A stretch of DNA of 60,785 bases, from contig JAAYNI010000030.1 in NCBI GenBank assembly GCA_012520995.1, forward strand, positions 1 to 60,785. The letters are read 5' to 3'. Made by a program: the position numbers and the translations under genes. Positions 1 through 60,785 of this stretch are shown piece after piece (within the stretch, counting starts at the first letter, position 1; each line of letters begins with the position of its first letter). The notes under the pieces are model-generated. The model searched no databases, was not told the DNA's origin, and worked only from the letters and a program-made list of their open reading frames with translations. The stretch comes from Candidatus Rifleibacteriota bacterium. GTDB taxonomy: Bacteria; Muiribacteriota; Ozemobacteria; Ozemobacterales; Ozemobacteraceae.

Positions 1-2
1 TG

Positions 3-1553
3 CAGGTTAGAACGGTGTCTGATAGGCTCATTGCAGATTTTCGTAAAACTCCTGTTGTTGCTTCAAAGCAGATTGTCGTCCCTCAACAAAAAAATACTAT
101 CAACGATCTTTATACAAGAACAACTTCTGCTCAACCCATATCTATTCTTGATTCAAAACTGAGTTTGTCTTTTGTTGATACAGAGCTGATGGAAATTTTA
201 CAGGCCATAGCAAAAAAATTGGATTTAAGAATCTTTGCTGATTCGGGAGTTAAGGGCAAGTTTACTGTACATGCTTATGATGTGACCCTCAAAGAAGCTC
301 TGAAGAGCATTTTGCTTCAAAAAGGTTTCCAGTATACCCTTAAAGGCCGAAATTTAACGGTTGTTTCGCTTGCCTCAGATGATTCATCTTCTTCAAAAAA
401 GGCCAAAGAACTCGTTTTTAAAGATTTGAGCCTTAAAGACGCTCTGCAGACACTTGCCAGAATGATGAACATAAACTTGGTTGTTCATCAGGATGTTAAA
501 GACAGAAGTGTTAATTTTTATGTCGAAAACTTGAGCCTTGATGATCTTTTGGAGCTTTTGATACAGAGCAATGGCTTGGTGAAAACAGCTTTTAATGAAA
601 ATACTTTCATAATCAGCGAAAAAGATACAAAGTATGACTATGCTCCGAAAGAGTTTAGAACCTTCAAGCTGGTTAATGCGAGTCCTAACGAGATAATTAA
701 CACCATATCTTCGAACAAGGCTCTTTCAGAACGTCTAAATGTAGACAGCTTTTCTGTGAATGAGCGCATAAACACTCTTTCTGTTTATGATACGGCGGAA
801 AATATAAAACTTCTGGAAAAAATAGTAAAAAGCAGTGATGAAAAGCTGAAACAAGCAATAATTGAAGTAAAGCTTATTGAAATCAACAGAACTGCTCTTA
901 AGCAGCTGGGGATCAGATTGGATGATTATCTGATTAAGGTTGCGGATATAGGCCGTATTCCCAGCAGTTACGCTTTACCTGCGACTTTGGATTTTCTTGA
1001 AAAAGAATCTCAAGCAAAAATTTTGGCAAGCCCCAAAATTAGAGCTGTGCATGGCAAAAAGGCTAATATTAATATAGGCGAAGTTATACCTGTTCCATAT
1101 TACAAATATGAAATAGCTAGCGGCAGTCCTCCATATTGGGGAGGATACGGATATGTGCCTCAGCTTTATAAAGAGTATAAAGACGTTCAGGTCGGCATAA
1201 GCTTAGAAGTCACTCCTGAAATAAGCAGAGATAATGAAATCAGCATGGAGTTGAATACTACTATCAACTCAGTATTGGACATAAACACCGATGGGCAGAT
1301 TCACAAAGCGGAAAGAACAACCAGTACCTATGTGCGTGTAAAAAACGGCGAAACAGTTGTTATGGGCGGTCTGATAAACAACAAGGGCTCTGAAACAAAA
1401 GAATCTCCGGCTCTTGTTAATAAGCTGCCTGTTGTAAGAAGTATTTTCGGAAATAAACGTAAAGAAACAAATAGAACAGAAATGATTATGCTGGTGACTC
1501 CTACTCTTGTTAATACTGATTTTGAAGATGAGATGCACATAGGAGGAAAATAA
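3..1553 (+). CDS. Secretin family outer-membrane channel (type II secretion/type IV pilus), 5' partial
   Basis: The reading frame is open from base 3, so the gene continues left of the window; a GTG at 15 is only an internal candidate start. Secretins form multimeric outer-membrane pores for type II secretion or type IV pili. Residues about 45-115 look like an STN/N0 domain (LSLSFVDTELMEILQAIAKK), followed by a second N-domain repeat at about 130-200 and an N-type domain with ASPNEIINTI. The C-terminal third is the secretin beta-domain: it contains AKILASPKIRAVHGKKANI, VGISLEVTPEISRDNEISM and the closing VKNGETVVMGGLINN with ESPALVNKLPVV. A pseudopilin gene follows 96 bp downstream, consistent with a secretion/pilus locus extending to the left. 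Whether it is GspD- or PilQ-like cannot be settled without the N-terminus. Confidence 0.9.
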   Translation, partial: QVRTVSDRLIADFRKTPVVASKQIVVPQQKNTINDLYTRTTSAQPISILDSKLSLSFVDTELMEILQAIAKKLDLRIFADSGVKGKFTVHAYDVTLKEALKSILLQKGFQYTLKGRNLTVVSLASDDSSSSKKAKELVFKDLSLKDALQTLARMMNINLVVHQDVKDRSVNFYVENLSLDDLLELLIQSNGLVKTAFNENTFIISEKDTKYDYAPKEFRTFKLVNASPNEIINTISSNKALSERLNVDSFSVNERINTLSVYDTAENIKLLEKIVKSSDEKLKQAIIEVKLIEINRTALKQLGIRLDDYLIKVADIGRIPSSYALPATLDFLEKESQAKILASPKIRAVHGKKANINIGEVIPVPYYKYEIASGSPPYWGGYGYVPQLYKEYKDVQVGISLEVTPEISRDNEISMELNTTINSVLDINTDGQIHKAERTTSTYVRVKNGETVVMGGLINNKGSETKESPALVNKLPVVRSIFGNKRKETNRTEMIMLVTPTLVNTDFEDEMHIGGK

Positions 1554-1649
1554 CCTTTTGAGTAAATAAAGCTTTAATTAAAAACTCGGCTATTGTAGAA
1601 TATTCTAGTTAAAGAAAGTGCAATTATAGATACTGCGAAGGAGATATGA

Positions 1650-2486
1650 ATGTTAAGAAGAGGATTTTCTCTGATTGAATTGATGGTTGTTGTGGCTATT
1701 ATAGCTGTATTAGTGGCTGGCACCGTTCCTTATGTGCAAGGCTATGTCGAAGAAGCCAAAATCACTAAGACCAAAGAGACTATGACTTCCATACGCTCTG
1801 CTATACAGTGCTTTGAGATGGAGCACAACTATATGTATAAGCCTACAAAAGAAGATGGATCTGACCTGAAACTTGATTTGGAAAATTGGCAAACGGGTCT
1901 TATGGGTTATATTTCAGGCAACATGAACGATGCTTGGGGCAGACCATTTTATTATTCCTATGCAGGTTCTTTTATAGTTTCCAGCGCACAGGACGGCAGA
2001 CTCGATACTAATGTTATAGTAATGGACACAAAGCCTCCTTTTGCTCCTGCTCAGGCATGGTTTGTGGATAATAATAAAAACGGTCTCCCTGATTCAGGCG
2101 ATCTCATAAAAGTTACTTTTACAAGACCTATAGGTGCTTTGACGTTAGGCGCGGGCGTCTTTCAAAGAAGAGAAAAATCGACTGAGCTGTTTGCAGATGT
2201 TACAAATGTTGTGCTTAAGACAGACAGTTTTGAAGGTGATCAAGTTGCAATTTTCTCGATCACAGGTGATACTAATCTGAAAGTCGGGGATGAGCTCAGG
2301 TTCGGCGCTACTGTAACTGATGCTTCTGCAGCCTGCGGTTCTGCTCCGTCAGGAATCTATACTCCAGACAATGTGTTAGCGGAAGGCTTACATACCAGAG
2401 CAGAAGTTCTGGAAGCTGATCTTGCTCCTCTAAACACTCCTCAAGCTTCTCTCCCGACTCCGGTAGTCTTAAAAGCAGCTCAATAA
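1650..2486 (+). CDS. Type II secretion pseudopilin, GspG-like, with long C-terminal extension
   Basis: The N-terminus RRGFSLIELMVVVAIIAVL is a class III prepilin leader: cleavage and N-methylation are expected at G^F, with Glu5 conserved, followed by the hydrophobic assembly helix. Residues 40-130 resemble the GspG core (AWGRPFYYSYAGSFIVSSAQ). The protein is 278 residues, about twice the usual GspG length. The extra C-terminal part contains DNNKNGLPDSGD at about residue 142, an Asp/Asn-rich loop like a calcium-binding or dockerin-type loop. The start is fixed by AAGGAG six bases upstream of ATG. It lies just after the secretin and ends before a strong terminator. The pseudopilin call is firm; its exact subunit role is inferred. 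Confidence 0.88.
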   Translation: MLRRGFSLIELMVVVAIIAVLVAGTVPYVQGYVEEAKITKTKETMTSIRSAIQCFEMEHNYMYKPTKEDGSDLKLDLENWQTGLMGYISGNMNDAWGRPFYYSYAGSFIVSSAQDGRLDTNVIVMDTKPPFAPAQAWFVDNNKNGLPDSGDLIKVTFTRPIGALTLGAGVFQRREKSTELFADVTNVVLKTDSFEGDQVAIFSITGDTNLKVGDELRFGATVTDASAACGSAPSGIYTPDNVLAEGLHTRAEVLEADLAPLNTPQASLPTPVVLKAAQ

Positions 2487-2505
2487 TATATAAAGATAAC
2501 TTAAT

Positions 2506-2560
2506 AAATCTTAAGAAAAGAGCTCTGAAGTTTAACTTCAGAGCTCTTTTCTTAAGATTT
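2506..2560. terminator. Perfect 25-bp hairpin, bidirectional terminator
   Basis: Arms at 2506-2530 and 2536-2560 are exact inverted complements with a 5-base loop, and AT-rich tails lie on both sides. It sits between the convergent pseudopilin gene (stop 2486) and asnS (stop 2563, minus), so it can serve both. Confidence 0.9.
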
Positions 2561-2562
2561 TT

Positions 2563-3912
2563 TTATGGCCAGATTTTATCCATCATTCTTGCGAAGGGGA
2601 TTGTTTCTCTTACGTGTGTAAGGCCGCAAATCCAGGTGATAGCTCGTTCAACGCCCAAGCCGAAACCAGAGTGAGGCACTGAGCCGTATTTTCGCAAGTC
2701 CAGATACCAGCTGAAGGCATCAAGGCTTAAATTGTGTGCTTTGATTTTTCCTACAAGCACGTCGTAGTCTGCTTCTCTTTCGCTTGCTCCTATGACTTCG
2801 CCATAGCCTTCAGGAGCTATCATGTCGAAGCAGAGAACTTTACCTGGGTTTTCAGGGTCGTCTTTCATGTAGAAAGCTTTGACGTGTGCAGGATATCTGT
2901 GAATGAAAACCGGCTTGTCATAAGTCATGCCTATAACTGTTTCGTCAGCTGCGCCTAAGTCGTCGCCTCTGCCGTTTTTAAGAACATCTTCTGCCAAGCG
3001 GCGCATTTCTTCGTCTTCTGAATTCAAATTTTCATTTTTAAATTTCTCAAGAAGATCCAAGGCTTCTTCGTAAGAGACTCTTGGGAATGGAGCTTTAATA
3101 TTTTCCAGCTTGGAAATATCTCTGCCCAAAAACTCAAGCTCTTCACGGCATTCTTTTAAAACTGTCTGGAAGATATATTCCACGAACTGTTCGGCAAGCT
3201 CCATGCAGCTGTCAAGCTCCATAAAGGCTATTTCAGGTTCTACCATCCAGAATTCTGTCAGGTGCCTGCGGGTCTTGCTCTTTTCGGCTCTGAAAGTGGG
3301 TCCAAAGCAATAAACTTTGCCGTGAGCCATAGCAGCCGCTTCCATGTAGAGCTGTCCGCTTTGGGAGAGATAAGCTTTCTGGTCAAAATAATCTGTTTCG
3401 AAAAGAGTGCTTGTGCCTTCAGCGGCGTTGCCGGTAAGTATCGGAGCATCTACGTTGATAAAGCCGTTTTGGTTGAAAAAGTTTCTAATGGCTGCAACCA
3501 AGTGATGTCTGATTCGCAGAATAGCATGCTGTCTTCTGGATCTCAGCCAGAGATGGCGGTGTTCCATCAAAAAGGCTGTGCCGTGCTCTTTAGGCGAAAT
3601 AGGATAGTCGGGAGTATTTGATAAAACCTTTATATCGGTCATTTCAAGCTCATATCCGCCGATTTGCCTGTCATCTTTTTTTACTTTGCCTTTTACAATC
3701 AAAGAAGCTTCTTGGTTGAGAGTGTCGCAAAGTTGCTGTTGTTCTTCGTTGAGAGAGGGTATAAAGGCGACAACCTGACAAATACCGCTTCCGTCGCGCA
3801 CATTTATAAAGTGAAGTTTTCTGGAGGAGCGCTTATTGTAGCACCATCCTGCCAAGGTGACTTCTTCGCCTATGTGGTTTTTAAGGTCGCTTATGCGCAC
3901 ATATTCTTTCAT
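2563..3912 (-). CDS. asnS: Asparaginyl-tRNA synthetase
   Basis: Charges tRNA-Asn with asparagine in the cytoplasm. The order is an N-terminal OB-fold anticodon-binding domain (GEEVTLAGWCYNKRSSRKLHF), then a class II catalytic core with RHLWLRSRRQHAILRIRHH, motif 2 FRAEKSKTRRHLTEFW (about residue 205) and motif 3 GFGLGVERAITWICGL near the end. Length is 449 residues, as usual. I chose the ATG at 3912 over one at 3945 because GAGG lies 9 bases upstream and the protein then begins MKEYVRISDLKNHI like family members. The upstream minus-strand gene ends 11 bp before it, so the two are co-transcribed. Having AsnRS suggests Asn-tRNA can be made directly rather than only through the GatCAB amidotransferase route. 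Confidence 0.96.
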   Translation of the reverse strand: MKEYVRISDLKNHIGEEVTLAGWCYNKRSSRKLHFINVRDGSGICQVVAFIPSLNEEQQQLCDTLNQEASLIVKGKVKKDDRQIGGYELEMTDIKVLSNTPDYPISPKEHGTAFLMEHRHLWLRSRRQHAILRIRHHLVAAIRNFFNQNGFINVDAPILTGNAAEGTSTLFETDYFDQKAYLSQSGQLYMEAAAMAHGKVYCFGPTFRAEKSKTRRHLTEFWMVEPEIAFMELDSCMELAEQFVEYIFQTVLKECREELEFLGRDISKLENIKAPFPRVSYEEALDLLEKFKNENLNSEDEEMRRLAEDVLKNGRGDDLGAADETVIGMTYDKPVFIHRYPAHVKAFYMKDDPENPGKVLCFDMIAPEGYGEVIGASEREADYDVLVGKIKAHNLSLDAFSWYLDLRKYGSVPHSGFGLGVERAITWICGLTHVRETIPFARMMDKIWP

Positions 3913-3923
3913 TTTCTGAAACC

Positions 3924-4715
3924 TCAGGTTTTTAAAAATTCCCATTCGCGTATACGCGAAAGTGATTGTTTGACGAAATCTAATGTTTTGTTTTCAAAAG
4001 TTACTACAGGCAATTCAGATATTTCTTTGCTCACAAGATAGTTCTGCAATGAAGTGAAATCTATGTTGCCTTCGCCTATCGGCAAATGCTGGTCTCCAGT
4101 GGAATCATTGTCATGTACATGAAATTCGTAAATATGACCGTCAAGAGCTTCAAGCCAGTCCTGCATATCCAATGGCGCGAAGATATTGTAATGCCCTGTG
4201 TCAAAGCAGAATCCGATATTTGAGGTGCCGATTGCTTCTTTTATAAGCAAAAGGCTAAATGGGTCTCTGTCAAATATGTTTTCAAAGGCAAGTTTTATAC
4301 CTTTATCTTCTGAATACTTGGCAATAAAATCCAAGTTAGGCAAAGCATTGTCAAGCCAGCCAGTGTGCTCGATTGTTTTTTTTTCAGGCAAAGCAGTATA
4401 GCCTGGATGGACAACTATGATATCAGCTCGTAAAAAAGCTGCTGTGTCTATAGCCCATTGGAGCTCTTTTCTGGTCGTTTCTGCTATCTCTTTGGATTCA
4501 GAACCCAAATTTAAGTGCATAAAAGGGGCATGTAAAGTAGGTCTGAAGGAATATTTTTCAACTTCGGATTTCATTGAGTTTGCAAATGCCGAGTTCTTAG
4601 GCAAGTTTACCGATGAGGCAAAGTAAAACTCAGGACTTGTGCCGAAGTCGTCAACTTCTGCGAGACCGAATTTTTTGACTATCTGATGTGACAAATTTAT
4701 ATTGATTCTTGGCAT
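3924..4715 (-). CDS. Sugar phosphate isomerase/epimerase-like TIM barrel (xylose isomerase/AP endonuclease 2 superfamily)
   Basis: A 263-residue single-domain TIM barrel. The metal-ligand pattern of the family is visible in order: HAPFMHLNLGS (about residue 60), IIVVHPGYTALP (about 100), KLAFENIF (Glu, about 142), GFCFDTGHYNIF (Asp/His, about 168), YEFHVHDNDS with a following HLPIGEGNIDF (about 190-215), and a late Glu in VTFENK. This supports a divalent-metal-dependent isomerase, epimerase or nuclease-type active site. The substrate cannot be read from the sequence. It is first in an operon with asnS, with a promoter at 4770-4798; an imperfect hairpin (about 4732-4755) lies in the short leader. 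Confidence 0.82.
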   Translation of the reverse strand: MPRININLSHQIVKKFGLAEVDDFGTSPEFYFASSVNLPKNSAFANSMKSEVEKYSFRPTLHAPFMHLNLGSESKEIAETTRKELQWAIDTAAFLRADIIVVHPGYTALPEKKTIEHTGWLDNALPNLDFIAKYSEDKGIKLAFENIFDRDPFSLLLIKEAIGTSNIGFCFDTGHYNIFAPLDMQDWLEALDGHIYEFHVHDNDSTGDQHLPIGEGNIDFTSLQNYLVSKEISELPVVTFENKTLDFVKQSLSRIREWEFLKT

Positions 4716-4769
4716 AAAGACCTGCTTTCAGTTGCTTCTGTTGTCAGAGGCAACAGCATGGGCAAGTAT

Positions 4770-4798
4770 ATTATGATTCAATCAAAATAGCAAGTAAA
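4770..4798 (-). promoter_or_regulatory. Sigma-70-type promoter for the isomerase-asnS operon
   Basis: On the minus strand TTTACT (4798-4793) and CATAAT (4775-4770) are separated by 17 bases, about 55 bases upstream of the ATG at 4715. Confidence 0.5.
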
Positions 4799-4814
4799 CC
4801 CATAAGTCATGACT

Positions 4815-5119
4815 ACTAGTGCTGTGTTTTGTCTAAAACTTTCCTATTTTGATATTATTCTAGTTAATAATGTCTTCATGGTTATCTGATACTGCTATCG
4901 CACAGTTACGAGTGATGAGTGGCGAGTGGCGAGTTGAATTGTTTAGCTCCGCCTAGCATCGAACATCAGCATCTGTCCTTAATCAGAGGCTAGGACAAAA
5001 ATTGTGATTATGCGGTAGCAGAATGCAATTTTTGCCCAATTTTGCCCTCATCTGTGTCCATCTGTGGATATAAATAAATGTACCCGATAACGAACAATTA
5101 GGTGCAACAGTCTACTAGT
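4815..5119 (+). repeat. MITE-like element, long form (copy A), filling the 4716-5262 gap
   Basis: No gene is supported in 4716-5262. The element runs from ACTAGTGCTGTG at the left to CAACAGTCTACTAGT at the right, about 305 bp. Its first 90 bases match the short form seen at 13338-13429 and 44301-44391, including TCATGGTTATCTGAT and a degenerate right end near 4900. Inside are GTGATGAGTGGCGAGTGGCG (from about 4912) and ATCTGTGTCCATCTGTGG (from 5050). A second left-end fragment, ACTAGTGTGACATCTAAAAC, starts at the right boundary (5114), and another phrase, TCTGTGTAATCTGTAGAT, is near 5182. This looks like nested or tandem copies. Confidence 0.75.
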
Positions 5120-5262
5120 GTGACATCTAAAACTTTCCTTTTCTAGCCACTGTAAACTGGCAACAACCCACTGTTTTAAAAGTCTGTGTAATCTGTAGAT
5201 GCCTTCTCCATTCCATTTTACTTCAATTTTTCGTATGATAATTGGAGAGGGGGGGAGGATTT

Positions 5263-5562
5263 ATGCAAATTAGAAGACTTGTCATTTTATCAGCGACCTT
5301 TGTTTTTATATTAATAATGCTGGCAGTTGTCGGAGTTGTTGCGCATTATTCAGAAGGAGAGTTCTTTAGGGAGCCTGTTTACAAAGAACTTAAAGAAGTC
5401 GCTTTCTTTTCTCCTGAATTGGCTCCTTTTGCAGATTTAAAGAATATAGATCCAGATGTTAAGGAAAAGATAAAAGAGCTGGCTTATAAAAAACACTTTG
5501 AATCAGATGCCTATGCTGTTTTTGCGACTTCACCGGATGACATTTTTACAAACGAAGACTGA
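5263..5562 (+). CDS. N-terminal part of an anchored protein of unknown function; ends at an in-frame TGA
   Basis: Starts at an ATG six bases after GGGGGAGGAT, a very strong ribosome site, and gives 99 residues. An N-terminal signal anchor (LVILSATFVFILIMLAVVGV) is followed by a charged helical segment (LKNIDPDVKEKIKELAYKKH). The TGA at 5560-5562 is followed in the same frame by an uninterrupted reading frame to 6663. The natural reading is therefore that this is the front of one 466-codon gene broken by a nonsense codon, not a complete small protein. I do not recognise the family. Confidence 0.7.
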   Translation: MQIRRLVILSATFVFILIMLAVVGVVAHYSEGEFFREPVYKELKEVAFFSPELAPFADLKNIDPDVKEKIKELAYKKHFESDAYAVFATSPDDIFTNED

Positions 5563-5637
5563 AGATTTATAGAGACTGTTCTTCCACATGAGAAAATAAA
5601 ACTTTTTCAGAGTGAACTTCCGCAGCTAGTTTTTTCT

Positions 5638-6663
5638 TTGGCTAAAAAAGTTCCACCTCAGCTGAAAGTGCCGAAAAACCTTGATAATTCAAAAGAACCT
5701 GTGGCAAGAAAACTGGAACTCGAAATCAGAAGAGAAGTCTCCTGTTATCTGTCTACAATGTCGAAATACTTTGCTTCTAAAAAAGAATATGAGGCGGCAT
5801 TGGCTAGTTTGGCTTCCATTCAACTTTTAGATTTGCAAATAGAAAGAGCTTCGGGAAATAGGTCTTTTGATATCCTGGCTTATGTAATAGCCATAAGTTC
5901 AAAGAGCTATTTCAATGATGCTTTGACAAGTATTTTGCCCGTTATAGATTTGCCTGCGGCAACTTTGAAAGAATGGACTGAATTATTCAGTGAATTGTAT
6001 CATGAAATTACCCCTCTTAAAGTTGCTGTGGAATGTGACAGAGTTGAGTTTTTGTCTATTTATGAAGAACAGAATCAGACACTTTTGAGCAAATTGATCC
6101 CTGTCATGAAAGCGGGCAGAGATCCGGAAATGATTAAAAAGTATGTGGATCCTAACTATGAACCTATTTTAAAGATTCTGGACAAACCTTTCACTCAAGA
6201 GGCTTACTCTTCTCTTGTTAAACATCTTGAGAAAATTGAAACTGAAATAGCTGCCTTGGAAAAGAAACTCTCTGATACAAGACAATCTCTTTCTCTTTCA
6301 AAGCAAATAGAGCAACTTTTCCTTACACAGGTAGCTATTTATTGGACTTTTAACGCTCCCTCTCTTAAGAAGCATGCTAAATTCGCGATCGAGAAAAAAC
6401 GACAAATGAGCGGATTGATAAATGCTATGGGGTTAAAAGCCTATGAAAAAGAGTTCGGTTGTTTGCCTGAATCTTTAGGCAAAGTTGAGGAATGGCTTGG
6501 TTTCCGACTGCCCAAGGATCCCGTTGGCGAAAAAAACTTTATCTATAATCCGGAAAACAAAGAAAAAACTCTTTACGGCGAGAAAATCGACTCTTCAAAT
6601 TCTGAAATATTCGTAGATTGGGATTATGCCCGTAAAGATACAGTTTTTATCCCTCTGAATTAA
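5638..6663 (+). CDS. Downstream part of the interrupted protein; helical, unknown function
   Basis: The open frame actually runs from 5563 with no stop (it begins R-F-I-E-T-V). The TTG at 5638 is the first usual start codon but has no Shine-Dalgarno sequence, so independent initiation is doubtful. The product is mostly helical: RKLELEIRREVSCYLSTMSK, a coiled-coil stretch around IETEIAALEKKLSDTRQSL (residues 200-225), and a C-terminal globular tail with LPKDPVGEKNFIYNPENKEK. That tail resembles ends of secreted, pilin-associated or lipoprotein-type proteins, which is only an impression. It has no recognised catalytic motif. Treat it with 5263-5562 as one disrupted or read-through gene. Confidence 0.6.
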   Translation: MAKKVPPQLKVPKNLDNSKEPVARKLELEIRREVSCYLSTMSKYFASKKEYEAALASLASIQLLDLQIERASGNRSFDILAYVIAISSKSYFNDALTSILPVIDLPAATLKEWTELFSELYHEITPLKVAVECDRVEFLSIYEEQNQTLLSKLIPVMKAGRDPEMIKKYVDPNYEPILKILDKPFTQEAYSSLVKHLEKIETEIAALEKKLSDTRQSLSLSKQIEQLFLTQVAIYWTFNAPSLKKHAKFAIEKKRQMSGLINAMGLKAYEKEFGCLPESLGKVEEWLGFRLPKDPVGEKNFIYNPENKEKTLYGEKIDSSNSEIFVDWDYARKDTVFIPLN

Positions 6664-6773
6664 CACATGTTTTTTTAAAAAAAGATCCAAGTTCGTATGT
6701 TTCGCGGTTAGAAAAGTCCTGACTGTGTTATTTGCGGATTTTAAAGTTTTTGGCTTCTTATCTGTGTAATCTG

Positions 6774-6802
6774 TGGATAAAAATTTTTCTATTTGTTATA
6801 AT
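6774..6802 (+). promoter_or_regulatory. Promoter for the permease operon, -35 inside a repeat phrase
   Basis: TGGATA (6774-6779), 17-base spacer, TATAAT (6797-6802). The -35 is the tail of the dispersed phrase ATCTGTGTAATCTGTGGATA (6760-6779). Confidence 0.6.
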
Positions 6803-6836
6803 TCCCATTCAATCCTATTATGATAAGCGGCTTAAG

Positions 6837-7787
6837 ATGATAGAATACACAATTAAACGCATTTTTGCGGCTATTCCAGTACTTTTTGGTATTCTGTTGC
6901 TGACTTTTCTGCTTTTAAACGTTATTCCAGGCGACCCTGCAAGAGCCGTCGCAGGTCCCAGAGCTGATGAGCAGACTTTGGCTCGTATCAGAAGCGAGAT
7001 GGAGTTAGATAAGCCTCTGATGACCCGATTTTTCTCCTATTCAGGCAAAATTCTGAAGGGCGATTTTGGTAATTCAATAGTTACTGGCAGGCCTATAATG
7101 ACCTCTTTCAAAGAGAAGTTTCCTGTCACATTGAAATTGGCTGTGATGGCTGCATTGATTTCTGCAGTTCTTGGGGTTGCAATGGGTATAATAAGCGCAG
7201 TGAACAAGGGCGGTTTCATAGACAAACTTTCAACTGTAATGACTGTTACAGGTATAAGTGTTCCGATTTTTTTAGCTGCCATAGTAATTTCTTATGTTTT
7301 TACAGTGAAGATCCCCATATTTGCTTCAGCAGATACCACTGATTTTTCAGGTCTTTTGCCTTTTATTCTGCCAGCCGCCACATTGGGTATGCGTTCAGCG
7401 GCTTTTTTAGCCAGAATTGTCAGAAGCGGCATGATAGAAGTGCTCAATAATGACTACATAAGAACTGCCAAGGCAAAGGGCTTGCGCAAGAGCAGAATTT
7501 TATTTTCTCATGCTCTTACGAATGCCTTGATTCCAATAATAACAGTTATAGCTTTGGATTTTTCCAGCTATCTGAATGGCTCTGTCATAGTTGAGACAAT
7601 TTTTACATTGCCTGGCATTGGCTCTTTTGCCATGAATGCTATTTCACAGCGAGATTACCCTGTTATACAGGCTACGATTCTTTGCGGTGCCTTTATTTTT
7701 ATATTTATAAATCTTCTCACAGATTTAATATATGCTTGGTTAAATCCGCAAATCAGAGACGAAATGTCAGGTAAAGTTTCAAAATGA
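6837..7787 (+). CDS. ABC peptide/nickel-type transporter permease (DppB/OppB family)
   Basis: One of the two inner-membrane subunits of a peptide-type importer. The N-terminus IEYTIKRIFAAIPVLFGILL is the typical first membrane helix with the DppB signature, followed by NVIPGDPARAVAG in the periplasmic loop. The cytoplasmic coupling (EAA) motif reads NDYIRTAKAKGLRKSRILF, and VETIFTLPGIGSFAMNAI closes the family pattern. I chose the ATG at 6837 (316 residues) because the 35 residues encoded upstream overlap the promoter and repeat. It overlaps dppC by four bases. No peptide-binding protein or ATPase gene is in this window, so partners must be elsewhere. The substrate is unknown. Confidence 0.93.
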   Translation: MIEYTIKRIFAAIPVLFGILLLTFLLLNVIPGDPARAVAGPRADEQTLARIRSEMELDKPLMTRFFSYSGKILKGDFGNSIVTGRPIMTSFKEKFPVTLKLAVMAALISAVLGVAMGIISAVNKGGFIDKLSTVMTVTGISVPIFLAAIVISYVFTVKIPIFASADTTDFSGLLPFILPAATLGMRSAAFLARIVRSGMIEVLNNDYIRTAKAKGLRKSRILFSHALTNALIPIITVIALDFSSYLNGSVIVETIFTLPGIGSFAMNAISQRDYPVIQATILCGAFIFIFINLLTDLIYAWLNPQIRDEMSGKVSK

Positions 7788-8620
7788 CAAAGTTTGCGGA
7801 ATTTTTAAGAAATATGACTATGGCTGGCAAGTTTGCTTTTCTGGGCATAGTAATAGTTATTTTGTTGGGTATTTTGGCTCCTGCAATAGCTCCACATTCC
7901 CCTCATGACCAGGATATTACCAGAAAGTTCAAAAAAGTCGACGGTTACCCTCTTGGCTGCGATGAATTGGGCAGATGTGTCTTGTCCCGTCTTCTCTACG
8001 GAGCGCGCCTTTCTTTGACTATTGCGCTTTTTGCCCGTTTGCTGGCTATACTTGTCGGAGTCGCTGTCGGCTTGACTGCAGGTTATTTCGGAGGGGCAAT
8101 TGACTGGACTCTTATGAGGCTTGCCGACATATTTTTGGCTTTTCCCAGTCTATTATTGGCTATAGCTATCTCAATGGTAATGGACAGCAGCGTTCAAACT
8201 GTGATATTTGCTATAGCTGCTTCAGGGTGGGCAGAAATAGCAAAAATAACGAGAGCTTCTGCTATGGAATTGAAAACAAAAGAATACGTGACTGTCGCCA
8301 AAACTTTCGGAGCGGGAGATTTTCGCATAATAATGACTCATATTTTGCCTAATGCAATGCCTGTTATAACAGTTGTATTTACAATGGGCATAGCTTCCGC
8401 TGTTTTAACAGAGGCAAGTCTAAGCTATTTGGGAATGGGCGTTCCTCCGGAGTTGCCAACTTGGGGAGGAATGGTGAATGCCGGTAAAGATTATCTGATA
8501 GCCTATCCTGCAGCTGTTTTTTATCCAGGATTGGCTATAGCTTTTTTGGTGATTGTTTTTAATCTTTTCGGTGATGAACTGCGTGATGCTATGGATCCTG
8601 CCAGGAGAGTGAATCTATGA
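7784..8620 (+). CDS. ABC peptide/nickel-type transporter permease (DppC/OppC family)
   Basis: The second permease subunit, 278 residues. The N-terminal helix (FAFLGIVIVILLGILAPAI) is followed by APHSPHDQD and the DppC hallmark PLGCDELGRCVLSRLLYGAR. The EAA coupling loop is KTKEYVTVAKTFGAGDFRII with HILPNAMPVI, and the C-terminus has EASLSYLGMGVPPELPTWG. The start ATGA overlaps the dppB stop and the end overlaps the next gene by four bases, so translation is coupled. Binding protein and ATPases are not nearby. Confidence 0.93.
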   Translation: MTKFAEFLRNMTMAGKFAFLGIVIVILLGILAPAIAPHSPHDQDITRKFKKVDGYPLGCDELGRCVLSRLLYGARLSLTIALFARLLAILVGVAVGLTAGYFGGAIDWTLMRLADIFLAFPSLLLAIAISMVMDSSVQTVIFAIAASGWAEIAKITRASAMELKTKEYVTVAKTFGAGDFRIIMTHILPNAMPVITVVFTMGIASAVLTEASLSYLGMGVPPELPTWGGMVNAGKDYLIAYPAAVFYPGLAIAFLVIVFNLFGDELRDAMDPARRVNL

Positions 8621-9399
8621 TTTCAGGAAAACCTGTAATAGGGGTTGTCTTTGCCGATACAGCTAAGAGGGATTCTGAAATGCGTATCAGAACATACGTT
8701 TCCAGAAAGTATTCAAACGCTTTGCGTCTTTCAGGCGCTATCCCAATTTATATTCCATGTACTGTGCCTGAAACTCAAGATGAAGCTTTAGCCTTGGCGG
8801 AAGAATACGCAGCTATTTATCTGCCCATGACAGACGGAATTTTGCTTGCAGGCGGTGAAGATGTTCATCCAAGATTTCAGGGAGAAGAGCCCCAAAAAGG
8901 CTTAGGTGAAACAAACCCCTTCAGAGACGTTTTTGAGCTGACTATAGCAAGGATGGCTTATGCTCAAAAGAAGCCAATCTTAGGTATATGCCGCGGAATA
9001 CAGCTCATTGCCATAGCTTTGGGAGGCAAAGTTTTTCAGGATATAGCTTCGCATACTGAGATGCAGCATTCTCAAAACACAGCCAGATGGGGCTTTCAGC
9101 ATAAAATTAAAATAACGCCTGGAAGCAGGCTTGAAAAAATAGCCCCTAAAGACGATGTTTTCGTAAATTCTTTTCACCACCAGGCTGTCAGGGAATGTCC
9201 TGCGAACTTTTTTGTGTCAGCTGTTACTGCAGACGGTTTGATTGAAGCTATGGAATCTGCAGACAGCGACATTTATTGTTGCGGCGTTCAATGGCACCCT
9301 GAAGAAACTTTTCATTCCGACGCTTTTAGCAGAGCTGTTTTCAAAGACTTTGTAGATGCCGCAGGTAACACTGTGCTAGAGAAGAGGCAAGAGATTTAA
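8617..9399 (+). CDS. Class I glutamine amidotransferase-like hydrolase (peptidase C26, PuuD-type)
   Basis: 260 residues. The triad is visible: nucleophile Cys in ILGICRGIQLIAIALGG (about residue 122), His and Glu in GVQWHPEETFHSD (about 226). LAGGEDVHPRFQGE (about 88) and FVNSFHHQAVRE are typical of gamma-glutamyl-GABA hydrolase-like enzymes, which cleave gamma-glutamyl amide bonds. Coupling to two peptide permease genes suggests it could act on an imported gamma-glutamyl or small peptide compound; this is inference from context only. PuuD itself belongs to putrescine breakdown, and no other puu genes are here. Confidence 0.88.
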   Translation: MISGKPVIGVVFADTAKRDSEMRIRTYVSRKYSNALRLSGAIPIYIPCTVPETQDEALALAEEYAAIYLPMTDGILLAGGEDVHPRFQGEEPQKGLGETNPFRDVFELTIARMAYAQKKPILGICRGIQLIAIALGGKVFQDIASHTEMQHSQNTARWGFQHKIKITPGSRLEKIAPKDDVFVNSFHHQAVRECPANFFVSAVTADGLIEAMESADSDIYCCGVQWHPEETFHSDAFSRAVFKDFVDAAGNTVLEKRQEI

Positions 9400-9414
9400 A
9401 CTCCGGTAAAAATC

Positions 9415-10548
9415 ATGAAGAATGAATCATCAGCAAAGGTTCTTTTGCTAAATCTGCTCCCCTTTTTGGAAAACGGCAAAGCGAAACAAAAATATACGCC
9501 GCCTCCGCTAGGCTTAATGTGCCTTCAAGAGGCCTTTCAAGGGGAAGTCCTGTTCGCGGATTCTCCTACGGGCTCTTTGGAGGATTTAAAGACAGAATAT
9601 TCAAAAATGCCTGTCACGGCTATTTTGTGCATGTTGCCTCCTTCTGTAAAGACTTCTTCTTTGGAGGATATTTCTTCAGACTTTGAAAGACTTTGTAGCG
9701 AATATCCTTGCTATGATTTATTATCAGAGCTCAGAAAGATTTTTCCTGATGCCTTAATAGGTTGCAACAGTTTGTCACAAGAATACGACCCTTGCTTCGA
9801 TTTCGCTGTTCTTGGCACAGGCAGAAGCTGTATTAACAGAATATTGGCTGGCGATTTGCCTAAGGGTTTTTATGATGATGTTCTTGAAGATGAGAGTTTT
9901 CCATTGCCAATTGCAACGACTCCTCTTGTTAAAGGGCTTTATTCAGTGATGCCTGAGATAAGTCTCTCATCGCTTTATACTATTGAAATAGCTTCACCTT
10001 GGGCTGGTATCAATGATTGTGCGAACCCTGATTTTGCTTTGCCGAGCAAAGAGTTTATTGGCAAACTTATAGATTGCCTTTGCAGCTCTGATTATAAGTC
10101 TGTACATTTTTCAAATGCTTACCTCTCGCCGGAAATATTTCAAGACTGCAAGTTGAATGATAATGCTATCCTTGTTTCTATGACAGCCGGAAATAAGCTT
10201 TATGACAATTATAAAAGCAGCGGGATTCATAGACTCTGGTTTCAAAATGCCTCAGAAGCTGTTTTGTTATTAAATTCATTTGATAAAAAGCTTTTGCCTG
10301 AGCTGGGTTTGCAAGAAACTTTTGCCAAAACTGCCATGGAGGACATCAAAAGTCTTTTGCCAATTCTATGCAGGCTGGCGGTTATTAAGGCTCCTGATAC
10401 AAACAGGAGGCTTTTACAAAGAAGTATTGTAAGGTTTCTTTTTATTGAGAACGGATTTTGGAAAGGACTCTTTGCTATCAGAAATATGTCTGATTTGATT
10501 ATATTTATGAGACGCATAAATTGGTTTTTGGAGGCAGGAGTTTTATGA
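9415..10548 (+). CDS. Radical SAM/B12-binding-like protein lacking the Fe-S cysteine motif; function unknown
   Basis: 377 residues. The N-terminus (KVLLLNLLPFLENGKAKQKY then TPPPLGLMCLQEAFQGEVLF) resembles the B12-binding domain of radical SAM enzymes, where a PPLGL motif is common. After a linker, IEIASPWAGINDCANPDFAL sits where such enzymes carry CxxxCxxC, but only one Cys is present. The following KSVHFSNAYLSPEIFQD resembles the next barrel strand. It therefore looks like a degenerate relative without the 4Fe-4S cluster. It is in an operon, 15 bp after the hydrolase gene and overlapping aroQ by four bases. The family assignment is an inference from weak similarity; a genuinely unrelated fold is possible. 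Confidence 0.5.
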   Translation: MKNESSAKVLLLNLLPFLENGKAKQKYTPPPLGLMCLQEAFQGEVLFADSPTGSLEDLKTEYSKMPVTAILCMLPPSVKTSSLEDISSDFERLCSEYPCYDLLSELRKIFPDALIGCNSLSQEYDPCFDFAVLGTGRSCINRILAGDLPKGFYDDVLEDESFPLPIATTPLVKGLYSVMPEISLSSLYTIEIASPWAGINDCANPDFALPSKEFIGKLIDCLCSSDYKSVHFSNAYLSPEIFQDCKLNDNAILVSMTAGNKLYDNYKSSGIHRLWFQNASEAVLLLNSFDKKLLPELGLQETFAKTAMEDIKSLLPILCRLAVIKAPDTNRRLLQRSIVRFLFIENGFWKGLFAIRNMSDLIIFMRRINWFLEAGVL

Positions 10549-10988
10549 CGAAAAAAAATAAAATAGTGCATATAGTAAATGGACCAAATATGAATTTGCT
10601 GGGCGAACGGGAGCCTGAGATTTATGGCTGCGAGACACTTGAACGTTTAAACGTGAGACTTTCTGAATACGCAGCGAAGCATGGCGCTACCCTAACTTTT
10701 TTTCAGAGCAACCATGAAGGTGAGCTTGTCGACTATATTCAATCTTTAGAGGCTTCTTCAAGGATTATAATAAACCCTGCGGCCTATGCCCATACAAGTC
10801 TGGCTTTGCCTGACGCTTTGCGAGGAAAACGCCTGAAAGCGGTTGAAGTTCATATTTCAAATATCCATGCTCGGGAGAGCTATAGACAGCATTCTTATCT
10901 TTCCTCTGCAGTTGTTGGTGTAATAGCAGGTTTGGGAAGTTACGGTTATTTTTTGGCTCTTGAGTATTTGCTGAAGAACTATGACTAA
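10545..10988 (+). CDS. aroQ: Type II 3-dehydroquinate dehydratase
   Basis: Dehydrates 3-dehydroquinate to 3-dehydroshikimate in the shikimate pathway. The 147-residue length is normal for the dodecameric type II enzyme. Motifs in order: NGPNMNLLGEREPEIYG (with the catalytic Tyr), FFQSNHEGELVDYIQ, IINPAAYAHTSLALPDAL, and EVHISNIHARESYRQHSYLS with the Glu/His catalytic pair and Arg. I use the ATG at 10545 rather than an upstream codon at 10521 because GGAGGCAGGAG is directly upstream and the family starts at this point. It overlaps the genes on both sides (4 and 8 bp), so it is translationally coupled in the permease operon. No other aro genes are nearby. Confidence 0.95.
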   Translation: MTKKNKIVHIVNGPNMNLLGEREPEIYGCETLERLNVRLSEYAAKHGATLTFFQSNHEGELVDYIQSLEASSRIIINPAAYAHTSLALPDALRGKRLKAVEVHISNIHARESYRQHSYLSSAVVGVIAGLGSYGYFLALEYLLKNYD

Positions 10989-13245
10989 GAAGAAACCGGA
11001 GCTTTTGGCTCCCGCGGGTGACAAAAACGCTCTGAAAGCAGCCTGCTTGGCTGGAGCTGATGCGGTTTATCTTGCCGGCAAGCGTTTCGGAGCAAGAGCT
11101 TTCGCTTCCAATTTCGATGAGCAAGGATTAATTTGGGCAAGGCGTGTTACTCGCTCATTGAACAAAAAACTTTATATTACTGTTAATACCTTGGTTTTCG
11201 AAAACGAACTTAAGCTTCTTCGTCACGCCTTGGAATTTTACATGCAGTTGGCTCCAGATGCCCTTATTATACAAGACTTAGCAGTGGCTCTGGAACTTTC
11301 GAAACTGGGGGGACAAATTCCTTTACATCTTAGCACTCAAGGAGCTTTTTTTCCTGCCACATCTACAGAAGTATTAGAAGACCTGGGGATAAGCAGAGTT
11401 ATATTGCCTCGTGAAGCCACTTTGGAGGAAATCAAAGCTTTCAGAAATAAAACTTCTCTTGAACTTGAATCATTTATTCATGGCGCCATGTGCTACAGCA
11501 TATCAGGGAGATGTTTTTGGAGCAGAGCTTTAGGAACTAGATCTGGCAACAGAGGGACTTGTGCCCAGCCATGCAGAAAGGAATATTGGAATAACAAGAT
11601 AGACAGAGAGAAACTTTTCAGCCCTAAAGATCTCATACTTGCCTCAGATGCTTTAAAACTGGCTGAAGTCGGTGTTAATTCCTTGAAAATAGAAGGCCGT
11701 ATGAAATCGGATGATTATGTTTATGAGACAGTTTTCTCATACAGACAGATAATTGATGGCGAAAAATTAGAGCCTGAGAAATTTAAAAGCGTTTTTGCCC
11801 GTGAATCCGGCAAAGGATTTATAGGCAAATTTCCCAAAATTCCTGGGATTTGGCGAACAACGTTAGACTCAGGAAACTTAGGACAAGAAGTTGCGGTTGT
11901 TTCAGGGAATCCATCCGACGGTATGCTGAGAGTTTCTTTGAAAGCCCCTCTTTCAAAAGGTGATGGAATGCTTTGGTTTGACAACAAAGGAAAGAACGGA
12001 GCAAAGATCACTTGGATTCAGAGCGACAAAAAAAGTTCAGATGTTTTCTTGAGAGGTTTGCCGCCTAACCTGCCTAAAGGTACGGTTCTTTACAGAACCT
12101 TTACGGAAAATATCCCTGATTGGAAGTCACGTTGGGATCCAATTTGGGAGAGACAACCAGTAGTTCTCTATTGGTCAGGGCGTGACAATACGCCCTTGGC
12201 GGTCGAAACTTTTATAAACGGAGAAAAATTTCGAATAGAGACAGAAGAACTCTTGCAGATTGCAGATAAAAAAGGCTTGGAAGAAGGAATCTTGCAGGAA
12301 AGATTTGACGTTCTTGGGGATACTTTCAGAGCTGAAAAACACGTAATGACTATGCTGGGCAAGCATCTCTTCATAAGACCTGGGGCATTGAAAGAGCTTA
12401 AAAGAGATTTCGTTAAAAAACTGTATGCAACAGAGAGCCAAGGAGGCTCGCTCATGAAGGGGCAAGGGGAATTGACTCCTGTGTTATCCAAGTCTTTGCA
12501 AAAAAAGTTTGAGGCTTTGGATAAAGAACTATCTCCTGTCTGTGAAGAGGCGAGTGAGGGGAAAGAACAGCCTTCAATTGGCATTAGAGTTTGGAACAAT
12601 GTCTTTCCTTTTATAAAGGATCTTATGCCCGATTATTGGATTTTACCTTGGCATGGTCAGAATGAGACGGCTCTCAGGATTTTAAAACAGCCTGTCAGAT
12701 ATTGGCTCCCACCTGTAATTAATTTGGAAGAGTTTGATAGCCTTGCCAAAGAACTCGCAAAGACAAAACCTGGCAATTTTCTATGCTTTGGATGGGAAGC
12801 TTTTGAGTTGCAAAAGCTTTTTCCGCAACATAAATTTACTTTGGACTGGACGTTCAATATTGGTAACAGCTTAGCTGCAGGTTTTGTGAATTCTCGGGGG
12901 ATTAATTGTGTTCTTAGCAGAGAAATTCCAATTGAGAGCCAGATTTCTTCAGGAAAGTTGGCCAAAACAGATTTAGTCTGGAATCCTGCGGTATCTTTTT
13001 CAAGGTTCGGAGAAGCTTTGCCCCCTAAAGAGAAAGTTCGAAATGCTCACAAAGACTTCTTTTTTGCTTTTCCTGTTAGTTCTAATGTAACAGCTATGTT
13101 TTTATCTGAAAAGAATATTAATGTGCCCTTTGTGCCAGGAGCTTCAGTACAAATAGACCTAGCCGTGGCTCCTGATGAAAATATAGTTCAGTTGGCAAAG
13201 CAGCTGTCAAAGGTTATAAGAAAATTCCGACTTTCAAGCTTATGA
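10981..13245 (+). CDS. U32 family peptidase/RNA hydroxylation protein with DUF3656-like extension
   Basis: 754 residues. The N-terminal TIM-barrel-like U32 domain is clear: KPELLAPAGDKNALKAAC, GADAVYLAGKRFGARAFA, PLHLSTQGAFFPATSTE, and the Cys-rich FIHGAMCYSISGRCFWSRAL plus GNRGTCAQPCRKEY, which in the family may bind an Fe-S cluster. LKIEGRMKSDDYVYETV follows. The longer C-terminal part fits a collagenase-like/DUF3656 arrangement. Known relatives RlhA and TrhP take part in hydroxylating 23S rRNA and tRNA, so an RNA-modification role is as likely as proteolysis. It is the last gene of the operon and ends before a strong terminator. Confidence 0.88.
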   Translation: MTKKKPELLAPAGDKNALKAACLAGADAVYLAGKRFGARAFASNFDEQGLIWARRVTRSLNKKLYITVNTLVFENELKLLRHALEFYMQLAPDALIIQDLAVALELSKLGGQIPLHLSTQGAFFPATSTEVLEDLGISRVILPREATLEEIKAFRNKTSLELESFIHGAMCYSISGRCFWSRALGTRSGNRGTCAQPCRKEYWNNKIDREKLFSPKDLILASDALKLAEVGVNSLKIEGRMKSDDYVYETVFSYRQIIDGEKLEPEKFKSVFARESGKGFIGKFPKIPGIWRTTLDSGNLGQEVAVVSGNPSDGMLRVSLKAPLSKGDGMLWFDNKGKNGAKITWIQSDKKSSDVFLRGLPPNLPKGTVLYRTFTENIPDWKSRWDPIWERQPVVLYWSGRDNTPLAVETFINGEKFRIETEELLQIADKKGLEEGILQERFDVLGDTFRAEKHVMTMLGKHLFIRPGALKELKRDFVKKLYATESQGGSLMKGQGELTPVLSKSLQKKFEALDKELSPVCEEASEGKEQPSIGIRVWNNVFPFIKDLMPDYWILPWHGQNETALRILKQPVRYWLPPVINLEEFDSLAKELAKTKPGNFLCFGWEAFELQKLFPQHKFTLDWTFNIGNSLAAGFVNSRGINCVLSREIPIESQISSGKLAKTDLVWNPAVSFSRFGEALPPKEKVRNAHKDFFFAFPVSSNVTAMFLSEKNINVPFVPGASVQIDLAVAPDENIVQLAKQLSKVIRKFRLSSL

Positions 13246-13256
13246 GGTGCTTAGGA

Positions 13257-13294
13257 AAATAAAAACAGGGTTCAAAAGAACCCTGTTTTTATTT
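13257..13294. terminator. Bidirectional terminator
   Basis: Perfect 17-bp inverted repeat (13257-13273 and 13278-13294) with loop AAAA and a core ACAGGGTTC/GAACCCTGT. It is flanked by A-tracts and T-tracts and lies between the convergent U32 and uspA genes. Confidence 0.88.
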
Positions 13295-13337
13295 AGGATA
13301 ATGAAGTTTAATACGCAACTTTTAGATGTTATACAAC

Positions 13338-13429
13338 ACTAGTGCGATTGTTGCATCAAATAACCATGAATAGTCCATGTTGACTGCTTGTCATTGAATA
13401 GAGAAGTTTTAGACAAAACAAAGCACTAG
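13338..13429 (-). repeat. MITE-like element, short form (copy B), supplying the uspA stop codon
   Basis: 92 bp between ACTAGTGC at the left and GCACTAG at the right. Read on the minus strand it matches copy E at 44301-44391, including a shared CATGGTTATTTGATGCA... segment. The bases just left of it (TTTTAGATGTTATACAAC) match the right end of the long form at 46285-46614, so this may be the remnant of two adjoining copies. The TAG stop of uspA (13428-13426) lies inside the terminal CTAG. Confidence 0.75.
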
Positions 13430-13890
13430 ATCGTTCTGGGCTGTTGCAAGAGGGTTTTTCCTCTGACATCGACTGTAAGAACTGAACATGGTGCTTTTCT
13501 TACCAGTTCATAGGTGATTCCGCCGAGCCAAGAATCTATAAAGCCAGTTTTTCCGTGGCTTCCTACCACAATTAGCGAGATGTCTTCTTTCTTAGCATAT
13601 TCTAAGATTTGTTTAGATACATCGCCGCTTCTGACTCGTTTAAGTATGGGCAGATCTTTGTAAGCTGCAGGCACAAACTCATCAAGCATTTTGGCTGCTT
13701 TGACTTCCCAAGATTTTGCCACGTTAAGGGGATCGCCTCCAATTGAAAGGCTTATAGTATCTTCCTCAACGACATGCAAAAGGTGAATTTCAGAGCCATA
13801 TTCACTTGCAAAAGATGCGGCATAGTCAAACGCCTGAGCTGAAGCGTCGGAAAAATCAATTGGAACTAAAATTTTTGCAATTTTCAACAT
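13426..13890 (-). CDS. Universal stress protein (UspA family)
   Basis: 154 residues, a single Usp domain. It begins ILVPIDFSDASAQAFDYAAS, with the Asp that contacts adenine in ATP-binding members, and has LHVVEED. The nucleotide loop is GSHGKTGFIDSWLGG, which keeps G-2x-G-9x-G but has Gly where the motif ends in Ser/Thr; the C-terminal strand is APCSVLTVDV. ATP binding is therefore likely but slightly atypical. It lies 13 bp after the TolB-like gene with a GAGAGGAAAAG ribosome site, so the two form an operon. The last residues (QQPRTI) and stop abut the repeat element, which may have altered the original C-terminus. Confidence 0.92.
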   Translation of the reverse strand: MLKIAKILVPIDFSDASAQAFDYAASFASEYGSEIHLLHVVEEDTISLSIGGDPLNVAKSWEVKAAKMLDEFVPAAYKDLPILKRVRSGDVSKQILEYAKKEDISLIVVGSHGKTGFIDSWLGGITYELVRKAPCSVLTVDVRGKTLLQQPRTI

Positions 13891-13903
13891 TTCTTTTCCT
13901 CTC

Positions 13904-14767
13904 TCAGTTTTTTATCCAAGTAGGATGTTTTCCTTTTCCTATAACCTTTCTGGAATAGTCATCCATGGAAACCACATGAATGAAACCTCTGTTTTCATAT
14001 GCAATGAACTTGCCGTCAGGAGAGGCGGATGGATTTGTTCCTAAAAAGTTAAGATTTTCTCTAACATCTTTTTTTACAGAATGAAGAATGAGGGAGTTGA
14101 CAATAGTATCTTTTTCAGAGAGTTCATTAGAGAAAAAGAGTATATTGTCTTCATCCATAAAGCTCGGGTAGGCATCGTTCAAGTTGTCGTCTTTGCTGAT
14201 TTTGAATATGCCTTGGGCTAATGTGGAATATCTGTAGACAGAAACCTTTTGTTTGGAATTGATAACTGCTGCTGCGATCCAAGGACCGAAGTTGGAATAA
14301 GAAGCCGAGACTACTTTATGATTTTGAGATATTCTGCGGGTATTTTTACTCAATATGTTGTAAACATAGAGTTCAGAAGCTGCATCTGCACTTGTTAAAA
14401 GCATTTGTTTTCCGTCTGGTGAGAAGTCTTGGAAAATCATATCTTGGATAAGTCTTTTAACTTTTGTTCGTTGCGAATTGAGAATATATACTTCAGATTT
14501 CATTTCTTGGGTTCGGTTGGTAAAGGCGACCCATCCGGACATTTCGTTATATTTGGGGAATACTATGTTATTAAAGGCAGGTGTCAGTCTTTTTCTGTTA
14601 TTGCCGTTAACATCTGAGGTTAATAGATAATTTTTGCCTTTGGCGGCTTCTTCGACAAACATTATTTTGTATTTTGCATTCTCAAATGGATCTTTTACTT
14701 CTCCAGCTACTAAGAGAGTGCATAATGTTGTGAACAATAGAAGCATTACAGCTGTTTTTGAATTCAT
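13904..14767 (-). CDS. Secreted TolB-like beta-propeller protein
   Basis: 287 residues. An N-terminal signal peptide (TAVMLLLFTTLCTLLVAGEV) is followed by WD40/TolB-type blades: KNYLLTSDVNGNNRKRLTPA, IFQDFSPDGKQMLLTSAD, LYVYNILSKNTRRISQ, DAYPSFMDEDNILFFSNEL, NPSASPDGKFIAYENRGFI and SRKVIGKGKHPTWIKN. TolB-type propellers sit in the periplasm and bind protein partners. No Pal, TolA or TolQR genes are adjacent, so it is not clearly TolB itself. AAAGGA precedes the ATG by about ten bases; a terminator-like hairpin lies immediately upstream (14784-14827). Confidence 0.8.
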   Translation of the reverse strand: MNSKTAVMLLLFTTLCTLLVAGEVKDPFENAKYKIMFVEEAAKGKNYLLTSDVNGNNRKRLTPAFNNIVFPKYNEMSGWVAFTNRTQEMKSEVYILNSQRTKVKRLIQDMIFQDFSPDGKQMLLTSADAASELYVYNILSKNTRRISQNHKVVSASYSNFGPWIAAAVINSKQKVSVYRYSTLAQGIFKISKDDNLNDAYPSFMDEDNILFFSNELSEKDTIVNSLILHSVKKDVRENLNFLGTNPSASPDGKFIAYENRGFIHVVSMDDYSRKVIGKGKHPTWIKN

Positions 14768-14783
14768 TTTCTAATTCCTTTCA

Positions 14784-14827
14784 AAAAAATACCGCTCACT
14801 AAGTCTTTAGACTCATAAGCGGTATTA
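14784..14827 (-). terminator. Intrinsic terminator or leader attenuator just before the TolB-like gene
   Basis: On the minus strand the arms AATACCGCT (14827-14819) and AGCGGTATT (14797-14789) enclose an inner AGTCT/AGACT stem, followed by a run of seven T (14790-14784). The downstream ATG is at 14767, only 16 bases after the T-run, so it either ends the LysM transcript or acts as a conditional leader terminator. Confidence 0.7.
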
Positions 14828-14915
14828 TAAACTAAATTGTATAAAGGCGCAAAAAAAACAACTCGGAAGAAGAGATAATTTTAATATTCGCTCTGTTCTC
14901 TTTGTAGTTAATGGG

Positions 14916-14944
14916 GGAGGGCATCTCTTTTAAAGATACCCTCC
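14916..14944 (-). terminator. 3' hairpin after the LysM gene
   Basis: GGAGGGTATCT and AGATGCCCTCC pair on the minus strand with one G-U pair, 14 bases after the LysM gene stop. There is no T-run, so it may stabilise the 3' end rather than terminate. Confidence 0.4.
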
Positions 14945-14958
14945 TTTGTTTAACCTTA

Positions 14959-16578
14959 TTATTGCAGATAGAGAGCCTTCAGATCATCGCTTTGTTTTGT
15001 AAAGCTTTCGCGATATTTTTTAACGAGACCTATTTCATCTTGGAGTTGTCTCAACTCTCTGATTTCTGCTGACGCGTTTTCATATTTTGCTTCTTTGGCA
15101 CGTATTCTGGATTCAAGAGAAGACATTCTTTTGTTCATTCTTGTTTCTCTGCTAGCCAATTCAGCAGCTGTTTTCTGAGCGTAAGACTGTCTTTGCTTGA
15201 TGGCATTTGAAAGGTTGTTCATGTTAGTTTTCATAGCATTCAAGCGTTTTTCAGTCTCATCAATGCTTCCTTTGCCCCAGATGCGATCCCAGAGTGTCGG
15301 ATCAGCTCTTCTGGCTTCAACGGCTGCTCTGTAAGACTTGAGAGCGTGATAATATTCGCGGTGGAGGTCTGCGGGGTTAATGAGTCCATATGGAGCTTTG
15401 CCGAAGTCAGGAACGCTTATGCCAAGCTTATTCAGATCATTTTTTCTGAATATATTGGGATGAGTTATGGAGCGCATAATACTATAGCCTTTATCCATGG
15501 CAAAGATATTCATGCGGCGCAGGTCTTTCATGCCCATGGAGGCAACGTCAGACTTGAACTGCTCGTTGACATCTGACAGAACTTTAGTTTCCTGCTGTTT
15601 TCTTTCTTCTTCAGCTTTTTTGCGTTCTTCTTCTTGCTTTTTCTGTTCGCGTTTGCGTTCTTCGCGTTTTTCGTCAACTTTATCTTTGAACTCGCCAATC
15701 TTGTCTTTGATTTTTTCGACTAAGTCTTTGAACCAAGATTTCTTTTCAGGTTTATCTTCAGCATCACGTTCATCGTTTCGCTTTTCGACTTCTTTGTCGA
15801 TTTTTTCAAGCTCTTCTGCAGTGATGGGTTCGCCGTCTTTATTTACAAAAGTGACAGTTTTACCATCATTGGAAAGCAAATAGGTATAACCTTCGGGCGG
15901 GTTCATAGCCATCCAGTCTTCTTCTGAGAGGAAACCTTGCTGAATCATCCAGCGGATTGTGTTCTCATCCAAGGCAACCAAGCGTTTGCGCTGCTGCTGG
16001 AGAACTTGGTTTGCTTTGTCTACTGCCGATTGCATTGCTGCAAGTTTTTCAGTGGCGGTCCACTCAATGTCTCTGGTGAGAGTGTCAGTAGCTATGCCTT
16101 CATTTTCTTCAACTTTGGGTTCTTCAGGTTTTTCAGGTTCCGCGGGTTTTTCCGGTTCAACTGTGACAGTTTCTTCCTGAATGATCTTGAAAGTCCAACC
16201 AGAATATATAAGGTTGGGGTTTGATTCAAGCTGTGGATACTGGTCTTTGTTCCACTCTACTATTTCGGGCCATCTATTGGCATCGCCTAACAGTCTGGCT
16301 GCGATCTTGGAGAGGTTGTCGCCAGGTACAACTGTATAAGTGGATTCTTTTTTTACCACTTTAGTTTCGGGTTCAAGTTCTATTTTCTGACCGCCCATCG
16401 GATCCCGGCCATCAGGGGTCGGTCCCATGATTATGCCAGCCGGCTCGGCTATTTCTACAGATTCTACCTTCTCACCTTCGTCGATAACGACACCTGTAAA
16501 GGCATCGTTGGCTGTAGCGACTATAGGCAAGCAGAGTAACGAAACGACTACGAAAATGCTTAACAAGAGTCTTTTCAT
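14959..16578 (-). CDS. Secreted LysM-domain protein with charged coiled coil
   Basis: 539 residues from the ATG at 16578, chosen because GTGAGG lies eight bases upstream and the signal peptide then starts directly (MKRLLLSIFVVVSLLCLPIV, cleavage near ATA^ND). Residues about 80-135 are a LysM domain (YTVVPGDNLSKIAARLLGD, PEIVEWNKDQYP, NPNLIYSGWTFKI), which binds peptidoglycan or related glycans. A Pro/Glu-rich linker (about 140-160) is followed by a central region and a Lys/Glu coiled coil (about 290-330, KKQEEERKKAEEERKQQE). A C-terminal helical region ends in a second coiled coil. It probably sits in the periplasm tethered to the wall; no enzymatic domain is visible. Confidence 0.85.
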   Translation of the reverse strand: MKRLLLSIFVVVSLLCLPIVATANDAFTGVVIDEGEKVESVEIAEPAGIIMGPTPDGRDPMGGQKIELEPETKVVKKESTYTVVPGDNLSKIAARLLGDANRWPEIVEWNKDQYPQLESNPNLIYSGWTFKIIQEETVTVEPEKPAEPEKPEEPKVEENEGIATDTLTRDIEWTATEKLAAMQSAVDKANQVLQQQRKRLVALDENTIRWMIQQGFLSEEDWMAMNPPEGYTYLLSNDGKTVTFVNKDGEPITAEELEKIDKEVEKRNDERDAEDKPEKKSWFKDLVEKIKDKIGEFKDKVDEKREERKREQKKQEEERKKAEEERKQQETKVLSDVNEQFKSDVASMGMKDLRRMNIFAMDKGYSIMRSITHPNIFRKNDLNKLGISVPDFGKAPYGLINPADLHREYYHALKSYRAAVEARRADPTLWDRIWGKGSIDETEKRLNAMKTNMNNLSNAIKQRQSYAQKTAAELASRETRMNKRMSSLESRIRAKEAKYENASAEIRELRQLQDEIGLVKKYRESFTKQSDDLKALYLQ

Positions 16579-16622
16579 TTTTAGCGCCTCACTTATCAAT
16601 TTATGGAATTATCCTGCTAACA

Positions 16623-16651
16623 ATTATAATAATATATACGATGTACCGCAA
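16623..16651 (-). promoter_or_regulatory. Promoter for the LysM gene
   Basis: Minus strand TTGCGG (16651-16646), 17-base spacer, TATAAT (16628-16623), about 45 bases upstream of the ATG at 16578. Confidence 0.65.
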
Positions 16652-16798
16652 GAAAAGTTTTAAAATTTATTTTTTGTTGCTTGCTTTTATACAGCTATGT
16701 TATTTATGTACTGAATCACTGAATAAAAATATCTTGCGAACGAATTTTCTAACTAATGAGAATAGATGTCGCCAGAAACAGTCCGATTGGAGGCTTGT

Positions 16799-17215
16799 AT
16801 GTGGCCTAGATGGCTAAGAATGGGGTCGGGGCTATGGGTAGCTCTGGACAGTGCAAAGAACAGAAATTTTAATTTTTTTTGGGTTTTGACCATTCTTTTT
16901 TTAGGGCCTTTGCTTCTTCCTCTTTATATTGCTTTTAGACCCCCTCTTAAAGGCGAGAGAAAATCCCGTTGTTTTCTTTGGAATCTCCTCACAGCTTCAG
17001 AAAAAGTTTTTTCAGGCTTTTTCGTAATGGCTGCTATTTCAGCTTCTATGAAAAACTTTTTGCTGAAAAATAAGGGCGAGCATCCGAATGTGACATCTAA
17101 GAGAAAAGCAGCTACTTTATTTGGGCTTTTAACCATCTCTTTTTTTCTTCTTGTTGAGAAAATTTTCTTTTTCTCTGTAAGGAAGCATGTTGAAAAGAAT
17201 ATTTTAAAATTTTGA
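16799..17215 (+). CDS. Small membrane protein, unknown function
   Basis: 138 residues from an ATG five bases after GGAGG; an ATG at 16766 has no ribosome site. The N-terminal MWPRWLRMGSGLWVALDSAK is followed by a membrane helix (FFWVLTILFLGPLLLPLYIA). Two more hydrophobic stretches come later (FSGFFVMAAISASMK and FGLLTISFFLLVEKIFFF), with a basic tail. The residue order after helix one (FRPPLKGERKSR) suggests a short cytoplasmic loop. The stop overlaps the TTG start of the next gene, so the two are probably co-transcribed. I recognise no family. Confidence 0.6.
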   Translation: MWPRWLRMGSGLWVALDSAKNRNFNFFWVLTILFLGPLLLPLYIAFRPPLKGERKSRCFLWNLLTASEKVFSGFFVMAAISASMKNFLLKNKGEHPNVTSKRKAATLFGLLTISFFLLVEKIFFFSVRKHVEKNILKF

Positions 17216-18312
17216 TCAAAATTTCTCCTTTTAAATCTTTGTTGTTTTATTTCTCTCCTTTTTATAAGGGATTGCCTCTTTTTATAATTCTCTCTTTTCT
17301 TTTGTCCTGTGTTTCTTTGACTCCAGTTTTGGCACGTTCTTTCCCTGAGCCTAAGCTGGAAAAGATATCCGATTTTTATGCTAAGCGTTTGCTTTATCCG
17401 AAAATTTCTGGCTGGAGACAGCAATCTTTGCATGGCTCTTATAAGGTTTTCGAACCGGAGCTCCCGGATTCAGTAAAAAATAACTCGGGCATTGTGCTGA
17501 TCCTTCATGACGCGCTTTCTCCCGCTCCTGAACATTACGCTGGCTTTATCCGTTATTTGACGGCAACAGGCTGGATTGTGGTTTTTCCTTTTTATTCCGC
17601 TCCTGCCTCAACCAAAGGTGAACATCTTTATTCAGCGGTTTGGGCACTTAAGGACTTTTTACAACAGTATGCCGATCTAAAAAAAGCTCCTCCTCCAGTT
17701 GACAAGTTCGCTGTTTGGGGACATGGCACAGGTGCTCTTCTTGCCGCAAATCTTTCGGCTTCTTATGATTATTTTGGTTTGCCTCATCCTAAGGCTTTGC
17801 TTTTGATGACTCCTAAAAAGTCTTTCGGAAAGTTGCTGGATTTGACTGGGATAAGCCGGGAAACTTTTATGGTTGTAGTAGTAGGCGACAAAATGAAGAG
17901 GGCGGATATTCACTTCGCCGCCGAGATGTTTCATGGAACAGATCGGGTACCGCGAGCTAACAAACTTTTTGTGACCGTGCGTTCTGATATGCATGGCAGA
18001 CCGCCTTTGATAGCTGATTATTCTGCCCCTCTTTCCTCGGTGACACGTCCTTCTTCGCCTTTATTCAGAACTTCAGAGGCGGAATGGATTCTCGCTTTTA
18101 ATAGAGATTTCAGAAGCGGGTATGTGCATGCGTCACCCCTAACCCTTTATGATTTTTTGGTGACATTCCGCATTTTCGATAACTTGACTTCTGCCGCTTT
18201 GGAAGAGAGACAAGGTTTAAAAGAGCTTCTTTATTCCAAAGAGTTTTCTTCTATGGGTTACTGGACTGACGGCAAGAGAATTAATCCTATGAAGGTGACT
18301 GCTAATCCTTAA
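17212..18312 (+). CDS. Alpha/beta-hydrolase-fold protein lacking the nucleophile serine
   Basis: 366 residues from a TTG that overlaps the previous stop; the exact start is uncertain. A signal sequence (PLFIILSFLLSCVSLTPVLA) precedes the hydrolase fold. The fold shows SGIVLILHDALSPAPEHYAG (oxyanion region), YLTATGWIVVFPFYSAPAS, and the nucleophile elbow VWGHGTGALLAANLSAS. The elbow should read GxSxG but has Gly in place of Ser. The later VVVVGDKMKRAD and VTVRSDMHGRPPLIADY supply the expected acid and His, in a pattern seen in chlorophyllase-like/dienelactone-type hydrolases. It is probably exported. It is either a non-catalytic member or uses another mechanism. Confidence 0.65.
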   Translation: MIKISPFKSLLFYFSPFYKGLPLFIILSFLLSCVSLTPVLARSFPEPKLEKISDFYAKRLLYPKISGWRQQSLHGSYKVFEPELPDSVKNNSGIVLILHDALSPAPEHYAGFIRYLTATGWIVVFPFYSAPASTKGEHLYSAVWALKDFLQQYADLKKAPPPVDKFAVWGHGTGALLAANLSASYDYFGLPHPKALLLMTPKKSFGKLLDLTGISRETFMVVVVGDKMKRADIHFAAEMFHGTDRVPRANKLFVTVRSDMHGRPPLIADYSAPLSSVTRPSSPLFRTSEAEWILAFNRDFRSGYVHASPLTLYDFLVTFRIFDNLTSAALEERQGLKELLYSKEFSSMGYWTDGKRINPMKVTANP

Positions 18313-18338
18313 TAAAGCTTTAGAACCATAACTTGCGA

Positions 18339-18368
18339 TTGACTAATGGAAAAATAGTTGTTTATAAT
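18339..18368 (+). promoter_or_regulatory. Promoter of the DUF6754/GlmL operon
   Basis: TTGACT (18339-18344), 18-base spacer, TATAAT (18363-18368); five of six and six of six matches to consensus. The ATG at 18412 has GGAGGT eight bases upstream. Confidence 0.8.
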
Positions 18369-18411
18369 AGCCATTTAGCAAAAGAATTAAAATTTCTGGA
18401 GGTCTTTTAAT

Positions 18412-20328
18412 ATGAATGTTGTGCTTAGACATAACATGAGGATACCGGCGATAGCGCTTATCTTAGCTTTTATTGCCAGTATAAGTCCACTCATGGTTAT
18501 AGCTCCCAAGCCAGTTTTAGGAGCTGAACCGATGCTAGAACAATTTGGAATAGGTGAACCGCCTCCTCCTCCTGAGGGCGTTCATAAAACAGTATCCAAA
18601 ACAGCAAGGCGTGCTGCTTCCTCAGTTTTGCCGATTTCGTTTGATCGGATTTTTGAAGAGATGCTTCCTGACTCCTTCATAGAAGTTTCGGCACAAAAAA
18701 TTGCTCCTGCTGATGTTGATGCGCTTTATATCTCTTTTGAACAAACTCCGGAGATTCTTTCAGAAAATATTGAGATGGGCAAAAAAAGCATGCCAATGCT
18801 GCCGGAACCAGTAGAAGGAATTCCTCAGCCCAAAAACTTGCCTCCCTCTTATACGACTTCTATAGTTAAACATTCTCCCGGTATTAAGCCTCCTCCTGTG
18901 GTTGACTTGGGGGAAGGATATGTGCCTGTTCCTACTCCTCCGACAATTGAACTGGAGGAAGAGGCAGACGCTTGGGTAAGCGGGGCAGTTCATCATGCAG
19001 ATGGAATTTATGGGGGAAGTTTCTCCCACTCTTGTTGCTCCAGAGCTTCCTATGTGCCTCCTCCGGTAGAACTCTCCAATAATGAATTGCGTGAAAAAGC
19101 TGTAGTTAATAATTTGAGACATCGCCCTGAAACTTCAGCAACTTATAGAAGGTATTCAGGTATGGTTCCCGAACTTCCGCCTGCAGTAGATTTGAGACAG
19201 CCTGAAGAAGATGTTTGGGCTGTTTATGACAATGACTCTGTTTCTGGAGAGCTTGAAATGACAGCTGCTGTAAAAGCAGCGGAAATGGCCGTGTGTAACG
19301 ACCAGGGTATTGCTAATGAAAATTTGCCTGAGTTTCCGCAGAGTCTTTCCGGAACTGTTTCGGAAACAGCGGCAAACACAGTTAACGAGCCAGCTTCTTC
19401 TCATGTGAAAACAGCGGTAGGCACAGCTATGGATCATACTGTTGCCGCTTCTGTGCCGGCAGTTGCAACTGTCGCTGCGACTTCGCCTCAACCAAAACCT
19501 GCTGTCAATACAGGCGGCACTTCATTTATAGTGCCTGAGCGTGTTCCTGTTTTGATCATTCTCATAGTTTTCTGTGCATGTATTTGGCATGCAGTCTCCA
19601 AAGCAAGGCGAGGAGAGGCTCTGTTTATCAGAAAAATCAGCGGTCTCTCAGCTCTGGAAGATGCTGTCGGAAGAGCTACCGAAATGGGCCGAGGCGTGCT
19701 TTATATCCCCGGTATTGCGGATATGGACGATATTCAGACTATAGCTGGCGTTACCATAATGGGACATGTGGCTAAAACTGCTGCTGAATACGAAACTCCT
19801 TTCTACAACCCCATGGCGCGCTCGTTTGTTATGTCGGTTGCTCAGGAAGTTGTAAAGCAGGCTTATCTTGAAAAAGGCAAGATGGATGCTTATCGTCCTG
19901 ACAGAATTACTTACCTTACAGATGACCAGTTCGGCTTTGTTTCTGGTGTTGCAGGCTTAATGACTCGTGAAAAACCGGCTGCATGTTTCTATTTTGGCAC
20001 TTTTTATGCTGAATCCTTGATACTCGCTGAAACAGGAAACTCAGTAGGAGCGATTCAGGTTTCAGGAACAGCCGAGGCCTCGCAGATACCTTTCTTCGTT
20101 GCAGCATGTGACTATACTCTGATTGGCGAAGAGCTTTATGCGGCTTCAGCTTATTTTTCAAAAAATCCTCGCGAAATAGGTACTCTTAAAGGGCAAGATT
20201 TGATGAAAGTTTTGATAATTTTCTCCATAATCTTTGCCACAATAGTAGTAACGCTCAAAGAGGGGCAATTTATTGCCAGCCCCGGCTTTGTTAATTTCGC
20301 AGAACGTTTCATGCATTATCTTAAGTAA
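18412..20328 (+). CDS. DUF6754-type membrane protein with long exported proline-rich N-terminus
   Basis: 638 residues, first gene of a seven-gene operon. A signal or anchor sequence (residues about 10-35, IPAIALILAFIASISPLMVI) is followed by about 330 low-complexity residues rich in Pro, Val, Ala and Ser (PPPPEGVHKT, PPPVDLGEGYVPVPTPP). A membrane helix (VPVLIILIVFCACIWHAVS, about 375) leads into the conserved domain: GLSALEDAVGRATEMGRGVL, DIQTIAGVTIMGHVAKTAAE, TYLTDDQFGFVSGVAGLMTR, FYFGTFYAESLILAETGNSV, FFVAACDYTLIGEELYAASA. A second helix (LIIFSIIFATIVVTL) is near the end. I recognise the conserved part as DUF6754-like from memory. No biochemical function is known to me. Confidence 0.82.
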   Translation: MNVVLRHNMRIPAIALILAFIASISPLMVIAPKPVLGAEPMLEQFGIGEPPPPPEGVHKTVSKTARRAASSVLPISFDRIFEEMLPDSFIEVSAQKIAPADVDALYISFEQTPEILSENIEMGKKSMPMLPEPVEGIPQPKNLPPSYTTSIVKHSPGIKPPPVVDLGEGYVPVPTPPTIELEEEADAWVSGAVHHADGIYGGSFSHSCCSRASYVPPPVELSNNELREKAVVNNLRHRPETSATYRRYSGMVPELPPAVDLRQPEEDVWAVYDNDSVSGELEMTAAVKAAEMAVCNDQGIANENLPEFPQSLSGTVSETAANTVNEPASSHVKTAVGTAMDHTVAASVPAVATVAATSPQPKPAVNTGGTSFIVPERVPVLIILIVFCACIWHAVSKARRGEALFIRKISGLSALEDAVGRATEMGRGVLYIPGIADMDDIQTIAGVTIMGHVAKTAAEYETPFYNPMARSFVMSVAQEVVKQAYLEKGKMDAYRPDRITYLTDDQFGFVSGVAGLMTREKPAACFYFGTFYAESLILAETGNSVGAIQVSGTAEASQIPFFVAACDYTLIGEELYAASAYFSKNPREIGTLKGQDLMKVLIIFSIIFATIVVTLKEGQFIASPGFVNFAERFMHYLK

Positions 20329-20343
20329 GGAGCCGAAAAACAA

Positions 20344-21357
20344 ATGCTATTTATAAAACGAACTCTTCCGTTATTTGTAACTTTTGTTGTCGGAACCTTG
20401 ATGATTATAGCCTTCTTCAGCGGAGCATCTCCTGATTCCCCGATCAAAAGGATTGAGAGCACTTTGCCTCGTTGGACCCAAATTGTCATGGCTTTTACCA
20501 TGGTTCTTGGTTCTTTGAACCTGGTGCTGATAAATCTAAGGAAGGTTAACCGTAAGGTTCCTGGATATGGTTACAGCATAGTTTTGCTGGTTGGTTTTTT
20601 TGCTATGGCTATAGCCGGACTCTTTGCTGGTTCTTGGCGTATCGCTGAAAAGAATATTAAAGTGGGAGGCGTCTATAGGTGCTTAGACCAATCAGGCAGA
20701 AGTTTTTCCAAGGTGATGGTGATCGGAATAGATTATCTGGACTTGGAAGCTGAAAAAGCAGCTCTTTTAAAGGCCGGAGATCCTGCATCTCTTGAAACAG
20801 CGGCTGGGCTGGATATGAATGCCAAGGTCGTGGACAGGATAAGAGTTGCATACCTTGATAAAGACGACAAAGTTCTTAAGAGGACAGTAAAAGACGAAAA
20901 AGGCCGTGAAAAAGAAGTTGATTATATTGAAGCTGTCACTTCTGATCGCATAAAGGGCATTTGTGGCGTGCTTATGCATGACAGCCAGCGAATTCTCTAT
21001 AAGGGTGTGTTTGCTAATGCTCAGGCTACCATGTTCTCACTGCTTGCTTTCTTTGTTGCGTCAGCTTCTTTCAGAGCTTTCAGAATAAAGTCAAAAGAAT
21101 CAGCTCTCTTGATGTTATCAGCATTTATAGTTATGCTTGGCAATATTCCTCTGGCTAATACAGTTTCTATGTGGCTGATGAAGATTCCCGTCATAGGAAA
21201 ATTTCTTGATATAGTCACAATAAAAGAATGGCTGCTGGCTTACCCCAGCTCTGCCGCGCAAACTGCAATTATCATTGGAGCTACATTAGGCTCTATGACA
21301 GCATCGCTCAAGATTTTGCTTGGTATTGAACGCTCGCATCTTGGCGGGGAAGGTTGA
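20344..21357 (+). CDS. Multi-pass membrane protein of the DUF6754/GlmL operon, unknown function
   Basis: 337 residues. Three N-terminal helices (LFVTFVVGTLMIIAFFSG, IVMAFTMVLGSLNLVLI, SIVLLVGFFAMAIAGLFAG) precede a soluble loop at about 100-215 with charged segments such as LDKDDKVLKRTVKDEKGREK. Three C-terminal helices follow (TMFSLLAFFVASASFRAF, ALLMLSAFIVMLGNIPLANT, TAIIIGATLGSMTASLKILL). AAGGAGCCG lies before the ATG, 15 bp after the upstream stop. The symmetry of 3 + 3 helices around a soluble domain is clear, but no transport signature is seen. Confidence 0.78.
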   Translation: MLFIKRTLPLFVTFVVGTLMIIAFFSGASPDSPIKRIESTLPRWTQIVMAFTMVLGSLNLVLINLRKVNRKVPGYGYSIVLLVGFFAMAIAGLFAGSWRIAEKNIKVGGVYRCLDQSGRSFSKVMVIGIDYLDLEAEKAALLKAGDPASLETAAGLDMNAKVVDRIRVAYLDKDDKVLKRTVKDEKGREKEVDYIEAVTSDRIKGICGVLMHDSQRILYKGVFANAQATMFSLLAFFVASASFRAFRIKSKESALLMLSAFIVMLGNIPLANTVSMWLMKIPVIGKFLDIVTIKEWLLAYPSSAAQTAIIIGATLGSMTASLKILLGIERSHLGGEG

Positions 21358-21365
21358 GGCTGACT

Positions 21366-22265
21366 ATGGATTTTTTGATTAAGCTTAAAGATATAGATAG
21401 ACGTTGGATTTTCTTGTTCCTTGCTTTTTCTCTCATTCTTCCGATGATTTTCAAACCTCATATGAAGATTGTTGCAAGTAAAGCGGTTCAAGAGCTTTAT
21501 GACTATATAGAAAAACTCCCTGAGGGAACAAGGTGTTTTCTCTCATTTGACTTTGATCCTGGCGCAGAACCTGAACTTGGTCCTACTGCCTCAGCTGTCT
21601 TGACACATATGCTTAGACGCAATCTTAAACCCGTTATGGGTGGAAACTGGCCTCTGGCAGGCGAGTTGGCTGAAAGGGGAATTGCTACTGCAATCAGAAG
21701 ATATCAAGAGACATACGAGGAAAGCAAATCTAAAGGTTTGTTGGCTCCTGGGGCTAAGTATGAAGTCAAAAACGGTGAAGATTATGTGATTCTGGGCTAT
21801 AAAACAGGCGGCACGATACATGTCAAAAATATCTCCAAGGACTTTTTGACTTATTATCCCCAAGATAAAGACGGGGTTTCTACTGCCAATATGAAAATTT
21901 TCCAAAATTCTGACGGAAGAAAATTCAAAATGCAGGATTTCGGTCTTGTTTTCAGTATGACAGCCGGAACGAATGGAATTGAAGCCTATATTAGTATGGC
22001 CAGCGAACACAAATGCACTATGTCGGCTGCTTGCACTTCAGTAAATATACCCAAGTTTACCACTTACAGACAGACTAAACAGCTTGTAGGCTCTGTCGGA
22101 GGTCTTCCTGCTGCTGCAGAATATGAAAGCCTTGTCGGTTACTATGGTACTGCTTCTGAAGGTATTGGCCCTCAGACTATGGCGCATCTATTGATTATGT
22201 TCTTCATAGTTGTCGGTAATATGTCTTACTTCGCCGAACGCTGGGCGACAAAGAAATCAAAGTAA
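21366..22265 (+). CDS. Membrane-anchored protein of the DUF6754/GlmL operon, unknown function
   Basis: 299 residues from the ATG at 21366; TTGAGG six bases upstream decides this over a TTG at 21354. An N-terminal helix (WIFLFLAFSLILPMIFKP) and a C-terminal helix (MAHLLIMFFIVVGNMSYF) flank a large soluble domain. Its most striking block is RCFLSFDFDPGAEPELGPTA followed by VLTHMLRRNLKPVMGGNWPL; another is QDFGLVFSMTAGTNGIEAYI. It contains a few cysteines (SAACTSVNIPKF). Topology predicts the soluble part faces one side, with both ends anchored. No known fold is recognised. Confidence 0.78.
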   Translation: MDFLIKLKDIDRRWIFLFLAFSLILPMIFKPHMKIVASKAVQELYDYIEKLPEGTRCFLSFDFDPGAEPELGPTASAVLTHMLRRNLKPVMGGNWPLAGELAERGIATAIRRYQETYEESKSKGLLAPGAKYEVKNGEDYVILGYKTGGTIHVKNISKDFLTYYPQDKDGVSTANMKIFQNSDGRKFKMQDFGLVFSMTAGTNGIEAYISMASEHKCTMSAACTSVNIPKFTTYRQTKQLVGSVGGLPAAAEYESLVGYYGTASEGIGPQTMAHLLIMFFIVVGNMSYFAERWATKKSK

Positions 22266-22275
22266 GGAGAGGACA

Positions 22276-22926
22276 ATGACAGAAATACTAGTAGCAATAG
22301 CAGGGGTAGGTATTACCCTTTGCTGTTTCAGCTTTCTTTATAAAGACAATCCCTTTTATCACTTCGCCGAGTCTCTCTATGTCGGCATTTCCGCGGGCTA
22401 CTATCTATCAGTGGTTTCTTTCCACCAAGTGATAAAGCCTCTGCTTTTGGCTAGGCTTTTCCCGCAGCAATTTGCATCAGGTTTGGCGGTTGCCGGTCCT
22501 TCAGATGCTGTTTTCTGGATTCCGGCTTTTCTGGGAATTTTAATGCTTTTTAAACTTGTTCCTTCGCTTTCATGGATAAGCCGCTATACAATAGCATTTG
22601 TCATGGGAGTCTCTACGGGTTTGGTTCTGGTTACAAGCATCGAACAGTATATAATTCCTCAGATACAGAAGTCCATTAAGCCTCTTATCCTGGTAGACAA
22701 CGTAGGAACCAGTCTTTCTAATATAATACTGGTTTTGGCTACTATATGCTGCCTCTTCTACTTTTTCTTTTCGACAGAGCACAAGGGACCCCTCTATGGC
22801 AATATGGCTAAACTCGGAATCTGGTTTTTGATGATCTTTATTGGAGCCAGCTTCGGTTCTACAGTAATGGGGCGTTTGACTATTCTGATCGGAAGATTCC
22901 AGTATTTGGCGAATCCTTTGGGTTGA
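22276..22926 (+). CDS. Multi-pass membrane protein of the DUF6754/GlmL operon, unknown function
   Basis: 216 residues from an ATG preceded by AAGGAGAGG; the longer frame upstream overlaps the previous gene and lacks a ribosome site. It is almost entirely hydrophobic, with about six helices: EILVAIAGVGITLCCFSFLY, a segment around YVGISAGYYLSVVSF, AVFWIPAFLGILMLFKLVPS, TIAFVMGVSTGLVLVTSI, IILVLATICCLFYFFFST and LGIWFLMIFIGASFGSTVMG. It probably forms the membrane core of the complex together with the 337-residue protein. No signature motif is recognised. Confidence 0.78.
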   Translation: MTEILVAIAGVGITLCCFSFLYKDNPFYHFAESLYVGISAGYYLSVVSFHQVIKPLLLARLFPQQFASGLAVAGPSDAVFWIPAFLGILMLFKLVPSLSWISRYTIAFVMGVSTGLVLVTSIEQYIIPQIQKSIKPLILVDNVGTSLSNIILVLATICCLFYFFFSTEHKGPLYGNMAKLGIWFLMIFIGASFGSTVMGRLTILIGRFQYLANPLG

Positions 22927-22940
22927 ACAGGTAAAAACAA

Positions 22941-23285
22941 ATGGGAATGTGGACAATAAATGCTGATGACCTCAGCAGCGGCGGTTTTACAGCTGAAGAG
23001 CTTGACGGCTTTGAAGAACAGCTTGCAGGCTATCTGGTTGAAAAGCGCATGACAGCTCCTGCTGTCGTGGCCCTTGAGATGTCCAAGCCGCTTTCTTTTG
23101 TCGGTTACAGCATTTTGTCCATGTTTGCTCCTGCAATACGGCTGATAGCGGATCCTCGCAAGCTTGATAAGTTTATTGCGATAGCTCATAACCGAACTCG
23201 CATCAACAGCTTGATCACAAAAATAGAGCTTAAGGAAAAGATATTCGCTGCAAAAGAGAAAGGTGATGAACAAAGTGCGAAATAA
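22941..23285 (+). CDS. Small helical protein of the DUF6754/GlmL operon
   Basis: 114 residues, starting 15 bp after the preceding gene. It is soluble or peripheral, with an acidic first third (TAEELDGFEEQLAGYLVEKR). A mildly hydrophobic stretch (SFVGYSILSMFAPAIRLIAD) could be a re-entrant or amphipathic helix. The C-terminus is basic and helical (NSLITKIELKEKIFAAKEKG). Its 3' end overlaps the GlmL-family gene by about 20 bp, so the two are translationally coupled. Family unknown. Confidence 0.72.
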   Translation: MGMWTINADDLSSGGFTAEELDGFEEQLAGYLVEKRMTAPAVVALEMSKPLSFVGYSILSMFAPAIRLIADPRKLDKFIAIAHNRTRINSLITKIELKEKIFAAKEKGDEQSAK

Positions 23286-25086
23286 AAAAGAAATTACAAG
23301 CATTCTAGCGACAGACTGCGGTAGCACTACTACTAAAGCGATTTTGATAGAAAAAAAAGATGGCGTTTTCAGGCTGGTAGTCAGAGGAGAAGCTCCAACT
23401 ACAGTTGAAGCGCCTGTCGAAGACGTTACCCAGGGCGTTTTAAACGCAGTTTCTGAAGTTCAGGAATTGGCCGGTCGCCAGATACTCACAGACGACGGCA
23501 AAGGCATTATAAAACCGAAAAAAGACGGAAAAGGCGTAGACCTTTATGTCTCTACCAGTTCGGCTGGCGGCGGTCTCCAAATGATGGTCAGCGGAGTCGT
23601 CAAGACTATGTCTGCTGAGTCTGCTACTAGAGCAGCATTGGGGGCTGGAGCTATAGTTATGGACGTTTTGGCGACCAATGACGGCAGATTGCCTCACCAA
23701 CGCATCGAAAGAATACGCCATCTGCGCCCTGATATGATACTTATTTCCGGCGGTGAAGACGGAGGCAACTCTTCTCACGTTATAGCCATGGCCGAAACCA
23801 TAGCGGCGGCAAGTCCCAAGGCAAGATTGGGAGTCGGTTATGAGCTTCCTGTTCTTTATGCGGGCAATAACGCCATAACCAAAAAGATTGAGGAAACACT
23901 TTCTGACAAAGTGGCATTGGATGTTACGGAAAACTTGAGACCTAGAATGGATACAGAAAACTTGATGCCGGCAAGACAAAAAATCCAGCATCTGTTTTTG
24001 GAACACGTTATGAGCCATGCGCCTGGTTATCCTCATTTGATGGAACTGACAGACGAGGATATAATGCCTACTCCTGGCGCTGTGGGCGATATAATGCAGC
24101 TCATAGCCAAAGAAAAAAACATTTCTGTAGTCGGAGCTGACATTGGCGGAGCTACCACAGACGTTTTCAGTGTTTTTAAAGGCATTTACAACAAATCTGT
24201 TTCAGCCAACTACGGCATGAGTTATTCTATCAGCAACGTCTTCGCCGAAGCTGGTCTGGAGAATGTCATGAGATGGGTTCCCTTTGAAATGGCTGAAAAT
24301 GATCTAAGAAACAGAATTAAAAACAAAATGATCAGGCCTACGACTATACCCGCTCTCCTTGAAGAGCTTATGATTGAACAGGCTTGTGCCAGAGAAGCTT
24401 TGAGACTTTCTTTTGATCAGCATAAATCCTTGGCGGTCGGCCTGAAAGGTGTTCAGCAGGAAAGAAGCATAGGCGACGTTTTCTCTCAGACTACAACAGG
24501 CGAATCATTGGTAGATTTGATGGAGCTGGATATGCTTATAGGTTCAGGCGGAGTTCTTTCTCACGCTCCTAGAAGGCAGCAGACTGCAATGATGCTCATA
24601 GATGCCTTTTTGCCGGAGGGCGTAACTCAGCTGACGGTGGACTCCATTTTTATGATGCCTCAGTTGGGTGTTCTCTCCAAAGTTCATAGTGAAGCTGCTT
24701 TAAGCGTTTTTGACAGAGACTGCTTGATATATATAGGCACATGTATTGCTCCTAAAGGAGTTGCAAAGAAAAAATATCAGCCTGTCTTAGACTATGTTCT
24801 TCATAAAGACAATGGAGAAAGAAGCAGCGGAACTATCGAAAGCGGCTGTCTTACGGTTATTCCTCTTGGAGTAGGCGAAAAAGCCAATCTTATGGTTAAA
24901 CCCAAATGGGGCTTTGATATGGGCAACGGTGACGGCAAGGAGTTTGAAAGCGAAGTTCATGGCGGAGTAGTCGGTTTGATATTTGATACTAGAGGAAGGC
25001 CCTTGGTTATTCCTGAAAATAACGCAGAACGCATTGACTTGATTAAGACTTGGTATAAGACTATGAATCTTTATCCTGGCCTCTAA
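23263..25086 (+). CDS. GlmL/MutL-family ASKHA-fold ATPase, not linked to glutamate mutase
   Basis: 607 residues. The actin-like fold signatures are TDCGSTTTKAILIEKKDG (phosphate 1) near the N-terminus and SVVGADIGGATTDVFSVF (phosphate 2, about residue 290). ILISGGEDGGNSSHVIAMAE, DIMPTPGAVGDIMQLIA and TVDSIFMMPQLGVLSKV match the GlmL (glutamate mutase L) pattern. In clostridial relatives this protein sits beside the B12-dependent mutase subunits GlmS and GlmE; neither is in this window. Here it lies among membrane proteins, so a mutase-repair role is unlikely and energising or sensing for a membrane complex is an inference. The start is uncertain between a GTG, an ATG three bases later and a downstream GTG. 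Confidence 0.88.
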   Translation: MMNKVRNKKEITSILATDCGSTTTKAILIEKKDGVFRLVVRGEAPTTVEAPVEDVTQGVLNAVSEVQELAGRQILTDDGKGIIKPKKDGKGVDLYVSTSSAGGGLQMMVSGVVKTMSAESATRAALGAGAIVMDVLATNDGRLPHQRIERIRHLRPDMILISGGEDGGNSSHVIAMAETIAAASPKARLGVGYELPVLYAGNNAITKKIEETLSDKVALDVTENLRPRMDTENLMPARQKIQHLFLEHVMSHAPGYPHLMELTDEDIMPTPGAVGDIMQLIAKEKNISVVGADIGGATTDVFSVFKGIYNKSVSANYGMSYSISNVFAEAGLENVMRWVPFEMAENDLRNRIKNKMIRPTTIPALLEELMIEQACAREALRLSFDQHKSLAVGLKGVQQERSIGDVFSQTTTGESLVDLMELDMLIGSGGVLSHAPRRQQTAMMLIDAFLPEGVTQLTVDSIFMMPQLGVLSKVHSEAALSVFDRDCLIYIGTCIAPKGVAKKKYQPVLDYVLHKDNGERSSGTIESGCLTVIPLGVGEKANLMVKPKWGFDMGNGDGKEFESEVHGGVVGLIFDTRGRPLVIPENNAERIDLIKTWYKTMNLYPGL

Positions 25087-25109
25087 TCGTTGAAAGAAAG
25101 GAATAAAAA

Positions 25110-26237
25110 ATGGCTAAAGCATATACTCCGGGACTGACGATCGTTGAAAAAACTATTATTCATAAAGAAAGAAAACTCCCTCTTAAAGGGAAAGTTTTAG
25201 TAAAAAAAGGTCAGACTGTAAAATCAGATGACTTGGTGGCCGCAACTCATTTGCCTGGCAATGTGTACATGCTGAATATAGCTAACTTGCTTGGTTGCAA
25301 CCCTAACGAAATCAACGCCTACTTGGTCAAAAAAGAAGGCGACTCTCTTGAAATAGATGAAGTAATAGCCGAAACGCCTGGACTTTTCGGCAAATGGTTT
25401 AAAACCTATGTCAAATCTCCACTTAAAGGCACGATAGAGAATATATCTTCTGCTACGGGACAAGCTGTTTTGCGTGAACCTCCGATTCCTGTTGAGGTTA
25501 AGGCTTATGTTAACGGCGTTGTTGAAGAAGTTATTCCCGAAGAAGGGGTAGTGGTTAAAACAGTAGGAACTTTTATTCAAGGGATTTTTGGCATAGGCGG
25601 CGAAGTTACAGGGCTTATACATATGGCTTCAAAAACCCCTGATGATGTTCTTGAAGAGTCTCATATTAATTTCGATATGAAGGGCAAGATAATTGTCGGC
25701 GGTTCGCTTGTGACTGCAGCAGCTCTTAAGAAAGCTGTAGAGGTAGGCGTGGCAGGGGTTGTGGTTGGCGGCTATGACGCAAACGATCTCAAAGAGTTCT
25801 TGGGCTACGATATAGGTGTTGCTATTACAGGCACTGAAAAGCTGGGTATTACTCTTGTGGTGACAGAAGGCTTTGGCAAGATTCGCATGGCTGATAAAAC
25901 TTTCGGTTTGCTGAAAAAAGTCGAAGGCAAGCAGGCTTCCATTAACGGCGCAACACAAATAAGAGCTGGCGTTATACGTCCTGAAGTTATAGTGCCCGCA
26001 AAAGTTGAAAATATACATGAAGAAAAAATAGATCACAGCGCTAAGGGCATGTTCGTCGGAACAGATGTCAGAATTATCAGAAACCCGCACTTTGGTGAAG
26101 TTGTGAAGGTTTCCGAATTACCTGAGCAGCCTGTCATAATTCCGACGGGCGCGAAAGTGCGCGTAGTCAAAGTAAAAACCGCGGATGGTGAAGAAATACT
26201 GCTTCCGCGAGCTAACGTAGAAATCATAGAGGAGTAA
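25110..26237 (+). CDS. Beta-rich barrel-sandwich/KOW-like protein of the DUF6754/GlmL operon
   Basis: 375 residues with a good ribosome site (AAAGGAATAAAAA). The N-terminal half has repeated Gly/Val-rich strands typical of barrel-sandwich hybrids: KLPLKGKVLVKKGQTVKSDD, VKSPLKGTIENISSATGQAV, VKAYVNGVVEEVIPEEGVVV. The middle contains an alpha/beta segment, MKGKIIVGGSLVTAAALKKA followed by VEVGVAGVVVGGYDANDLKE. The C-terminus (GTDVRIIRNPHFGEVVKVSE, then GAKVRVVKVKTADGEEILLP) looks like two KOW/SH3-type barrels. No lipoylation or biotin lysine motif (MKM) is visible. It is probably a cytosolic partner of the GlmL-like ATPase and ends one base before the next start. Fold assignment is by eye. Confidence 0.72.
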   Translation: MAKAYTPGLTIVEKTIIHKERKLPLKGKVLVKKGQTVKSDDLVAATHLPGNVYMLNIANLLGCNPNEINAYLVKKEGDSLEIDEVIAETPGLFGKWFKTYVKSPLKGTIENISSATGQAVLREPPIPVEVKAYVNGVVEEVIPEEGVVVKTVGTFIQGIFGIGGEVTGLIHMASKTPDDVLEESHINFDMKGKIIVGGSLVTAAALKKAVEVGVAGVVVGGYDANDLKEFLGYDIGVAITGTEKLGITLVVTEGFGKIRMADKTFGLLKKVEGKQASINGATQIRAGVIRPEVIVPAKVENIHEEKIDHSAKGMFVGTDVRIIRNPHFGEVVKVSELPEQPVIIPTGAKVRVVKVKTADGEEILLPRANVEIIEE

Positions 26238-26238
26238 C

Positions 26239-27474
26239 GTGAAAATGTCCTCAGGCGGCGATGAAGCATTGGTCAAAGATATTAAAAACAAGATTAAAGC
26301 TGATCTTTTACAAGATCGCATTTTGCAGGAAGTCATAGCTCAAGACGATGAAATAGATCTTGTTTGGCTGGGGAAGCGTTTGCTGTCTTATTGGAAACCG
26401 CTTCTTCTGGTGCCTTTCGTGGCAACTGTTCTTATGGCTGTTTACCTCCTTTTGCAGCCCAATGAATATACTTCCTCGGCCACTCTTTATATCCAAGAAT
26501 TTTCTTCTTCCGCCCTTTCCGGTATAGCGATGCTTTCAGGATTAGGTTTGAATTTAGGCAAATCCGGAGGCGGCAGAGAGTATGTACAAGCTATTCTGGA
26601 AAGCCGTCAGATGCAGGATTACTTGATAGATAAGTTCTCCATCGCAACAAATACTAAGGTGATAGGCATAGACAAACCAAAGGACGATAAACCTATGCCT
26701 GCAGAGCTTATAAGGGAAGTTTTTAACAAGTCTTTTTCTGTAGATGCTTCCCCTAAGTCCTCTGCTGTGACTGTTTCCTTTAAAAGTTATGATGAAGCTT
26801 TTTCCAAAGAGCTTTTGGATACGGCTATTGATAAGCTTTCTCATTTGACCAAGACTCCTAAAAAGAATAAACGAGTTTTTATTGAAGAGCAGCTTGAAAT
26901 AACCAAAAAGGAATTGTCTGATCTTGAAAATGAAATGAAAGCCTTTCAAGATGAGCATATGGTGTTTACTGCGGAGTCTTATTCTTCAAAAATTATTGAT
27001 AAGTTTGCCGAATTGGAAAAGGCTTTCTTTCAGACTTCGCTAGAACTGGAAATGTCCAAGGTTTTGCAGGAATCTTCCGCCAGCATGGATGAACTTGCAA
27101 AATTGAGAGCTCAGATATTGGCGAATAAAGCTAAAAATGAAGCTCTTGAGAAGGAAATAGCAGTTTCCAAAGAACAAATTGATAATGTTCCTGCGATTCT
27201 GATGTATTTTTTAAGGCTTAAAAGACAGCTTTCGGTGCGGGAAAAGATGTTTGCAATTCTTACAGAACAATATGAGCTGGCCAAAATTTCCGAAGCGGAA
27301 GAATTGGGCATCTTTGAGTTGCTTGATCCTCCAAACCTGCCCGAAAGGAAGTCTGGGCCTGCTCGCGCTAAAACTTGTGTTTTGACAGGCATGGTTGTCT
27401 TTGTTCTGCTTTGTTCCATATTTGCAGGAAAAGAAATTTACGCCAGCTCTGTTGACGAGTCTGAAACTGAATAA
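26239..27474 (+). CDS. Wzz/GumC-type polysaccharide chain-length determinant (PCP family)
   Basis: 411 residues from a GTG with AGAGGAG upstream. Residues about 35-75 form the N-terminal Wzz domain with an inner-membrane helix (LLLVPFVATVLMAVYLLL) followed by PNEYTSSATLYIQE. The central part is a long coiled coil (about 205-330, e.g. EEQLEITKKELSDLENEMKA). The closing DPPNLPERKSGPARAKTC plus a second helix (VLTGMVVFVLLCSIFAG) is the proline-rich end of the family. There is no C-terminal kinase domain. Such proteins control the length of exported polysaccharide. It begins one base after the seven-gene operon, so it is co-transcribed, although no glycosyltransferase gene is near. Confidence 0.85.
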   Translation: MKMSSGGDEALVKDIKNKIKADLLQDRILQEVIAQDDEIDLVWLGKRLLSYWKPLLLVPFVATVLMAVYLLLQPNEYTSSATLYIQEFSSSALSGIAMLSGLGLNLGKSGGGREYVQAILESRQMQDYLIDKFSIATNTKVIGIDKPKDDKPMPAELIREVFNKSFSVDASPKSSAVTVSFKSYDEAFSKELLDTAIDKLSHLTKTPKKNKRVFIEEQLEITKKELSDLENEMKAFQDEHMVFTAESYSSKIIDKFAELEKAFFQTSLELEMSKVLQESSASMDELAKLRAQILANKAKNEALEKEIAVSKEQIDNVPAILMYFLRLKRQLSVREKMFAILTEQYELAKISEAEELGIFELLDPPNLPERKSGPARAKTCVLTGMVVFVLLCSIFAGKEIYASSVDESETE

Positions 27475-27515
27475 AAAGCAACTTTCTTCTCTTATTGCTT
27501 TGTGGCACTTTTGAG

Positions 27516-29186
27516 ATGAGAATGAAAAAAAAGTCTTCCATGACTCTCATTGAGTGGTTTTTTTTAAAAACCTCGAATACTCTCAGAGAGCATGGAACTT
27601 TTACTTTAGAAGATTTGAATTTTTCACTTCGCAAAGCAGGGTTGCCTGAAAGTTATCTTGACTTAGCTTCTAATTTGCCTGATACTTCTTTTCCTCTAAA
27701 ACTCTCTATAGATGGCTATATACCTGATCTTGAAAGCCAAGAGAGAAGTAAAAAACGAAAATTGGGTCTTTATTACACTCCTGCTGTTTTAGCAGAAAAC
27801 CTTTTGAAATTAGCTGAGTTTTCAGCAGAGACTAAAGTTTTGGATCCTGCTTGCGGTGACGGAGTCTTTTTACTGGAAGCAGCAAAAAGGCTTGCGCTCT
27901 ATAGTGATAAGCCGTTAGATAATTTGATCGGTTTTGATGTGGATCCTGCTGCCTTGTTTGTTTCTATGACCAGGCTTTTGTCAGCTTTTCCAAGACAAGG
28001 TTTTCCTAGGCTTTACAATAAAAATTTTCTGAAAAGCGATATCGAAGAAAAGTATGAGCTTGTTGTTGGAAATCCCCCTTATAAAGTCAACTTAGAAGAA
28101 GATGAAAAGCTTTTTTTACTTGAGAACTTTGAGACTGTTGAGGGCGAAAAAGATCTTTATATGTTTTTCTTGGAGAAATCTGCGAAGCTTTTAAAATCGA
28201 ATGGGCTGATGATGCTGATCACTCCAGATACTTGGCTTGTAAATCATCAAACCGGGAAGTTGCGCAACTATGTTTTTGAAAATTATATAGTTGAAAAACT
28301 TATTTTGCTTGAAAAAGGTTTTTTTAAAAAGGCTCCTGCTCTTTTACCAGCTGTAGCTGTTATACGCAACAGAAAGTCATCGCCTGATTTTAAAACAGAG
28401 CTTTTGGCTGGATGTGATGAAACGTTGAAGGCTGCAATCAAAACTGAGGCTTTGCAGAGACATTTTAGGGAAGAAACAGGTCTGAAAAATTCTTTGAGAC
28501 CTCCTGAAGTCAGAAAACTTCTTGAGTCTATGGAAAGCTATTCTCTGAAGTTGAGCGATGTTGCCAAGTTAGGAGTGGGCATACAAGAATCTGTCCGCAG
28601 AAAGGGCAGTGTTTCTAAATTTGTTCATGATGCTAAAAAGGCGGACAATTTTAAGCCTGTTCTGAGGGGAAGGGAAATATCTCCTTTTTCAATAAACTGG
28701 GAAGGCAAATACATAGATTACGGTGAGCATCTTGTTTACAGAGGTAAGCCTGAGATGTTTGAGGATGAAAAGATTCTCTATCAAAATATCCGCAATCAGT
28801 CTTTGAAAACTCGTATAGTTACGGCTTTGGACAGAAATGGCTTTTATTACAAGAATTCTCTTTCTTACATTCAAAGCTTTAATTCTGATTACAGCAATCT
28901 TTTTTTGACAGGCCTATTGAACAGTTTGCTTGTGAATGTTTGGTATGCTTCCAGTTTCCACAGTTTTCATATTACAGTTACCAGGATGGGGCAAATACCT
29001 TTGCCGCCTTATAATAAAACTCTTTTTACAAAAATTGAGAGTTGTGCTGAAAGACTTTTAACAGGCTTTGATGACAAAATTATGAATGACTTGAATAAAC
29101 TGGTTTGGCAGGCTTATTTCCCTGACTTGCCGGCGGATTTGCCTCTTTTGGAACGATTCTTGACAATCTCAGCTGAGTTATTCTGA
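27516..29186 (+). CDS. N6-adenine DNA methyltransferase, TaqI/Eco57I-like, apparently orphan
   Basis: 556 residues from the ATG at 27516; another ATG six bases later is possible and neither has a good ribosome site. SAM-binding motif I is VLDPACGDGVFLLEA (about residue 108), a later motif is IGFDVDPAALFVSM, and the catalytic motif IV is LVVGNPPYK (about 186). The C-terminal half carries a TaqI_C-like specificity region (LSDVAKLGVGIQESVRRKG, PVLRGREISPFSIN, ITVTRMGQIPLPPYN). N-terminal residues (EWFFLKTSNTLREHGTF) form a short helical domain. No endonuclease gene is beside it: the neighbours are a Wzz-like gene and rpoN. It may be an orphan regulatory methylase, or a combined type IIG-like protein whose nuclease part is too divergent to see. 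Confidence 0.82.
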   Translation: MRMKKKSSMTLIEWFFLKTSNTLREHGTFTLEDLNFSLRKAGLPESYLDLASNLPDTSFPLKLSIDGYIPDLESQERSKKRKLGLYYTPAVLAENLLKLAEFSAETKVLDPACGDGVFLLEAAKRLALYSDKPLDNLIGFDVDPAALFVSMTRLLSAFPRQGFPRLYNKNFLKSDIEEKYELVVGNPPYKVNLEEDEKLFLLENFETVEGEKDLYMFFLEKSAKLLKSNGLMMLITPDTWLVNHQTGKLRNYVFENYIVEKLILLEKGFFKKAPALLPAVAVIRNRKSSPDFKTELLAGCDETLKAAIKTEALQRHFREETGLKNSLRPPEVRKLLESMESYSLKLSDVAKLGVGIQESVRRKGSVSKFVHDAKKADNFKPVLRGREISPFSINWEGKYIDYGEHLVYRGKPEMFEDEKILYQNIRNQSLKTRIVTALDRNGFYYKNSLSYIQSFNSDYSNLFLTGLLNSLLVNVWYASSFHSFHITVTRMGQIPLPPYNKTLFTKIESCAERLLTGFDDKIMNDLNKLVWQAYFPDLPADLPLLERFLTISAELF

Positions 29187-29590
29187 AAAAACAGTGGGTT
29201 GTGGGTAGTGGATAGTGCGTAGAAAGACAACGAACAGCCGGTGATGAGTGGCGGGTGGCGAGCTTTAGTAGCGTGTAAAGTAGAGTGTGGAGTGTAAAGC
29301 AAATTAAAAATTAAAAAGTATAAGTTAGAAATAAATGTTTTAGTCTTTCTGCAGTTTCTGTCCTATTTTTTTTTTTTTGCTACCCCCTATCACCTGCTCC
29401 CTACTCTCTGATTTTAGGTATCTGTCTTTAATCAGCGGCTAGATCGACTGTTATGGATGTCAGTTCTTACTCGCCACCAGTCACTCGCAACGCGGCACTG
29501 ATTTTTAAGCTAGCTTAAAAATCCCATCTGTGTTCATCTGTGGATAGAAAAAAATCTGTCCGTAAACATTTAGATGTTACAGACTACTAG
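29187..29590. repeat. Mosaic repeat region (copy C) upstream of rpoN
   Basis: No gene is supported here. The right end, ATTTAGATGTTACAGACTACTAG, split into two recognisable parts (TTTAGATGTTA and ACTAG), matches right ends at 5119 and 46614; a clear left end is missing. Inside are GTGATGAGTGGCGGGTGGCG (29241), CTGCAGTTTCTGTCCTA (29349), the palindrome TTTTAAGCTAGCTTAAAA (29504) and ATCTGTGTTCATCTGTGG (29526), all shared with copies at 46285-46614 and 49351-49510. Confidence 0.65.
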
Positions 29591-29600
29591 AATAATAATG

Positions 29601-29630
29601 TTGCTAAGAGTCTGTTTCATTCGTTATAAT
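29601..29630 (+). promoter_or_regulatory. Promoter of rpoN
   Basis: TTGCTA (29601-29606), 18-base spacer, TATAAT (29625-29630), starting just outside the repeat region; the ATG is at 29663 with GGAG upstream. Confidence 0.65.
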
Positions 29631-29662
29631 GCTCTAGATAGATAACTTAGGAATGGAGACCA

Positions 29663-31123
29663 ATGTCAAACGGATTAAAACTCGGTCTTAGCCAAAAGAT
29701 GTCGCAGACCCTCAAGATGACACCCGAGATGCGTCTGGCGATCAAAATTTTACAGCTAAATAGCATAGAGCTTAAAGATCAGATGTTTGAGCTTCTGGAG
29801 ACCAATCCTGTTGTTGAATTGGATGAAACAGCCGAAAAACCCCGTGAAATACCCTTGGAAAAGCTCACTGAGCCTCAGGGGACTGAAGCCATTCAGTCCA
29901 AAGAATTTCAGGAGGAAAGCCGGGATGACTTTGGCGTAGATTGGCAAAAGTATATTGCTGACAGTGAAGCGACTGAATATAAGGTTTCTTCTTCATATTC
30001 AGGCGGTGATGAAGAGACTTCATACGAGAATTTTGTTTCCAAAAAAGAGACTTTGCATGAATTTCTGATTGCTCAGCTTCCGGAAGTAAATCTCAGCCAG
30101 ACGGAAGAGAAAATAGGCGAATATCTCATTGGTTTAATGGACAGAAATGGATATATACGCCATAAGCCCGAACAAATAGCGGCAGCTCTCAAGGTAGAGA
30201 CTTCTTTGGTTGAAAAGGTTCTGGAAGCTATTCAGAGTATGGACCCCGTTGGCGTAGGCGCCTATGACCTTAAAGACTGTCTTTTGATACAGGCAAAAGA
30301 GGAAGGCTATGGCGGAGATGCTGTTGAGGCAGTTATTCAGAGCCACTTGGAAGATATAGCTAACAACAAGCTGGCTAATATCGTCAAGGCAACAGGCTAT
30401 GATCTTGAAGAGATAACCTCGGCAATAGAGGTGATTAAAAGTCTTAATCCTAGGCCTGGGGCTGCTTTTCCTTCGCAGTCTTCTGATGTGTTTGTTGTTC
30501 CTGAGGTTTTTGTAAACAAAGTAGATGACGAGTATGTTGTAACTGTGAATGAAAAGGACTTGCCGCCATTAAGGATAAGTCCTCTGTATAAGAATGCGGT
30601 TAAAAACAAGGATAAAACCGAAAAAGAAACCTACGAGTTTATAAAAGATAAGCTTGAAGCAGCAAGGTCCTTTATAAAATATGTGGATAGACGGAAGGAA
30701 ACTATACTTAATATAGCCAAATCGATTGTTTCCTTTCAAAGGGACTTTTTCGATAACGGCATATTGCATTTGAAACCTTTGACTTTGCAGGATGTCGCCT
30801 CAGAAACAGGTGTTCATGAGTCTACGGTAAGCAGGGCTACAAACGGAAAGTATGCTCAGACCCCTAGAGGATTGTTTGAGTTGAAGTTTTTCTTCTCAGG
30901 AGCAGCAAAAACTACCGGCAGCAGCGATGATATTTCAACACTGGCTGTAAAACGGCGTTTGGAAGAACTGATAAAATCAGAGGATCCGCGTAAACCTTAT
31001 TCGGACAGCAAGTTAGTGTCAATGCTGAAAAAAGAAGGGATAGTTTTGGCTAGGCGTACAGTGGCTAAATATAGAATAGAAGCTAATATACCCTCTTCCT
31101 CAGCTCGTAAGAAACACATTTGA
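29663..31123 (+). CDS. rpoN: RNA polymerase sigma-54 factor
   Basis: 486 residues. Region I activator-interaction segment: LGLSQKMSQTLKMTPEMRLA with ILQLNSIELKDQMFELLETN. An acidic region II follows (about 50-125), then the core-binding domain (LIGLMDRNGYIRHKPEQIAA, LEAIQSMDPVGVGAYDLKDC, NPRPGAAF). The C-terminal DNA-binding part has the helix-turn-helix TLQDVASETGVHESTVSRAT and an RpoN box ARRTVAKYRIEAN, which reads the -24 element. Its presence implies enhancer-dependent promoters and AAA+ activators elsewhere in the genome. A short T-rich end and the tRNA promoter follow. Confidence 0.97.
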   Translation: MSNGLKLGLSQKMSQTLKMTPEMRLAIKILQLNSIELKDQMFELLETNPVVELDETAEKPREIPLEKLTEPQGTEAIQSKEFQEESRDDFGVDWQKYIADSEATEYKVSSSYSGGDEETSYENFVSKKETLHEFLIAQLPEVNLSQTEEKIGEYLIGLMDRNGYIRHKPEQIAAALKVETSLVEKVLEAIQSMDPVGVGAYDLKDCLLIQAKEEGYGGDAVEAVIQSHLEDIANNKLANIVKATGYDLEEITSAIEVIKSLNPRPGAAFPSQSSDVFVVPEVFVNKVDDEYVVTVNEKDLPPLRISPLYKNAVKNKDKTEKETYEFIKDKLEAARSFIKYVDRRKETILNIAKSIVSFQRDFFDNGILHLKPLTLQDVASETGVHESTVSRATNGKYAQTPRGLFELKFFFSGAAKTTGSSDDISTLAVKRRLEELIKSEDPRKPYSDSKLVSMLKKEGIVLARRTVAKYRIEANIPSSSARKKHI

Positions 31124-31153
31124 AGTTTAAATGAACTTTTTTTAAAAAAAGAG

Positions 31154-31182
31154 TTGACTTAACTTCCTATCTTTGTTATCAT
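31154..31182 (+). promoter_or_regulatory. Promoter of the tRNA cluster
   Basis: TTGACT (31154-31159), 17-base spacer, TATCAT (31177-31182), 54 bases before the first tRNA. Confidence 0.75.
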
Positions 31183-31236
31183 TCCTTCATCGCAAATGAG
31201 GGCTTGCTCACATTGAGCGACGGCAGGATTGTGATA

Positions 31237-31309
31237 CGGGGCGTGGCGCAGTTGGTAGCGCACCTGGTTTGGGACCAGGGGGCCACCGGTTCAAGTCCGG
31301 TCGCCCCGA
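31237..31309 (+). tRNA. tRNA-Pro (UGG)
   Basis: Cloverleaf with acceptor CGGGGCG/CGCCCCG, D-arm GCGCAGTTGGTAGCGC, anticodon stem CCTGG/CCAGG with loop TTTGGGA (anticodon TGG), T-loop TTCAAGT and discriminator A. CCA is not encoded. Confidence 0.95.
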
Positions 31310-31323
31310 TTTTGTAGTTATGT

Positions 31324-31396
31324 GCGAGAATAGCTCAGTTGGTAGAGCGCCACCTTGCCAAGGTGGATGTCGCGGGTTCGAGTCCCGTTTCTCGCT
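31324..31396 (+). tRNA. tRNA-Gly (GCC)
   Basis: Acceptor GCGAGAA/TTCTCGC, anticodon stem CACCT/AGGTG with loop TGCCA inside (anticodon GCC), T-loop TTCGAGT and discriminator U. CCA is not encoded. Confidence 0.95.
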
Positions 31397-31409
31397 CTTA
31401 ATCTTAACT

Positions 31410-31483
31410 GCGCCAGTAGCTCAGTTGGATAGAGCAACAGCCTTCTAAGCTGTGGGCCAGGGGTTCGAATCCTCTCTGGCGCG
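31410..31483 (+). tRNA. tRNA-Arg (UCU)
   Basis: Acceptor GCGCCAG/CTGGCGC, anticodon stem CAGCC/GCTG-type with loop CTTCTAA (anticodon TCT), T-loop TTCGAAT and discriminator G. Confidence 0.94.
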
Positions 31484-31513
31484 ATGCGTTCGGCTGAGTA
31501 CAACCTTATGCAT

Positions 31514-31587
31514 GGACAAAGTAGCACAATTGGTAGTGCACAAGATTGTGGCTCTTGCGGTTGTGGGTTCGAGTCCCATCTTTGTCC
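31514..31587 (+). tRNA. tRNA-His (GUG)
   Basis: The extra G-1 (31514) pairs with C73 (31587), the His identity mark. Acceptor GACAAAG/CTTTGTC, anticodon stem CAAGA/TCTTG with loop TTGTGGC (anticodon GTG). Confidence 0.94.
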
Positions 31588-31595
31588 CTTTAGAG

Positions 31596-31669
31596 GCGCT
31601 CGTGGCTTAACTGGATAGAGCAACGGACTTCGGATCCGTAGGTTGAGGGTTCGAATCCTTCCGGGCGCG
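31596..31669 (+). tRNA. tRNA-Arg (UCG)
   Basis: Acceptor GCGCTCG/CGGGCGC with one T-G pair, anticodon stem ACGGA/TCCGT with loop CTTCGGA (anticodon TCG), T-loop TTCGAAT and discriminator G. Confidence 0.93.
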
Positions 31670-31690
31670 TTTGAGATGTGAATGTTTTAT

Positions 31691-31762
31691 GGGCCGCTAG
31701 CTCAGGGGTAGAGCATCTGACTTTTAATCAGGGGGTCGTTGGTTCAATTCCAACGCGGCTCA
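31691..31762 (+). tRNA. tRNA-Lys (UUU)
   Basis: Acceptor GGGCCGC/GCGGCTC with one G-U pair, anticodon stem TCTGA/TCAGG-type with loop CTTTTAA (anticodon TTT), T-loop TTCAATT and discriminator A. Confidence 0.93.
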
Positions 31763-31796
31763 TACTTTATTTTCCGGCCATTGACTGACTGGAAAA

Positions 31797-31869
31797 GGGG
31801 CATTAGCTCAGTTGGTAGAGCAACTGACTCTTAATCAGTGGGTCGCCGGTTCAAATCCGTCATGCCCCA
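31797..31869 (+). tRNA. tRNA-Lys (CUU)
   Basis: Acceptor GGGGCAT/ATGCCCC, anticodon loop CTCTTAA (anticodon CTT), T-loop TTCAAAT and discriminator A. The T-stem GCCGG/CCGTC has one C-U mismatch. Confidence 0.9.
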
Positions 31870-31882
31870 CAGAAATCACAAA

Positions 31883-31917
31883 AGTTTCTCTCACTTTACA
31901 GGGAGAAACTCTTTTTA
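31883..31917 (+). terminator. Terminator of the tRNA cluster
   Basis: AGTTTCTC (31883-31890) pairs with GAGAAACT (31903-31910), followed by CTTTTTACTT. Confidence 0.75.
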
Positions 31918-31992
31918 CTTTAGGGGCTTTCAATGAGAAGGGCTTTGCGCTATAAATTTAGTTAGATTTATCAATTTTCCGGAAGACATATT

Positions 31993-34374
31993 TTGCCTAT
32001 TTCTCATCTTTACAGCCGAAATCCGCAAGAGAAAATAGCGGCTGTATACGAAATTTTATTCAATCGCCTTTATGAGGCTTGCCCTGAACTGAAAAAAGCG
32101 GCTTTTGCAGAGGAAGACGAAAAAATTGCTGTTCTTATGGTGCAAGTCTATATGACTTTGCAAACTTTTAAGAGAGATTCGGAAAAAGAACAGGCCATAT
32201 ATGCGTCTCTTGAGGCATTTGATCCTGAAGAAGAGAATTCTTTGAAATTGGATAAAAAACTTTGGGATTATTTGGAAAATAATGCCTCCAGCCGCTTGAT
32301 TAAAGATGTGCTCAAAGCTTTGCCTTCGGTCTTGTTAGACAGACAGGAAAAAGCTTTTGTGCTTTTTGCTTTGAATCACCAAGATCCTTCAGTCAGGTTT
32401 GTGGCTCTTGAAAATGCGGCTCAAAATGATGCTCCGGAGATTTTTTCAGCGATTTTGTCTTCTACCCTTGATAGGGATTTGAGCGTCTCGAAAAGAGCTT
32501 ATAACTTGCTTTCTCTAATGCCGCCAGCGTTTTTGTCTCGTTCCTTGGAAAACGCATTGAATTGCACGGATAGCAAAGTTCTTGATACGATTTCTTTGTT
32601 TTTGCCCAAGATCGCTACCCCTTCTCTTAAAGACACTCTAAGAAAAGCTTCTGTTCATCCTGAACGAAAAGTCAGAGAGAAGGGACTTGAGGCCTTGAAA
32701 ATATTAAGTTCTTCCGCAGAAACTTCTTCTGATTCAATTTTGAGCTCTGTTTCACATAAGATACCAGATTCTTCGGCTGCCGAATTTGTTTCAAAGCCTT
32801 CTGCTTCTTTGAAGCAGCCAGCTGTTAGTTCCTCTGCTCAGGAGATATTTGTACAAAAAGCTTTTGAGAAGAAAACTTATGAACGGCCGGCAGTAATCAA
32901 AATGTCTGACAGACTTTTAAAGAAAAGTTCTGAAGAAAAAGAGAAAAGCAATGTTCAAGCTTTTAGCATTTCTGAACCTGTGCAATTAGAAAAGCCAGAG
33001 GAGAATGTTACGCAAAGCAAAGCTGAAGCAGAGGCCTTGGAAAAACATAAAGAACAGATCTCTCAGCTTGCTGAGACAGAAGCATTTTCTTCCTCTTCTG
33101 ATGAATCAATATCTTTCTTAGAGGAAGACAAAGAAGCGCTTGTTGTGAATCATCAAGAACTTAACAATACACATAAGGAACTTTTTGAGGATTCTGAGCT
33201 CAATTCTGAAGCGGGAGATTTTCAAGAAACTTCTGACAGCTTGAGTTCACTTGGACTTCCGGAGGCATCAGATGTGTCCGGTATAGACGATATTCTCTCG
33301 CTCGGGGAGTTTATTGAAGCGGACGGAAGCCAAGATGATATTAATGTTCTTGATATTGCCCTTGGAGAATCGCTGAACTTAGTAGATGATAGCTCTGATT
33401 TGGAAAGTTCTATGAGTCTTGAGGAGCTGCCGAAGGTTTCTGTGGAATCAGCAAACTCAATATCTGATGAAGCCGAAGTTGCTTTTGTGCAATCTGACGA
33501 AAATGTTAATTTGAGCAAAGAGTCAAATCTTGAGGAAGAGTTCAAGGCGGAAAACGAGCTTGAGATTGGAGAGTCTCTTCAGCCATTTAAAGAGCCTGTT
33601 AAACTTCTCGGCAAATCTGATTTGAGAGAGAAGAAGATGGATTTAAAGATAAATCCTGCTGTTGCTTCAATTATTAAGTCATCTCCCTATTTTATCAGCA
33701 ACACGTTGGAGTTGCTTTATAAAGAAAAAGAACCTGAGCTTTGTGCTGAATATTTGAGAAATTTTGCTGTTTCTTTTGTCGCTTTTTTGGAGTTTACCTA
33801 CATGCAGAGCGCACTTTTTTACGGACAGCGTAGCCCTTTGCTGCTTGAAACTGCTAAGGGGATGTTGACCGGCAAGGCTGGAACTGCTTTGGCTTTTAGA
33901 AATATTCAAAATTATCTGGCGGCATTGCCTAGAAACACTGATGAGCCTTTTTTTACTTTCTCTATGGCTGCCAAGTTGTCTGAGAGAAGCGAAGATAATC
34001 CTCTTTTTCTTCTCAGAGAGCTCTTTGCGTTTTTAGAACAGCCATCAGAACAGACTCCTGAAAATTTGAAAGAGGCTGCGGAGGGAGTAATCAAAATATT
34101 ATCTGAATTTACGGCTTTGAAGAAAAATCAGATTCTTATAAAAGGCCGCAAGAATGGCAAGATAGTTTTTTGGGATTTATCCTCAAGGGTTCCAAAACAA
34201 ACTGGCGGCGGTATAATTGGCGATGATTTGCCTGAGATGGAACCTGTTTTGCTTTCCAAGGATGCCAGAGAAGCTTTGGGGCTTTTTCCTTACTTTAGCT
34301 TAGGGGAAAAAGGTCTTGTTTACAGTATTCCCAAGCAGTCTGAGCTTGAAGATCTTAAGTCCAGGTTTGAATGA
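31993..34374 (+). CDS. HEAT-like repeat protein with acidic linker and unknown C-terminal domain
   Basis: 793 residues from a TTG with CGGAAG about eight bases upstream. Residues about 1-240 are helical with HEAT-like units (NHQDPSVRFVALENAAQND, LDRDLSVSKRAYNLLSLM, SVHPERKVREKGLEALKIL). Residues about 250-540 are a low-complexity Ser/Glu/Asp linker, strongly acidic. The C-terminal 250 residues form a separate globular domain: NPAVASIIKSSPYFISNTLE, LRNFAVSFVAFLEFTYMQSA, KIVFWDLSSRVPKQTGGG. No signal peptide is seen, so it is probably cytoplasmic. The architecture suggests a scaffold; function unknown. The stop codon overlaps a repeat element. It follows the tRNA cluster terminator. Confidence 0.75.
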   Translation: MPISHLYSRNPQEKIAAVYEILFNRLYEACPELKKAAFAEEDEKIAVLMVQVYMTLQTFKRDSEKEQAIYASLEAFDPEEENSLKLDKKLWDYLENNASSRLIKDVLKALPSVLLDRQEKAFVLFALNHQDPSVRFVALENAAQNDAPEIFSAILSSTLDRDLSVSKRAYNLLSLMPPAFLSRSLENALNCTDSKVLDTISLFLPKIATPSLKDTLRKASVHPERKVREKGLEALKILSSSAETSSDSILSSVSHKIPDSSAAEFVSKPSASLKQPAVSSSAQEIFVQKAFEKKTYERPAVIKMSDRLLKKSSEEKEKSNVQAFSISEPVQLEKPEENVTQSKAEAEALEKHKEQISQLAETEAFSSSSDESISFLEEDKEALVVNHQELNNTHKELFEDSELNSEAGDFQETSDSLSSLGLPEASDVSGIDDILSLGEFIEADGSQDDINVLDIALGESLNLVDDSSDLESSMSLEELPKVSVESANSISDEAEVAFVQSDENVNLSKESNLEEEFKAENELEIGESLQPFKEPVKLLGKSDLREKKMDLKINPAVASIIKSSPYFISNTLELLYKEKEPELCAEYLRNFAVSFVAFLEFTYMQSALFYGQRSPLLLETAKGMLTGKAGTALAFRNIQNYLAALPRNTDEPFFTFSMAAKLSERSEDNPLFLLRELFAFLEQPSEQTPENLKEAAEGVIKILSEFTALKKNQILIKGRKNGKIVFWDLSSRVPKQTGGGIIGDDLPEMEPVLLSKDAREALGLFPYFSLGEKGLVYSIPKQSELEDLKSRFE

Positions 34375-34436
34375 CTAGTGCTGTGTTGCAACTAAAACTT
34401 CCCTATTTTGGTATCTGATTCTAACATAACAGCAAA
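34374..34436 (+). repeat. MITE-like element, left-end fragment (copy D)
   Basis: ACTAGTGCTGTGTTGCAACT followed by AAAACTTCCCTATTTTG matches the left ends at 4815, 44301 and 46285; the right end is absent. It begins on the last base of the preceding stop codon. Confidence 0.65.
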
Positions 34437-34445
34437 AAAAAAAGC

Positions 34446-34474
34446 TTGATAGCTGTCTTAGAATCCGGTAAAAT
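34446..34474 (+). promoter_or_regulatory. Promoter of tRNA-Leu
   Basis: TTGATA (34446-34451), 17-base spacer, TAAAAT (34469-34474), ten bases before the tRNA. Confidence 0.75.
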
Positions 34475-34484
34475 TCACGAACAT

Positions 34485-34568
34485 GCCCGGATGGTGAAAT
34501 TGGCAAACACGCAAGATTCAGGTTCTTGTGTCCGCTAGGACTTGCGGGTTCAAGTCCCGCTTCGGGCA
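34485..34568 (+). tRNA. tRNA-Leu (CAG)
   Basis: Acceptor GCCCGGA/TTCGGGC, anticodon stem CAAGA/TCTTG with loop TTCAGGT (anticodon CAG), a long variable arm (TGTCCGCTAGGACT) as in class II tRNAs, T-loop TTCAAGT and discriminator A, then a T-run that could terminate. Confidence 0.94.
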
Positions 34569-34681
34569 TTTTTTGTTCCTGTTGTGCCTAATGCTACTTT
34601 AGCGGAGATTTTCTGCTGATTTCAGAGCTATTTGCTTAACATCGGGTTTCGCGGGCAAGAACGGAGCCCGGGAAGATTAAA

Positions 34682-35722
34682 ATGATAGAACTTATAAAAT
34701 ATAATGAAAAACTTTCCGTTCTCTCTATACTTGAACAGGCTTCTTTTCCTGACACAATATCTTACAAAGACTATCGCAGCATAGAAGCAATTGCTGAGGG
34801 AATACGCTCTTTTGATATTTCAGGAGCCGAGCTTTTAGGCAGCGTTGCCGCTTATGGTATGCTAATGGCTTTGTATGCACATGATTCTGGCGATTTTCCT
34901 GTTGAGAATGTCATGCGCAAAGCAGCTGCTTTGATGATTGCCTCTAATCCTGCGGCTGGCAGCATTTACAATTCTGTTAACTCTATGCTCAATGCTGCAA
35001 AAGAATCAGGAGCCAAGACTTCCGAAGAAGCCAAGGCAATAGTTTTTGAAGAAGCCAAAAGGTTTCATGAAACTGAAAAACAAGCTTCCGTCAAGATTGG
35101 CGAAAATGGCTCTTTCATTTTGGAAGATGGTCAGACTTGGCTTGTTATAGGCAATTCCGGTTCTTTGTCTTCTGTTGGTTCTGGTTCGGTTTCTTCAATT
35201 TTTAAACGGGCTAAGTCAGAAAATAAAAACATTACTGTTTACGTTTGTGAAACAAGGCCTTCATACTCAGGTTCCAGGCTTACAGCTTGGGAGTTGCAAG
35301 AAGAAGGGATCAGCGCTGTTCTTATAACCGAGGCTACAGCGGGTATGCTCATGCGAGCGGGCAAAATTGACGGGGTTATGACTGGAGTCCAGCTTTTGTC
35401 TTCGAAAGGTTTTGCTTTAAATGATACTGGCACTTATATGCTTGCGGTTTTAGCGAAATACAACAGTGTGCCTTTTTATCTTGCTTTGCCCTCTTCATCG
35501 ATAGTAATGACTCTTGCTTATGATGATGAACTTACTGTTCCGGAAAGAAATGCCAAGGAGCTTGTTAAGTTTTTCTGCAAACAGGAAAAACCTGGCATTG
35601 TCAAGGTTTACAATCCTGCTGTGGATATAACTCCTCCTGAACTTATAGATGGCATAATTACAGAAAAAGGCTATATCGAGCCGCGATACAGTGAGACCAT
35701 ACCTGAACTTGTAGCTATTTGA
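34682..35722 (+). CDS. MtnA/eIF2B-family protein lacking the MtnA catalytic residues
   Basis: 346 residues with the fold of methylthioribose-1-phosphate isomerase and eIF2B-type proteins. Conserved framework: DYRSIEAIAEGIRSFDISGA, RKAAALMIASNPAAG, a long helix, YVCETRPSYSGSRLTAWELQ, and the end NDTGTYMLAVLAKYNSVPFY with VYNPAVDITPPELIDGIITE. In MtnA the catalytic Cys lies in a CNTGSLAT-type motif; here the block reads VIGNSGSLSSVGSGS, without Cys. The catalytic Asp of the VGADR motif is replaced in GVMTGVQLLSSKG. It is therefore likely a related enzyme on another sugar phosphate or a non-catalytic member. GGAAG lies six bases before the ATG. Confidence 0.8.
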   Translation: MIELIKYNEKLSVLSILEQASFPDTISYKDYRSIEAIAEGIRSFDISGAELLGSVAAYGMLMALYAHDSGDFPVENVMRKAAALMIASNPAAGSIYNSVNSMLNAAKESGAKTSEEAKAIVFEEAKRFHETEKQASVKIGENGSFILEDGQTWLVIGNSGSLSSVGSGSVSSIFKRAKSENKNITVYVCETRPSYSGSRLTAWELQEEGISAVLITEATAGMLMRAGKIDGVMTGVQLLSSKGFALNDTGTYMLAVLAKYNSVPFYLALPSSSIVMTLAYDDELTVPERNAKELVKFFCKQEKPGIVKVYNPAVDITPPELIDGIITEKGYIEPRYSETIPELVAI

Positions 35723-35750
35723 AAGAGATTGTGCAGAAAATCATTTATTC

Positions 35751-35779
35751 TTCAAGTTAAGCTTTGAACATGATATCAT
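35751..35779 (+). promoter_or_regulatory. Possible promoter for the ileS operon
   Basis: TTCAAG (35751-35756), 17-base spacer, TATCAT (35774-35779), 34 bases before the ileS ATG. The -10 equals that of the tRNA cluster. The leader is too short for a T-box. Confidence 0.4.
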
Positions 35780-35813
35780 AACTGCTGAAATTCATAATAC
35801 CGAGGAAATATAC

Positions 35814-38800
35814 ATGCTTTTTGAAAAACCGGCTAATACAGTTACACCTGAATTGGAAGAAAAAATCCTAAAAACCTGGGAAGAAGAAAAAACATTTCAA
35901 AAGTCCGTAGAAAATCGTGAAGGCTCCAAAAAATTCATATTTTATGAAGGGCCTCCTACAGCGAACGGAACACCGCATCCTGGTCACGTGCTAACAAAAG
36001 CAATCAAGGACTTAATTCCAAGATATAAAACCATGAAAGGTTATCAAGTGCCCCGAAAGGCTGGCTGGGATACTCATGGCTTGCCTGTAGAGCTGGAAGT
36101 TGAAAAACAGCTTGGTTTGGAGAATAAACAAGATATTGAAAAATACGGAATAGAAAAGTTTATAAAAAAATGCCGCGAAAGCGTATTCAAATACGAGGGC
36201 GAATGGCGTGAGATGGTTACCAGAGGCGGATTCTGGATTGATATGGAATCGCCTTATATAACATGTGAAAACAACTATATTGAAACTGTATGGTGGATGC
36301 TTTCCGAGATCTGGAAAAAGGGAATGCTTTATGAAGGACATAAAGTTGTGCCTTATTGCCCCAGATGCGGCACTGCCCTTTCCAGCCATGAAGTAGCCCA
36401 AGGCTACAAAGAAGCGGAAGACCCTTCGGTATATATCAAATTTGCTCTTTCCGAAGAAGAAAACACATATTTCCTTGTTTGGACTACAACCCCTTGGACT
36501 CTTATTTCCAACGTTGCTTTGGCAGTCGGCAAAGACGTAGACTACGTGAAGGTCAAACTTGATAACGAATATCTTATTTTGGCCAAGGCTCTTTTGCGTG
36601 TTTTAGACGGCAAGGGCGAAGTAGTCGAAGAATTCAAGGGTGAAAGCCTTTTGGGCAAATCATATAAGCCTCTTTACGATTTTGTTAAGCCAAGCAAAAA
36701 AGCTCACTTTGTTATAGAAGCTGATTTTGTTTCGACAGAAGACGGTACTGGAATAGTTCATATAGCTCCTGCTTTCGGCGAGGATGACTACAGAGTAGGC
36801 AGAGAGAATAATTTGCCGGTTATTCAGCCTGTAGACAGCGAAGGCAAGTTTACTGAAGAAGTTGTTCCATTAAAGGGAACTTTTGTTAAGCATGCGGACC
36901 CCGCAATAATGGCAAACCTGAAAGAAAGAAATCAGCTGTTTGCTTCCGGGACTATAAAACATACTTATCCTTTCTGCTGGAGATGCTCGAGTCCCCTGCT
37001 TTATTACGCAAGACACAGCTGGTTTGTTCAGACGACAGCTATGAAGGATGAGATCCTGAAGAACAACGGTACTATCACTTGGTATCCTGGACATATTAAA
37101 GAAGGCAGATTCTTAAACTTCCTTGAAAATATGATTGACTGGGCTATTTCCCGTGACAGATACTGGGGAACTCCTCTTCCTATCTGGATATGCAATAAAT
37201 GCGAGCATATGCATGTGGTGGACAGCATTGCGACTCTCAGAGAAATGGGTGACAATGTTCCTGAGGATTTGGAGCTTCACAGGCCTTATATTGACGCTGT
37301 TAAGCTTAAATGTCCTAATTGTGATGAATACAGCATGGAAAGAGTTCCCAGCGTGCTTGACTGCTGGTTTGACTCTGGAGCAATGCATACGGCTCAATGG
37401 CATTATCCTTTCGAGAATAAAGATGTTTTTGAATCCAACTTCCCGGCAGACTGGATTTGCGAAGCCGTTGACCAGACACGCGGCTGGTTTTACAGTTTGC
37501 TTGTCACCAGCACTTTCTTGCATGGTGTTTCACCCTATAAGAGCGTCACAGTTCTAGGACTCATATGCGACAAGAACGGCATAAAAATGAGCAAATCCAA
37601 AGGCAATGTTTTGGATACTATGAAGCTTTTCGATACATACGGAGCTGATGCAGTCAGATGGTCGCTTTACAGCGGAACAGCCCCTTGGAATACCAGACGT
37701 TTCTATGAAGAAGCTATATCAGATGCTCAGAAGCGTTACTTGGGCACTCTTCAGAATGTGTACAGTTTCTTCGTTCTCTATGCAAATATAGAGAACTTTA
37801 ATCCTGTTGAATATAATCTGCCTTATGAAGAACGTCCTGAAATCGACAGATGGATTATATCTCGCTTGAATTCGGTGGCAGGTGATGTTTCAGAAGCTTT
37901 GGATAAATACGAAATAGTCAGAGCTACTGAAAAAATGGAAAAATTTGTAGATGATCTTTCCAACTGGTATGTCAGACGCTGCCGCAGAAGATTCTGGGGG
38001 AAAATTTCTGACAAAGATACACTTTATGCATTTACGACGCTCTATGAAGTATTGGTAGAGTTTGCCAAGATTACGGCTCCATTTACTCCATTTATAGCCG
38101 AAGATATTTACAGAAATTTGGTTATGAGAGTTAATAAAGATGCTTGCGAAAGTGTGCATTTGTGCGATTTCCCGGAACCTAACGAGAAGCTGATTGATGA
38201 GACCTTGCAAGAACGCATGGAGCTTGTTATGAAAGCTGTCAGATTGGGCAGAGCCGCAAGAAACGTTTCCGAGTTGAAAGTCAGACAGCCTCTCGATGAA
38301 ATGAGAGTTACGGTTGCAAATGACTTTGAAAAAGAAACTCTGGAGATTATGGGCGGTCTTATTGATGAAGAGCTCAATGTTAAAAAAGTTGTACCTGTCA
38401 AAGACCTTTCAGATTTAATAGGATATCGCGCCAAACCTAACTTCAGCAATATAGGCAAGGGCGAATTCCGCTCATTTATGCCTAAGATCAAGGCTCATCT
38501 TGAAACAGCCAATGCAGCTATTATCAAAAATACTTTGGAACATGAAGGAAAATATTCTTTTGAAGCCGACGGCAATACCGTTGTTTTGCAAGCTGCTGAT
38601 ATAGAAATTATTCCTGAGCCTTCAACTGATTATGAAATTCAGACTGAAGGAACCATGCAGATTGCCCTTTCAAAGGTTTTGACTGACAACTTGATTCTTG
38701 AAGGTTATTCCAGAGAGATAGTTAACAAGATCCAAAATCTTCGCAAGGAACAAGATTTCGAAGTTATGGATAGAATAAAAGTCGCTTACAGAGTAACGGA

Positions 38801-38972
38801 ACCTTCTAACGAAGCTAAAATAGCCGAAACTTTTGAAAAGTTTGGCGATTATATAGCTAATGAAACTTTGGCTATTGATATAATCAAGCTGGATGCTTCT
38901 TCCAAGGATGCACTGGTGAGAGATATTAACGGCATAGATATTGAATTCGTTATCAGCAAGGAGGCAAACTGA
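35814..38972 (+). CDS. ileS: Isoleucyl-tRNA synthetase, type 2 (eukaryote-like)
   Basis: 1052 residues, a full class I IleRS. The ATP-binding motif reads GTPHPGHVLTKAIKDLIPRY (HPGH instead of HIGH), followed by RKAGWDTHGLPVELEVEKQL. The editing domain has VWTTTPWTLISNVALAVG and GTGIVHIAPAFGEDDYRVG. KMSKSKGN is at about residue 592, and a long C-terminal domain (DUF5915-like) closes the protein. The HPGH and KMSKSKGN pattern with this C-terminus is the IleRS2 form, the one associated with eukaryotes and with low mupirocin sensitivity in bacteria; I infer this class from motifs only. The stop TGATG overlaps the dnaN start. Confidence 0.96.
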   Translation: MLFEKPANTVTPELEEKILKTWEEEKTFQKSVENREGSKKFIFYEGPPTANGTPHPGHVLTKAIKDLIPRYKTMKGYQVPRKAGWDTHGLPVELEVEKQLGLENKQDIEKYGIEKFIKKCRESVFKYEGEWREMVTRGGFWIDMESPYITCENNYIETVWWMLSEIWKKGMLYEGHKVVPYCPRCGTALSSHEVAQGYKEAEDPSVYIKFALSEEENTYFLVWTTTPWTLISNVALAVGKDVDYVKVKLDNEYLILAKALLRVLDGKGEVVEEFKGESLLGKSYKPLYDFVKPSKKAHFVIEADFVSTEDGTGIVHIAPAFGEDDYRVGRENNLPVIQPVDSEGKFTEEVVPLKGTFVKHADPAIMANLKERNQLFASGTIKHTYPFCWRCSSPLLYYARHSWFVQTTAMKDEILKNNGTITWYPGHIKEGRFLNFLENMIDWAISRDRYWGTPLPIWICNKCEHMHVVDSIATLREMGDNVPEDLELHRPYIDAVKLKCPNCDEYSMERVPSVLDCWFDSGAMHTAQWHYPFENKDVFESNFPADWICEAVDQTRGWFYSLLVTSTFLHGVSPYKSVTVLGLICDKNGIKMSKSKGNVLDTMKLFDTYGADAVRWSLYSGTAPWNTRRFYEEAISDAQKRYLGTLQNVYSFFVLYANIENFNPVEYNLPYEERPEIDRWIISRLNSVAGDVSEALDKYEIVRATEKMEKFVDDLSNWYVRRCRRRFWGKISDKDTLYAFTTLYEVLVEFAKITAPFTPFIAEDIYRNLVMRVNKDACESVHLCDFPEPNEKLIDETLQERMELVMKAVRLGRAARNVSELKVRQPLDEMRVTVANDFEKETLEIMGGLIDEELNVKKVVPVKDLSDLIGYRAKPNFSNIGKGEFRSFMPKIKAHLETANAAIIKNTLEHEGKYSFEADGNTVVLQAADIEIIPEPSTDYEIQTEGTMQIALSKVLTDNLILEGYSREIVNKIQNLRKEQDFEVMDRIKVAYRVTEPSNEAKIAETFEKFGDYIANETLAIDIIKLDASSKDALVRDINGIDIEFVISKEAN

Positions 38973-40123
38973 TGAAATTTACAGCAAATTTGGCCGCTCT
39001 GGCCAATACGGTCAGCAAAGTCAGCAGAGCGGTGGCTGTCAGAACACCGCGTTCTCAGTTGGCAAATTTGTTTGTGAATGCTAAAGACGGCATGCTGAAA
39101 ATTGCAGGAACAGACCTTGAAATCATGATGTTGGCTTCTTTGGAAGCCAATGTGGAAGTTCCAGGCTATTTCACTGTTTCAGCCAAGCTTTTGCAGGAAT
39201 TGCTTTCATCAGTTTCCCACACAGACGAGCCCGAAATAAATTTTGAAATAATTCAGGAAAACTCCGAGTATTCTGATGGCTACGTTGCATCGGCTCTATG
39301 TGTCAAATGCGGGCGCAGCAAATTTAATTTGCTTTTACAGGATGCTTCTGATTATCCTCCTATTCCGGTTTTGGATGACGGGAATATGTCCTTTGTAGAA
39401 TTTCCGACCGGAGCTTTTTTGCAGTCTCTAATCGAAGCTTCTATAGCTATGAATACTACAGATATGAGCGCTGTTCAAAAGAGCATTTGCTTGGATCTCG
39501 GAGATTTGGCAGCTCCTAAGATGGCTGCTACAGACAGTAAGAGGCTTTCGATTACAAATATTACCGGTTTTCAGCTTCCCGAAGAGTTTAAACGGCGATT
39601 TTTGCTTCCAGCGCGTGTTGTGCCAGAATTAAAAGACCTTCTTTCGGACAATGAAACTCTCAAAATAGCAATGTACAACAAACAATTGGTTTTCACATCT
39701 GAAAACTTTACCTTGATTACAAGCCTTATAGAGGGGATTTTTCCCGACTATGTAAATGTGGTTCCCAAAAATCCTACCAGAACAGTTGTTTTTGAGAGAG
39801 CGGCTTTGGCAAGAGGTCTCAAATTGATAGTTCCTATAGCCAGAAATGTTAATGACATGGTTCATTTGGAGGTAGAGGCTGAGGAAACAAAAATATGGAC
39901 TCTCGATAGGGAAACAGGCAGAGCAGAGTCTTATGTTCAGAGCAATTTGACAGGCGATCCTATACATATTGCCTTTAATGCGAAGTTCATCATGGATTAT
40001 CTGAATGTTGCCGAGTCCGATGAAATAGCAATGGAAATGACTGCGCCTAATTATCCTGTATTGCTGAGGCAGGCAGAGGGAGAAGCTAGATTCTTCTATG
40101 TTCTGATGCCTTTGACAATTTAA
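38972..40123 (+). CDS. dnaN: DNA polymerase III beta subunit (sliding clamp)
   Basis: 383 residues spanning the three clamp domains. Recognisable blocks: MKFTANLAALANTVSKVSRA, LANLFVNAKDGMLKIAGTDL, FTVSAKLLQELLSSV, FNLLLQDASDYPPIPVLDD, KMAATDSKRLSITNI, LIEGIFPDYVNVVPKNPTRT and a C-terminus FFYVLMPLTI where the family usually ends MPMRL. The clamp encircles DNA and tethers polymerase. AAGGAGG precedes the ATG, which overlaps the ileS stop by one base. dnaA, recF and gyrB are not adjacent, so this is a clamp away from the usual oriC cluster; it may be the only copy or a paralog. Confidence 0.92.
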   Translation: MKFTANLAALANTVSKVSRAVAVRTPRSQLANLFVNAKDGMLKIAGTDLEIMMLASLEANVEVPGYFTVSAKLLQELLSSVSHTDEPEINFEIIQENSEYSDGYVASALCVKCGRSKFNLLLQDASDYPPIPVLDDGNMSFVEFPTGAFLQSLIEASIAMNTTDMSAVQKSICLDLGDLAAPKMAATDSKRLSITNITGFQLPEEFKRRFLLPARVVPELKDLLSDNETLKIAMYNKQLVFTSENFTLITSLIEGIFPDYVNVVPKNPTRTVVFERAALARGLKLIVPIARNVNDMVHLEVEAEETKIWTLDRETGRAESYVQSNLTGDPIHIAFNAKFIMDYLNVAESDEIAMEMTAPNYPVLLRQAEGEARFFYVLMPLTI

Positions 40124-40151
40124 CGGTTACAAACAAGGAGAACAGCTTGTT

Positions 40152-41489
40152 ATGAAGAACTCCGAGACTTCCAAACTTCACAGCGATTTGCGGAATGAAA
40201 GGGCGGAAATACGCAAAGCAGCTATTGCAAAAGCAAAAAAGCTTGATAATCCTCAGGCCTTGCGTGTTTTGATAGCAGCTTTGGACTCACAGAATGCCGC
40301 TGTTTTGTCGGACTTGAGCAAAGCTATAATTTCATATGGCGAAGAATCATTTGAGCCTTTGATTGAAGCTTTTTCTGCAGACAAATGGCGAGTGAGACAG
40401 GGGGCTTCAAAAGTAGTCAGCAGCATGTCAAAAGAGATGCTGAGCAAGCTGATGGAATCAGTTCCTGAGAATGAGCCTGACGTAGATTATTGGATGGTAC
40501 AGACTCTGGGCGCTATGGGAAGTGAAGCGGTCAGCTACCTTGCAAGAAACTTTGCACACGAAAACCATAAAATCAGCTTGGCAGCTGTCAGAGCTGCTCA
40601 AAAGGTTCGTGATCCGGAGATGGTAGAAGAACTTTTAAAGCTTCTGGACTCTCCGTCTTGGCCGATGAGAAAAGCTGCTTATGACAGTTTGGAAGTGATT
40701 TATCCATGTAATTTGGATGCTGTCGTGGCTGCTTTGGATTCTTGCAGTAACGAGTCTAGCTATTGGATAATCAAACTTTTGGCTCAGCAAGCTATGCCGG
40801 AGCTTACTGACAAATTTGCAGAAATAGTTGAAACAGCTCCTATGGAATCCAAGCTTGAGGCTATTAAAGCTTTGGCTATGATAGAAACTCCCCATGCCCA
40901 TCACTTGCTTGTCGGCTATTTGGCAAATAAAGCTTGGATTGTCAGAAAAACTGCGGCTGATGCCATATTGCTGCAGGGCTTGGGTGTCTCTGACGACTTG
41001 GTTTCAGCAATGAAAGATGCCAATGAAGATGCCCGCTATTGGTCTTTAAAAGTGCTTGGAGAGGTCAAAGAACCCAAAATTTTCTCTCAGATTCTCAATT
41101 GTTTAGGCGACAGCCAAAGTTCTGTGCGTTCAGCTGCTTGCCAGGCTCTCGGAAGTATGGGGGATGCAGCTGCTGTCCCTTATTTGATGCAGATGCTTAA
41201 TGATGAGTCGGAAGATGTCAGGACTTCTTCCATCTTGGCCTTGAGTCAGATAGGAGAAAAAAATGAGTCGAAAATTTCTCCGAAAGCTGTAAAGTCTTCC
41301 CAATCTTCTCAGGTCTCTGTTCCTAAGGCAACAGCTTATACTTGCGAACATTGCGGCAAGAATGTGAGTTCCGAATACAAATATTGTCCGTATTGTTTGA
41401 CTCCGGTAAAGAAAAATTCATGTGCTAAATGCGGCCGAACTCTAGAACCTGGTTGGACAGGTTGTCCTGACTGCGGTACAGCAGCGTGA
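40152..41489 (+). CDS. HEAT-repeat protein with C-terminal double zinc ribbon
   Basis: 445 residues. The N-terminal 370 residues are consecutive HEAT/PBS-lyase-type repeats, e.g. IRKAAIAKAKKLDNPQALRV, SWPMRKAAYDSLEVIYP, AWIVRKTAADAILLQGLG, SSVRSAACQALGSMGD, SEDVRTSSILALSQIG. After a Ser-rich linker, two treble-clef or ribbon-like metal sites follow: CEHCGKNVSSEYKYCPYC and CAKCGRTLEPGWTGCPDC. The architecture suggests a protein-interaction scaffold. It is in the ileS-dnaN cluster and overlaps the next permease start by four bases. I know no function. Confidence 0.85.
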   Translation: MKNSETSKLHSDLRNERAEIRKAAIAKAKKLDNPQALRVLIAALDSQNAAVLSDLSKAIISYGEESFEPLIEAFSADKWRVRQGASKVVSSMSKEMLSKLMESVPENEPDVDYWMVQTLGAMGSEAVSYLARNFAHENHKISLAAVRAAQKVRDPEMVEELLKLLDSPSWPMRKAAYDSLEVIYPCNLDAVVAALDSCSNESSYWIIKLLAQQAMPELTDKFAEIVETAPMESKLEAIKALAMIETPHAHHLLVGYLANKAWIVRKTAADAILLQGLGVSDDLVSAMKDANEDARYWSLKVLGEVKEPKIFSQILNCLGDSQSSVRSAACQALGSMGDAAAVPYLMQMLNDESEDVRTSSILALSQIGEKNESKISPKAVKSSQSSQVSVPKATAYTCEHCGKNVSSEYKYCPYCLTPVKKNSCAKCGRTLEPGWTGCPDCGTAA

Positions 41490-42499
41490 AGAAGCCGAGA
41501 GAGAAGCTTTACTTTTCCCTTGCTCTGCTTTCTTTACTCTCAGCTCTTTTCTTTCTTCCTCTTGCGGGAAAAATTCCTGTTTCTTTCTCCCAGTATTTTA
41601 ATGCTCTGAGAGCATGGGTTTTGTCGAAACCTGATCCCAGCGGTATCTTAGATATTCTTATTGAAATACGTTTCCCGAGAGTTGTTGCCAGTATTTTGGC
41701 GGGTATGGCATTGGCTGCGGCAGGAACAGCTTATCAAGCAATATTTTGCAATCCGATGGTTTCGCCTGATTTGCTGGGCGCTTCGGCAGGAGCGGCTTTT
41801 GGAGCAGCTTTAGCTATAGTTATGTCTTTAAGCATAACAGGTTTGCAGTTAATGTCTTTTTTATTCGGTTTGCTCGCGGTCGCTTTGGCTTATTTTATAG
41901 CTTCAAGAGCAGACAGAGGGCAAAAGACCGCTCTTATATTGATTTTGTCTGGAATGGTGGTTTCATCTATTGCAAATGCGGCTATGTCTCTAATCAAATA
42001 TACTGCAGATACCAATACCCAGCTTCCTGAGATAACCTTTTGGCTTATGGGGAATATTGCTCCTGTCAATAAGTCGGATATAGGTTTTATGCTTCCGCCT
42101 GTTTTATTGGGCATAATAGTGGTGTTTCTTTTTAGATGGCAGATCAATGTTATGTCTTTTGGCGAGGAAGAAGCTGCTACTTTGGGTGTTAACACCAAAT
42201 TGGTTCGTATACTTGTGATTTCTGCCGCAACCTTAATGACTTCTGCTACAGTAAGCGTTTGTGGACAGATTGGCTGGCTAGGTCTTATAGTGCCTCATTT
42301 GAGCAGAATGCTGGTTGGCGCCGATATACGTAAAACTCTGCCTATGTCTTTATTGCTTGGCGGCACTTTTCTTGCCTTGACAGACACCTTTTCAAGAACA
42401 GTTCCTGAAGCGGAAATACCCATAGGCATTTTGACCGCTTTTGCAGGCGCTCCATTTTTTATATTTTTGCTTCTTAAAGGCAAAAAAGGCTGGAACTGA
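41486..42499 (+). CDS. ABC importer permease, FecCD/BtuC family
   Basis: 337 residues with about nine or ten helices, starting at a GTG that overlaps the previous stop. Family blocks are EIRFPRVVASILAGMALAAA, GTAYQAIFCNPMVSPDLLGA, SAGAAFGAALAIV, ITFWLMGNIAP, SFGEEEAATLGVNTK and VSVCGQIGWLGLIVPHLSRM, followed by LTDTFSRTVPEAEIPIGIL. These transporters import iron-siderophores, haem or cobalamin. It ends on the first base of the ATPase ATG. The order permease-ATPase-binding protein is complete here. Confidence 0.94.
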   Translation: MKKPREKLYFSLALLSLLSALFFLPLAGKIPVSFSQYFNALRAWVLSKPDPSGILDILIEIRFPRVVASILAGMALAAAGTAYQAIFCNPMVSPDLLGASAGAAFGAALAIVMSLSITGLQLMSFLFGLLAVALAYFIASRADRGQKTALILILSGMVVSSIANAAMSLIKYTADTNTQLPEITFWLMGNIAPVNKSDIGFMLPPVLLGIIVVFLFRWQINVMSFGEEEAATLGVNTKLVRILVISAATLMTSATVSVCGQIGWLGLIVPHLSRMLVGADIRKTLPMSLLLGGTFLALTDTFSRTVPEAEIPIGILTAFAGAPFFIFLLLKGKKGWN

Positions 42500-43260
42500 T
42501 GCTAGAGATAAGACAACTTGCGATTGGCTATGACGAGCCTATTATAAAAGACTTGTCTCTTGAGGTGAAAGCGTCCGAATTTGTTTGTGTAATAGGCGCA
42601 AATGGCATAGGGAAGACTACTCTCTTTAAGACGCTCTTACGTATTTTGCCTAAGCTTAGCGGACAGGTTTTACTTGATGGCACAGAAATAGAAGACTTTT
42701 CGACTAAGGAATTTGCGAAAAAAGTTGCTTATGTGCCTCAAGCTCATGTACCGCCTTTTCCTTTTGAAGTAATAGACGTAGTTATTATGGGACGAACAGC
42801 TGCTCTGGGCACTTTTGCAGTTCCCTCTAAACAAGATGTGCTAATAGCTGAGAACCTTTTGGAACTTTTGGGGATTGAAAAGCTTAAAAATAAAAAATAT
42901 ACTGAAATAAGCGGCGGAGAAAGACAAATGACTTTAATTGCCAGAGCTTTAGCTCAAGAGGCAGGCACTGTGATTTTAGACGAGCCTGCTTCATCTTTGG
43001 ATTTAGGCAATCAGTGGAAAATCTTTACTCAAATCAGGAAGCTTGCAACAAAAGGCTTAGGAATTCTAATGTCGACTCATAATCCTAATCATGTCTTGTC
43101 ATTCGCCGACAAAACTTTAGCTATCTTTGAGGATTCCACTTGGATGTTTGGGGAGACAAACGATGTGCTGACTTCTGAAAATCTGAGCAGAATTTATGGA
43201 TTGCCTATGCGAATTTGTACCTTGGATGATGGGGAAAAAGTTTGTGTTTTAAAAAAGTAG
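42499..43260 (+). CDS. ABC importer ATPase, FecE/BtuD family
   Basis: 253 residues, one nucleotide-binding domain. Walker A GANGIGKTTLFKTLL (about residue 34), Q-loop in VAYVPQAHVPPFPFEV, a family-typical MGRTAALGTFAVPSK, signature ISGGERQMTLIARALAQ, Walker B TVILDEPASSLDLGNQ and switch STHNPNHV. Works with the adjacent permease and binding protein to power uptake. Confidence 0.95.
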   Translation: MLEIRQLAIGYDEPIIKDLSLEVKASEFVCVIGANGIGKTTLFKTLLRILPKLSGQVLLDGTEIEDFSTKEFAKKVAYVPQAHVPPFPFEVIDVVIMGRTAALGTFAVPSKQDVLIAENLLELLGIEKLKNKKYTEISGGERQMTLIARALAQEAGTVILDEPASSLDLGNQWKIFTQIRKLATKGLGILMSTHNPNHVLSFADKTLAIFEDSTWMFGETNDVLTSENLSRIYGLPMRICTLDDGEKVCVLKK

Positions 43261-43269
43261 GAGAATGAG

Positions 43270-44301
43270 ATGTCAAAGAGATTTTCTTTTCTTTTAATTG
43301 CCTGTGTATTTTTCTCTCTGCTTTCCCAAGCTTATGCAGCTGAAATAACAGATATGACTGGCAGAACTGTCGAGCTGCCGGAACAAATTTTTAAAGTTTG
43401 TCCGGATGGACAGTCAGCGGTTGTTATAATGCACAGTCTTTCTCTGGATATGCTTACCTCTTGGTCATTTGATTTGCTTGAGCAAGAAAAAATATATATT
43501 CCGTCAAAATATCATGATCTTCCTGTTACAGGTTTGCTTTCGGGACAAAAGGTTACGGGCAATCTCGAGAAGGTGATGCTTTTGAAGCCGGATATTATTC
43601 TTTCAGCTGTTGATTTGGGAAATGCAGGCGGACATCAAAAAATGATTCAAGATGCGGATAATTTACAGCGTAAAACAGGGATTCCTGTTGTGATTGTTAC
43701 TTCTGAGATAAGACGAGCCGGAGAAGTTTTCACCTTTTTAGGAAAAATCTTACATCTAGAAGAAAAGGCAGGTCATTTGGCTTCCTATTGCAATCGTGTT
43801 ATCTCTTATGCGGATGAGCAAAGGGCAAAGATCGACGTTCCTGTGACTGTTTATTATGCCCAAGGAAAGCGCGGTTTAATGACGGCTCCAAAAGGCAGCT
43901 CTCACGGAGAAATAATAGAATTGGTCGGAGGCAGGAATGTGGCTGATTTCAAGGGCGACATCAGAAACAGGACTGCTGTTAATCTGGAACAGGTTTTGCT
44001 TTGGAATCCGCAGGTTATTTTGTTGGCAGACCGTCTTTATAGCGCATTTCCAAAAACAGATGAACCGTCACAGGTTTTAAGAGATTTCTCGCCGCTTTGG
44101 GAAAGAACTGAAGCGATGAAAAATAGAAGGGTATATTTCGTGCCTTGCAAACCATATAATTGGCTTGATATGCCGCCTTCTGTTAATAGAATTCTTGGAA
44201 TTCTTTGGCTTGGCAAAAAACTTTATCCGCAATTTTATAGATTTGATTATGAAAGTGAAATAAAAGATTATTTCGGGCTCTTTTATAATTATGAACTATA
44301 A
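43270..44301 (+). CDS. Periplasmic substrate-binding protein of the FecCD-type importer
   Basis: 343 residues. The signal peptide SFLLIACVFFSLLSQAYAAE is probably cleaved after AYA; an internal LIAC resembles a lipobox but lies inside the hydrophobic core, so lipidation is less likely. The mature part starts ITDMTGRTVELPEQIFKVCP, typical of class III iron or cobalamin binding proteins. VMLLKPDIILSAVDLG, EIIELVGGRNVADFKGD and LEQVLLWNPQVILLADR are other family blocks. The long linker helix between lobes fits LEEKAGHLASYCNRVISY. The ligand (siderophore, haem, cobalamin or other metal chelate) is not decided by sequence. The stop codon's last base is the first base of a repeat element. Confidence 0.88.
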   Translation: MSKRFSFLLIACVFFSLLSQAYAAEITDMTGRTVELPEQIFKVCPDGQSAVVIMHSLSLDMLTSWSFDLLEQEKIYIPSKYHDLPVTGLLSGQKVTGNLEKVMLLKPDIILSAVDLGNAGGHQKMIQDADNLQRKTGIPVVIVTSEIRRAGEVFTFLGKILHLEEKAGHLASYCNRVISYADEQRAKIDVPVTVYYAQGKRGLMTAPKGSSHGEIIELVGGRNVADFKGDIRNRTAVNLEQVLLWNPQVILLADRLYSAFPKTDEPSQVLRDFSPLWERTEAMKNRRVYFVPCKPYNWLDMPPSVNRILGILWLGKKLYPQFYRFDYESEIKDYFGLFYNYEL

Positions 44302-44391
44302 CTAGTGCTGTGTTGCAGCTAAAAGTTGCTTATTCAAAGAAAAGCGAGTCAAGGAGCTATTCATGGTTATTTGATGCAGCCGCCGCACTAG
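44301..44391 (+). repeat. MITE-like element, short form (copy E)
   Basis: 91 bp from ACTAGTGCTGTGTTGCAGCT to GCACTAG, the best-preserved short copy. It pairs with the copy at 13338-13429 along its whole length. The first base is shared with the TAA stop at 44299-44301. The remaining gap 44392-44585 holds AATTGTTTAG (shared with the element at 4815-5119), a TTTGTGTGTTTCGTGG-type phrase (about 44509) and CGCCACTCATCAC (about 44552), but no gene. Confidence 0.75.
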
Positions 44392-44585
44392 AGTGGGTAG
44401 TGAAATTGTTTAGAACTCAATACGATGAAACTGATGCCTGCTCTGCCTGTCAGTGTATTCAGTTTGTTCTGTAGTTTTATAAAGTTTTTTTGGAGTTTTT
44501 TCGTATTTTTGTGTGTTTCGTGGCTTCAAAAGGTATTTGTTTTTTGCTACTCGCCACTCATCACTTGCTAGGATTCAAAAGTAAT

Positions 44586-46289
44586 ATGGATTATTTTTCA
44601 CTAGAAAGACATATAAATGAGCTTAACTCAGCTTTGCCGAAAGCATTTCTTGAGTCTGTTTCAAGCGCTTTAAGCAGAACCTTTGCTTTAGGTTTTAAAT
44701 CAGGCTCGGAATATTTTTCTTTGTATTTAGCCCTTGACGGAGTTTTACAAGGTCCAAGACTGAAAAGAGGAAAGCTTGAATCTTTCTCTGACAGTGTTTT
44801 CTCAGAGCGTGTTTATAAACTGCTTTCAAACGCTTTTTTGGCTGAGATGGGAATGCTTCGAAATCCGGAACTGCCTTTAGCACGGGACAGAATTATTTTT
44901 CTGCGCTTTATTGCAGCAGACCCGTATTTTGGAATAAAGAAAACCTTTTTTTTGATATGCGAATTTACTGGTCGCAATTCCAATATATTTTTATCTGATT
45001 CCGATATGATTATTTTAGAGGCCTATGGCAGAACTGCAAACAATTCGCAAGGAAAGGCTTATGTTTTTCCTTGCTCAGAAGTTAAGGCTGATCCTTTGCT
45101 GTTTTCGCCAGAGGAACTGGCAAATTTTTGGACTAAACATTCATTTGGTGACTCTTCAGAACTTTTGGCAGGGATAACCAATAAAATTCTAAAAGAAGCT
45201 GTGTACAGAAGCAAATGCGAGAAGAAACTTCCTATTAGGGTTGCAAATGAGCTTTTGGCTTTCCTCAAGGAATACAGGGATGAAGGAGCTTATCTTTACC
45301 TGAAAAATAAACGTGTCGCCTATGTAAGTTCTGTCAACTTTTCTCATATGGAAGAACATGAGATAATTGCTATCAATTCGATTAATGATGCTCTTTTGCA
45401 GGCTGCTTTAATGAATGTTTTGCCGAAAGCTCTCTCTGATGAAAAGGGTAAGCTTCTAAAGTATATAGAAACAAAAATTCAAGCTGTAAAAAAGCTTATT
45501 CAAGAGCAAAATGAATTGCTTGAACTCTATTCTGACCATGAAACGGTGCAACATAAAGGGGAGCTTATCAACGCCAATTTATATCAGATTAAGCCTGGCA
45601 GCAAACAAGTCGCAGTTTATGATTGGTTGTCGGACAAAACTGAACTGATAGAACTGGATCCTATGAAAACGCCTCATGCAAATTCTGAATATTTTTTTAA
45701 ACAGGCTAAAAAGTATAAAAGGGGAATAGAAGCGGCAAAAAAAAGAATTGAAGAACTTGATTCAGAGCTTTCATGGCTAAAAGAGCAGAAATGGTATGCT
45801 TCTGAAGCTGAAGATATAACTTCGCCTGTTTTTGCTGAGTTGAAACAATATATTTTGCCTCAGAAGAAGAAAAAATCTTCTAAGAGGGATAAAAACAAAA
45901 GCATTTCCAGAAGATCTGTTTATAAAATAGAGCCGGTTTTTTCCAATGATAATGCAGTCTATTATGCAGGTAAAAATGCTCTGGAAAATGATTTCGTCAC
46001 CTTTAAGTTGGCTAAATCAGAGGATTATTGGTTTCATGCTAAGGAAGTTCCAGGTTCGCATGTCATTATGAAGTTAAAAGATAAAAACACTGTTCCGGAA
46101 GATGACAGTCTGATTATAGGGGCTTTATTGGCGGCTAGAATGAGCTTTTCCAAAAACAGCCAGAATGTACCTGTAGACTATACAAAGGCATCAAATGTCA
46201 GGCGAATTGCCGGAGGAAAGACAGGACAAGTTTACTATACTCACTATAAAACACTGTATGTGAACCCTTTAGAGCTCACGCATAACTAG
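44586..46289 (+). CDS. rqcH: RqcH/NFACT-family ribosome quality-control protein
   Basis: 567 residues from the ATG at 44586; the upstream in-frame codons lie in repeats. The NFACT-N domain (MDYFSLERHINELNSALPKA, LARDRIIFLRF with the conserved Asp-Arg pair, FLICEFTGRNSNIFLSDSD) is followed by helical and coiled-coil segments (about 310-360, 410-440). Then comes the NFACT-R domain at the C-terminus (KSEDYWFHAKEVPGSHVIMK, IIGALLAARMSFSKNSQNVP, VDYTKASNVRRIAGGKTGQV). RqcH homologues bind the 50S-peptidyl-tRNA complex and add C-terminal alanine tails to stalled chains; older names are FbpA/YloA. The stop TAG lies inside the left end of a repeat element. Confidence 0.92.
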   Translation: MDYFSLERHINELNSALPKAFLESVSSALSRTFALGFKSGSEYFSLYLALDGVLQGPRLKRGKLESFSDSVFSERVYKLLSNAFLAEMGMLRNPELPLARDRIIFLRFIAADPYFGIKKTFFLICEFTGRNSNIFLSDSDMIILEAYGRTANNSQGKAYVFPCSEVKADPLLFSPEELANFWTKHSFGDSSELLAGITNKILKEAVYRSKCEKKLPIRVANELLAFLKEYRDEGAYLYLKNKRVAYVSSVNFSHMEEHEIIAINSINDALLQAALMNVLPKALSDEKGKLLKYIETKIQAVKKLIQEQNELLELYSDHETVQHKGELINANLYQIKPGSKQVAVYDWLSDKTELIELDPMKTPHANSEYFFKQAKKYKRGIEAAKKRIEELDSELSWLKEQKWYASEAEDITSPVFAELKQYILPQKKKKSSKRDKNKSISRRSVYKIEPVFSNDNAVYYAGKNALENDFVTFKLAKSEDYWFHAKEVPGSHVIMKLKDKNTVPEDDSLIIGALLAARMSFSKNSQNVPVDYTKASNVRRIAGGKTGQVYYTHYKTLYVNPLELTHN

Positions 46290-46614
46290 TGCTTTGTTGC
46301 AGCTAAAACTTTCCTGTAAGCCTTTCAAAATTCACAAGACAATATCCGCTTATAAGATCGTGCCGTGATGAGTGGTGTGTGGTGGGTGGCGAGCTTAATT
46401 AAATTAGAAATTTTAAAGTATCAATTAGAAATAAATCTTTTAGTCTTTTCTGCAGTTTCTGCCTGTGTCTTGGGTTTTGCCCTTTCTATCCCCTACGCCC
46501 TGCTCCCTGATTTTAAGCTATGCTTAAAATCTCATCTGTGTGAATCTGTGTCCATCTGTGGATAGAAAAAAATCTGTCCGATAATAAACATTTTAGCTGT
46601 TATACAGCACTAGT
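46285..46614 (+). repeat. MITE-like element, long form (copy F), best-preserved
   Basis: 330 bp. The two ends match as inverted repeats over 24 bases with four differences: left ACTAGTGCTT...CAGCTAAAA, right (inverted) ACTAGTGCTG...CAGCTAAAA. Inside are GTGATGAGTGGTGTGTGGTG, AAATTAGAAATTTTAAAGTA, CTGCAGTTTCTGCCTGTG, the palindrome TTTTAAGCTATGCTTAAAA (46513) and ATCTGTGTCCATCTGTGG. The gap 46290-46697 contains no gene besides this and the trxA promoter. Confidence 0.8.
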
Positions 46615-46633
46615 ATTGCCCTTTCCTAAGATC

Positions 46634-46662
46634 TTGTTTTTGTGGCGTTTGCATAGTATTAT
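46634..46662 (+). promoter_or_regulatory. Promoter of trxA-glgB
   Basis: TTGTTT (46634-46639), 17-base spacer, TATTAT (46657-46662), 36 bases before the ATG; AAAGGAGT is the ribosome site. Confidence 0.55.
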
Positions 46663-46697
46663 CTATTGACAGACAACATGAAAGGAGTCTCAATATT

Positions 46698-47021
46698 ATG
46701 GCACTTGAACTGACGCAAGATACATTTGAAAAAGAAATTATTGACCATAAAGGTCCTGCTATGGTTGATTTTTGGGCACCTTGGTGTGGCCCTTGCAGAA
46801 TTATGGTACCTATAGTGGACAAACTTGCCGAAACCTTCAAAGGCAAAGTTAAAATAGCAAAACTTAACGCTTCTGACTACGGTGAACTGGCTATGAAATA
46901 TGGTGCTAGCACTATACCCACCTTTGTGTTCTTCAAAGATGGAAAAGTAGTTCTCTCCAAAGCGGGAACTATGCCAGAAAAAGTTCTTTCAGATCTTATA
47001 ACCGAAACTCTTTTGAAATAA
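46698..47021 (+). CDS. trxA: Thioredoxin
   Basis: 107 residues, one thioredoxin fold. The active site is VDFWAPWCGPCRIMVPIV with the CGPC redox pair, the cis-Pro lies in YGASTIPTFVFFKDGKVV, and the length is standard. A general cytosolic disulfide reductase that works with thioredoxin reductase (not in this window). AAAGGAGT lies upstream of the ATG. It is followed 30 bp later by glgB, probably on the same transcript. Confidence 0.96.
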   Translation: MALELTQDTFEKEIIDHKGPAMVDFWAPWCGPCRIMVPIVDKLAETFKGKVKIAKLNASDYGELAMKYGASTIPTFVFFKDGKVVLSKAGTMPEKVLSDLITETLLK

Positions 47022-47050
47022 AATAGCTTTAAAACAAGCAGGATAACAAA

Positions 47051-49270
47051 ATGAAACAAGTAATAGACAAGGCTTCGATTGAGGCAATAATCGCCACAGA
47101 TCATCACGACCCCTTTCAGATTCTTGGTGCTCACCAGAAAGATATCAATGGGGAACCTTGTGTTGTAGTCCGAGCTTTTTTGCCAGATGCAGTAAAAACC
47201 GAGGTTGTTGAAGTTGAAAACGGCAAAAGGCATTTAATGACGAAGTTGCACGATCAGGGCTTCTTTGAAGTCGTGATTCCTGACAAAAAAGAGGTCTTTG
47301 CCTATAGGTTGAAACCCTATTATGAAAGCGGTCTCAGTTCTGAGTTTTATGACTCTTACGCTTTTATGCCAACAATTGGAGAGATGGATCAGTATCTATT
47401 CTCGCAAGGCAATCACCATGAGCTCTATAATAAGTTGGGAGCCCATATAAGTGTTCAGCAATACTTTAAAGATAAACTCGGAGGAGTAGCATTTGCTGTT
47501 TGGGCACCTAATGCGAGACGTGTCAGCGTAATTGGCGACTTTAACTCTTGGGATGGCAGACGCCATGTTATGAGAGCTTTGGGTTCCTCAGGAATATGGG
47601 AAATTTTTGTTCCAGGACTTTCCGTGGGACAGAATTATAAATTTGAGGTAAAAACCAAGGAAGGCTATTTGCTTGAAAAAGCTGACCCATATGCTTTCTA
47701 TGCGGAGTTGAGACCTAAAACTGCCAGTAAGGTTTATGATATTTCCGGTTTTGAATGGACCGATTCCGATTGGATGGAAAAACGCGGCAAAACTAACTGG
47801 AGAAAAGAACCTGTATCCATTTTTGAATGTCATTTGGGTTCCTTTACCCGAAATTTTGACGAAGGCAACAGATTCTTGACCTATAGAGAGCTTGCTCCTT
47901 TGATTGCGGAATATGTTCTTAAACTAGGTTATACTCATCTGGAGCTTATGCCTATTACTGAGCATCCGCTTGATATTTCTTGGGGATATCAGGTAACCAG
48001 TTATTTTGCTCCTACAAGCCGTTTCGGAAGTCCGAAAGACTTTATGTATTTTGTTAATTACATGCACGAGAATGGCATAGGAGTGATACTTGACTGGGTT
48101 CCTGCTCACTTCCCGAAGGATGCGCACGGTCTTGCAAAGTTTGACGGAACTCCGCTTTATGAACACAGTGACCCTCGCGAAGGCGAACACAAAGATTGGG
48201 GTACATTGATTTTTAACTTTGGCAGAAACGAAGTTAAAAACTTTCTGATAAGCAGTGCTCTCTTCTGGATGGAAAAATACCACATAGACGGTATCAGAGT
48301 CGATGCTGTGGCTTCCATGCTTTACAGAGACTATTCCAGAAAGAGCGGTGAGTGGGTACCTAATAAATATGGCGGTCGTGAGAACCTTGAGGCTATAGAA
48401 TTTTTGAAATATCTCAATGATATATCTCAAAAACTTCATCCAGGAGTGCTCTGCATTGCTGAAGAATCTACGGCTTTCCCCGGAGTAAGTCAGCCTTGCC
48501 AGAATGGCGGCCTGTCCTTCAACTTCAAGTGGAATATGGGCTGGATGAATGATACTTTGTCCTATTTCAAACATGATCCTGTATACAGGAAATATCACCA
48601 CAATGATCTGACTTTCCCGCTTGTTTACGCTTTTTCAGAGAATTTCATTTATGTGCTTTCGCATGATGAAGTAGTACATGGCAAAGGTAATATCATTAAC
48701 AAGATGCCTGGAGATTTTTGGCAGAAGTTTGCTAACGTAAGGCTTCTTTACAGCATGATGTGGACTATGCCAGGCAAAAAGCTTTTGTTTATGGGCACTG
48801 ACTTTGGACAATGGAACGAATGGGACAGCAATCAAAGCTTAGATTGGTATTTGCTGGACTATGATTCGCACAGCGGTTTGCAGAGACTTGTGACTCATCT
48901 TAACTATCTTTATAAATCTGAATCTTCGCTTCACCTTAACGACTGCGAACCTTACGGATTTGAATGGATAAGCTTTGATGATGTCGAAAACAGTACAATC
49001 AGCTGGTTGAGACGCGGTGAAAACAACGATGATGTCACTGTCTATGTTGCTAACTTTACACCCGTTCCTCGCCAAGGATACAGACTTGGCGTTCCTCAAA
49101 AGGGCTATTACAAAGAAATACTTAACTCTGACTCAGAAATGTATTTTGGCTCTAACATCGGCAATTTCGGCGGTTGCTGGAGCGAAGATGTCCACTGGAA
49201 TCACAAGCCTCAGTCTATTTCGATAAATCTGCCTCCTCTTGCTTTGGTAGGTTTTAAGCTTACAGAATGA
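47051..49270 (+). CDS. glgB: 1,4-alpha-glucan branching enzyme
   Basis: 739 residues. Forms alpha-1,6 branches in glycogen. An N-terminal N1/CBM48-type region ([10 protein letters not shown], then [20 protein letters not shown]) precedes the GH13 barrel. Catalytic residues are the nucleophile Asp in [18 protein letters not shown] (about residue 416), acid/base Glu in [12 protein letters not shown] (about 471) and transition-state Asp in [14 protein letters not shown] (about 537). Region I is [17 protein letters not shown]. Other glycogen genes (glgA, glgC, glgP) are not in the window. Confidence 0.96.
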
Positions 49271-49282
49271 TTTAAGGTCATA

Positions 49283-49328
49283 AAAACGCCTCTTTTCAAG
49301 TTTAAACCTGAAAAGAGGCGTTTTTTTT
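49283..49328 (+). terminator. Terminator of glgB
   Basis: ACGCCTCTTTTCA and TGAAAAGAGGCGT form a 13-bp stem with a short loop, followed by eight T. Confidence 0.88.
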
Positions 49329-49350
49329 ACAAATTTTTACTTCGCGATGG

Positions 49351-49510
49351 GATTTTAAGCATAGCTTAAAATCAGGGAGTAGGGTGTGGGGTAGCAAAAC
49401 CCCAAATAAAGGCATAGGACAGAAACTGCAGAAAAGACTAAAACATTTATTTCTAATTTATACTTTTTAATTTCTAATTTATTCTGATACCGCCACTCAT
49501 CACTGGTGCG
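49351..49510 (-). repeat. Mosaic repeat region (copy G), inverted
   Basis: The gap 49329-49574 has no gene. In reverse orientation it carries the interior blocks of the long form: palindrome TTTTAAGCATAGCTTAAAA, GGGAGTAGGGTGTGGGGTAG, CAGAAACTGCAGAAAAGACT, AAACATTTATTTCTAATTTA and CGCCACTCATCAC. No ACTAGTGC ends are visible. Confidence 0.65.
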
Positions 49511-49574
49511 GTCTTGGCAACAGAAAACACAAAGAGCATAATAGATTTTTTATATGCAACTATTTGTTTAGTTT

Positions 49575-52500
49575 TCAGAGCGCACTGGTTATTTCTGTTT
49601 CGAGTTTCAGAATTTTTTCATCTTCGGCAGCTTGAAGTAGAGTTTCTGCGGCATTTTTTGCTGATTTCTTAGGATGTTTCAAAGGCGAAGAAAACACTCC
49701 TGTTATCTCGTCTTCTTGAATTCTGAAAATCTCTCCGCCATCGTTCTCTATGGTTTCAATAGTAGCTGCAGCATAGTTTTTTAGTTTTAGAGCTAAAATA
49801 GCTTGCGGTTCATTTTTTTGCAGTTCTGTAAAATCTGAGACTTTAACTTTAAGTAAAACAGAACCCCTAGAGATTGTTTTCTCATTTGAGCCATAAGCTG
49901 CTATAGGTGTTTTTAATAATGTGATATCTGTTTTGTCAAAAGAAGAAATTTCAAGGGTTTGCATCATTTCGTCAAATTCAATGCAAAGCTGTCCTGCCAG
50001 ATTTCCTTCTGTAAAGTTTGTTCTAAATGAAAAGTTTTGAACGCTTAGGGATTTTATTCCTTTCAGCAGTTTTTTATAAGGGAAGAGCGCTTGTTCAATT
50101 AGAAGTTGTCCAAGAATGAAGAAGGCAGGGATAGCAGTATAGGCATAAGAATTTATGGCGCTCAAATCAGTTTTACTACTTCTGTTAAGAAGAGAATATG
50201 ACGCTGTTAAAACTGGAGCAGCAAGAGATGCCAAATAAATAAAGTTTTGTGTTTTTAAAGAAGCAATGAGAGGAAAGTCTCGTCGGAAGGCCATTTGTAA
50301 AAGAGGCAGAATCAAGCATAACAAAAGAACAGGGTATAGTGTTTTGCAATGAGTTATAGGGAAAGCATAGAGCGAAGAAGCAATCAGCAGGAGCCACAAG
50401 AATATAACTGTTCCAAGAATAATTGTCTTGGTTTTGGATGAAAGGCTGTCGGTGTCAATTACAGTTTCTTTACCCAAGTTTGTTTCTATGCGTTTTCTTA
50501 AAGTTTCGTTAGCTTCTTTTCTGCATGCGGCGATGCGTTCATTTATTTTAGGATCGGTTTCATTGTCTGCTTTTAAAGCCGAATGAATATCAGAAAATTC
50601 TTCAGAATTTTTGAGGTTTATATTGAATTGTTTTTGAGCATCGGAGTCAGCAAAAATGTCTTTGCTAGTTTCTTTTTCTGTATTGAGTGCCAAATCTCTG
50701 GCGGTCTTCAGTTTTTCACTTACCATTGCATGATCATATTTTTTGTTTCCTTTGCTTAAGGCAATGAGACGCAAAGAACCATATGATAATCCGCTTTTAA
50801 TTTCGACAGGTTTTTCAAGGTCTTTTGCCATCTCGCGATTGATCAAAATCATTTCTTCCTTCATACACATATGAGCATAAACTGCTTTTTGAGTCGCGTT
50901 GTCAGCTGCAACAAAATATGGAATATGATTACTGGAAGTATTTTCGAAGAAGGCTTCAATACGTCCGTTGGGAATCTTGTAAATTTTGCCTCCGAAGTAT
51001 CTTATAATCCATGACATACGTATAGCGAATCTGTTCAACAGTTTTTCTTTTAGGCGTGGATTTAAGCTTTGAGAGATGTCATCCCAATTTTTTAAAGATG
51101 TTACAAGTATAGTTCCCTTAAAATCGTCGGATTGCTCTAAAATGGAGTCTTTGATCCAGAGCGAGGAAGTTTCTTTGTCATAATCTCTCATTATTTCATC
51201 AAAGAGTTTATGCCTTGAAACATGTTTTGCAGCAGTCGTAAGTTGAGTGCATAGATTACCTGTTTCGTTCAATATTTCAGGAGTGAGATTGATATTGAAG
51301 TTGCTTTCTTTTAATTCATGAAAAGCAAGAATTAAACTTTTACCAGGTAAATTCATAGCTAGCGGGATTAAAGAGCTGAAGCAGATAGCTGCAATTATTA
51401 TAACTAAAGTGAATATTAAGTAAGCTGTAATTTGCTTTTGGCGATTTGCTGTAAACTCCGGCGAATTAGTTACCGCCAAAATCAAAATGTTGTCAAAAGC
51501 TTCCAGCTTAGCTGCCATAAAGCCAGTGCTGCCTATAATTTCATAACAGAGTTTGCCGCTTTTGGCCGCTCTTGTTGCTATGGAAAGAACTGCTTTTTTA
51601 TGTGGTGCTAAATGCCTGCTTCTGCTAAGACGCTTTCTTTTGCTTTCAAGGTTTTGTTCAAACTCGGAAAGAGTGCCTCTGGAGAGGTCGTAGGCGAAGA
51701 GCTCGATTTCAGAAGTAGCAATTTCTTCTGGTGTAAAAGTGCTTTTGATTATGGCTCTGTCAAAAACATTTATTTCCTTTGCTAAAATTTGAGCTAGAGG
51801 TTTGGAAGCTATTGGAATACCAGTAGTTTTTAAGGCGTTTTCCAGTTTTTTTGTATAAAACGCTATAAATTTGTGTTTGTGCAAGTCATATTGCTTTATT
51901 TTGCTTTCCAAGCTTACCTGTTGTTCTTTACTGAGCGCTTCTGTTTCAGAGGCAAAGTGAACTTTTGTGCTTAAATACAGTAGTGAGAAGGGCAAAATCA
52001 ATATAAGCAGATATACCAAGGGAAAGTCGAATTTTTCAGAAAAATCATACCAGCTGTTTCTCACCATTCTATTGGAAAAAGTGATTAAGGCTGCGGCTAG
52101 GAGTATAGCTGCTATTAAGAGGAATTCTTCAGCAAAAATAGAGGTTTTTTTCAGTGTAGGAACGAACAGAGCGACAGCTTTTGCTAGATCCGGCTTATAA
52201 AGAAAGTGCATATGCCCTTTTGAGTAAGGGATTGTCAATCTTACTGGTTGCGAAGCATTCATATGTTCAGAACATACAGATATTGCATTTTCAGTAAGTT
52301 CTTTTGTGTTAGGTGAGGCAGTTACGACAAAAGGAGAAGAGTTCAGTCTTTTATCGATTGTCAATATTATTGCTTTTTCATCGCCGCCAAATTTGCTTAA
52401 AAGATTTTGAAGAGCAAATAGCTTTGCCATCTTTATGTTTTCTGGACTGTTTGGAGCAAAAAGGCAAAAGCCTAAGCTGTCTATTGGCGAGTTGTCTGAG

Positions 52501-53180
52501 GGAAGGTTGTCTTCTTCAAGCGGATCGTATTCTTGGGTTAATCCGCAAGTCAGAAAGCCTTCTATTCCGTAACAATCAAGGCTTATTGCTTTGCCTTCAT
52601 TTTCGTTTAATATATTTTTCAGAGCATCTCGGGATATTTCTTTGTATTGTTCCTGAAAACGGTTGCGAAGCAAATTCTTGGAATTTTCTTTTGGAGTGCT
52701 GAAAAACAGCTGGGGCTTATCGGTTGTTCCATTGTCGAATTTGAAAAGGTATATTTCGAAGTCAGCAAGGAGATTGTTAAAGTAGACTCTGGCCAAGTTT
52801 TTTAATTTTTTTTCAGGTGTAATATTTCTTTCAAGAGCTAGTGTTGCAGCATCTTTTTGAGATTTTTTGCTTGTGAGTTCGGATAAGGCGGGATGTTCGG
52901 GATTTATTTGTTTAGAATTTAGAAGCTGCAGGAGTGACTCCAAGGTATTCTGAAAGTCTAGAGATTGTTTCAATAGAGTTGTTGAGAGAGGCTCATCTGA
53001 AAGCAGCGCTTCAAGTTTTTCGTTAATTATCTTTTCTTGGCGGCTTTGCTCTATTTTATGGTCAAAATTGCCTCCTAAATAAAGAGTGAAGACAGTTGCC
53101 AAGAGAGCTGCGGTGAAAAAGAGGAAAAACGAATATTTGTGGGTTTTCTTAGTTGAGTTGGAAGTTAGTTTATCTGACAC
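49575..53180 (-). CDS. Large membrane protein with two degenerate class III cyclase-like domains
   Basis: 1201 residues from a GTG with AGGA eight bases upstream. An N-terminal helix (about 15-38) and an exported region (about 40-345) lead to helices near 350-405, a second exported segment and a helix near 590 (LIFTLVIIIAAICFSSLIPL). Domain 1 (about 660-840) has a cyclase-like framework (NRFAIRMSWIIRYFGGKIYK, IKSGLSYGSLRLIALSKG) but no metal-binding Asp residues. Four or more helices follow (about 917-1025), then a HAMP-like stretch. Domain 2 (about 1100-1180) has VLLKVKVSDFTELQKNEPQA and IENDGGEIFRIQEDEITGVF, with the first metal Asp replaced and the second kept. The two-membrane-block, two-domain plan recalls animal adenylyl cyclases. 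Catalysis is doubtful. Confidence 0.7.
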   Translation of the reverse strand: MSDKLTSNSTKKTHKYSFFLFFTAALLATVFTLYLGGNFDHKIEQSRQEKIINEKLEALLSDEPLSTTLLKQSLDFQNTLESLLQLLNSKQINPEHPALSELTSKKSQKDAATLALERNITPEKKLKNLARVYFNNLLADFEIYLFKFDNGTTDKPQLFFSTPKENSKNLLRNRFQEQYKEISRDALKNILNENEGKAISLDCYGIEGFLTCGLTQEYDPLEEDNLPSDNSPIDSLGFCLFAPNSPENIKMAKLFALQNLLSKFGGDEKAIILTIDKRLNSSPFVVTASPNTKELTENAISVCSEHMNASQPVRLTIPYSKGHMHFLYKPDLAKAVALFVPTLKKTSIFAEEFLLIAAILLAAALITFSNRMVRNSWYDFSEKFDFPLVYLLILILPFSLLYLSTKVHFASETEALSKEQQVSLESKIKQYDLHKHKFIAFYTKKLENALKTTGIPIASKPLAQILAKEINVFDRAIIKSTFTPEEIATSEIELFAYDLSRGTLSEFEQNLESKRKRLSRSRHLAPHKKAVLSIATRAAKSGKLCYEIIGSTGFMAAKLEAFDNILILAVTNSPEFTANRQKQITAYLIFTLVIIIAAICFSSLIPLAMNLPGKSLILAFHELKESNFNINLTPEILNETGNLCTQLTTAAKHVSRHKLFDEIMRDYDKETSSLWIKDSILEQSDDFKGTILVTSLKNWDDISQSLNPRLKEKLLNRFAIRMSWIIRYFGGKIYKIPNGRIEAFFENTSSNHIPYFVAADNATQKAVYAHMCMKEEMILINREMAKDLEKPVEIKSGLSYGSLRLIALSKGNKKYDHAMVSEKLKTARDLALNTEKETSKDIFADSDAQKQFNINLKNSEEFSDIHSALKADNETDPKINERIAACRKEANETLRKRIETNLGKETVIDTDSLSSKTKTIILGTVIFLWLLLIASSLYAFPITHCKTLYPVLLLCLILPLLQMAFRRDFPLIASLKTQNFIYLASLAAPVLTASYSLLNRSSKTDLSAINSYAYTAIPAFFILGQLLIEQALFPYKKLLKGIKSLSVQNFSFRTNFTEGNLAGQLCIEFDEMMQTLEISSFDKTDITLLKTPIAAYGSNEKTISRGSVLLKVKVSDFTELQKNEPQAILALKLKNYAAATIETIENDGGEIFRIQEDEITGVFSSPLKHPKKSAKNAAETLLQAAEDEKILKLETEITSAL

Positions 53181-53359
53181 TGCGTTTTCCTGAATTTATT
53201 TAGGATATATTCTATCATAAGCTTTGCAGATTAGCCTAAATAAGCTATAAATAATTTGAGTTTTAGGAAGATTTTGTATAAGAGGCAAGTTTTATTTATT
53301 TTAGCCTTGCTGTATAATATCCCTGCAAATTCTAATATCATCAGAAATGAGAGTTATTC

Positions 53360-55120
53360 ATGAATATTTACAGAACACACAACTGCGGTGAATTACGTGC
53401 TTCAGATTTAGGCAAACAAGTGCGCTTGTCTGGCTGGCTTCATCGAAAAAGAGACTTGGGGGGTATGCTCTTTGCCACTTTGAGAGACAATTACGGAATT
53501 ACCCAGATTTTAAGCGAGCCTGGCAGCGAATGCGAGAAAATATTGTCTTCGGTTCGTGTGGAATCGGTTGTAACGGTAGAAGGCGAAGTCATAAGCAGAG
53601 GCGAAAATATCAATAAAAACATGCCCACGGGCGAAATAGAAGTAAAGCTTTCCAAGGTTATTGTGCAAAGTTCTGCGGAAGTTTTGCCTTTCCAGGTTGC
53701 TGATGATGACAATGCGCCTGAAACTACGAGGCTTACATACAGATTTTTGGATTTGAGACGCGAAAAGCTTCATGCGAATATTCTTTTGCGTTCAAAGATT
53801 ATATCGGAAATCAGAAGACGCATGACTGACATGGGCTTTGTGGAATTTCAAACACCTATATTGACAAGCAGCTCTCCAGAAGGTGCCAGAGACTATTTGG
53901 TGCCAAGCAGACTTTATCCTGGCAAGTTTTATGCTTTGCCCCAAGCTCCTCAGCAGTTCAAACAGCTTCTGATGGTTTCTGGTTTTGACAAGTATTTTCA
54001 GATAGCTCCCTGCTTTAGAGACGAAGACGCAAGAGCGGATCGTTCACCTGGTGAGTTTTATCAGTTGGATATTGAAATGTCCTTTGTGACTCAAGATGAA
54101 ATTTTTGCGGCTCTTGAAAAGCTTTTCATTGGTCTTTTCAGCGACTTGAGCGATTGGAAAGTCACATCGCCTGTTTTCCCTCGTATTACATACGCTGACG
54201 CAATAGCCAAATATGGTTCTGACAAGCCTGATTTGCGTTTTGCTCTTGAAATAGAAGATTTGGGAGATATTTTTGCGGAAACCTCTTTCAGTCTTTTCAG
54301 GGACACCTTGGAAGCTGGACATTCCATAAGAGGTCTTTGTGTTGATGGCTTGGCTGACAAATCCAGAAAGTTCTACAAAGAAATAGAAGATTTTGTTAAA
54401 GAACAAGGCGGTAAAGGTGTTGCTACCGTGCAGTTTAAAGACGGTGAAGTCAAAGGCAGCATAGGCAAACATGTCTCAGAGGCTGAATCAGCAGCTCTTA
54501 GAGAACGATTTAATGCCAAGGATGGCTCAGCATTGTTTATTATGGCTGGTGAAACAGATTCCATAGCCAAGCTTCTCGGGCAACTTAGACTCAAACTTGC
54601 AGATATTCTTGATTTAAGAGAGAAAAATAGCTATAGATTCTGTTGGATTGTGGATTTTCCGATGTTTGAGAAGGACGAAGAAACAGGCGAAATTATTTTC
54701 AGCCACAATCCTTTTTCAATGCCTCAAGGCGGTTTGGAAGCCCTGAATAATATGGATCCTCTTGAAATTAAGGCTTATCAATACGACATAGTTTGCAACG
54801 GAATTGAACTGAGTTCCGGCGCAATCAGGAACCACTTGCCGGAAATCATGTATAGAGCTTTTGAAATTGCTGGCTATGACAGAAGCGTAGTAGATGACAA
54901 ATTTGGCGGAATGATTCAAGCCTTTAAATATGGTGCTCCCCCTCACGGCGGTATAGCACCTGGAGTAGACAGAATTGCCATGCTGCTCGCGAATGAACAG
55001 AATATTCGCGAGGTTATAGCTTTCCCCTTAAATCAAAATGCTCAGGATCTCATGATGAGAGCGCCTTCTACAGTTACCGAAAAGCAACTCAAAGAATTGC
55101 ACCTGAAAATAGTCGAATAA
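53360..55120 (+). CDS. aspS: Aspartyl-tRNA synthetase (bacterial type)
   Basis: 586 residues. The N-terminal OB-fold is RTHNCGELRASDLGKQVRLS with GWLHRKRDLGGMLFATLRD. The catalytic core has the flipping-loop and motif 2 region FRDEDARADRSPGEFYQLD (about residue 218). An inserted GAD domain (about 290-420) is the bacterial hallmark, and motif 3 is GIAPGVDRIAMLL (about 532). Leu rather than His in the RRD-L-G segment fits a discriminating enzyme, and an asnS gene in this window agrees with that. A TATAAT at 53313-53318 is the likely -10, with no clear -35. Confidence 0.97.
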   Translation: MNIYRTHNCGELRASDLGKQVRLSGWLHRKRDLGGMLFATLRDNYGITQILSEPGSECEKILSSVRVESVVTVEGEVISRGENINKNMPTGEIEVKLSKVIVQSSAEVLPFQVADDDNAPETTRLTYRFLDLRREKLHANILLRSKIISEIRRRMTDMGFVEFQTPILTSSSPEGARDYLVPSRLYPGKFYALPQAPQQFKQLLMVSGFDKYFQIAPCFRDEDARADRSPGEFYQLDIEMSFVTQDEIFAALEKLFIGLFSDLSDWKVTSPVFPRITYADAIAKYGSDKPDLRFALEIEDLGDIFAETSFSLFRDTLEAGHSIRGLCVDGLADKSRKFYKEIEDFVKEQGGKGVATVQFKDGEVKGSIGKHVSEAESAALRERFNAKDGSALFIMAGETDSIAKLLGQLRLKLADILDLREKNSYRFCWIVDFPMFEKDEETGEIIFSHNPFSMPQGGLEALNNMDPLEIKAYQYDIVCNGIELSSGAIRNHLPEIMYRAFEIAGYDRSVVDDKFGGMIQAFKYGAPPHGGIAPGVDRIAMLLANEQNIREVIAFPLNQNAQDLMMRAPSTVTEKQLKELHLKIVE

Positions 55121-55170
55121 AGCTGTAGTCTGGTACATCTTTTTCTATCCACAGATTACGCAGATATCAG

Positions 55171-55218
55171 AAGGCAATGCTAAAAATTACAGAATATAAT
55201 TTTTAGCATTGCCTTTTT
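55171..55218. terminator. Terminator after aspS
   Basis: Perfect 18-bp inverted repeat (55171-55188 and 55198-55215, core GGCAATGCTAAAAATT) with T-run on the plus side. The flanking ATCTGCGTAATCTGTGGATA phrase is on the minus strand at 55146-55165. Confidence 0.85.
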
Positions 55219-55331
55219 AAAGCACAGAGAATATTGGTTATTTATCAATATCTCAAAGCAATTAACAGTTTCAGCGATTGAGTTTAAACAATTCCACTGT
55301 TCCCGGTTCACTGAGGACTCTTCACTGTTTG

Positions 55332-57713
55332 TTACTGTGTTTTAACACCTGATTCAGTAAAGATAAGCATCTTTTTGCTGTCAGGTTGTGTAAAGACTCC
55401 TAGGATTTGCTCTTCGCCTTTGAATGGGATTGGAATAAAGCGCTTGTTATCGTAGGTATAGATTTCCTGCCCTGATACAGCTGACAGGTTTGTAGAGTAT
55501 GTAAGTGTGATTGGCGTATTGGGAAGTATGCCTATTAGGCGAAGTCCTTCTTCCGCATACTCGAATACCCTTCCGTCAAAGAGAGCTGTGTAAAGGACTC
55601 CATTTTCAGTTATAAGAGATGATTCTATTTTAGATTTTTGGCCTGAATAAAAAACCAGATTCCATTTTCCGTCAGGTTCCCGTTTAACTATTCCTCTGTC
55701 AGAAGGCAGAAAGAAGGAGTTGCCAGACTTAAAGACGGAGAAAAGCTCTGCTTTGAAATTTTGAGGTTTTTTGAAGAGTATTTCAGGGGCAGAGGATGTT
55801 TCAGTAAATTCTTTAATATAGCCGTCTGAATAAAGCATAATCAAAGTATTTGAGGTTGTTAGAGAGGCGAAAATCAAGTTTTCTGTATGTTCTTTTGTTA
55901 AAACCTCTTTGGCTTCGTCATTTTCTATTTTATAAATACCTTTTCCATCTCCGTAGATGAAGCAGAGTCCTGAGGTGTTAACGGCAAGCTTTGTTGCTGT
56001 CAGTTCTTCGGGAGCTTTAAGCTGTTTCCAGGATTGAGATTCGTATAGCCATATGCCGCGATTTTTTGTCGCCAGCGCATATTTGTCTCCCAGATCTGCT
56101 ATTTCAGTGAAAATAGGCATTTGAAGCTCTAAAGGCAGTTCAATATGAGGTTTGGGAAGAGCGGGAGATGTGTGTTTGGAGTTCTCTGCTTTTGTAGCTC
56201 CGAAAATTTGTTTGTTATCTGTATCCATCAGCCCCAACTCAGGAGTTCTTAGGCTTTGCCATCTATCTTGTTTTTCTTTGACTGCAATAGGCAAAGAAGG
56301 AGTATAGGTGCCTAATTGAGGTATAGGTCCAAAGAGTGAAGAGTCGCTGTGCTTGCTGCCTGGAACAAAGTAATATAGGACAACTGAGTTGTTGCAGATT
56401 GCTGCAAGAAATGTGTCGCAGATAGCCAGAGCACTGCTGGGGACTGCTGTAAGCCTGTCCATACGCCCTTGAGATGCTCTGTAAACACCTTCATCAGAAG
56501 CTATAAATAGAGTTTCACCAACCGCTGCCATGTCATTTATGTGTCCAGGCTTGTCGGTTGAAAGAATTGTCCAGACCCAGTCCCTTGTGCTTTTATAGCA
56601 GGTTATAACGCCCTGATCTGTTCCAATAAATATTCGGTTTTTTGTCACTATCAGTTTTTTCAATTTTTTGCCTGCCAGTATTTGCAGATTCATTGGTTCA
56701 AGGCTGTTAAGCTTGCCTGTCAATAAGCCGTCTTCTGATAAAATCCAAATGCTTTTTCCTATTTTGCCGAAATCATTGATTATTCTGTCTTGTGTGCTCT
56801 TTATTGATTGCACATCTTCTTTATCTGCTATTAAAAGACCTTTGTTAATGGTGCCGATCATCAGCTTGTTGTGTTGCCACATTGAGATTCGGTTAATCAA
56901 TGAGTTATCTAGAGAAGCTTCTGGCGCAAATTTTGAAACGTCTTCTTCAGCAATTTTATAAATGCCTGGGAAACCGCCTGCATAGAGAGTATCACCATTG
57001 GATGTCAAATCTCTGACAAAGAAGTTTTCAGGCAATCCGATTGTTTGTGTGGCAGTGCCTGTGACTGTGTCAATCAGAGTAAGACCTCCGTTGCCTCCGA
57101 CGTAGAGTTTGTTTTTATGCCAAGCGGCTGAGGTTATAATGCTATGGCCTATAATTGGAAAGTCTTTAATATGGCTTATTTGTCCTGAAAAAATTGAATG
57201 GTTTGCGGTTGTTCCAGGCTGGATTCTACGAGTAGGTGTATATACTGCTAAGCCGTAGATGAAAAGCGCGAGTATGAGAAGGAAGAAGAGCTGAGGAGTG
57301 CGCTGCCAAGAGCGGCTTCTGTAATAAATTTCATCGCTTGCTTGAGCATTCAGATCCTCTGTTATTATAGCCAGTTCGTATTTCAATTCAGGTGAAACTT
57401 CAAAGCGAGATTCAGACATTTGAGCTGTCTTTTTCAGCAAAGCAGCTCTTTTGCGATAGAGGACATTGAGAGTTACATTCAGCCTGCCTATATGTATCCA
57501 GCGTTTAATTTCATCTATAATAGCAAAGGCGGCGTCTATCAACATGTAGACATGTTTTGTGAGACCAGTTGGTTCCGGCTCGTTTTCAGCGGATTTTTGC
57601 AGAGTCTCGGAGAGTGACTGGGAACATCCTCGACAAAAGTCAGCAAGGTGATAATTAGCCGTTCGGCAGTACGGGCAATAAATTATCTTCTTTTCGGATG
57701 TTGTGATGTCCAA
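55332..57713 (-). CDS. Zinc-ribbon, single-span, beta-propeller protein
   Basis: 793 residues from a TTG preceded by GGAGAG. The N-terminus has a zinc ribbon, IIYCPYCRTANYHLADFCRG, ending with a second Cys pair. A helical segment (about 45-130) leads to a membrane helix (LFFLLILALFIYGLAVYTP, about 145). The outer part is built of propeller blades resembling sensor-type Reg_prop repeats: KNKLYVGGNGGLTLIDTVTG, GDTLYAGGFPGIYKIAEED, KNRIFIGTDQGVITCYKS, GETLFIASDEGVYRASQG, and similar blades to the end. The cytoplasmic zinc site and extracytoplasmic propeller suggest a signalling or scaffold receptor. It follows murI by 18 bp. Confidence 0.78.
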   Translation of the reverse strand: MDITTSEKKIIYCPYCRTANYHLADFCRGCSQSLSETLQKSAENEPEPTGLTKHVYMLIDAAFAIIDEIKRWIHIGRLNVTLNVLYRKRAALLKKTAQMSESRFEVSPELKYELAIITEDLNAQASDEIYYRSRSWQRTPQLFFLLILALFIYGLAVYTPTRRIQPGTTANHSIFSGQISHIKDFPIIGHSIITSAAWHKNKLYVGGNGGLTLIDTVTGTATQTIGLPENFFVRDLTSNGDTLYAGGFPGIYKIAEEDVSKFAPEASLDNSLINRISMWQHNKLMIGTINKGLLIADKEDVQSIKSTQDRIINDFGKIGKSIWILSEDGLLTGKLNSLEPMNLQILAGKKLKKLIVTKNRIFIGTDQGVITCYKSTRDWVWTILSTDKPGHINDMAAVGETLFIASDEGVYRASQGRMDRLTAVPSSALAICDTFLAAICNNSVVLYYFVPGSKHSDSSLFGPIPQLGTYTPSLPIAVKEKQDRWQSLRTPELGLMDTDNKQIFGATKAENSKHTSPALPKPHIELPLELQMPIFTEIADLGDKYALATKNRGIWLYESQSWKQLKAPEELTATKLAVNTSGLCFIYGDGKGIYKIENDEAKEVLTKEHTENLIFASLTTSNTLIMLYSDGYIKEFTETSSAPEILFKKPQNFKAELFSVFKSGNSFFLPSDRGIVKREPDGKWNLVFYSGQKSKIESSLITENGVLYTALFDGRVFEYAEEGLRLIGILPNTPITLTYSTNLSAVSGQEIYTYDNKRFIPIPFKGEEQILGVFTQPDSKKMLIFTESGVKTQ

Positions 57714-57731
57714 TGATTTCTCTCCTGTAGT

Positions 57732-58529
57732 CTATTTGTGTAAAATTGCCTGTGCTTCTATTGTTCTTCCTAGAAATGGTTTTGCTATTTCAGCAAAAGA
57801 CTCTGGCGCATCTGTGACAAAGAAACGCTCAGTGGGACGGTTATTTTCTGAAGCTTCTATACGTCTTGCGATTAACAGTTCTTGTGTTTCTTTCGCTGTT
57901 TCCTCGGCAGAGTCAACCAGTTTAACCTTTCCTTTGAAAAAATCGTTTATGTGTTTTGCTATTAGCGGATAATGAGTGCAAGCAAGTATCAAGGTTTGTA
58001 TGCTTGCATTTCTAAAATCATCAAGATACATCTCAATTGCATCTTTGGCAAGCTTGGAATGGGTAAGGTTTTCTTCTATTATAGGAACCAAAAGAGGACA
58101 GGGTTTTCCGAATACTTTCAGATCCGCTCTCAAGTGTTCTATTTTTTTTTGGTAAACATCTGACGAAATTGTTCCTTTTGTTCCTATAACAGCTATAGTG
58201 CCTGACTTTGTAGCTTTTACAGCAGCTCTTACGCCAGGATCTATTACGCCTATGACGGGCATAGAGAAAGCGGCTTTAAGAGTGTTTAAGGCATATGCGG
58301 AAGCTGTATTGCAAGCTATAACAAGCATTTTTATATTTTGCATTTCCAAAAATTCGGCTATTTCCAAAGCGTAACCTTTGACAGTCTCGGCTGACTTGTT
58401 GCCGTAAGGAACTCTGGCTGTATCACCGAAATATATGAAGCTTTCGTTTGGCAGAAGTTTTTGAAGTTCCTTGAAGACGGTAAGACCGCCAACGCCGGAA
58501 TCAAAAACTGCTATAGGTCTATTGTCCAT
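57732..58529 (-). CDS. murI: Glutamate racemase
   Basis: 265 residues. Makes D-glutamate for peptidoglycan. The two catalytic cysteines lie in MLVIACNTASAYALNTL (about residue 73) and LILACTHYPLIAKHI (about 184). The N-terminus IAVFDSGVGGLTVFKELQKL and YFGDTARVPYGNKS (about 33-50) are diagnostic. It overlaps the upstream lipoprotein gene by 11 bp, and the ribosome site is weak, so translation may be coupled. Confidence 0.96.
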   Translation of the reverse strand: MDNRPIAVFDSGVGGLTVFKELQKLLPNESFIYFGDTARVPYGNKSAETVKGYALEIAEFLEMQNIKMLVIACNTASAYALNTLKAAFSMPVIGVIDPGVRAAVKATKSGTIAVIGTKGTISSDVYQKKIEHLRADLKVFGKPCPLLVPIIEENLTHSKLAKDAIEMYLDDFRNASIQTLILACTHYPLIAKHINDFFKGKVKLVDSAEETAKETQELLIARRIEASENNRPTERFFVTDAPESFAEIAKPFLGRTIEAQAILHK

Positions 58530-59619
58530 TTACTTTTTGAAGTGTATTGCTTTGGCCTAACGGATCTATTTCTCCGGAAATTATCTTTGTTTCGATATCT
58601 TTCAGTTCAGCTATCAATTCATTGCCGACTGCTTGTCGACTTAAAGCAAAGTCTGTGAGAGAGATTCCGCCGTCGCTTAGTCCATAGGATGTTTTGATGC
58701 TGCTCAATGGCTCGTTTTTTATGAGCGCGTTCAAAATATCTTCCACAACTTTATCCACTCTTTTTACCATGCTTGTGAGAACCAAACCAGGGGCCAGTGA
58801 GTCTTGGTTTGTGTCTACGCCTATTACGTAGCCTTGCTTTTCAACAGCGGCAGAGATTATTCCAAGCGTTGAGGCTCCTGCAGGTGCAAATATTACGTCA
58901 TAGCCGTTTTCATACATGTTTTTTGCTATTTCATTTCCCACCGTCGGATTGTTAAAGCCTTTAAAATCGGTTGCAATATATTTTTCCAGAATTTCCACTT
59001 CTTTGCCTGTTGATGCAACTCCGTTAGCAAATCCTTTGTAAAATCTGGATATGACAGGTGTTTTAACCCCGCCTATAAAACCTACTTTGCCTGTTTTTGT
59101 CATTTTGCCGGCCAAGTAGCCGCAGAGATATGCTCCTTCCTCTTCTTTGAAGGAAATGCCCAAGACATTGTCTTTTTTGACATCTGAGTCGATGATTGCA
59201 AAGCGTGTGGCAGGGTTGTTTGCCGCAAGTTTTATTACTGTGTCCTGGTAAGCGGCGCCGACTGCTATTATCAGGTCAAAGTTTTGAGCCGCAAAAAAGG
59301 TTATTGAGGCTTCCGGGTTATTGATAGTGGAAGGCTCAATGATTATGTCATCAATTTCGCCTTTTGCGGCAGCTTGTTTCATGGCCTTGTTTGCCAAATC
59401 GTTAAAGCCTTTGTCGTTTAAGCCTTGTGGCGTAATTAAAAGACCAGCGGATAAAGCTTTTTTGTTATTTGTCGGAACAACCGGGGCTGGTGATGTTGTT
59501 GTATCGGTTGATTTGCCTGTGGGTTTGCAGCAAGCTGTGATTAAAGTGATAGCAATAATTGCTAGAGTTAATATTCCAAATCTGATGTCAAGTTTATTTG
59601 CAAAGAATCTTTGGCGCAT
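58519..59619 (-). CDS. BMP-family (PnrA-like) substrate-binding lipoprotein
   Basis: 366 residues. A signal peptide (FGILTLAIIAITLITACC) ends in a lipobox I-T-A-C, so it is a membrane-anchored lipoprotein. The BMP-family core shows SAGLLITPQGLNDKGFNDLA, FDLIIAVGAAYQDTVIKLAA, GYLAGKMTKTGKVGFIGGVK, ARFYKGF-type region and YVIGVDTNQDSLAPG. Members bind purine nucleosides or related ligands for ABC uptake. No cognate ATPase or permease is nearby. A GTGAGG ribosome site precedes the ATG, which lies inside the upstream gene (52-bp overlap). Confidence 0.9.
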   Translation of the reverse strand: MRQRFFANKLDIRFGILTLAIIAITLITACCKPTGKSTDTTTSPAPVVPTNNKKALSAGLLITPQGLNDKGFNDLANKAMKQAAAKGEIDDIIIEPSTINNPEASITFFAAQNFDLIIAVGAAYQDTVIKLAANNPATRFAIIDSDVKKDNVLGISFKEEEGAYLCGYLAGKMTKTGKVGFIGGVKTPVISRFYKGFANGVASTGKEVEILEKYIATDFKGFNNPTVGNEIAKNMYENGYDVIFAPAGASTLGIISAAVEKQGYVIGVDTNQDSLAPGLVLTSMVKRVDKVVEDILNALIKNEPLSSIKTSYGLSDGGISLTDFALSRQAVGNELIAELKDIETKIISGEIDPLGQSNTLQKVNGQ

Positions 59620-60785
59620 TTCGAAACCTCACTCTCATATTCAATGGCAAGTTCTCGTCCGACTTTTGCTAGATGCGCTTGTCTCAAGGCTTGCCGGTAA
59701 CTATCGTATCTTATTTTAATACGAAAGTGTGATAATTGCGATTTTAAATATTGTAAATGTTTTTTTATCTTATATTCTTCCCAAATTTCTTCATTTTCCC
59801 AAAAAGTTTGCTTCTTTGGAATAAAAACAGAGAAGTTTGCGGAAAGAGCAGCAGGAGAAGGAGCGATAGCCTCAAGCTTTTCTATGAATGCAGCAGTTTC
59901 GTCTACATCCTTTTTTGTTTCTCCAGGCAAGCAGGTCATGAAATACATTTTCAGGTGTTCAAAACCTGCGTCATAAAGCTCTTTTACTCTTATTAGAAAG
60001 CGCTCTACGGACATAGGCTTTTGCATAGCTGCTCTTAGGTGTTCTGAGCCTGTTTCGGGTGCCAAGGTAAGGCCAGTAGTTCCTGAAAGGCGTAGCAGAT
60101 CTATTATTTCTGGAGTAAGTTTTTCCCATTTTACAGAAGAATTTCTTATTTTTATGTTCCTTTTTATGAGTTCTAGAGCTATGTCGTTTATTTCAGGATG
60201 ATCAAAAAGAGAGGGAGCTGTAAGACCCAGATCATCGCACTCTCTTAAAGAGGTGTTGAGCAATTCAAGCAAAGCATCTTTTGGAAGATGTCTCACGGGT
60301 TTGTAAATAGAACGGGCAAGGCAGAAAGAGCAGATTCTTGGACAACCTCGCATAACTTCAATAATGTGTGCTCCTCCAAAAGCGTTGTATTTTGAAACTA
60401 TGTGTGTGTATGCCGGAGATGTGACCAAATTATGAAAATGGACGGGAGCAATATATTTTTCGGGGCAGGAGGGGAGCATAATCCCTGGTATTTGAGCAAC
60501 AAGGTCTTTTTCGAAACCTTTTTGCATTAAAATATCAAATAGCGGCTTGATCGTTGTTTCAGCTTCGGCAGGAATTAAAATGTCAAAGATGTCTGCCAAG
60601 GCTTCACTGTTAGACATAACGGCCGCACCTCCAGCTATCAGTAATGGATGGTGCTTGTTTCTTTTCTTTGCAATAAGAGGCAAACCCAGTGCTGCGAATA
60701 TGCTTGGAATGTTGTCAAAATCGCCTTCAAAACTGAAGGAAAAAAGCAGAATTTCAAAGTCGCCTAAGGGTCTTTGCGTGTCAAA
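59568..60785 (-). CDS. Radical SAM protein, B12-binding-type architecture, 5' partial
   Basis: The frame is open to the right edge of the window, so the start is outside; a TTG at 60683 is an internal codon. About 406 residues are visible. An N-terminal Rossmann-like region (PLLIAGGAAVMSNSEALADI, FDILIPAEAETTIK) fits a B12-binding domain. The radical SAM cluster motif is VMRGCPRICSFCLARSIYKP (CxxxCxxC). The barrel continues with APSLFDHPEINDIAL and MSVERFLIRVKELYDAGFEH, plus LKMYFMTCLPGETKKDVDET. The RGCPRICSFC...YKPVR pattern is close to TIGR03960-type proteins, by memory only. The 3' end overlaps the lipoprotein gene by 52 bp. Confidence 0.88.
   Translation of the reverse strand, partial: FDTQRPLGDFEILLFSFSFEGDFDNIPSIFAALGLPLIAKKRNKHHPLLIAGGAAVMSNSEALADIFDILIPAEAETTIKPLFDILMQKGFEKDLVAQIPGIMLPSCPEKYIAPVHFHNLVTSPAYTHIVSKYNAFGGAHIIEVMRGCPRICSFCLARSIYKPVRHLPKDALLELLNTSLRECDDLGLTAPSLFDHPEINDIALELIKRNIKIRNSSVKWEKLTPEIIDLLRLSGTTGLTLAPETGSEHLRAAMQKPMSVERFLIRVKELYDAGFEHLKMYFMTCLPGETKKDVDETAAFIEKLEAIAPSPAALSANFSVFIPKKQTFWENEEIWEEYKIKKHLQYLKSQLSHFRIKIRYDSYRQALRQAHLAKVGRELAIEYESEVSKCAKDSLQINLTSDLEY

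Follow-up and report, generated by a model that had tools for sequence, protein, structure and literature searches.

The BOX elements of Streptococcus pneumoniae are modular, composite intergenic repeats that are over-represented between convergent genes, and in 36 cases they encode the stop codon of the upstream gene with no evident truncation (PMC3049150). GTAG REPs adjoin the 3' ends of genes, most of them within 20 bp of stop codons in convergent gaps, and a REP terminus often serves as the TAG stop of an ORF beside it (PMC3733652). In Coxiella burnetii, QMITE1 and QMITE2 overlap functional genes solely at the 3' ends, for a reason that the authors call unknown (PMC5896051). A preference of IS630 for the TA in CTAG has been reported, as stated in the title of Tenzen and Ohtsubo 1991 cited in PMC2170065.

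The repeat family described here comes from a single metagenome-assembled genome of Candidatus Rifleibacteriota (2.84 Mb, 101 contigs, 96% complete), of which the window, that is, the whole stretch of 60,785 nucleotides that was analysed, is contig 89. The best protein matches suggest a position near Candidatus Riflebacteria. The terminal inverted repeats (TIRs) of the family read CTAGTGC...GCACTAG. In behaviour, which is what was compared rather than module sequences, the family is like BOX in forming modular composites that favor convergent gaps and in supplying stop codons. BOX, however, has boxA, boxB and boxC modules and another host, whereas the present family nearly always supplies one and the same stop, the TAG within the terminal CTAG; also unlike BOX, most stop-facing ends of the present family are at the stop codon or within 10 nt of it. 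GTAG REPs are 20–40 bp hairpins tied to Y1 (RAYT) transposases, whereas the units seen here measure about 77–92 bp, with composites of several hundred bp, and have true terminal inverted repeats; the Y1 transposase (PF01797) is absent from the genome. Membership of the GTAG REPs was thus rejected both on length (77–92 nt compared to a palindrome of 20–40 bp) and on Y1. QMITE overlaps range from 1 to 50 bp, in contrast to those of the present family, which are exact and are explained by the CTAG.

MITEs of the IS630/Tc1-mariner type (RUP, ISY100) have TIR ends and a terminal TA as in the present family, and the CTAG preference is as for IS630. The TA target, often in CTAG, of IS630-mobilized MITEs is also seen here, in that TA is conserved in about 95% and the outer C in 89% of element ends as scored with a weight matrix (PWM). 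The link to IS630 is nevertheless one of analogy, because the IS630-type transposase DDE_3 (PF13358) is absent from this 96% complete genome, where a partner could have been lost or left unassembled, and the family was not classed as an IS630-mobilized MITE on that ground. The only DDE_Tnp_1 (PF01609) match in the genome lies in stretch L171 (contig 93, 4707–5195); it was considered as an IS4/IS5-type partner and rejected, as the inverted repeats near it read CTGTTGAACATT and not CTAGTGC. Among other genomes, the TIR pattern has no match in 95, of which 23 belong to the same family, the 90-bp module at 44302–44391 has none in 21 family genomes, and exact scans of genome-contig and viral-contig collections returned no element matches. 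No further genome from this genus was encountered. Two further assignments were set aside: an intrinsic terminator or Rfam RNA element, as there is no terminator enrichment and tRNAs alone match in the window, and, by inference, integron attC-like sites, as the copies lie scattered beside unrelated, partly housekeeping genes and do not form a cassette array. The repeats are short, non-coding and multi-copy and carry terminal inverted repeats, as do MITEs in the general sense. With no cognate transposase found among DDE_3, Y1 and DDE_Tnp_1, the family is best called MITE-like; it behaves like the known gene-end repeats, but the IS630-type and Y1 transposases are missing and the units are too long for REPs.

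The smallest unit is a module of 77–92 nt with CTAGTGC and GCACTAG ends, of which there are 27 complete copies, and the module at 44302–44391 is matched 42 times within its own genome. Solo modules that lack a tail occur in stretches L060 and L100. Larger elements carry extra common modules on the right side and reach several hundred bases in total, with boundaries that are fuzzy on the less conserved side. The inner modules GAGTGGCGAGTGG, CTCCCTACGCCCTAC and CATCTGTGTCCATCTGTGGATAG recur in either orientation and in changing order across many gaps, in the window at 29187–29590, 46370–46600, 49346–49505 and 55140–55304, and the larger elements look like mosaics. CTAG is present at both ends of the elements, and elements that adjoin head to head have a single CTAG in common (L075, L081, L086, L089, L093 and L096, and position 13339 of the window). 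Inspection by eye of a few complete copies revealed no direct repeats outside CTAG, and in the flanks of element ends nothing is conserved beyond A-rich sequence plus CTAG. Several contigs start within an element (L056, L057, L067, L073 and L095) and others end within one (L072, L086, L088, L090, L091 and L096). Since so many contigs begin or end in this way, further copies have probably been lost in assembly gaps.

Table 1 Repeat elements and host genes in the window.
Feature	Position	Strand	Remarks
Element in divergent gap	4816–5118	+	Not at a stop; right CTAG 5115–5118 common with a further partial element
Second element end	13320–13342	−	Adjoins the module at 13339–13429; CTAG 13339–13342 common to both
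Palindromic-ended module, 91 bp	13339–13429	−	CTAGTGC...GCACTAG; TAG 13428–13426 is the usp stop; left gene offset −3
Host gene, universal stress protein (PF00582)	13426–13890	−	Match runs almost to the end of the profile; stop TAG inside CTAG
Degenerate composite element	29187–29590	+	After methyltransferase gene TGA 29184–29186 and before the next gene; right CTAG 29587–29590
Host gene, HEAT-repeat protein	31993–34374	+	Stop TGA abuts element
Left end of truncated element	34375–34402	+	Directly after HEAT-repeat gene TGA 34372–34374
Host gene, periplasmic binding protein (PF01497)	43270–44301	+	Stop TAA abuts element
Complete module, 90 bp	44302–44391	+	CTAG at both ends; directly after binding-protein TAA 44299–44301
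Trailing repeat modules of composite element	44392–44585	+	Reach the rqcH start; right boundary inexact
Host gene, rqcH/NFACT (PF05833, PF05670)	44586–46289	+	Stop TAG from the element's CTAG; C-terminal core intact
Complete element, 328 bp	46286–46613	+	CTAG 46286–46289 to CTAG 46610–46613; TAG 46287–46289 is the rqcH stop

The features of the window are collected in Table 1. According to the initial annotation, four of the five clear left ends overlap the stop codon of the upstream gene, and in two cases the element's own CTAG supplies the stop. The latter holds at usp (CTAG 13426–13429, minus strand) and at rqcH (CTAG 46286–46289). The overlap is likewise real at these two genes, where the TAG lies in the CTAG, but not at the other two, since the TGA of the HEAT-repeat gene and the TAA of the binding-protein gene abut the element with no base between. 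The remaining left end, at 4816, is in a divergent gap with the nearest gene start 101 nt away. Between the stop codon of the HEAT-repeat gene and a tRNA-Leu gene (34375–34484), only a truncated left end is found; a right end was looked for and none is present before the tRNA-Leu gene at 34484. A deletion that extended to the tRNA promoter may have removed the rest of this element.

To map the copies, the genome was searched with two TIR patterns, allowing up to three mismatches, which gave 65 and 53 matches, partly at the same places. The 61 stretches around these matches and the window amount to 724 kb, from which all end counts are taken, and 20 control stretches add 398 kb, for about 1.1 Mb of sequence altogether. 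The fetched stretches are not a random genome sample, because they were chosen around elements, and for the same reason absolute occupancy rates in them are not estimates for the genome. A PWM built from element ends finds about 120 repeat ends in the fetched stretches and the window and zero matches in reversed sequence. Genes were called with a home-made dicodon model. Strong ends that are not part of a junction number 81, and 57 of these face the 3' end of a gene and 24 a gene start. In 34 of the 57 stop-facing ends the TAG of the terminal CTAG is the in-frame stop codon (offset −3), a few of these copies reading TTAG or ATAG in place of CTAG. The other stop-facing ends lie at +1 (7 ends), at +2 to +10 (8), beyond +10 (7) or inside the gene at −20 (1). 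None of the 24 start-facing ends is closer than 17 nt to the start.

Placement near stop codons is far from uniform: 7.8% of ends would be expected within 10 nt, and the observed excess has P = 2e-41. When genes of at least 150 aa are considered, 43 of 49 element ends are at the stop or within 10 nt of it, whereas free CTAGs that face the stops of such genes are found 21 times at −3, 10 times at 1–10 and 90 times beyond (Fisher odds ratio for near vs far 20.8, P = 8e-14). Convergent gaps alone, in which promoters are not at risk, give an odds ratio of 5 (P = 0.005). Element-like sequence is found in 54 of 90 convergent, 101 of 668 co-directional and 22 of 86 divergent gaps. With copies thus mapped against random gap placement over about 40% of the genome, the enrichment at stop codons noticed in the window holds and is stronger than in the window itself. 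Ends lie equally close to the stop whether they are well preserved or degenerate.

One element supplies the stops of both genes, through its two terminal TAGs, in each of four convergent pairs (L050, L060, L077 and L094). The pair in L060 is separated by a solo 92-bp module (5123–5214) in which the TAGs of the terminal CTAGs are the two stops. At L048 14129–14132 and L096 3192–3195, element-free convergent genes overlap by one CTAG that stops both, and these places look like unoccupied target sites. At L080 4766–5116 an element gives the TAG stop of a gene for a Cas6-like CRISPR endoribonuclease.

There is no visible truncation of the host proteins. RqcH has a complete core up to VNP, and in relatives the protein ends about 2–20 residues further on, with a tail that varies among them. 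Usp is matched by PF00582 to near its end. RibF is matched over residues 13–313 of 321 and almost to the end of the profile; for the NnrD-type Carb_kinase the match reaches residue 505 of 514, and for UDG residue 309 of 321.

These results are probably explained by a MITE-like family that inserts at CTAG, with purifying selection then removing harmful copies and gene ends possibly being somewhat preferred in addition. An element would go into a palindromic CTAG, and each of its ends would then carry CTAG, or TA at the minimum; such an event would involve duplication of the CTAG or TA and a transposase that may since have been lost. In a gene ending NNC-TAG, insertion would rebuild the stop codon exactly and keep the frame, and in a CTAG common to two convergent genes it would preserve both stops. 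Insertion into a CTAG a few nucleotides past any stop would be equally harmless. Copies inserted within genes or near starts would be lost by selection, and a preference for gene ends may be added to this. The host genes are most likely unharmed because insertion into CTAG leaves the TAG stop intact. The idea, put forward from the window, that stops of the TA(G) type are preferred as targets gives the best fit once it is refined: the target appears to be the palindrome CTAG, as suggested by the conservation of the outer C and by the single CTAG common to elements at junctions.

Simple selection may not suffice, because CTAGs near stops are about 5 times (as an odds ratio) more occupied even in convergent gaps. 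It is possible, if rather unlikely, that the insertion machinery prefers gene 3' ends in addition to CTAG, guided by sequence, by the structure of the DNA or by a link to transcription or translation, with gene ends serving as a safe harbor. The raised occupancy of stop-near CTAGs, in convergent gaps as well as overall, is in line with such a preference, and so are the seven ends at exactly +1 and the equal closeness to stops of preserved and degenerate ends; no gradual loss of badly placed copies can be seen, because proximity is independent of end degeneration. However, none of the obvious types of known transposase is present, the conservation of flanks is limited to A-rich sequence plus CTAG, and gap sites far from stops may carry terminators and hence be selected against, given that 48% of free convergent gene ends show terminator-like signals. 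We are doubtful that the machinery seeks stop codons beyond CTAG, possibly sensing the ends of transcripts or of translation, with a transposase outside IS630 (DDE_3), DDE_Tnp_1 and Y1. Selection for a function at the 3' end, which the initial annotation had offered as the other explanation, would mean that elements are kept since their transcripts end, stabilize or process the upstream mRNA. The share of convergent gaps that contain elements (54 of 90), TIRs that are able to pair in RNA and a slight excess of the sense orientation in co-directional gaps (45 sense vs 26 antisense) would suit it. Nevertheless, both orientations are found and the bias is weak, terminator-like signals occur in 14–16% of elements compared to 22–48% of free gaps, fold z-scores show no difference from those of element-free gaps (P = 0.53), and Rfam matches in the window are tRNAs only. 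A conserved 3'-end function thus has no support and we judge it quite improbable, though effects on particular genes are possible.

Truncation or decay would place the stops by another route, in which an insertion in the 3' coding sequence or a deletion made the first in-frame stop within the element the new stop of the gene. One end (L068 6932) does use the TAA at −20, and a short loss from RqcH is possible given the variable tail among its relatives. Random cutting of genes is unlikely, however, because near-equal use of the two stops would be expected, whereas the TAA at element positions 19–21 (offset −20) is used once and the TAG at −3 34 times, an excess of 34:1. Moreover, conserved domains reach near the C-terminus in most genes tested, and ends 1–10 nt past intact TAA or TGA stops are left unexplained; truncation is accordingly very improbable as the general cause. 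Hardly any weight can be given to an artefact of gene calling or chance. It would have to arise from the home-made caller and the single metagenome-assembled genome, but the result stands for genes of at least 150 aa, the stops were taken straight from the sequence, and named families confirm the reading frames.

So exact a placement suggests a simple rule, that a palindromic CTAG target which is rebuilt upon insertion spares the TAG stop of one gene or of both convergent genes. Genomes that carry repeats of this sort would allow the rule to be examined, and it is relevant to the question of how selfish DNA may spread cheaply through compact genomes.
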